A DNA stretch of 23,180 nt from a virus: the IMG/VR virus record IMGVR_UViG_3300030117_002115, positions 1-23,180 of that record; one strand, given 5' to 3'. Positions 1 to 23,180 of the stretch are shown piece after piece; within the stretch, counting starts at the first letter, position 1, and each line of letters begins with the position of its first letter. Both the position numbers and the translations under genes were made by a program. The notes beneath the pieces were generated by a model that made no database searches, was not told where the DNA came from, and was given only the letters and a program-made list of their open reading frames with translations.

Positions 1-1
1 T

Positions 2-115
2 AGATCCAGGAGGCCGTTGCCAGGTCGTAATGATCAACCACTTGATAGTTTCATAATTCAAAAGCAGGAAGATACAATAGAACGATTTGTTAAAGCTGTT
101 GAAAATTGCGAGTAA
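2..115 (+). CDS. C-terminal end of a truncated gene, unknown product
   Basis: An open frame enters from the left edge and stops with TAA at 113-115, giving the last 37 residues of a protein. The end is charged and helix-like (it contains QKQEDTIERFVKAVENCE). The stop is followed within 10 bases by a good intrinsic terminator, which supports this as the real 3' end of a transcription unit coming from further left. I do not recognise the family, and 37 residues are too few to assign a role. The start lies outside the window. Confidence 0.5.
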   Translation, partial: RSRRPLPGRNDQPLDSFIIQKQEDTIERFVKAVENCE

Positions 116-122
116 GTTCAAT

Positions 123-143
123 GCCCGATCATTCGGGCTTTTT
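123..143 (+). terminator. Rho-independent terminator after the truncated left gene
   Basis: Six-base-pair stem GCCCGA / TCGGGC with loop TCAT, followed directly by five T residues. It lies 7 bases after the stop of the left-edge gene and separates that unit from the control region to its right. Confidence 0.75.
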
Positions 144-203
144 CATTCGGGTCGGGGGTTTTGTTTACTTGTTGAGGGCAAGGCAGTAAACACACAATAA
201 CCG

Positions 204-209
204 TATAAT
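204..209 (+). promoter_or_regulatory. Perfect -10 box (TATAAT) next to an operator-like palindrome
   Basis: The hexamer TATAAT is preceded by G. No convincing -35 box lies 16-18 bases upstream, so on its own the promoter call is weak. Its position is what matters: the expected start of transcription near 216 falls just before the 16-bp palindrome at 223-238, where a bound repressor would block it. Confidence 0.4.
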
Positions 210-222
210 AGATCCAGGAGAT

Positions 223-238
223 CTGGTAGATCTACCAG
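223..238. promoter_or_regulatory. Perfect 16-bp palindrome, candidate operator
   Basis: CTGGTAGATCTACCAG equals its own reverse complement. Extra half-site-like words flank it (CCAGG at 214-218, ACCAGAT at 240-246). It lies between a TATAAT box (204-209) and a second promoter (259-287), which suits a dimeric repressor or regulator. A 12-base half-copy, AGATCTACCAGG, recurs at 755-766. The protein that would bind is not identifiable in this window. Confidence 0.5.
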
Positions 239-258
239 GACCAGATGAAAAAAAGTTG

Positions 259-287
259 TTGACAAAATGTATCCAATATGAAACAAT
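259..287 (+). promoter_or_regulatory. Sigma-70-type promoter for the gene at 314
   Basis: A perfect -35 TTGACA (259-264) is followed after 17 bases by AACAAT (282-287), a 4-of-6 match to TATAAT. A near-copy of the -35 region, about 20 bases with one mismatch, is found at 1063-1082 in front of another gene and supports this as a real phage promoter element. The weaker -10 suggests lower or regulated activity. Confidence 0.55.
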
Positions 288-313
288 AAACTTTTACAAA
301 TTAGGAGAAGTAA

Positions 314-628
314 ATGGAATATAAAACAGATAAAGAAAGAGCGAAAGCATTTTTAAAAGATTGGTTTCCCAAAGGGAGCACGGCACACACGACAGTTGTT
401 CATGTTGCAAGGTCTGGGATGAGTAGACACATAAAAGTATTTGCTATCTCGGGAGAACGAATACAGAATATTAGCTATCATGTTGCTAAATTATTAGATT
501 GGCGTTTCACAAACAAAGAGGCCGTGTTTGTCGGTGGTTGTGGAATGGACATGGGTTTTCACTTAATATACACACTGTCAAGTAAATTATATGATGACGG
601 CTATGCAATAAAGCAATCGTGGGTATAA
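314..628 (+). CDS. Conserved phage protein of unknown function (104 aa)
   Basis: The 104-aa protein has two segments that I associate with a conserved phage family of unknown role: a VARSGMSRHIKV-type block near residues 31-42 and a VGGCGMDMGFHLIY-type block near residues 73-86. No enzymatic motif is evident. A ribosome binding site (AGGAG at 303-307) sits 6 bases before the ATG, and a promoter lies at 259-287, so this is probably the first gene of a small early operon. Its stop overlaps the start of the next micro-ORF (TAATG). The family match is from memory and the function is unknown. Confidence 0.8.
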   Translation: MEYKTDKERAKAFLKDWFPKGSTAHTTVVHVARSGMSRHIKVFAISGERIQNISYHVAKLLDWRFTNKEAVFVGGCGMDMGFHLIYTLSSKLYDDGYAIKQSWV

Positions 629-693
629 TGGATCTATTTACAATATCAATTGTTGTACTGGTGGTGGTGTTCCTAATGTCGGGTCGGGTGTAA
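628..693 (+). CDS. Possible 21-aa membrane microprotein
   Basis: The ATG overlaps the stop of the 104-aa gene (TAATG), which favours translational coupling. The product has 21 residues. It begins MDLF, continues with about 13 mostly Ile/Val/Leu/Phe residues (ISIVVLVVVFLM), and ends SGRV, so it is one short transmembrane segment with a positive C-terminal end. Tiny membrane proteins are common in phage early regions, but such a short ORF can arise by chance. Nothing identifies a role. Confidence 0.35.
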   Translation: MDLFTISIVVLVVVFLMSGRV

Positions 694-703
694 AGTAGCT
701 TTC

Positions 704-880
704 ATGTCTAACTCAACAGCCACCACCACTACTTCACACAAAAAGAAGTCAAAGAGATCTACCAGGTTATATCAGGGAGGAACTCCTTTTAAAATATTGG
801 GCAGAAGAAATGAGTTTAATGGATTTAGACCAGGCGATAAAAACTATAAAGGCAGCGATAACCCAAGATGGAAAGATTAA
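704..880 (+). CDS. Possible small basic protein (58 aa), uncertain
   Basis: A 58-aa frame begins MSNSTATTTT, has a basic stretch (HKKKSKRSTR, residues 12-21), and ends with a Gly/Asn/Arg-rich part (GFRPGDKNYKGSDNPRWKD). There is no good ribosome binding site before the ATG. It overlaps the gene at 868 by 13 bases. Two other frames across the same DNA also look protein-like: one ends at 792 with KEVKEIYQVISGRNSF, the other ends at 884 with MSLMDLDQAIKTIKAAITQ. Which frame is used cannot be settled from the sequence alone. Confidence 0.35.
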   Translation: MSNSTATTTTSHKKKSKRSTRLYQGGTPFKILGRRNEFNGFRPGDKNYKGSDNPRWKD

Positions 881-1077
881 CTAAATCATTCGGGTATGTC
901 GGGTACTGCCACTTAGGTAAGGCTCGGGTTTGGTCAAGTTCATTAACACAGTGTACTAATGAGGCCAGAGCTTTTATCCAGGAGAACCCAAGATACTTAA
1001 CCAGAAAAGGTTTGTTTATTTATGAACTAATAAAAGGTGAAGAAAGAAAGTTTCATAAAAGAGTTGACAAAATGTAA
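868..1077 (+). CDS. Small phage protein of unknown function (69 aa)
   Basis: The 69-aa product is basic (pattern MERLTKSFGYVGYCHLGKARVW at the N-terminus, then ENPRYLTRKGLFIYELIKG) and looks like a small folded alpha/beta protein. There is no clear ribosome binding site, but the start overlaps the end of the upstream frame, which allows coupling. Its last six codons contain the -35 box of the promoter for the next gene. I do not recognise the family. Confidence 0.55.
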   Translation: MERLTKSFGYVGYCHLGKARVWSSSLTQCTNEARAFIQENPRYLTRKGLFIYELIKGEERKFHKRVDKM

Positions 1078-1091
1078 CCAATTGCTATAAT
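1064..1091 (+). promoter_or_regulatory. Near-perfect sigma-70 promoter for the gene at 1129
   Basis: TTGACA (1064-1069), a 16-base spacer and TATAAT (1086-1091) match the housekeeping bacterial consensus at all 12 positions. The -35 overlaps the 3' end of the upstream gene. Transcription should start near 1098, leaving a leader of about 30 bases with a strong ribosome binding site. This is the strongest promoter visible in the window. Confidence 0.85.
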
Positions 1092-1128
1092 TAGCTTATC
1101 TTTTAAACAAAACCATTAGGAGGTTATT

Positions 1129-1317
1129 ATGAAGATAGAAATAAATTTATATGATGAAACAGGTGAAAGGGTCGTTGGCAAAGCCATAGAGACTGATTGC
1201 CAAAGTCTCATCATCAATGGCATTCATGTTATTCAAGCAGGTGGCGTTCATGCTGAGATGAGACAGCTAGAATCTGATGAAATACCAGTAAGTGCTGAAG
1301 AGTACACAATGCAATAG
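1129..1317 (+). CDS. Small acidic phage protein in its own strong transcription unit (62 aa)
   Basis: This 62-aa acidic protein (MKIEINLYDETGERVVGKAI at the start) looks like a small beta-rich domain. It is preceded by a full AGGAGGT ribosome binding site (1118-1124) and a near-perfect promoter (1064-1091), and is followed by a strong terminator (1335-1360). It is therefore a single-gene unit built for high expression soon after infection. That pattern is typical of phage host-takeover or anti-defence proteins, but this is inference from layout only. No motif is recognised and the family is unknown to me. Confidence 0.75.
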   Translation: MKIEINLYDETGERVVGKAIETDCQSLIINGIHVIQAGGVHAEMRQLESDEIPVSAEEYTMQ

Positions 1318-1334
1318 AAAATAATCGGAGGATC

Positions 1335-1360
1335 AAGGGAGCAATACGCTCCCTTTTTTT
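1335..1360 (+). terminator. Strong Rho-independent terminator
   Basis: Eight-base-pair stem AAGGGAGC (1335-1342) / GCTCCCTT (1348-1355) with loop AATAC, running into T residues to 1360. It closes the 62-aa gene unit and insulates it from the structural operon. The stem arms are identical to those of the terminator after the capsid gene (15394-15413); only the loop differs. Confidence 0.9.
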
Positions 1361-1431
1361 ATGGGTCGGAGTCCCATCAGGACACAAAATCCAGTCGGTC
1401 GAGGTGTCCTTCGGGCTGGGGGGGACACAAA
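1361..1431. other. GC-rich non-coding island with nested repeats, candidate packaging or control site
   Basis: No gene is seen between 1318 and 1557. Within it, 1361-1431 is much richer in G and C than its surroundings. It contains the inverted repeat ATGGG/CCCAT (1361-1377), the inverted repeat AGGACAC (1379-1385) / GTGTCCT (1404-1410), the direct repeat GGACACAAA at 1380-1388 and 1423-1431, and a run of seven G (1418-1424). It lies immediately upstream of the structural and packaging genes. A cos/pac site, a regulatory RNA leader or a protein binding site are all possible. No tRNA fold fits. Confidence 0.4.
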
Positions 1432-1524
1432 TGAGGGTGCAAGTATATATAGAGACACAGGGGTAATAACAAACACAAACAAAACATATATTTAACACAA
1501 TGCTAGTAATTTTTATATTTTTTC

Positions 1525-1533
1525 TGATACAAT
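1525..1533 (+). promoter_or_regulatory. Extended -10 promoter before the structural genes
   Basis: TGATACAAT is an extended -10 element (TGN plus TACAAT, 5 of 6 to consensus). No good -35 is spaced correctly, which is tolerated for extended -10 promoters. It lies 24 bases before the first structural gene (1558) and downstream of a strong terminator, where a new promoter is needed. A phage activator might replace the missing -35 contact. Confidence 0.4.
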
Positions 1534-1557
1534 CAGATTTTAACTACGAGGTACCAC

Positions 1558-1848
1558 ATGGACGAAGATATGATGGGTATGCAGGTTAATCCAGTAATGA
1601 CACCTGAACAACCAATGATGCAAGGGACTCCTGCCCCCCAACAAATGCCAGGTCAAATGCAGTCTGAATTAGATGAAATATCAAGCTCTGATCGAGAAGA
1701 GGCTAAACAAGCCCTCATGCAAATTGTAAAAATTCTACAACAAATGGTATCTCAAGGTGCATCTGATGAAGAAATCCAAGCTTTTCTACAACAAGTAGGC
1801 TTAACTATGGAAGAACTACAGACCGCTAGGGAGATGTTTGGTATATGA
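1558..1848 (+). CDS. Small Met/Gln-rich protein opening the structural operon (96 aa)
   Basis: The first 40 residues are disordered-looking and rich in Met, Gln and Pro (repeated PMMQG, PAPQQMPGQMQ). The remainder is acidic and predicted helical (residues 43-96), with heptad-like spacing around ALMQIVKILQQMV. GAGGT at 1548-1552 is a modest ribosome binding site. The stop overlaps the next start (ATGA), implying coupled translation. A small terminase subunit would usually lie near here, but no helix-turn-helix is visible, so I leave it as an unknown virion or assembly protein. Confidence 0.75.
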   Translation: MDEDMMGMQVNPVMTPEQPMMQGTPAPQQMPGQMQSELDEISSSDREEAKQALMQIVKILQQMVSQGASDEEIQAFLQQVGLTMEELQTAREMFGI

Positions 1849-2924
1849 GTTTAGCAAGAAAAGCGTTTGAAAAAGCTGGTGAATTAGGCAGAAGAGTTCT
1901 AGGTACTAATAGAGGTGCTAGAAATAAAGAACTATTACCAGCAGATTTAAGATACAGAAGAGACATTCCATTTACCCGCCCCATATTACCAAATCCAGCT
2001 AGTAAAGCAATTCCAACAGGAGCCGTACCGATTAAATACAAAGTAATTAGAGATTTGCTCAATCCAAACACATTGCTTGCTGGCACAGGAATAGCTGGTA
2101 CTTATAAATTATCAACAACAGATCCTAATGATTTAGGTAGAGAAATGGCAAAAATGAATATGACCTTGCAACAAGGTTTTGATACAGTGCGTCAAAAAGC
2201 TATAGATATAGCTGAAATGCCACAAATTTACTTTATGGAAGTAGAAAAAGGGTATAAAGATGAAATGCAAAGACAACAAGAAATGCAGAACATAGAAGAG
2301 TTTGGTTCTCCTGTAGAGCCAATAGCTCTACCACCTGAAGAAGAAGGTTTAAAACCAGTATCTGTCTTTATGGCAAATGGCGGTCCTCTTGATATGTCCG
2401 ACAATGAACCTAGATTTGAAGATAGATCTCCTGAAAACCAAATGTTTTCTATTGATACTGCAATTAAAAACCTTATGACTGAATACCAGATGGTAGTTCG
2501 TAATAACGAATTTCAAAGAGCACAAATGATTGCTGACCAGATTGACCAATTACAACAGCAAAAGATTGATATACAGTCTCAAAATGTTGAACAAATTGCT
2601 CCTTTAGCTCTTCCTTCTCTTCCTGGTGAACCAGTTGCCCCTACTGTTGCTCCATTACCAGGTGAACCAATTGCACCTGATGCACCATTTGCACTTCCTG
2701 GTGAACAATTAGTTCCCCTTGCTAGTGAAAGGCTTGTGCGAACTTATAGGGATAACGTTGGTAATATTTTTTACGAAATGGCAGATGGGTCTTTTGGAAA
2801 TGAAAAAGAGGGAAGAATGGGAAAAGAAATGTTTTTTACATTGTTTCCCTCTGCAAAACCTACAGCTACACCTGTAGAAACACCATCTAACGAAATATCT
2901 AGACAATTAGATGCTATAAGATAG
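1845..2924 (+). CDS. Proline-rich structural-type protein of unknown function (359 aa)
   Basis: The N-terminal 70 residues are basic. A weakly hydrophobic Gly/Leu stretch (about 71-90) and a helical charged segment (about 95-150) follow. The motif FMANGGPL is at 175-182. Residues 200-250 are Gln-rich and probably coiled coil. Residues 256-293 carry three copies of a LPGEP-type proline repeat, and the end holds a compact YRDNVGNIFYEMADGSFG-type segment (301-318). It overlaps the preceding gene by 4 bases and is 6 bases from the giant gene that follows, so the two may act together as internal or ejected virion proteins. I do not recognise the family. Confidence 0.7.
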   Translation: MSLARKAFEKAGELGRRVLGTNRGARNKELLPADLRYRRDIPFTRPILPNPASKAIPTGAVPIKYKVIRDLLNPNTLLAGTGIAGTYKLSTTDPNDLGREMAKMNMTLQQGFDTVRQKAIDIAEMPQIYFMEVEKGYKDEMQRQQEMQNIEEFGSPVEPIALPPEEEGLKPVSVFMANGGPLDMSDNEPRFEDRSPENQMFSIDTAIKNLMTEYQMVVRNNEFQRAQMIADQIDQLQQQKIDIQSQNVEQIAPLALPSLPGEPVAPTVAPLPGEPIAPDAPFALPGEQLVPLASERLVRTYRDNVGNIFYEMADGSFGNEKEGRMGKEMFFTLFPSAKPTATPVETPSNEISRQLDAIR

Positions 2925-2930
2925 CCTATC

Positions 2931-5900
2931 ATGGCTGAAAAAATACCAACCTATAGCGAAATCAAAAAACAGATTGATGCAGGCAATATGCGTGAAGCTT
3001 ATCGTTCCTTTGAAAAACTACCAATTAAAGACCAAATTGCTATAAGCGTAGCTCCTGGCATAGGAGATGCACTGGCTGTTTATGAGGTTGGTGAGTTTGG
3101 TCGTAGAGCTAAAACAAATGTTAAACAATCAGATTATTTAGGTGCTGCTGGGAATGCAGCTATAGCTGCTTTAGCTGGTATTAGTTTATATCCATTATTA
3201 AGATTCCTTCGTGGTGCAAGAGGTGTAACAAAAACTGCAACAAAAGCAGTAGACGCTCCAAAAATCATCAAACCCCCTGTTGAAGAGCCGTTACAACTTG
3301 CACCGCCAAAGGAATTAGAAATTAAGATACCTAAAATAGAACCTTTTGAACCTAAAGGTATCAAAGAAATTAATTATCAAGCAGGGGAATTTGAGTTTGG
3401 TTCTAAAGCTAGGAAGTGGCTTAACGGCATTGAGCAGCCAAATATAACAACCTTAGGTAAAAAAGTACAAGAACTACCTGTAGAGCAATGGGTGCAAAGA
3501 TTAGAAAATGCGGGAGTGCCAAAAGGCGAGCTTAGAGTGCTAAGTATTTTAGACGAGTCAAACTCAATACATCCTAAACTAATCATGTCTGCTGATGCTA
3601 AAAAATCTTTAACTAGAAAAAGCCTTGATGATTACATTGCTAGATCCCAACGTGATGCTATACAAGTTCGTGGCACTCCTAGAGATTTATTGCAAAACCC
3701 AGATACAAGACCAGCTTTTGTAGATCCAACTACACAAGGACAATTTAATTACTTTGTAAAAGGTTCTGGTGAATATAGAAAATTTCCACACCATAACCAA
3801 GATCTAAAATACCCTGATGGCTTTTCTGGTGATAATGCTTATGTTTTTGATGGTACGGGTAAATATAATGCTATTGAAAGACTAGGTAATTTACGTCCTA
3901 GATTAAACCCTGAGGATTTTAAAACTATTCAAGATGATTTACTCGAACTTAAACTTGATCCTTTTAGTCAAGGCAAAAACCTATTTAGAATGCAATCTGA
4001 TTTCCAAGAAGAAGTTGCTAGAAAAATTAGAAAGCCACAAATAGATCAAATGATTTCAGCAAAATCTAATTTTGACTCTGTTGTAAAAATACCTCGTGTT
4101 TATCAAGAAGCTAATAAATCTATAAAAGATGCTATTTCAGTAGGGCCAGATGCAAGAATTGTTGGTACACAAAGAACTGAATTGATGAATAATTTAAAAC
4201 CAGAGTTTGTAGATGCTTTACGTGCTAATGACGAACAAGCCATGCGTAAAATACTAGGAGATGATTTATACAAGACATTTACTGATACTGAGTTTGGCAC
4301 AAGAGTACCTGGTAAATACTTTGCACCAGTTGATGAATTAAGTTTACAAGGTCCTGCAATATCTTTTAATCAGTTTATATATGATTTAATTCGTTTAAAT
4401 CCAGATGCAAATCTATCACAAATTAAAGAATTTACTCAGACAAGAAATAAAATAGGTGGCGAAGCTTTAAAATATATAAAGGATAATTTCTTAGATGCAG
4501 ACTTTGACGGTGTTGTAAAAGAAATATTTAAACGTACTAAAAACGTTGAAAAAATAAAACAAAAAATATTCAAATCAAATCCTACTGGATTTGTAAAACC
4601 AGAACAACAAAAAATAATACTTAAACGTTTAAAAAATTACAACAAAGAAGTTGACGCAGTAAACGATCTTACAGCTAGCGGTGCTGATGTTGACATAGAT
4701 AGAATAATTGGATCTTTAAATAGAGATGTTACAGACTTAGGTATTGATAGGGTATCTCTTTCACCAAAAGAATTAGAACGTGTTACAGGCAAACCTTTTA
4801 CAGAATCTTTAGATTTAACGCCTGCCGATATTTATAATTTAACTGACAGATTTGGTCGTAGGATTTACCAAGGTATAGACTTTGATGATCCAGCTGCTTT
4901 ATCTAAGGCTTACTTTGACGACATGGCTGATGAAAGTAAAACATTTTTTGAAGCAGCCGATGGTGTTAAGGTACTAAAAAAAGCTACAGGCATAAATCAA
5001 TCACAATATGGCATGAAAATAGACCCATATTTTGAGGGAGGTAATTCAAAATACTTTAAATTGCCTGTTAGAGCAAACATTTTAGATTCTGCAAAAAAAG
5101 GTGATGACTTTTTATTTATAGGAGAACAACAAGCTGCAGCAGAAAGCTTTGGAACAGATGTTATAAAAACATACCAAAGTGCACAAAGTGAAATAAAAAA
5201 AGTGCTTAAAGAGCTAGGTGTTAGCGAACAAGGCGTTGTAAAGACAATTAAGGGTACTGGAACAGAATTTGATGGAACTTATCTTAAATTTACAGACAAA
5301 CTTAAAGAAGCCATAGAAAAACAAGGCGTTAACGCTTTTAAACGTGGTGGTCCAGTAGAAAAATCTTCTAGAATAAATAATTTCTTAAAAAATATTACAA
5401 AAAAATTAAATAATGCTGCAGATAATGTATTGGACGAAAACGAAACATATCAACAAATAAAACAGTTTACAAACTCACCAGAAGCTAGAGTTTATATTGA
5501 AACTGTTTTGAAAAAAAATGAAGAACCTATAACACAAGACTTTTTTAATGATCAAGAAAACAATATATTTAAAAAAGAAATACTAAGCACTTTAGTAAAT
5601 AATGCTGATATACATGATTTTAACTCGTATAAAAAAGACAAAGAAATAAAAAATTATGAAAATTTTTCTTCTATGCCGATTCAATATTATGGTTCTCCAA
5701 TGCGAAGTGTTTTTGGTAATTCAAGACTTCGCATACCAAAAAATGTTAAATACGAAGATGCTGAAATAGAAATTTTTGATAAATACGATTTTGGTGGAGA
5801 ATTTGCAGGCGAAGGTTATATAAGTAATTTAAAGAAAATATACGATGGTATTAGAAATAAAAATACGCAAGATGTAATGCTGGGTATAGAATACTTTGCT

Positions 5901-7556
5901 GAAAGATACGGTAGAGGTGTATATCCAGAACCAGAGTTTGCTGAAAAAAAAGAAATAGAACCAAACTTTGTACCAGTTTCTCTTAAATACCCAGTATCAG
6001 ATTTAATGACCAAAGAGCAGTGGGAGGCTTATAGCAAAAAATATTTTGACCAATTTGAGGGTGATACAGAAGGTTATTCTTATGATTGGGGTATATTAGA
6101 AGACCCTTTTATAAAGGACGGTAAGCGAGTTAGTTATAGATATTCTGAAGAAGGCAGAAAGGATGTGCAGGGTTTAGGAAATATAACAAAATTTGCTGAA
6201 TATTTGTCTGGTAGTGATGACCCTTATGTTGGAATAAATGTAACTAGTTTGGAGCCAGATGTACTTGTAGAAAAAAAAGCAGAAGGTGGTGAAGTACCCT
6301 CTATCGAAGAACAAAAAAAATTATCAAAAGCTAAATTAGATGAGATACAAGCACAACTGCAAGATATATTAACCACTAGAGTTTACGATAATTTATTAGA
6401 AGATAGATTAGATAAGATAAAACGAAGAGTGCCAGGTAGCCCACTAGATGAGTTGTATCAAGATTTTGATGCAAGCAAAGATGTTGTTAAAAATATAGAG
6501 AGCCAAGTATCAAAAAATTTAGCTAAGTCTTTAAAATTACCATATCAAGATGCTATATCAGATATTTTACAAGCTGATGACCCAAGCAAAGAGTTTGCAA
6601 AAAGAAAAGATGCTTTTCAATTAAGAAAAATTGATGAAGCAATATCTGCTTTGAATTTGCCTTTAGATGTAAATGTAGATCTAGATAGTGCTGAAATTTC
6701 AAAAAACGTGCCTTTAGTAGGTGGTTTAAATTTAGGATTCGGTGCTATTAAGGAACCAGATAGTGATGTAAAAACTGCTGCTGGATTAAAATTTACTGAG
6801 TCTGGTAAGTTTGGCAATGTGGATATAAGGGGTGTTACAGGCGATGCCATTCCACCTGGTTTGTACGCAGATTACACGCTAGGAAATATTGACAAAGGTC
6901 CCTTACAAGTTGATGTAACTAAAACACCTGGATCTGATATTGATACCAAAGCACAACTTAAAATAGGCGATAAAACAAGTCCTTTTCAGTTTGACGTAAT
7001 GAAACAACCAGGGCGTGATTACGCACTATCTGGTAGATATACTTTGGATAAAGATATTTTTCCTGCAGACTCATTGTATGGTCAAACCTATCGAGTACCA
7101 ACCCAACTAGAAATATCAAAACAACCTAATCAAGACCTATACGGTAAATATGAAATTGATATTTTAGGTGGCGAGGGGCAAAGTCTTGCACCCATAAGAG
7201 ATTTCAATATTGCTCCAGGCACAAGGCTTGGTGGTAGAGGCTCTATAGGATTATCGTTTATGGTAGATACTTTAAAAAATGCTGGCTTACGTTTGCAATA
7301 TATGTATGAAAATCCTGAAACAGGTGGATTTTTTAACCTAACATATGACCCAAGAAAACCAACGGTGTCAAAAAATATAGAAAAACAAGCAACAGCTTTC
7401 GGTTTACCACAAGTTTTTCCAGATGTGCCTTTAGAGGATTTAGTGGGATTTACTGACCCAAAAGATGTAGATACGTATTTTTTTAAAGAAGACCCATTAC
7501 CTAGTGTAATGGATGTAAATAATATATTAAATATTGAATTTGGTAGAGAGTTTTGA
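2931..7556 (+). CDS. Giant polyvalent-type phage protein with beta-rich C-terminus (1541 aa)
   Basis: This is the largest gene here. The N-terminus is helical with a hydrophobic Ala/Gly/Leu segment (about 71-95). Residues 155-375 resemble, in diverged form, the phage polyvalent-protein domain: helical GTP-containing block, then GFSGDNAYVF (297-306), then FRMQSDFQEEVARK (352-365), which parallels the EIQSDW-type motif of that family. Residues 695-805 look like the end of that module and lead into KRGGPV (804-809). A second such motif, AEGGEV (1117-1122), precedes a helical stretch. Residues 1243-1480 are alternating hydrophobic/polar, like strands of a beta-barrel. No metal or ATP-binding motif is seen. 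It probably enters the virion and may be ejected into the host. No clear ribosome binding site; the stop overlaps the terminase start. Confidence 0.75.
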   Translation: MAEKIPTYSEIKKQIDAGNMREAYRSFEKLPIKDQIAISVAPGIGDALAVYEVGEFGRRAKTNVKQSDYLGAAGNAAIAALAGISLYPLLRFLRGARGVTKTATKAVDAPKIIKPPVEEPLQLAPPKELEIKIPKIEPFEPKGIKEINYQAGEFEFGSKARKWLNGIEQPNITTLGKKVQELPVEQWVQRLENAGVPKGELRVLSILDESNSIHPKLIMSADAKKSLTRKSLDDYIARSQRDAIQVRGTPRDLLQNPDTRPAFVDPTTQGQFNYFVKGSGEYRKFPHHNQDLKYPDGFSGDNAYVFDGTGKYNAIERLGNLRPRLNPEDFKTIQDDLLELKLDPFSQGKNLFRMQSDFQEEVARKIRKPQIDQMISAKSNFDSVVKIPRVYQEANKSIKDAISVGPDARIVGTQRTELMNNLKPEFVDALRANDEQAMRKILGDDLYKTFTDTEFGTRVPGKYFAPVDELSLQGPAISFNQFIYDLIRLNPDANLSQIKEFTQTRNKIGGEALKYIKDNFLDADFDGVVKEIFKRTKNVEKIKQKIFKSNPTGFVKPEQQKIILKRLKNYNKEVDAVNDLTASGADVDIDRIIGSLNRDVTDLGIDRVSLSPKELERVTGKPFTESLDLTPADIYNLTDRFGRRIYQGIDFDDPAALSKAYFDDMADESKTFFEAADGVKVLKKATGINQSQYGMKIDPYFEGGNSKYFKLPVRANILDSAKKGDDFLFIGEQQAAAESFGTDVIKTYQSAQSEIKKVLKELGVSEQGVVKTIKGTGTEFDGTYLKFTDKLKEAIEKQGVNAFKRGGPVEKSSRINNFLKNITKKLNNAADNVLDENETYQQIKQFTNSPEARVYIETVLKKNEEPITQDFFNDQENNIFKKEILSTLVNNADIHDFNSYKKDKEIKNYENFSSMPIQYYGSPMRSVFGNSRLRIPKNVKYEDAEIEIFDKYDFGGEFAGEGYISNLKKIYDGIRNKNTQDVMLGIEYFAERYGRGVYPEPEFAEKKEIEPNFVPVSLKYPVSDLMTKEQWEAYSKKYFDQFEGDTEGYSYDWGILEDPFIKDGKRVSYRYSEEGRKDVQGLGNITKFAEYLSGSDDPYVGINVTSLEPDVLVEKKAEGGEVPSIEEQKKLSKAKLDEIQAQLQDILTTRVYDNLLEDRLDKIKRRVPGSPLDELYQDFDASKDVVKNIESQVSKNLAKSLKLPYQDAISDILQADDPSKEFAKRKDAFQLRKIDEAISALNLPLDVNVDLDSAEISKNVPLVGGLNLGFGAIKEPDSDVKTAAGLKFTESGKFGNVDIRGVTGDAIPPGLYADYTLGNIDKGPLQVDVTKTPGSDIDTKAQLKIGDKTSPFQFDVMKQPGRDYALSGRYTLDKDIFPADSLYGQTYRVPTQLEISKQPNQDLYGKYEIDILGGEGQSLAPIRDFNIAPGTRLGGRGSIGLSFMVDTLKNAGLRLQYMYENPETGGFFNLTYDPRKPTVSKNIEKQATAFGLPQVFPDVPLEDLVGFTDPKDVDTYFFKEDPLPSVMDVNNILNIEFGREF

Positions 7557-9013
7557 ACCTAGCACATTTATCTGACCAAGAAATAAAAGAAACTTTAGTT
7601 TTAAAAGAACGATTAGAGGTTCTTAAAAATCAAAAAAAATGTCAAGATAGTTTTCTTGAATACGTAAGGTATATGTGGCCAGAATTTATTTGTGGTCGTC
7701 ATCACAAAATTTTTGCACAAAAATTAGAAGACGTAGCAAATGGCAAAATAAATCGATTAATCGTTAATATGCCTCCTAGACACACTAAATCAGAGTTTTG
7801 TTCTACTTACTTCCCTGCATGGATTATGGGTAAACAGCCTAATCGTAAAATTATGCAAACCACTCACACAGGTGAACTTGCAGTACGATTTGGTCGTAAA
7901 GTTAGAAACATGATGGATACTGACGAATATAAACGTATTTTTGACAAAGTAGAGCTACAAGCTGATTCTAAGTCAGCAGGTAGATGGGAAACCAACAAAG
8001 GTGGCGAATACTTTGCAGCAGGTGTAGGAGGAGCTATAACAGGTCGTGGTGCTGACTTGTTAATTATTGATGATCCACACTCAGAACAAGATGCACTTAG
8101 CCCAAGTGCTTTAGAATCATGTTGGGAGTGGTACACCTCTGGACCTAGACAGCGTTTGCAACCAGGCGGAGCAATTATATTAGTTATGACTAGGTGGAGT
8201 TCTATAGACCTTACTGCAAAACTTTTAGATGCACAAAAAGAAGACGCTGCAGATCAATGGGAAATAGTAGAGTTTCCCGCTATATTTCCCGAAACCAATA
8301 ATGCTTTGTGGCCAGAGTTTTGGGAATTATCTGAGTTAGAAAAAGTAAAAGCTTCACTGCCTGTTCAAAAATGGAATGCACAGTGGATGCAAACACCAAC
8401 TTCTGAAGAAGGATCTATTATTAAACGTGAGTGGTGGAATGTATGGGAAGGAGATTCTTTACCGCCTGTAAGTTACATAATACAAAGCTATGATACTGCT
8501 TTCAGTAAAAAAGAAAACGCTGATTACTCTGCAATATCCACATGGGGTGTATTCAGACCTACGCCTGATTCACCTGATTGTATTATTTTGCTTGATGCCC
8601 AAAAAGGCAGATGGGACTTTCCTGAATTAAAACGTATAGCTTACAACGAATATAAATACTGGGAACCAGACATGACTTTGATTGAGGCAAAAGCTTCTGG
8701 AACACCATTAACTCATGAGCTAAGAAGACTTGGAATACCTGTAGTTAATTATTCACCTACTAGAGGACATGACAAATCTACACGTATGCACTCAGTAGCA
8801 CCTATTTTTGAATCTGAATTAGTTTATGCACCAGAAAGAAAGTTTGCAGAAGAAATGATTGAAGAATGTGCTGCGTTTCCTTTTGGAAAAAATGATGATT
8901 TATGTGATACTATGACTCAAGCTCTCATGAGATTTAGAGAGGGAGGTTTAGTTTCTCTTGACGATGACTATTCAGATCAAGAAAAAGCACCAGTTAGAAG
9001 GGTATATTATTAA
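7553..9013 (+). CDS. terL: Terminase large subunit (486 aa)
   Basis: This is the ATPase and nuclease that pumps DNA into the prohead through the portal. The Walker A-type loop is MPPRHTKS (73-80), the degenerate form common in phage terminases, and Walker B is LLIIDDPH (169-176). TRWSSIDL (213-220) fits the coupling motif. The C-terminal nuclease domain shows its expected acidic residues: D314 in SYDTAF, E378 in LIEAKASG and D448/D449 in KNDDLCDT. The length is normal for the family. The start is TTG at 7553, overlapping the previous stop; GAGAG just upstream is a poor site, so coupling is likely. The portal follows directly with a TAATG overlap. Confidence 0.95.
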   Translation: MNLAHLSDQEIKETLVLKERLEVLKNQKKCQDSFLEYVRYMWPEFICGRHHKIFAQKLEDVANGKINRLIVNMPPRHTKSEFCSTYFPAWIMGKQPNRKIMQTTHTGELAVRFGRKVRNMMDTDEYKRIFDKVELQADSKSAGRWETNKGGEYFAAGVGGAITGRGADLLIIDDPHSEQDALSPSALESCWEWYTSGPRQRLQPGGAIILVMTRWSSIDLTAKLLDAQKEDAADQWEIVEFPAIFPETNNALWPEFWELSELEKVKASLPVQKWNAQWMQTPTSEEGSIIKREWWNVWEGDSLPPVSYIIQSYDTAFSKKENADYSAISTWGVFRPTPDSPDCIILLDAQKGRWDFPELKRIAYNEYKYWEPDMTLIEAKASGTPLTHELRRLGIPVVNYSPTRGHDKSTRMHSVAPIFESELVYAPERKFAEEMIEECAAFPFGKNDDLCDTMTQALMRFREGGLVSLDDDYSDQEKAPVRRVYY

Positions 9014-11484
9014 TGGCGATAGAAAAAGACATCAATCCAACCGTACTTAACGAAGAAAATCAAGTAGATTTAGGCGATGAAGGCATGGAAGTAGCACTTG
9101 CTGCTATTGAAGAAGCTGGCATGGAAGATTTCGTAATGCAAGAAGATGGTAGTGCAGTTTTAGAATCTAGTATGCAACAACAAATAGATACAGGCTTTAA
9201 TGAAAATTTAGCTGAATCTATGGACGATAATGATTTGCATAGAATTTCAAATGAACTTATTGATGGCATAGAAAAAGATAAATCATCTCGTGAAGATTGG
9301 GAAAAAACTTATACCGATGGCCTTAAATACTTAGGCATGAAGTTTGACGATGAAAGGTCTGAACCCTTTGAAGGTGCATCAGGTGTAATACATCCTTTAT
9401 TAGGTGAAGCTGTTACAACATTCCAAGCACAAGCATACAAAGAATTGTTACCTTCTGGAGGACCTGTTAAAACACAAGTAATTGGTGCCTACGATAGTGG
9501 CGTAGAAGAACAAGCTCAAAGAGTTAAAGAGTTTATGAACTATCAGATTACTCATGTTATGGAAGAGTTTGATGAAGAGTTAGACCAAATGTTGTTCTAT
9601 TTACCTCTTGCGGGTTCTGCATTTAAAAAGGTTTACTATGATGAAACTTTAGGTAGAGCTGTTTCTAAGTTTGTAGCTCCAGAAGACCTTATTGTTCCGT
9701 ATTTTACTACTGATTTAGAAACTTGTCCTAGAATAACCAACGTTATTAAAATGCCAGAAAATGAAGTTAGAAAACTTCAAGCTCTCGGTTTTTATCGTAA
9801 AGTAGATATAGATTACGGTGATGATATAGAGTCATCTAATGTAAAAGAAGAAATAGATAAGTTATCTGGCATGGAACCATCCTATGATGACGGTGAAGTA
9901 TCCATGTTGTATGAAGTGCATTGTAATTTAGAATTAGATGGTTTTGAGGACATGGACGAGTCTGGAGAAGCAACAGGTGTAAAATTACCTTACATAGTTA
10001 CTATTGATGTTAATTCTAGTGAAATACTATCTATTCGTAGAAACTTTCAAGAACAAGATCCATTAAAAAATAAGGTTGAATACTTTGTTCACTTTAAGTT
10101 CCTACCTGGACTAGGATTCTACGGCTTTGGATTAACACATATGATAGGTGGTTTATCTAAAGCTTCTACATCAATACTAAGACAATTAATTGACGCTGGT
10201 ACTCTTGCTAACTTACCTGCTGGTTTTAAAACTCGTGGTATAAGAATAAGAGATGAGGATACACCTATACAACCTGGCGAGTTTAGAGATGTCGATGCTC
10301 CAGGTGGATCACTAAGAGAATCTATCCAACCATTACCATTTAAAGAACCTAGTGGCACATTGTTAAATTTACTAGGTATATTAGTAGATGGAGGTAAGAA
10401 GTTTGCATCTATTGCTGAAATTAATACTGGTAAAGGTAATCCAAATGCACCTGTAGGCACAACTCTAGCTTTACTAGAAAGATCTACAAAGGTTTTATCA
10501 GCTATACACAAAAGACTGCATAATTCACAGAAAAAAGAATTTAGATTATTAGCACAAGTATTTAAAGAATACTTACCGCCTGAATATCCTTATGCAATAC
10601 CTGGTGGTAATTCACAAATAAAATTAACAGATTTTGATGATAGAATTGATATATTCCCTATCTCTAATCCTGATATATTTAGTCAATCACAACGTATTGC
10701 TATGGCACAAGAGATGATGGCATTAGTGCAATCTAATCCAGATGTACATGGCCCAAATGGTATATATGAATCTTATAAAAGAATGTACTCAGCCATAGGT
10801 GTTGATAATATAGAACAAATACTTACACCACCACCACCTAAAGACCCTATGCCATTGGAATCAGGATTTGAAAATAATAAGTTATTGCTAGGGCAACAAG
10901 CACAAGCCTTTGGACAACAAAACCATGATGCTCATATAGCAACACATATGTCTTTATTGAATACACCACCTGTGCAGATGAATGCACAAGTACAGGCTTT
11001 AATACATTCACATATTATGCAGCACTTACAAATGAAAGCTGATAGTTTGGCTGAACAACAAATGCCACCAGAAGTATTACAACAGTTTCAACAGATACAA
11101 CAACAAGCTCAACAAGCAAATCCAGCAGAAGCACAACAGATGACACAACAAGCAGGAGATATATTGGCACAATTTTCAGCACCAATTATGGCAGAATTAA
11201 TTGCGGAATATAGTCAAAAAGTTTCAGATCCTAGTGATGAAGATCCACTGGTAGCTATAAGAAAACAAGAACTTGCATTGAAAGGTCAAGAGTTGTCTAT
11301 GGAACAACAACAGTTTTTACAAGAAGAAAAACGTAAAGCTATGGATGCACAAAGAAGGATTGATGTAGATAGAGAAAGAATAGAATCTATGGAAGATATT
11401 GCAGATTTACGTGATGAAACTGCAAGAGCAAGACTAGAACAACAGGCACGTTTAAAAATGATGGATATGCAAAATAAAAATTAA
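9013..11484 (+). CDS. Portal protein (823 aa)
   Basis: The portal forms the ring at the capsid vertex through which DNA enters and leaves. Identification rests on position directly after the large terminase, on size, and on sequence blocks I associate with marine phage portals, such as FEGASGVIHPLLGEAV (119-134) followed by AYKELLPSGGPVKT (141-154). The first 80 residues are acidic and probably disordered. The C-terminus has a Gln-rich region and a long charged coiled coil to the end. At 823 residues it is longer than many portals and closer to P22-like ones, where an extended C-terminal barrel is known. Homology to a specific family is inferred. Confidence 0.88.
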   Translation: MAIEKDINPTVLNEENQVDLGDEGMEVALAAIEEAGMEDFVMQEDGSAVLESSMQQQIDTGFNENLAESMDDNDLHRISNELIDGIEKDKSSREDWEKTYTDGLKYLGMKFDDERSEPFEGASGVIHPLLGEAVTTFQAQAYKELLPSGGPVKTQVIGAYDSGVEEQAQRVKEFMNYQITHVMEEFDEELDQMLFYLPLAGSAFKKVYYDETLGRAVSKFVAPEDLIVPYFTTDLETCPRITNVIKMPENEVRKLQALGFYRKVDIDYGDDIESSNVKEEIDKLSGMEPSYDDGEVSMLYEVHCNLELDGFEDMDESGEATGVKLPYIVTIDVNSSEILSIRRNFQEQDPLKNKVEYFVHFKFLPGLGFYGFGLTHMIGGLSKASTSILRQLIDAGTLANLPAGFKTRGIRIRDEDTPIQPGEFRDVDAPGGSLRESIQPLPFKEPSGTLLNLLGILVDGGKKFASIAEINTGKGNPNAPVGTTLALLERSTKVLSAIHKRLHNSQKKEFRLLAQVFKEYLPPEYPYAIPGGNSQIKLTDFDDRIDIFPISNPDIFSQSQRIAMAQEMMALVQSNPDVHGPNGIYESYKRMYSAIGVDNIEQILTPPPPKDPMPLESGFENNKLLLGQQAQAFGQQNHDAHIATHMSLLNTPPVQMNAQVQALIHSHIMQHLQMKADSLAEQQMPPEVLQQFQQIQQQAQQANPAEAQQMTQQAGDILAQFSAPIMAELIAEYSQKVSDPSDEDPLVAIRKQELALKGQELSMEQQQFLQEEKRKAMDAQRRIDVDRERIESMEDIADLRDETARARLEQQARLKMMDMQNKN

Positions 11485-11523
11485 TACTTGCAAAATAGAA
11501 AATCACACAACATAATAAAGCAC

Positions 11524-11730
11524 ATGATTAAAAGAACAGACATAAGTCAACAGAAAACACCCAAAGTACATAAAAATAAAAACAGCTATAGCAATAAAGG
11601 CACTGTGTCTTTAAAAACTAAAGCTGGTACTTTTCCAAAAAACACAAAAGCTAAACCTGGTATGGGTAAAGGTAAGTGTAGAGGTATGGGTGCTGCCGAG
11701 TTTGGTGGCAAGTTTTCAGGCATTTATTAA
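11524..11730 (+). CDS. Small basic Gly/Lys-rich protein (68 aa)
   Basis: A short basic protein ends with a Gly-rich block, KAKPGMGKGKCRGMGAAEFG followed by GKFSGIY. The C-terminal GGKFSGIY resembles short Gly-aromatic tails on other small proteins of this type of phage. I chose the ATG at 11524; an in-frame TTG at 11488 would add 12 residues, but neither has a good ribosome binding site. The stop overlaps the next start (TAATG). It lies between the portal and the co-chaperonin. Role unknown; it could be a minor DNA-associated or head protein. Confidence 0.6.
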   Translation: MIKRTDISQQKTPKVHKNKNSYSNKGTVSLKTKAGTFPKNTKAKPGMGKGKCRGMGAAEFGGKFSGIY

Positions 11731-11936
11731 TGTCATCAGTTTGGCTTGCTGAAAAGTTTTTAAAAGAACTTGAAGGCAGAAGAGAAGACACCAAAGATGC
11801 TATGTTGTCAGGGTGTAAAGACTTCTCTCAATATGAATATCTGCGGGGCCGTTACAGTTCTCTAGCCGATGCAGAAAATATTTTTAGAGAGCTGCTAGGA
11901 AAAATACAACAAGATGAACAAGATACAAGTCCCTGA
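11730..11936 (+). CDS. Small helical protein of unknown function (68 aa)
   Basis: This 68-aa protein is probably all helical, with charged heptad-like patterns (WLAEKFLKELEGRREDTKDA and YSSLADAENIFRELLGKIQQ). Similar small coiled-coil proteins often lie beside portal genes in marine phages. The start overlaps the previous stop and the 3' end overlaps the co-chaperonin start by 23 bases, so its translation is tied to both. I cannot assign a function. Confidence 0.65.
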   Translation: MSSVWLAEKFLKELEGRREDTKDAMLSGCKDFSQYEYLRGRYSSLADAENIFRELLGKIQQDEQDTSP

Positions 11937-12414
11937 TCATGTCGCAAAGTCCATTGAGGCAGATTTAAAAAAAGAACAAACTGAACAAGAAGAAAATCCA
12001 ATTCAAGATGTAAAAGAAACCTCTGCTTATGTAAAAGAGTCAGCACGAGTATTGGATCCTACTTTATTAGAAAAATCTTTAGTAGACCGTATGCCTCAAC
12101 CTACAGGTTGGCGTATTTTAATTTTACCTTATGCAGGTAAAGCGGTTACAGAAGGCGGAATCCATTTAGTTCAACAAACAGTAGATAGAGAATCTTTAGC
12201 TACAGTTGTTGGATATGTGGTAAAAATGGGTCCTGATTGTTATGCGGATGCAAATAAATTTGCTGAGCCATGGTGTCAGGAAAAACAATGGGTATTGATA
12301 GGCAGGTATGCTGGTGCTCGTTTCAAACTCGGTGATGAATCTGAATGTAGAATCATAAACGATGATGAGGTTATAGCTACCATACTTGATCCTGATGATA
12401 TTCTTGCAGTATAA
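11914..12414 (+). CDS. GroES-like co-chaperonin (166 aa)
   Basis: Residues 60-166 fit the cpn10/GroES beta-barrel. The block begins MPQPTGWRILILPYAG (60-75), carries a mobile-loop-like EGGIHLVQQ (80-88) in place of GroES GGIVL, then VVGYVVKMGPDCY, and ends with VLIGRYAGARFKL (127-139) and DDEVIATI. The acidic first 59 residues are an extension absent from bacterial GroES. Phage co-chaperonins such as T4 gp31 replace host GroES so that GroEL can fold the capsid protein; the position just before scaffold and capsid genes agrees. AGGAAAAA about 12 bases before the ATG is a weak ribosome binding site. No GroEL gene is present, so the host chaperonin would be used. Confidence 0.85.
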   Translation: MNKIQVPDHVAKSIEADLKKEQTEQEENPIQDVKETSAYVKESARVLDPTLLEKSLVDRMPQPTGWRILILPYAGKAVTEGGIHLVQQTVDRESLATVVGYVVKMGPDCYADANKFAEPWCQEKQWVLIGRYAGARFKLGDESECRIINDDEVIATILDPDDILAV

Positions 12415-12423
12415 GGAGAAAAA

Positions 12424-13353
12424 ATGTCTGAAGAAAACGCAAAGGTAATAGAAGAAACAGAAGTAGACGAAGGAGAGATTGTTGAAATAGAACCTGTAGA
12501 AGAAAAATCTAAAACACAGATTCCAATGGATTCTGTTGATAAAGAGGCAGAGGAACAAATAGAAGATGTTTCTAAAACACCAGAATCAAAACAAGAAGAA
12601 GAGCTTGAAGATTATTCTAAAAATGTACAGAAAAGAATTAATAATCTTACAAGAAAATTAAGAGAAGCAGAAAGAGGTCAAGAATCTGCTTATGAGTATG
12701 CAAAAAGAACTGCTGCTGAAAATGAACAATTAAAAGCAAAAAGTTCTAATTTAGATAGATCTTATCTAATGGAAGCAGAAAACAGGTTAAAATCACAAAA
12801 ACAACAAGCTATGTCCGCTTTAAAAGCTGCACATGAAGTACAAGACTACGAAAAAGTAGCAAAAGCACAAGACGTTTTAGCAAAAATAGCCGTTGAAGAA
12901 AACAAAGTTAATACTTCTAAAATGTCTTTACAACAACAAGTGCCATCAAAAACAGTTAATCCTGGTATTACACAACCAGCTCCACAATATCAAGCACCGC
13001 TAAAACTAGATGAAAAACAAGAAAAGTGGGTAGAAAATAATACTTGGTTTGGTGAAGATGAAATTATGACTTTAGCAGCTTTTTCAATTGATCAAAAATT
13101 AGTACAAGAAGGTTTTGACCCGAAGACTGATGAATACTACAATGAAGTTGATAAAAGATTACGAATAGAGTTTCCGCACAAGTTTGAAGAGTCTTCTGCT
13201 AAATCGAAGCCTCAACAAAAGGTGGCTTCAGCAGGCAGAGTAGCTGGTAATACTAGCTCAAAAAGACAAGTTAAGTTGTCGCCAGCAGAAGTTCAAATGG
13301 CAAAAAGATTAAACGTACCCTTAACAGAGTACGCAAAATATGTTAAAAGGTAA
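12424..13353 (+). CDS. Head scaffolding protein (309 aa)
   Basis: The protein has the make-up of a phage scaffold: an acidic disordered N-terminus (1-65), a long charged coiled coil (about 66-165, NVQKRINNLTRKLREAERGQ), a linker rich in Gln and Pro, a conserved-looking ENNTWFGEDEIMTLAAFSID block (about 204-223), and a basic C-terminus ending NVPLTEYAKYVKR, which would bind capsid subunits. It has a good ribosome binding site (AAGGAG, 12413-12418). It lies between the co-chaperonin and the capsid genes, where scaffolds are expected. It guides prohead assembly and is then lost. The assignment is by composition and position. Confidence 0.82.
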   Translation: MSEENAKVIEETEVDEGEIVEIEPVEEKSKTQIPMDSVDKEAEEQIEDVSKTPESKQEEELEDYSKNVQKRINNLTRKLREAERGQESAYEYAKRTAAENEQLKAKSSNLDRSYLMEAENRLKSQKQQAMSALKAAHEVQDYEKVAKAQDVLAKIAVEENKVNTSKMSLQQQVPSKTVNPGITQPAPQYQAPLKLDEKQEKWVENNTWFGEDEIMTLAAFSIDQKLVQEGFDPKTDEYYNEVDKRLRIEFPHKFEESSAKSKPQQKVASAGRVAGNTSSKRQVKLSPAEVQMAKRLNVPLTEYAKYVKR

Positions 13354-13358
13354 TAGTT

Positions 13359-13844
13359 ATGACAGAAAAAGATAACAAAGATTTAAACAGAACACCACGT
13401 TCTGCCGACACTCGAGCTAAAAAAGAAGCTCGCAAACCATGGAGCCCACCATCTACGTTGGATACTCCTCCTGCACCTGAAGGTTATACTTACAGGTGGA
13501 TTAGAGCCGAAATTGTAGGCCAAGAAGATCGTAAGAATATAACTTCAAGATTAAGCGAAGGTTTCGACCTAGTTAGATCTGATGAGTTACATGATTCTGA
13601 CCAAGATCGTTTTGACACATTACAACAAGGTAAACACGCAGGAGTTGTTGCACGAGGTGGTTTGCTATTGGCTAAGATTCCCAATGAAACACGTGAAGAG
13701 AGAAACTCCTATTTCGCAAAACGTGCTCAAACTCAGCAAGATGCTGTAGATAACGATATGATGAAGGAATCAGATCCAAGTTCTCCGATGCTTACGCCTC
13801 AGAGATCAAGCAAAGTAACTTTTGGCGGTGGTCAACGTAATTGA
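13359..13844 (+). CDS. Capsid-module protein of unknown function (161 aa)
   Basis: The N-terminus is basic. The core begins RKPWSPPSTLDTPPAPEGYT (25-44) and continues YRWIRAEIVGQEDRKNITSR, a pattern I associate with a conserved protein found beside scaffold and capsid genes in marine phages. The C-terminus is polar and probably disordered, ending KVTFGGGQRN. It starts 5 bases after the scaffold stop, with AAAAGG upstream as a modest ribosome binding site. It may act in head assembly or stabilisation; no function is proven for the family as far as I know. Confidence 0.7.
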   Translation: MTEKDNKDLNRTPRSADTRAKKEARKPWSPPSTLDTPPAPEGYTYRWIRAEIVGQEDRKNITSRLSEGFDLVRSDELHDSDQDRFDTLQQGKHAGVVARGGLLLAKIPNETREERNSYFAKRAQTQQDAVDNDMMKESDPSSPMLTPQRSSKVTFGGGQRN

Positions 13845-13883
13845 TCGCTTAACTTTAAAATAACAAATATAAGGTGACTTATT

Positions 13884-14444
13884 ATGGCTAACAAAAATGC
13901 CCCGTTTGGAGCACGAGTAGTAGGTAAATTAGGTTCTGGAGTTCAAAATGGTGGACATACAGAATACGCAATTGCCTCAGGTGCTTCTGGGAATATTTTT
14001 TCTGGCGATTTAGTAAAAATGACCAACGCAGGTACTATTTTAGTTGCTGCTGCTGGTGATGAGTCTATCGGTGTATTTAGAGGTTGTACTTTTACAAACT
14101 CTTCTGGTGAAACTATTTTTAGTTCTCACTTCCCTGATGGAACTGTATCGTCCGATATTAAAGCATTCGTAATAGATGACCCTGATGCTGTATTTGAAAT
14201 TCAAAGTGCAGGTTCTCCAGCTCAAACTGATGTCGGTTTGAACGCAGATATTTCCTATACTGCTGGCTCTGTGAAAACAGGGATGTCAGCTTTAGAGCTA
14301 TCTGGAACAACAGCAGCTACAACTGCTACGTTTAGAATTATGGGCTTTTCGAGTGATCCAGATAACAGTACAACAGGATCAGCTAACGTGAATGTGATTG
14401 TTAAATTTAATGAGCATTTCTATATCGACCCAACAGGAGTGTAA
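13884..14444 (+). CDS. Head decoration-type protein (186 aa)
   Basis: This 186-aa protein is beta-rich with many Gly, Ser, Thr and Ala, starting NAPFGARVVGKLGSGVQNGG (5-24) and ending VIVKFNEHFYIDPTGV. It has no enzyme motif. A clear ribosome binding site (AAGGTGA, 13871-13877) precedes it and the major capsid gene begins 3 bases after its stop, so the pair should be made together at high level. Proteins in this position usually stabilise or decorate the capsid. The role is inferred from position and composition. Confidence 0.72.
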   Translation: MANKNAPFGARVVGKLGSGVQNGGHTEYAIASGASGNIFSGDLVKMTNAGTILVAAAGDESIGVFRGCTFTNSSGETIFSSHFPDGTVSSDIKAFVIDDPDAVFEIQSAGSPAQTDVGLNADISYTAGSVKTGMSALELSGTTAATTATFRIMGFSSDPDNSTTGSANVNVIVKFNEHFYIDPTGV

Positions 14445-14447
14445 ATA

Positions 14448-15350
14448 ATGGCAATTAATAGAGCACAATTAGCGAAAGAGCTCGAGCCAGGCCTTAATGC
14501 CTTGTTCGGTATGGAATACTCAAGATACGAATCTCAACATTTAGAGATCTATGAAACTGAAACTTCTGATAGAGCGTTTGAAGAAGAAACACTTATCGTA
14601 GGATTTGGTAATGCAGAGGTAAAAGCTGAAGGTAGTGGTGTCAGATTTGATACAGCTAACGAAGGTTATACATCTCGTTACACCCACGAAACAGTGGCTT
14701 TAGCATTCGCACTAACCGAAGAAGCAGTTGAAGACAATCTTTATGATAGACTCGGAGCAAGATATACCAAAGCACTAGCAAGGTCTATGGCTAATACAAA
14801 GCAAATCAAAGCTGCATCTGTATTGAACAATGCGTTCTCTACAACAGGTGGTGATGGTAAAGTGCTTGTAGCTACAGATCATCCACTAGGAGGCGGAGGT
14901 TCACTAGCAAACAGAGCTACCACTATGGCGGATCTTAATGAAACTTCACTTGAAGACGCATTAATTAATATCTCTACATTTACGGATGATAAAGGTCTTA
15001 ACATTGCGTTAAAAGGAATGAAGCTAATTATTCCACCACAATTAGTATTTGTTGCTGACAGATTACTACAAAGCCCAGGCAGAGTAGGAACTTCTGACAA
15101 CGACATAAATGCTATTAAGAATACTGGTATGCTACCTGATGGTTATGTTGTAAATAATTATCTGACAGATACAGATGCTTATTTCATAAAAACTGACTGT
15201 CCAGATGGATTTAAGTATTTTGAAAGATCTCCAATGACAACTTCATTGGAAGGTGATTTCGATACTGGAAACATGAGATATAAGGCTAGAGAGCGTTACA
15301 GCTTCGGATATTCTAACTTTAGAGCCGTTTACGGTTCTCAAGGAGCTTAA
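14448..15350 (+). CDS. Major capsid protein (300 aa)
   Basis: The 300-aa protein fits an HK97-fold capsid subunit. It has an N-terminal helix-rich arm (MAINRAQLAKELEPGLNALF), an extended E-loop-like segment (about 47-80), a long spine-helix region (about 88-130, with DNLYDRLGARYTKALARSMA), and beta-rich peripheral parts ending with RARERYSFGYSNFRAVYG-like sequence. The N-terminal ELEPGLNALFGMEY recalls Mu gpT-like capsid proteins, but I am not certain of the family. AGGAG at 14435-14439 is a good ribosome binding site. A strong terminator follows, as is usual after capsid genes. Confidence 0.88.
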   Translation: MAINRAQLAKELEPGLNALFGMEYSRYESQHLEIYETETSDRAFEEETLIVGFGNAEVKAEGSGVRFDTANEGYTSRYTHETVALAFALTEEAVEDNLYDRLGARYTKALARSMANTKQIKAASVLNNAFSTTGGDGKVLVATDHPLGGGGSLANRATTMADLNETSLEDALINISTFTDDKGLNIALKGMKLIIPPQLVFVADRLLQSPGRVGTSDNDINAIKNTGMLPDGYVVNNYLTDTDAYFIKTDCPDGFKYFERSPMTTSLEGDFDTGNMRYKARERYSFGYSNFRAVYGSQGA

Positions 15351-15360
15351 GGAACGATTT

Positions 15361-15388
15361 ATTGTAGCGTTTCTCACTCAACTACAAT
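15361..15388 (+). other. Short inverted repeat just before the capsid terminator
   Basis: ATTGTAG (15361-15367) and CTACAAT (15382-15388) form a 7-bp stem with a 14-base loop, 10 bases after the capsid stop and just before the terminator hairpin. It could protect the 3' end of capsid mRNA from exonucleases or be a protein binding site. No U-run follows, so it is not itself a terminator. Confidence 0.4.
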
Positions 15389-15393
15389 TACTT

Positions 15394-15418
15394 AAGGGAG
15401 CTTCGGCTCCCTTTTTTT
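15394..15418 (+). terminator. Strong Rho-independent terminator after the capsid gene
   Basis: Eight-base-pair stem AAGGGAGC (15394-15401) / GCTCCCTT (15406-15413) with the stable tetraloop TTCG, then T residues to 15418. It ends the packaging and head unit. The stem arms match those of the terminator at 1335-1360. Confidence 0.92.
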
Positions 15419-15419
15419 G

Positions 15420-15448
15420 TTGATTACTTTCATTTCTAGGTGTAAACT
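15420..15448 (+). promoter_or_regulatory. Possible promoter for the second late unit
   Basis: TTGATT (15420-15425) and TAAACT (15443-15448) are separated by 17 bases; each matches the consensus at 4 of 6 positions. It lies immediately after the capsid terminator and about 75 bases before the next gene, where a promoter is needed unless transcription reads through. The match is modest. Confidence 0.35.
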
Positions 15449-15521
15449 CAAGATAGTTTTAAATTAATTAGCTTAATGAGGATCAATTCGATTTCCATTA
15501 ATACAAGTAAAGGAGTTCATA

Positions 15522-16238
15522 ATGGCTAATCCACATTTTCAAAACTTAATACTATGGGCAGGTAATACTGTTGCTACGGAGCACAAGAAAAATCAACCCA
15601 TGTTCGTTCCATATCCATCAGATCAAACGTACTATATGTACCATAATGATTTTTTCACTTATAACTCTGGTGATTGGACTATAACAACTACTGAGGCTGG
15701 TACTGGTAGTGCATCTGAAGCTGTTACTTCATCAGCAGGTGGAGCTTTATTGCTTACTAATGCTGCTGGAGATAACGATTTAGACTTTTTGCAATTAAAA
15801 GGTGAAGGGTTTAAATTAAGCACAAGTAAAAATGCATACTTTTCTGCTAGATTTAAAGTAAATGATGTAGACCAATCTGACTTTGTTATGGGTCTTGGCA
15901 TAACAGATACAACACCACTTGATACTACAGATGGTGTGTTCTTTATTTCAGCAGATGGTGATGCAGGGTTAGATTTCTTAGTTGAGAAAGATAACAGTGC
16001 CACTACTACAGAAGATGTAGCAACTATGGCAGATGATACTTTTATTACAACCACTTGGTTTATAGATTCAAATGCTTCAAAAGTATATTATTCAATCAAT
16101 AATGCTGATCCAGTAGGAGTTGCAATTACCAACTTACCTGATGATGAAGAATTAACTGTATCATTTGGTATCCAAAATGGCGAAGCTTCAGCACAAACTA
16201 TGACTATTGATTACGTTGTAGCTGCAGTTGAAAGATAA
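15522..16238 (+). CDS. Beta-rich virion structural protein (238 aa)
   Basis: The protein starts MANPHFQNLILWAGNTVATE and then has an acidic beta-sandwich-like body, with DDFFTYNSGDW-type sequence near residue 43, SARFKVNDVDQSDFVMGLGI (about 107-126) and TISYSIN-like strands to the end. The pattern resembles a concanavalin/laminin-G type jelly roll, as found in capsid-surface or fibre proteins. It has a strong ribosome binding site (AAGGAG, 15510-15515). As first gene after the capsid terminator it is probably an abundant virion protein. It could bind sugars on the host surface, but no binding residues can be named. Confidence 0.7.
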   Translation: MANPHFQNLILWAGNTVATEHKKNQPMFVPYPSDQTYYMYHNDFFTYNSGDWTITTTEAGTGSASEAVTSSAGGALLLTNAAGDNDLDFLQLKGEGFKLSTSKNAYFSARFKVNDVDQSDFVMGLGITDTTPLDTTDGVFFISADGDAGLDFLVEKDNSATTTEDVATMADDTFITTTWFIDSNASKVYYSINNADPVGVAITNLPDDEELTVSFGIQNGEASAQTMTIDYVVAAVER

Positions 16239-16248
16239 GGAGTAAATT

Positions 16249-16650
16249 ATGGCTGATGCAGTAACATCACAAACCATTCAAGATGGCGAAAAGACTGCTA
16301 TTATGAAATTCACTAATGTGTCAGATGGCACAGGTGAATCGGCTGTAAAAAAAGTAGACGTTTCTGCACTTACTACAAATAGTGCAGGAGAGTCTTGTAC
16401 TTCAGTATCAGTCGCTAGAATATATTGGGCTACTAGAGGTATGGGTGTAAATTTAGAGTTTGATGCTACTTCTAATGTGTTATTAACTGGTTTACCATCA
16501 GATAGCACTGGAGATGAGTATTACGATTTATTTACAGGCATACCGAATAATGCAGGAAGTGGAGTTACTGGAGATATTGACTTTACTACTGTTGGACACT
16601 CTAGTGGCGACACATATTCAATCATTTTAGTTCTTAATAAAAACTATTAA
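16249..16650 (+). CDS. Beta-rich phage structural protein (133 aa)
   Basis: This 133-aa acidic protein is made mostly of short strands rich in Ser, Thr, Gly and Asp (KFTNVSDGTGESAVKKVDVS; ARIYWATRGMGVNLEFDATS). I associate this pattern with a small structural protein common in marine phages. It starts 10 bases after the preceding stop with an AAGGAG ribosome binding site in the gap, so the two are probably co-expressed and may form one surface structure. No catalytic motif is visible. Confidence 0.65.
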   Translation: MADAVTSQTIQDGEKTAIMKFTNVSDGTGESAVKKVDVSALTTNSAGESCTSVSVARIYWATRGMGVNLEFDATSNVLLTGLPSDSTGDEYYDLFTGIPNNAGSGVTGDIDFTTVGHSSGDTYSIILVLNKNY

Positions 16651-16653
16651 TGA

Positions 16654-16956
16654 ATGGTTGTAAAAAGAAAAAAAGCTAAATCTATACGCAGAACAACTGG
16701 TAAAGGTGGTAATTACCGTCCCACTAAAAGTGGGGCGGGCATGACCAAGAAAGGTATTAGAGCATATAGAAAAGCAAACCCTGGTTCAAAACTCAAAGGA
16801 GCTGTCACTGGAAAAGTTAAAAAAGGCAGTAAAGCCGCTAAAAGAAGAAAATCCTATTGTGCAAGGTCTTTAGGACAACTTAAAAAAAGTTCTGCTAAAA
16901 CTAGAAATAATCCCAACTCAAGAATTAGACAAGCAAGAAGAAGGTGGAAATGTTAA
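16654..16956 (+). CDS. Small very basic phage protein ending in RRRWKC (100 aa)
   Basis: The 100-aa protein is extremely rich in Lys and Arg. Recognisable blocks are GAGMTKKGIRAYRKANPGSK (27-46), LKGAVTGKVKKGSKAAKRRK (47-66), SYCARSLGQLKKSSAK and the end NPNSRIRQARRRWKC. I recall this as a conserved phage family (a DUF, possibly DUF6321) of unknown function. The charge suggests binding to DNA or RNA. Two Cys (one mid-protein, one at the very end) could form disulphides or bind metal. No ribosome binding site; it lies 3 bases after the previous stop and directly abuts the next gene. Confidence 0.78.
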   Translation: MVVKRKKAKSIRRTTGKGGNYRPTKSGAGMTKKGIRAYRKANPGSKLKGAVTGKVKKGSKAAKRRKSYCARSLGQLKKSSAKTRNNPNSRIRQARRRWKC

Positions 16957-17280
16957 ATGAGTAAAGCAAAAATAAAAAAAGTAGTGAAAGGATTGCAGAA
17001 AGCAAGTAAAACACACGCTAAACAAGCAAAAACTTTACAATCTATAAAGATGAAAAAAGGTGGCAAGGTTAAAAGCGGTGGCAAAATTTGTCCAGAAGGC
17101 AAAGCATGGGCGAAACGCACGTTTGATACATACCCGTCTGCTTATGCAAATATGGCTGCTTCTAAATATTGTAAAGACCCAAATTATGCAAAAGGCAGCA
17201 AAAAAAGAAAAAAGAAAGCTAAAGGTGGTTTTGTTTCTATTCGTGGTCAAGGTGCAGTAATGTCAAATAGGTTGAGATAA
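16957..17280 (+). CDS. Small Lys-rich protein with two double-glycine motifs (107 aa)
   Basis: The core, GGKICPEGKAWAKRTFDTYP (41-60) followed by SAYANMAASKYCKDPNYAKG (61-80), is a conserved block I associate with phage proteins of unknown function; two Cys (45 and 72) lie in it. A helical Lys-rich N-terminus precedes it. The motif KKGGKV is at 33-38 and AKGGFV at 88-93. The last 18 residues (GGFVSIRGQGAVMSNRLR) closely match the C-terminus of the next gene's product. The start follows the previous stop with no gap, and the stop overlaps the next start (TAATG). Likely a nucleic-acid-binding or virion-packaged protein; this is inference. Confidence 0.75.
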   Translation: MSKAKIKKVVKGLQKASKTHAKQAKTLQSIKMKKGGKVKSGGKICPEGKAWAKRTFDTYPSAYANMAASKYCKDPNYAKGSKKRKKKAKGGFVSIRGQGAVMSNRLR

Positions 17281-17723
17281 TGGGACAATTAGCTGAATGG
17301 AGAAAACAAAACTGGGTGCGTATTGGAACAGATGGTTCAATAAAAGGACCATGTGGTACAAGCAAGGATAAAAAAAACCCAGATAGATGTTTACCAGCAG
17401 CTAAAGCAAGAAGTTTATCTAAATCAGAAAGAGCAACAACTGCCAGAAAAAAGAAAAGAGCTGGAGCAAAAGGTAAAACAGTAGTAGCAAATACAAAAAA
17501 AGCTAAAGTAAAACTAAAAAAAGGTGGACCTATGATAAAAAATAAATCTAAAGCTGATCTTAATAAAGATGGCAAATTATCTTCTTATGAAAAGAAAAGA
17601 GGCATGGCTATTGAAAGATCTATGGCTGCTCAAAACAGAGTAAAAGTGAAAAATGGTGGTTTTATAGCTAGAGGTTGTGGTAAAGTTATGAATAACCGCA
17701 GAAAAGTAACCACTATAAGCTAG
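17280..17723 (+). CDS. Lys-rich protein with EF-hand-like loop (147 aa)
   Basis: The N-terminal part (WRKQNWVRIGTDGSIKGPCG at 7-26, then KKNPDRCLPAAKARSLSKSE at 31-50) is a conserved phage block that I recall as a DUF (possibly DUF5872) of unknown function, with Cys25 and Cys37. A Lys-rich linker holds KKGGPM (80-85). Residues 93-104, DLNKDGKLSSYE, match a calcium-binding EF-hand loop with acids or Asn at 1, 3, 5 and Glu at 12. KNGGFI (124-129) opens a tail, ARGCGKVMNNRRKV, that matches the previous protein's end. The TAATG overlap ties it to that gene. The function is unknown; calcium binding is a testable guess. Confidence 0.75.
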   Translation: MGQLAEWRKQNWVRIGTDGSIKGPCGTSKDKKNPDRCLPAAKARSLSKSERATTARKKKRAGAKGKTVVANTKKAKVKLKKGGPMIKNKSKADLNKDGKLSSYEKKRGMAIERSMAAQNRVKVKNGGFIARGCGKVMNNRRKVTTIS

Positions 17724-17731
17724 GAGAAATT

Positions 17732-17899
17732 ATGCCAAAGAAAAAATCTGAGGATCCAAAATTACAAGCTAGATTAAATGCTAAAGTAAGACCAGATGAG
17801 CCAGTTAAGGATGAGCGTATTTACATAAATATGCCTAAGAAAAAGGCTCCTGCAAAAAAAACCACTGCTAAAAGAGGCAGACCAAAGAAAAAGGATTAA
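17732..17899 (+). CDS. Small basic protein with AT-hook-like motif (55 aa)
   Basis: This 55-aa protein has a good ribosome binding site (AGGAG, 17722-17726, overlapping the previous stop codon). It starts MPKKKSEDPKLQARLNAKVR and ends MPKKKAPAKKTTAKRGRPKK-KD. The KRGRPKKK stretch has the GRP core of an AT-hook, a motif that binds the minor groove of AT-rich DNA, which fits this AT-rich genome. MPKKK occurs twice (1-5 and 34-38), so the halves may be an old duplication. It lies inside the lysine-rich gene cluster. A DNA-binding or DNA-condensing role is a reasonable inference. Confidence 0.65.
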   Translation: MPKKKSEDPKLQARLNAKVRPDEPVKDERIYINMPKKKAPAKKTTAKRGRPKKKD

Positions 17900-17901
17900 T
17901 T

Positions 17902-18132
17902 ATGTTTAAAAGAACTAAATATTATGCTACTGGTGGTCCTGTAAAAAACCCAAAAGGTATGGCTAAAGGCGGAAAGGCTTCAAAGTACATGGCTAAAGGC
18001 GGAAAAGCTAGTAAATACATGGCAAAAGGAGGCAAGGCTTCTAAGTACATGGCAAAGGGCGGTAAAGCTTCTAAATACATGGCCAAAGGCGGCAAAGCTT
18101 CAAAATATATGTCAAAAGGCGGAAAAGTTTAA
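17902..18132 (+). CDS. Tandem-repeat Lys/Gly protein, MAKGGKASKY x5 (76 aa)
   Basis: A 19-residue leader containing ATGGPV (9-14) is followed by five exact copies of MAKGGKASKY and a shortened sixth unit, MSKGGKV. The protein has no acidic residue, and 21 of its 76 residues are Lys. The repeats are 30 bp in DNA and differ only by silent changes, so the peptide is being conserved rather than newly copied. It starts 2 bases after the preceding stop. It has no fold that I recognise; it could bind DNA, lipid or other virion proteins as a repeated short ligand, or carry repeated targeting signals. Similar small proteins occur in marine phage contigs, from memory. Confidence 0.75.
   Translation: MFKRTKYYATGGPVKNPKGMAKGGKASKYMAKGGKASKYMAKGGKASKYMAKGGKASKYMAKGGKASKYMSKGGKV
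17959..18129 (+). repeat. Five and a half tandem 30-bp coding repeats
   Basis: Units start at 17959, 17989, 18019, 18049, 18079 and (partial) 18109. Each complete unit encodes the same 10 residues. Eight of the ten codons vary between units and every difference is synonymous; for example the Ala codon is GCT, GCT, GCA, GCA, GCC, and the Ser codon switches between TCA, AGT and TCT. Confidence 0.95.
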
Positions 18133-18137
18133 TTTTT

Positions 18138-18153
18138 AATAACGGGGGTTATT
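18138..18153 (+). promoter_or_regulatory. Ribosome binding site presented in a hairpin loop
   Basis: AATAAC (18138-18143) and GTTATT (18148-18153) can pair around a GGGG loop. The GGGGG run (18144-18148) is the only Shine-Dalgarno-like sequence for the TTG start at 18154 and sits 5 bases before it. The weak stem could tune translation. Confidence 0.4.
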
Positions 18154-18843
18154 TTGTCTTATTTAATATCGAACATACCACAGTTCAAATGTTGGGTGCG
18201 TAAAGAATTTACAGCAAATCATCAAAAATATCATGGAGAATACTTACACGCATTAGCTTTTGCAGTAAATACTATTCCAGATAGGTCATTATCATTTCAA
18301 GTAGTCTTCACAGGCTGTGAGACTGATTTAGAGGAACATCCTGATGAAAACGTACATGGTGGTGCAATGTGGGCAAGGATGCCCATACAAGCTCTTATAG
18401 CAGACGTGCCTTTAGCAGAATGGCCTACACCTATGGAAGACCATTTAGCTCAACCGTGGGATTGTTTGTCACATCATCATTCAGTTGTGGTATTAGATAG
18501 AGTTAGCTCATCTCCTTGGATATGTAAAATAAATGGTGAGTTTTACACAGGAACTTATATGTTTACAGTAGATTACACTGAAAATAGTATTGCAGATGAT
18601 TCTGCACAACATAAACAAAGTCATGTGCTATACTTAACAGACGCTGGTGAATACACTGGTAATTTTGTAGCTTTACCTAACAATAGAGTAAGAGCGACAA
18701 ATCCAGCATTATGGCGTGTAGGAGAAGGTCCACCAGATTTTTCTCCAAGTCAATGGATTCACTCAGCAGAAAAACACGATAGTTATATGGATTCAAACAT
18801 AACTTTTGATAATCTATATAATCAAGATGACAGGAAAGACTAA
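18154..18843 (+). CDS. Conserved marine phage protein of unknown function (229 aa)
   Basis: The N-terminus (SYLISNIPQFKCWVRKEFTA) and the block YLHALAFAVNTIPDRSLSFQ (about 30-49) look like a family I recall in several marine phages, without known function. Aromatic and His-rich stretches include WDCLSHHHSVVVL (about 101-113) and NGEFYTGTYMFTVDY (about 127-141); a proline-rich GPPDFSPSQWIHSAEKHD lies near the end. Several His, Asp and Cys could bind a metal, but no known motif is complete. The start is TTG at 18154, chosen because the recalled family begins with MSYLISNIP and no in-frame ATG occurs before about residue 97. It lies between the basic-protein cluster and the adaptor genes. Confidence 0.75.
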   Translation: MSYLISNIPQFKCWVRKEFTANHQKYHGEYLHALAFAVNTIPDRSLSFQVVFTGCETDLEEHPDENVHGGAMWARMPIQALIADVPLAEWPTPMEDHLAQPWDCLSHHHSVVVLDRVSSSPWICKINGEFYTGTYMFTVDYTENSIADDSAQHKQSHVLYLTDAGEYTGNFVALPNNRVRATNPALWRVGEGPPDFSPSQWIHSAEKHDSYMDSNITFDNLYNQDDRKD

Positions 18844-19514
18844 TGGCATTATCTGGAAGCACTAATTTTGAACCAAACGTAACTGAGTTTATTGAAGAAG
18901 CATATGAAAGATGTGGAACTGAATTAAGGACAGGTTATGACCTTAAAACAGCAATACGTAGTGTTAATTTAATGCTCGCTGAATGGGCGAATAGAGGTTT
19001 AAACCAATGGACCATTGAACAAGCAACACAAACTGTTACAGAAGGTACTTCAAGTTATTCTCTTAATTCAAATGTAATTGATGTTTTAGATGTGGTTGTA
19101 CGTAGAACAGTAAATCAAACACAAACAGATATAAGCATGAATCGTATTAGTAGATCTGAATATTTGAATATTCCTAACAAAACTACAAAAGCAAGACCAT
19201 CTCAATTCTTTTTTGATAAATTAAGCACTCCATCACTTAAAGTTTGGCCTGCACCCGAAAACAGCACAGATATTTTAGTTTTTAATAAACTTGTGCGTAT
19301 GGATGATGCAGATGCAGCTACTAATACTATGGATATGCCTTTTAGGTTTTACCCTTGTTTTGTAGCAGGTTTAGCTTATTACATATCTTTAAAAAAGAAT
19401 CCACAACTTACTCCTCAACTAAAAGCTTTATATGAAGAGGAGTTCCGTAGAGCTGCTGACCAAGATGAAGATAGAGCGTCATTCAGAATTAGACCAAATA
19501 TAAGGATGAATTAA
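18843..19514 (+). CDS. Head-tail adaptor-like protein 1 (223 aa)
   Basis: The start, MALSGSTNFEPNVTEFIEEA, then YERCGTELRTGYDLKTAIRS and NLMLAEWANRGLNQWTIE, gives a helical N-terminal half as in phage adaptor or tail-tubular proteins that form a ring beneath the portal (P22 gp4 or T7 gp11 type). A central beta region (about 64-150, VIDVLDVVVRR) and a C-terminal helical part (YEEEFRRAADQDEDRASFRI) complete the plan. AGGA at 18832-18835 is the ribosome binding site. The layout matches that of the gene at 19851. The adaptor role is an inference from pattern and position. Confidence 0.75.
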   Translation: MALSGSTNFEPNVTEFIEEAYERCGTELRTGYDLKTAIRSVNLMLAEWANRGLNQWTIEQATQTVTEGTSSYSLNSNVIDVLDVVVRRTVNQTQTDISMNRISRSEYLNIPNKTTKARPSQFFFDKLSTPSLKVWPAPENSTDILVFNKLVRMDDADAATNTMDMPFRFYPCFVAGLAYYISLKKNPQLTPQLKALYEEEFRRAADQDEDRASFRIRPNIRMN

Positions 19515-19515
19515 A

Positions 19516-19854
19516 ATGGCATACGCACTTGGTAAATTTGCAAAAGCTTTATGTGATAGGTGTGGTTTTGAATATAAATTAAACGAACTTAAACAAGAAT
19601 GGAATGGGTTAAAAACTTGTCCAGACTGCTACGAGCCAAAACATCCACAACTAGAGCCGCTTACAGCTACTGCTGATCCAGAAGCTTTGTATAAACCAAG
19701 ACCAAATAATGATGCTGAAGAAGGTGAAGGTTTTGTTGTTGTTGTGCAATCAAATAACTTTAAACCAGATTTTCTTAATCCATCAACTTTACCAACAAAC
19801 TTTACAGTAAGCGAGATGACAGGTGGAGTAGGCGAGGTTACAATAGTTACATGA
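19516..19854 (+). CDS. Zinc-ribbon protein between the adaptor genes (112 aa)
   Basis: Four Cys in two knuckles, C13-x2-C16 (CDRC) and C35-x2-C38 (CPDC), followed by YEPKHPQ, make a zinc-ribbon of about 26 residues. The rest (46-112) is acidic, proline-rich and probably disordered, ending EMTGGVGEVTIVT. Zinc-ribbon proteins of this kind lie beside head-tail connector genes in several phages; they may be connector components or assembly factors. AAGGA (19502-19506) is the ribosome binding site and the stop overlaps the next start (ATGA). Confidence 0.75.
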   Translation: MAYALGKFAKALCDRCGFEYKLNELKQEWNGLKTCPDCYEPKHPQLEPLTATADPEALYKPRPNNDAEEGEGFVVVVQSNNFKPDFLNPSTLPTNFTVSEMTGGVGEVTIVT

Positions 19855-20525
19855 CATTATCAGAGTTAAAAACACTTATACAAAATTATGTAGAAAATAC
19901 AGAAACTACTTTTGTAGCAACATTAGATGATTTTATTAAAAATGCAGAAGAAAGAATATTTGAGCTTATACAGTTTGATTTCTTTCGTAAAAATGTTACT
20001 GGTACCTTAACGACTGGTAATACTTATTTAACAGCTCCAAGCGATTTTCAAATGAGTTTTTCTCTTGCAGTAATAGATAGCAATGGTGATTATAAATATT
20101 TAGATAAAAAACATCCGACTTTTATGAGAGAGTACAGCGTTGATCCAACAGATACTACAGCTAGAAGTCAACCTTTATATTACGCAGATTTTGATAAGGA
20201 ACTATCTACAGCTTCTAATAACGGTTCTACCCTCATAGTAAGTCCTGTTCCAGATGCTGATTATAACGTTGAATTGCATTATTTATTTAAACCAAATTCA
20301 TTAGTTACAGATACTACAGGTACTTGGATTTCTAATAATGCAAGAAACGCTTTACTATATGGTTCATTAGTAGAGGCTAATATTTTTTTAAAAGGTGAAA
20401 GCGATATGCAACAGCAATACGAGCAACGTTTTTTACTAGAAATAACAAGGCTTAAAAACCTTGCAGAAGCTCGCGGAAGGAGAGATGAATACCGTTATGA
20501 TTCTTTGAGGACAACGGTATCTTAA
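19851..20525 (+). CDS. Head-tail adaptor-like protein 2 (224 aa)
   Basis: The order is a helical N-terminus (LSELKTLIQNYVENTETTFV, then DDFIKNAEERIFELIQFDFF), a beta-rich middle (TYLTAPSDFQMSFSLAVIDS; HPTFMREYSVDP), a STLIVSPVPDADYNVELHYL block near residues 124-144, and a C-terminal helical part (NALLYGSLVEANIFLKGESD). The order and the P-V-P/A-P turn in the centre match the gene at 18843, so the two may be distant paralogues forming stacked connector rings. Translation is coupled to the zinc-ribbon gene by a 4-base overlap. Confidence 0.75.
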   Translation: MTLSELKTLIQNYVENTETTFVATLDDFIKNAEERIFELIQFDFFRKNVTGTLTTGNTYLTAPSDFQMSFSLAVIDSNGDYKYLDKKHPTFMREYSVDPTDTTARSQPLYYADFDKELSTASNNGSTLIVSPVPDADYNVELHYLFKPNSLVTDTTGTWISNNARNALLYGSLVEANIFLKGESDMQQQYEQRFLLEITRLKNLAEARGRRDEYRYDSLRTTVS

Positions 20526-20531
20526 AAATAC

Positions 20532-21263
20532 ATGGAAAAAATTGAAAGTCTGAAAGGCAAATCAGTTGCTATAGTTGGTCTAGGCAAAAGTTGGTTTGAT
20601 TACAATCTAGCAAAATCACACGGTGTTCATTTTGATGAAGTGTGGGTTATAAATGGTGTTGGCACTGTAATTTATCATGATAGAGTATTTATGATGGATC
20701 CTGCATCTAGGTTTTTAGATACAGAAGATGCAGGTGGACAAACCGAAAGCATGGCAAAAATGTTACAAGAACATGAGGGTCCTATCTATACGTGCGAATT
20801 GGATGATAGATGTCCAGGTTTAGTTGAATATCCTGTAGAAGAGGTCATTCAAGACCTGAATTGTTATTACCTTAATAACACAGTTGCTTACGCAATAGCA
20901 TTTGCTTTATGGAACGAAGTATCAGTTTTAAAAATGTTTGGTGTAGATTTTTCATACAAAGGTAACTTACATTTTGCCGAAGCAGGTAGAGGTTGTACTG
21001 AGTTTTGGTTGAGTAAATGTATATCAGCAGGTATGCAAGTTGAGGTGGCACATACATCTGGGCTACTTGATACTGATGTCCCAGCAGAACAAAAGCTTTA
21101 CGGTTATCATAGATTAGCAAATCCTTTAATTGTGATGGCGGATGAAAATGGTTTAAAAGTTGAAAAAATTAATAATCTTGATATTACAAGAACATCAAAA
21201 CAACCAGTGCTTATAGATCGTAATGACTCACACTTAAAACCACCTGAACCAGATAAATGGTAG
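20532..21263 (+). CDS. Rossmann-like protein, possible sugar- or nucleotide-related enzyme (243 aa)
   Basis: The start KSVAIVGLGKSWFDYNLAKS (10-29) is a strand-loop-helix with a G-x-G-x-S turn, typical of nucleotide-binding Rossmann folds. FDEVWVINGVGTVIYHDRVF (34-53) and MMDPASRFLDTEDAGGQTES (54-73) follow, then CELDDRCPGLVEYPVEEVIQ. It recalls DUF115/MAF-type proteins linked to glycan metabolism, but this is uncertain. Its presence inside a tail module suggests modification of a virion protein or a structural role. There is no ribosome binding site, and it starts 6 bases after the adaptor stop. I cannot name a substrate or catalytic residue. Confidence 0.65.
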   Translation: MEKIESLKGKSVAIVGLGKSWFDYNLAKSHGVHFDEVWVINGVGTVIYHDRVFMMDPASRFLDTEDAGGQTESMAKMLQEHEGPIYTCELDDRCPGLVEYPVEEVIQDLNCYYLNNTVAYAIAFALWNEVSVLKMFGVDFSYKGNLHFAEAGRGCTEFWLSKCISAGMQVEVAHTSGLLDTDVPAEQKLYGYHRLANPLIVMADENGLKVEKINNLDITRTSKQPVLIDRNDSHLKPPEPDKW

Positions 21264-21556
21264 ATGAAATTACACCACCAGGATTACCTGCATTAGGTAT
21301 TATAGAAGCAAAAACATCTAATTATGGTGGACATCCTCCAGAGTTTTGGGCAGAAAGACTTACTGAAAAAATAGTGAGCACAAGTGATAGTGAAGATCCA
21401 TATATCAAAGAACAAGCAAGAGTATATAGAGATATGATTTATAAGGTATGTTTGATTTATATAAAAAATGCGTTAAAATCTTACAAGGCAACTTTGATAC
21501 AAGATTTATCAGGTCAAGGTAGCGAAGATATAGCAAAAATAATTAAAGGTATTTAA
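21257..21556 (+). CDS. Small phage protein of unknown function (99 aa)
   Basis: This 99-aa protein has a proline-rich start (MVDEITPPGLPALGIIEAKT), then NYGGHPPEFWAERLTEKIVS, and a helical rest with charged and hydrophobic faces. I associate the PPEFWAERxTEKI pattern with a small protein in marine phage tail modules, function unknown. It overlaps the preceding gene by 7 bases and ends 1 base before the next, so it is part of the same operon. Confidence 0.65.
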   Translation: MVDEITPPGLPALGIIEAKTSNYGGHPPEFWAERLTEKIVSTSDSEDPYIKEQARVYRDMIYKVCLIYIKNALKSYKATLIQDLSGQGSEDIAKIIKGI

Positions 21557-21557
21557 T

Positions 21558-21983
21558 ATGGCCATTACATCAACATTAACTACAAGTTTTAAAACAGAAC
21601 TATTAACTGCAACACATAACTTTGCAACTAATGGTAATGCTTTTAAACTTGCTCTCTATACAAGTTCTGCCACCATGGGAGCGACTACAACTGCTTATTC
21701 AACTTCACAAGAAGTAAGTGGCACTAACTACACAGCAGGCGGAGCCGCTTTAACTAAAGTTGCACCGACAAGCGGTGGTACTACAGGATTTACTGATTTT
21801 GCTGACTTAACATTTGGCACAGCTACAGTAACAGCTAGAGGTTGTTTGATCTATAATGATACAAATAGTGATAAATCTGTCGCTACTATAGACTTTGGTG
21901 GAGATAAAACATCCACAGCAGGTGATTTCACTATTGTTTTCCCAGCAGCAGCAGCCAGTACAGCTATTATAAGAATAGCCTAG
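21558..21983 (+). CDS. Phage structural protein, tail-associated family (141 aa)
   Basis: The pattern SFKTELLTATHNFATNGNAF (10-29) then KLALYTSSATMGATTTAYST (30-49), VSGTNYTAGGAALTKVAPTS, GCLIYNDTNSDKSVATIDFG and the end STAIIRIA matches a small beta-rich protein I recall in many phages near tail or fibre genes. It has no enzymatic motif. It is probably a fibre-associated or tail-tip structural protein. The gap to the previous gene is 1 base; no strong ribosome binding site. Confidence 0.75.
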   Translation: MAITSTLTTSFKTELLTATHNFATNGNAFKLALYTSSATMGATTTAYSTSQEVSGTNYTAGGAALTKVAPTSGGTTGFTDFADLTFGTATVTARGCLIYNDTNSDKSVATIDFGGDKTSTAGDFTIVFPAAAASTAIIRIA

Positions 21984-21994
21984 TCTAGCCTAAT

Positions 21995-22756
21995 ATGGCT
22001 AATATAACTGGTTGGGGTAGAGGAACCTGGGGTTCTAATACTTGGGGCGAACCAAATCCAGTTACCCTCACAGGATTAGCAGCAACAAGTGCTGTTGGTT
22101 CTGTAACTATCGTAGCAAAAGCTAATGTAATTCCAACAGGACAATCAGCAACTGGATCAGTAGGAACTCCTACTTTTGATTGTGAAGCTAATTTAACTCT
22201 TACAGGACAATCAGCTACAAGTGCTCTTGGCACACCAACAGTTGTAGCAAAAGCAAATATTACGCTATCTACACAAGTAGGAACCAGTGCTTTAGGCACC
22301 GTATCTACAGTTGCTAAAGCAAACATAGTACCAACAGGACAATCTGCAACATCAGCCATCGGAGGTGTGGGTGTCAATGGAGATGCTGTTGCTAATGCAC
22401 CAGGAGCCGTAGGATCTGTTGGTACTGTTGGTGTAGATGTAGATGGTGAGGCAAATGTTGTTATTTCAGGAGTTTCAGCAACTTCAGCAGTAGGATCAGT
22501 AACCATTCATCACAACGCACAGTTTAGTATTGATGGTGTTAGTGCCACAGGTAATGTAGGTTCTGTTACTATAATATCTAAAGGAAACATTACTATTACA
22601 GGAGTCGAGGCTACTGGATCTGTAGGTAGTGTTTTAGTTTGGTCGCTAATAGATGATACACAAACAAAAAATTATGCTAATATAAATACTGACCAAAGTT
22701 CATCCTTTGCTGAAATAAATGAAACACAAACTCCAAATTGGGAAGAGGTAGCATAG
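21995..22756 (+). CDS. Repeat-built tail fibre or spike protein (253 aa)
   Basis: The start has three Trp spaced by five residues (GWGRGTWGSNTWGE). Residues 23-219 are about nine repeats of 20-24 residues, with the common pattern TGQSATSAVGSVTIVAKAN, giving alternating strands and turns like a beta-solenoid or fibre shaft. The end holds three short units, DDTQTKNYANI, NTDQSSSFAEI and NETQTPNWEEV, which resemble caps in phage fibre proteins. It precedes a second fibre gene. Likely part of the host-recognition apparatus. Confidence 0.75.
   Translation: MANITGWGRGTWGSNTWGEPNPVTLTGLAATSAVGSVTIVAKANVIPTGQSATGSVGTPTFDCEANLTLTGQSATSALGTPTVVAKANITLSTQVGTSALGTVSTVAKANIVPTGQSATSAIGGVGVNGDAVANAPGAVGSVGTVGVDVDGEANVVISGVSATSAVGSVTIHHNAQFSIDGVSATGNVGSVTIISKGNITITGVEATGSVGSVLVWSLIDDTQTKNYANINTDQSSSFAEINETQTPNWEEVA
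22061..22651 (+). repeat. Degenerate 66-bp coding repeats (about nine units)
   Basis: Units begin near residues 23, 45, 67, 89, 111, 135, 155, 177 and 199 of the fibre gene; lengths vary between 20 and 24 residues. The most constant positions are the SATSAxG core and the final AN or GN. Because the repeats are low in stop codons on both strands, a long spurious antisense frame also appears. Confidence 0.85.
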
Positions 22757-22759
22757 AAT

Positions 22760-23180
22760 ATGGCAACTTATGTAAATGATTTAAGGTTAAAAGAGATAGC
22801 GACAGGTGATGAGTCAGGAACCTGGGGCACTTCTACAAACACAAACTTAGAACTAATAGCTGAGGCCTTTAGCTTTGGTACAGAGGCGATAACTACAAAC
22901 GCAGACACACATACAACTACAATAGCTGATGGATCTACTGATCCAGGCAGATCAATTTATTTAAAATATACAGGTACTCTTGATAGTGCTTGTACTATTA
23001 CTATAGGCCCTAATACTGTATCTAAACTTTGGTTTATAGAAAATGCAACATCTGGCTCACAAAATATAATTATTTCACAAGGTAGTGGAGCTAACATAAC
23101 AATACCAGCAGGTGATGTAAAAGTAGTTTATTCTGATGGTGCAGGTTCAGGTGCAGCAATAGTAGATGCTTTTGCTAGTT
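22760..23180 (+). CDS. Tail fibre protein, N-terminal part, cut by the right edge
   Basis: An ATG at 22760, 3 bases after the previous stop, opens a frame of 140 codons that continues past the end of the window. The product begins MATYVNDLRLKEIATGDESG then TWGTSTNTNLELIAEAFSFG, a pattern typical of the virion-attachment end of marine phage fibres. The rest is strand-rich with NTVSKLWFIENATSGSQNII and DVKVVYSDGAGSGAAIVDAF, another common fibre pattern. The receptor-binding end lies outside the window. Confidence 0.85.
   Translation, partial: MATYVNDLRLKEIATGDESGTWGTSTNTNLELIAEAFSFGTEAITTNADTHTTTIADGSTDPGRSIYLKYTGTLDSACTITIGPNTVSKLWFIENATSGSQNIIISQGSGANITIPAGDVKVVYSDGAGSGAAIVDAFAS

Follow-up and report, generated by a model that had tools for sequence, protein, structure and literature searches.

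A tandem KGG-repeat gene in the late module of a marine phage clade, with units alike in protein and diverged in DNA

Relatives of the phages considered here infect SAR11, one of the most abundant groups of bacteria in the ocean, and no function has been assigned to the majority of their late genes. HTVC027P, 023Pt_psg01, DSL-LC04, and HTVC023P encode small basic GG-containing proteins together with a DUF6321 protein in their late region, as does the stretch of DNA analysed here (the window; 23,180 bases, virus record IMGVR_UViG_3300030117_002115). What is absent among the small genes read in these four regions is a tandem KGG-repeat protein such as that encoded in the window, and the gene order of HTVC023P/HTVC027P-type pelagiphages differs in part from that of the window. 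The window's TerL shares 57-61% identity with its counterparts in Pelagibacter phages HTVC027P and HTVC023P and in phages 023Pt_psg01 and DSL-LC04, and the portal, capsid, and adaptor genes around the repeat gene are related to those of HTVC023P/HTVC027P-type phages, which places the repeat gene in a late region. The portions of three pelagiphage papers covered by term searches (PMC12753301, PMC9599517, and PMC10504331) do not mention the repeat protein, and literature searches returned nothing relevant on KGGK phage repeats or on pelagiphage virion proteomics, and no paper on DUF6321. Here we describe the repeat gene, which is without a family model, as a conserved part of one marine phage late module.

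The order of genes is capsid-region genes, four small basic genes (pI 10.5-12), the repeat gene, a gene designated g18154, and an adaptor-like gene, the last being related to one annotated as a Pam1 adaptor protein in DSL-LC04. The four small basic genes, all on the plus strand, encode a DUF6321 (PF19846) protein (16,654-16,956; 100 aa, pI 12.0; Pfam E=5.1e-11, 43.5 bits against a cut-off of 28.5), a phrog_27331 protein (16,957-17,280; 107 aa, pI 10.7; E=1.8e-25) with GG motifs KKGGKV, KSGGKI, and KGGFV, a phrog_23735 protein (17,280-17,723; 147 aa, pI 11.1; E=7.6e-23) with single GG motifs KKGGPM and KNGGFI, and, directly 5' of the repeat gene and present in part of the relatives, a lysine-rich ORF of 55 aa (17,732-17,899; pI 10.5). 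Two distinct small basic proteins encoded in the same genome (window 17,218-17,280 and 17,649-17,723) have similar tails of the form GG[FL][VI]..RG[QC]G.VM..R, which also occur in L057 (4345-4991) and L157 (2528-3007), hinting at a possible common C-terminal signal.

The repeat gene itself (17,902-18,132, plus strand; an ORF call with a Shine-Dalgarno-like AAGGA on its 5' side) encodes a protein of 76 aa with a pI of 10.5 and the layout MFKRTKYYATGGPVKNPKG-(MAKGGKASKY)x5-MSKGGKV. Its N-terminal segment (17,902-17,958) consists of a degenerate unit 0 (TKYYATGGPV) followed by a linker, RTKYYATGG at the N-terminus being itself a degenerate unit, and T5, K6, Y8, and G11 of this segment are invariant in alignment A2. 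The five MAKGGKASKY units and partial sixth that an earlier note had read from the DNA are indeed present: the five full units of 30 bp occupy 17,959-18,108, and MSKGGKV (18,109-18,129), whose GGKV end is also found in many relatives, directly precedes the stop. The TRF scores of the array (212 for 30 bp and 240 for 60 bp) are by far the highest in the window. Eight of ten codons (2, 3, 4, 5, 6, 8, 9, and 10) vary among the full units, any two of which differ at 4-7 of 30 bases, always silently, and serine is encoded by TCA, TCT, or AGT, so that the switch between TCN and AGT reported in that note is genuine. Its claim of silent differences throughout is correct for the five full units and fails for the partial sixth, which is changed in protein from A to S and, before the stop, from A to V. 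Translation of the ORF is supported by its AAAAAGGATTAATT-ATG start, by a Shine-Dalgarno-like match (loose pattern) on the 5' side in 113 of the 114 distinct ORFs of the family, and by purifying selection.

Silent changes make up 21% of all single-base changes in one unit, and no fewer than 12 changes are needed to account for the differences among the five units of the window; the neutral probability that all their differences would be silent is approximately 6e-9, and the array is not explained by chance. Across 29 distinct alleles of the class with 10-residue units, synonymous divergence between units within one gene is saturated (pS 0.74) and pN is 0.037, much of it made up of counted paths between TCN and AGY, giving a pN/pS of about 0.05. 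Codon mismatch in the same alleles is as high within arrays (0.586) as between arrays (0.551) or in random draws (0.543), which makes the units old on the scale of synonymous drift. Recently made copies are rare, as only 2 of 256 unit pairs are identical in 16 non-redundant arrays; L010 and L029/L037 contain examples, as identical 30-mers. The earlier proposal of an old, protein-constrained array rather than a recent duplication is thus upheld, whereas the exceptional protection it described exists between units of one array and not between phages, where the pN/pS of the repeat gene (0.18) is unremarkable within the module (0.09-0.27 for its neighbours) and the gene is not constrained beyond those neighbours. 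Within-array codon mismatch also exceeds its permutation value (0.580 vs 0.554, p=0.002); codon scrambling selected to prevent recombination is not claimed, since adjacent units are no more different than chance and shared ancestry of unit positions can give an equal excess.

Scans of IMG/VR with two family members yielded 257 and 297 relatives, the best 80 of each being retained, and conservation figures are based on 114 distinct relatives, the 10-residue-unit class comprising 29 distinct sequences. The exact decapeptide is confined to one clade, and it is not what is kept, contrary to the earlier note: sister clades have units of 12-14 residues (e.g. AMKGTKYMAKGG or SASKGTKYMSKGG) with other linkers, and the core conserved over all 114 relatives is [ST]-K-[Y/G]-M-[A/S]-x-G-G. 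Protection against any amino-acid change was likewise too strong a wording, as A/S, K/R/M, and S/T exchanges are tolerated in the 10-residue class. The comparison of unit number and selection among homologues that the note had proposed gives 4-9 units and a pN/pS of about 0.05 in that class, and a kept core with changing linkers elsewhere; over the 114 relatives unit number ranges from about 3 to 11, and some members carry an inserted segment. Occupancy relative to the GG anchor in the 114 distinct proteins is 87-91% for K at -5, 76-79% for M at -3, about 90% for A/S at -2, and 70-72% for K at -1, while R replaces K in 0.3% of units at -5 versus 4.9% at -1. One branch (L189-L227, ORF 5' of g18154) has repeats on both sides of a conserved, AEMKANPGMSNMPKSVMSALMG-like non-repeat segment. 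An RGMGAA..GG-type tail ends an 80-aa ORF of the window (11,488-11,730; RGMGAAEFGGKFSGIY, 11,680-11,730) and also some repeat ORFs elsewhere (L234 and L242; RGMGAATRGGDYNI). Among cultured phages, tblastn found no match to the repeat protein, although this is a weak test because BLAST masks low-complexity queries, and a single scan of genome contigs found no relative.

The gene g18154 (18,154-18,843, plus strand) encodes an acidic protein of 229 aa (pI 5.1; phrog_3704, E=1e-29) and is the fixed 3' neighbour of the repeat gene, the gap between them being 11-33 nt in nearly all loci. When loci were fetched by g18154 alone, a KGG-repeat ORF lay directly 5' of it in all 77 with enough sequence present, these loci being mutually related and hence representing conservation in one large clade and not 77 independent events; at least 4 units were counted in 66 of the 77. 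Near the distant g18154 homologue of HTVC023P-type phages the repeat protein was found in none of 80 loci, and its function is therefore dispensable or met otherwise in those phages; in most of the examples inspected, what lies 5' of that homologue is a DUF6321 gene, whose product often has a single KGG close to its N-terminus. One locus (L049) has a g18154 homologue, the repeat protein, and DUF6321 together with a capsid gene that, judged without alignment, looks unrelated to that of the window. Many records of the phrog_3704 family (HTVC008M, P-SSM2, and other cyanophages) are labelled 'PurM' or 'ferredoxin', a label that appears doubtful, as neither Pfam nor NCBIfam detects such a domain in g18154 of the window. 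An AlphaFold2 model of g18154 reached a pLDDT of 35. Its relatives in the cultured-phage collection are all distant (<60% identity, the best among the matches listed being about 31%), and the comparison suggests that this collection contains no phage of the window's clade.

A single-copy pattern derived from the units, [FYM]xxGGx[VMAIL], was counted against shuffled expectation with the repeat ORF excluded. Its excess is 4.7-fold in the window, 6.7 in HTVC027P, 6.3 in 023Pt_psg01, 7.5 in DSL-LC04, and a non-significant 2.0 in HTVC023P, values that are partly circular because the pattern was defined post hoc on the window and its relatives. HMO-2011, T7, lambda, and P-SSP7 are independent of that definition; the pattern is 2.7-fold enriched in HMO-2011 (p=0.017), and near or at background in T7 (0.5), lambda (1.4), and P-SSP7 (0). 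In some large proteins the motif has acidic neighbours (e.g. SMADGGLV and FAEGGEV), so it need not concern DNA. We regard as unlikely the idea that several late proteins in abundant marine phages use this so far undescribed linear pattern as a common docking (or cleavage) signal in virion assembly, with the repeat protein as a dedicated multivalent hub of 3-11 copies working with the g18154 product. If the GG motif were such a shared assembly signal, it would offer a handle on small uncharacterised proteins and on g18154.

The repeat protein is small and extremely basic, as are protamine-like proteins, with a net charge of +22 in 76 aa; the median for the family is +27 per 100 aa, and acidic residues are missing altogether from 80 of its 114 distinct members. 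It is without Cys or Trp, and it is probably disordered, as its AlphaFold2 model has a pLDDT of 54 and zero secondary structure. No match to it was found in the PDB by sequence, in NCBIfam, or in PHROGs at a threshold of 0.01 (the window protein's best value being 0.27), and Pfam returned only a sub-threshold Spt5 CTD match (E=0.011, 16.7 bits against a cut-off of 25.4) and no match to DUF6321; as far as such searches reach, the protein is outside every described family tested (PDB, Pfam, PHROG, and NCBIfam). Trypsin would, from the sequence, leave pieces of 3-4 residues (YMAK, GGK, and ASK), and standard virion proteomics would therefore miss the protein even if it were abundant.

The reading that we tentatively favour, while giving it somewhat less than an even chance, is that of a disordered, multivalent, cationic late protein acting at head completion or within the virion. 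Each unit would be one short linear motif built on the core [ST]K[YG]M[AS]xGG, with two to three lysines plus a tyrosine or methionine, and would be connected to other copies through flexible linkers; the lysines would keep the protein on DNA, and docking onto a phage protein would fall to the repeated GG motif, several copies providing avidity, for which a variable unit number with a kept core is expected. We only infer that it binds DNA, has a docking partner, is expressed late, and is carried in the virion. Basicity, predicted disorder, a site among head genes, small basic genes, and an adaptor, the fixed GG anchor with the rarity of R at -5, and the excess of the single-copy motif in other proteins argue for this reading. 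The HTVC023P-type loci without the repeat protein, the acidic neighbours of the motif in some large proteins, the post hoc motif pattern, and its lack of a significant excess in HTVC023P and modest one in HMO-2011 argue against it. The multivalent binding peptide of the earlier note remains a reasonable inference, helped by the shared GG motif. A somewhat less probable alternative, still a serious possibility, is that the array serves docking only, the GG motif being the ligand of one phage protein (the acidic product of g18154, or the portal, capsid, or scaffold), with lysines that have no particular role or complement an acidic surface of that partner. The linkage to g18154 in all 77 loci, the single motifs in acidic surroundings, and the co-occurrence in L049 of g18154 homologue, repeat protein, and DUF6321 despite a seemingly unrelated capsid gene would all fit; gene adjacency, however, is not interaction, most phage proteins are acidic in any case, and near absence of D/E with such a high family charge exceeds what docking needs.

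Were charge and flexibility all that mattered, the protein would be a plain polycation, either a protamine-like DNA condenser or a counter-ion, as its basicity, the many members without acidic residues, and the cluster of other basic proteins might suggest. Its positions are not interchangeable, however: GG is a fixed anchor, the [AS] and M/Y positions are conserved, and R hardly ever replaces K at -5 even though one base change (AAA to AGA) suffices. Selection thus seems to act on more than bulk charge, and we consider this explanation distinctly improbable. Still less probable is a precursor that a phage or host protease would cut at its GG motifs into short peptides, with the same sites in larger late proteins; GG-x-hydrophobic sites do recur in small and large late proteins, but none of the window's genes was identified as encoding a protease and the linkers between units differ in length and composition. 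A functionless expansion, whether recent or neutral, is scarcely credible, the few recent unit copies being its one point of support against the rarity of identical pairs, the low pN/pS between units, the minute neutral probability, and the presence of the gene in every locus fetched through its neighbour; for the window's clade, neutral expansion is refuted by silent-only divergence.

The array is a clear natural case of peptide repeats that are held alike while the underlying DNA has fully diverged. Like protamine-like and histone-tail-like DNA-binding proteins, the repeat protein is rich in lysine and glycine, predicted to be disordered, and lacks acidic residues; the H4 tail also has KGGK/KGGAK, and in function the repeat protein would resemble protamine-like or internal head proteins. 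It differs from them in its repeat period, in its conserved M/Y and A/S positions, and in having no sequence match in the PDB, Pfam, or NCBIfam. The DUF6321 (PF19846) phage proteins are likewise small and very basic, are encoded in the same gene cluster, and in some cases have a single N-terminal KGG motif, whereas the repeat protein does not match PF19846 and has no Cys or Trp. In function it would also resemble linear-motif arrays.
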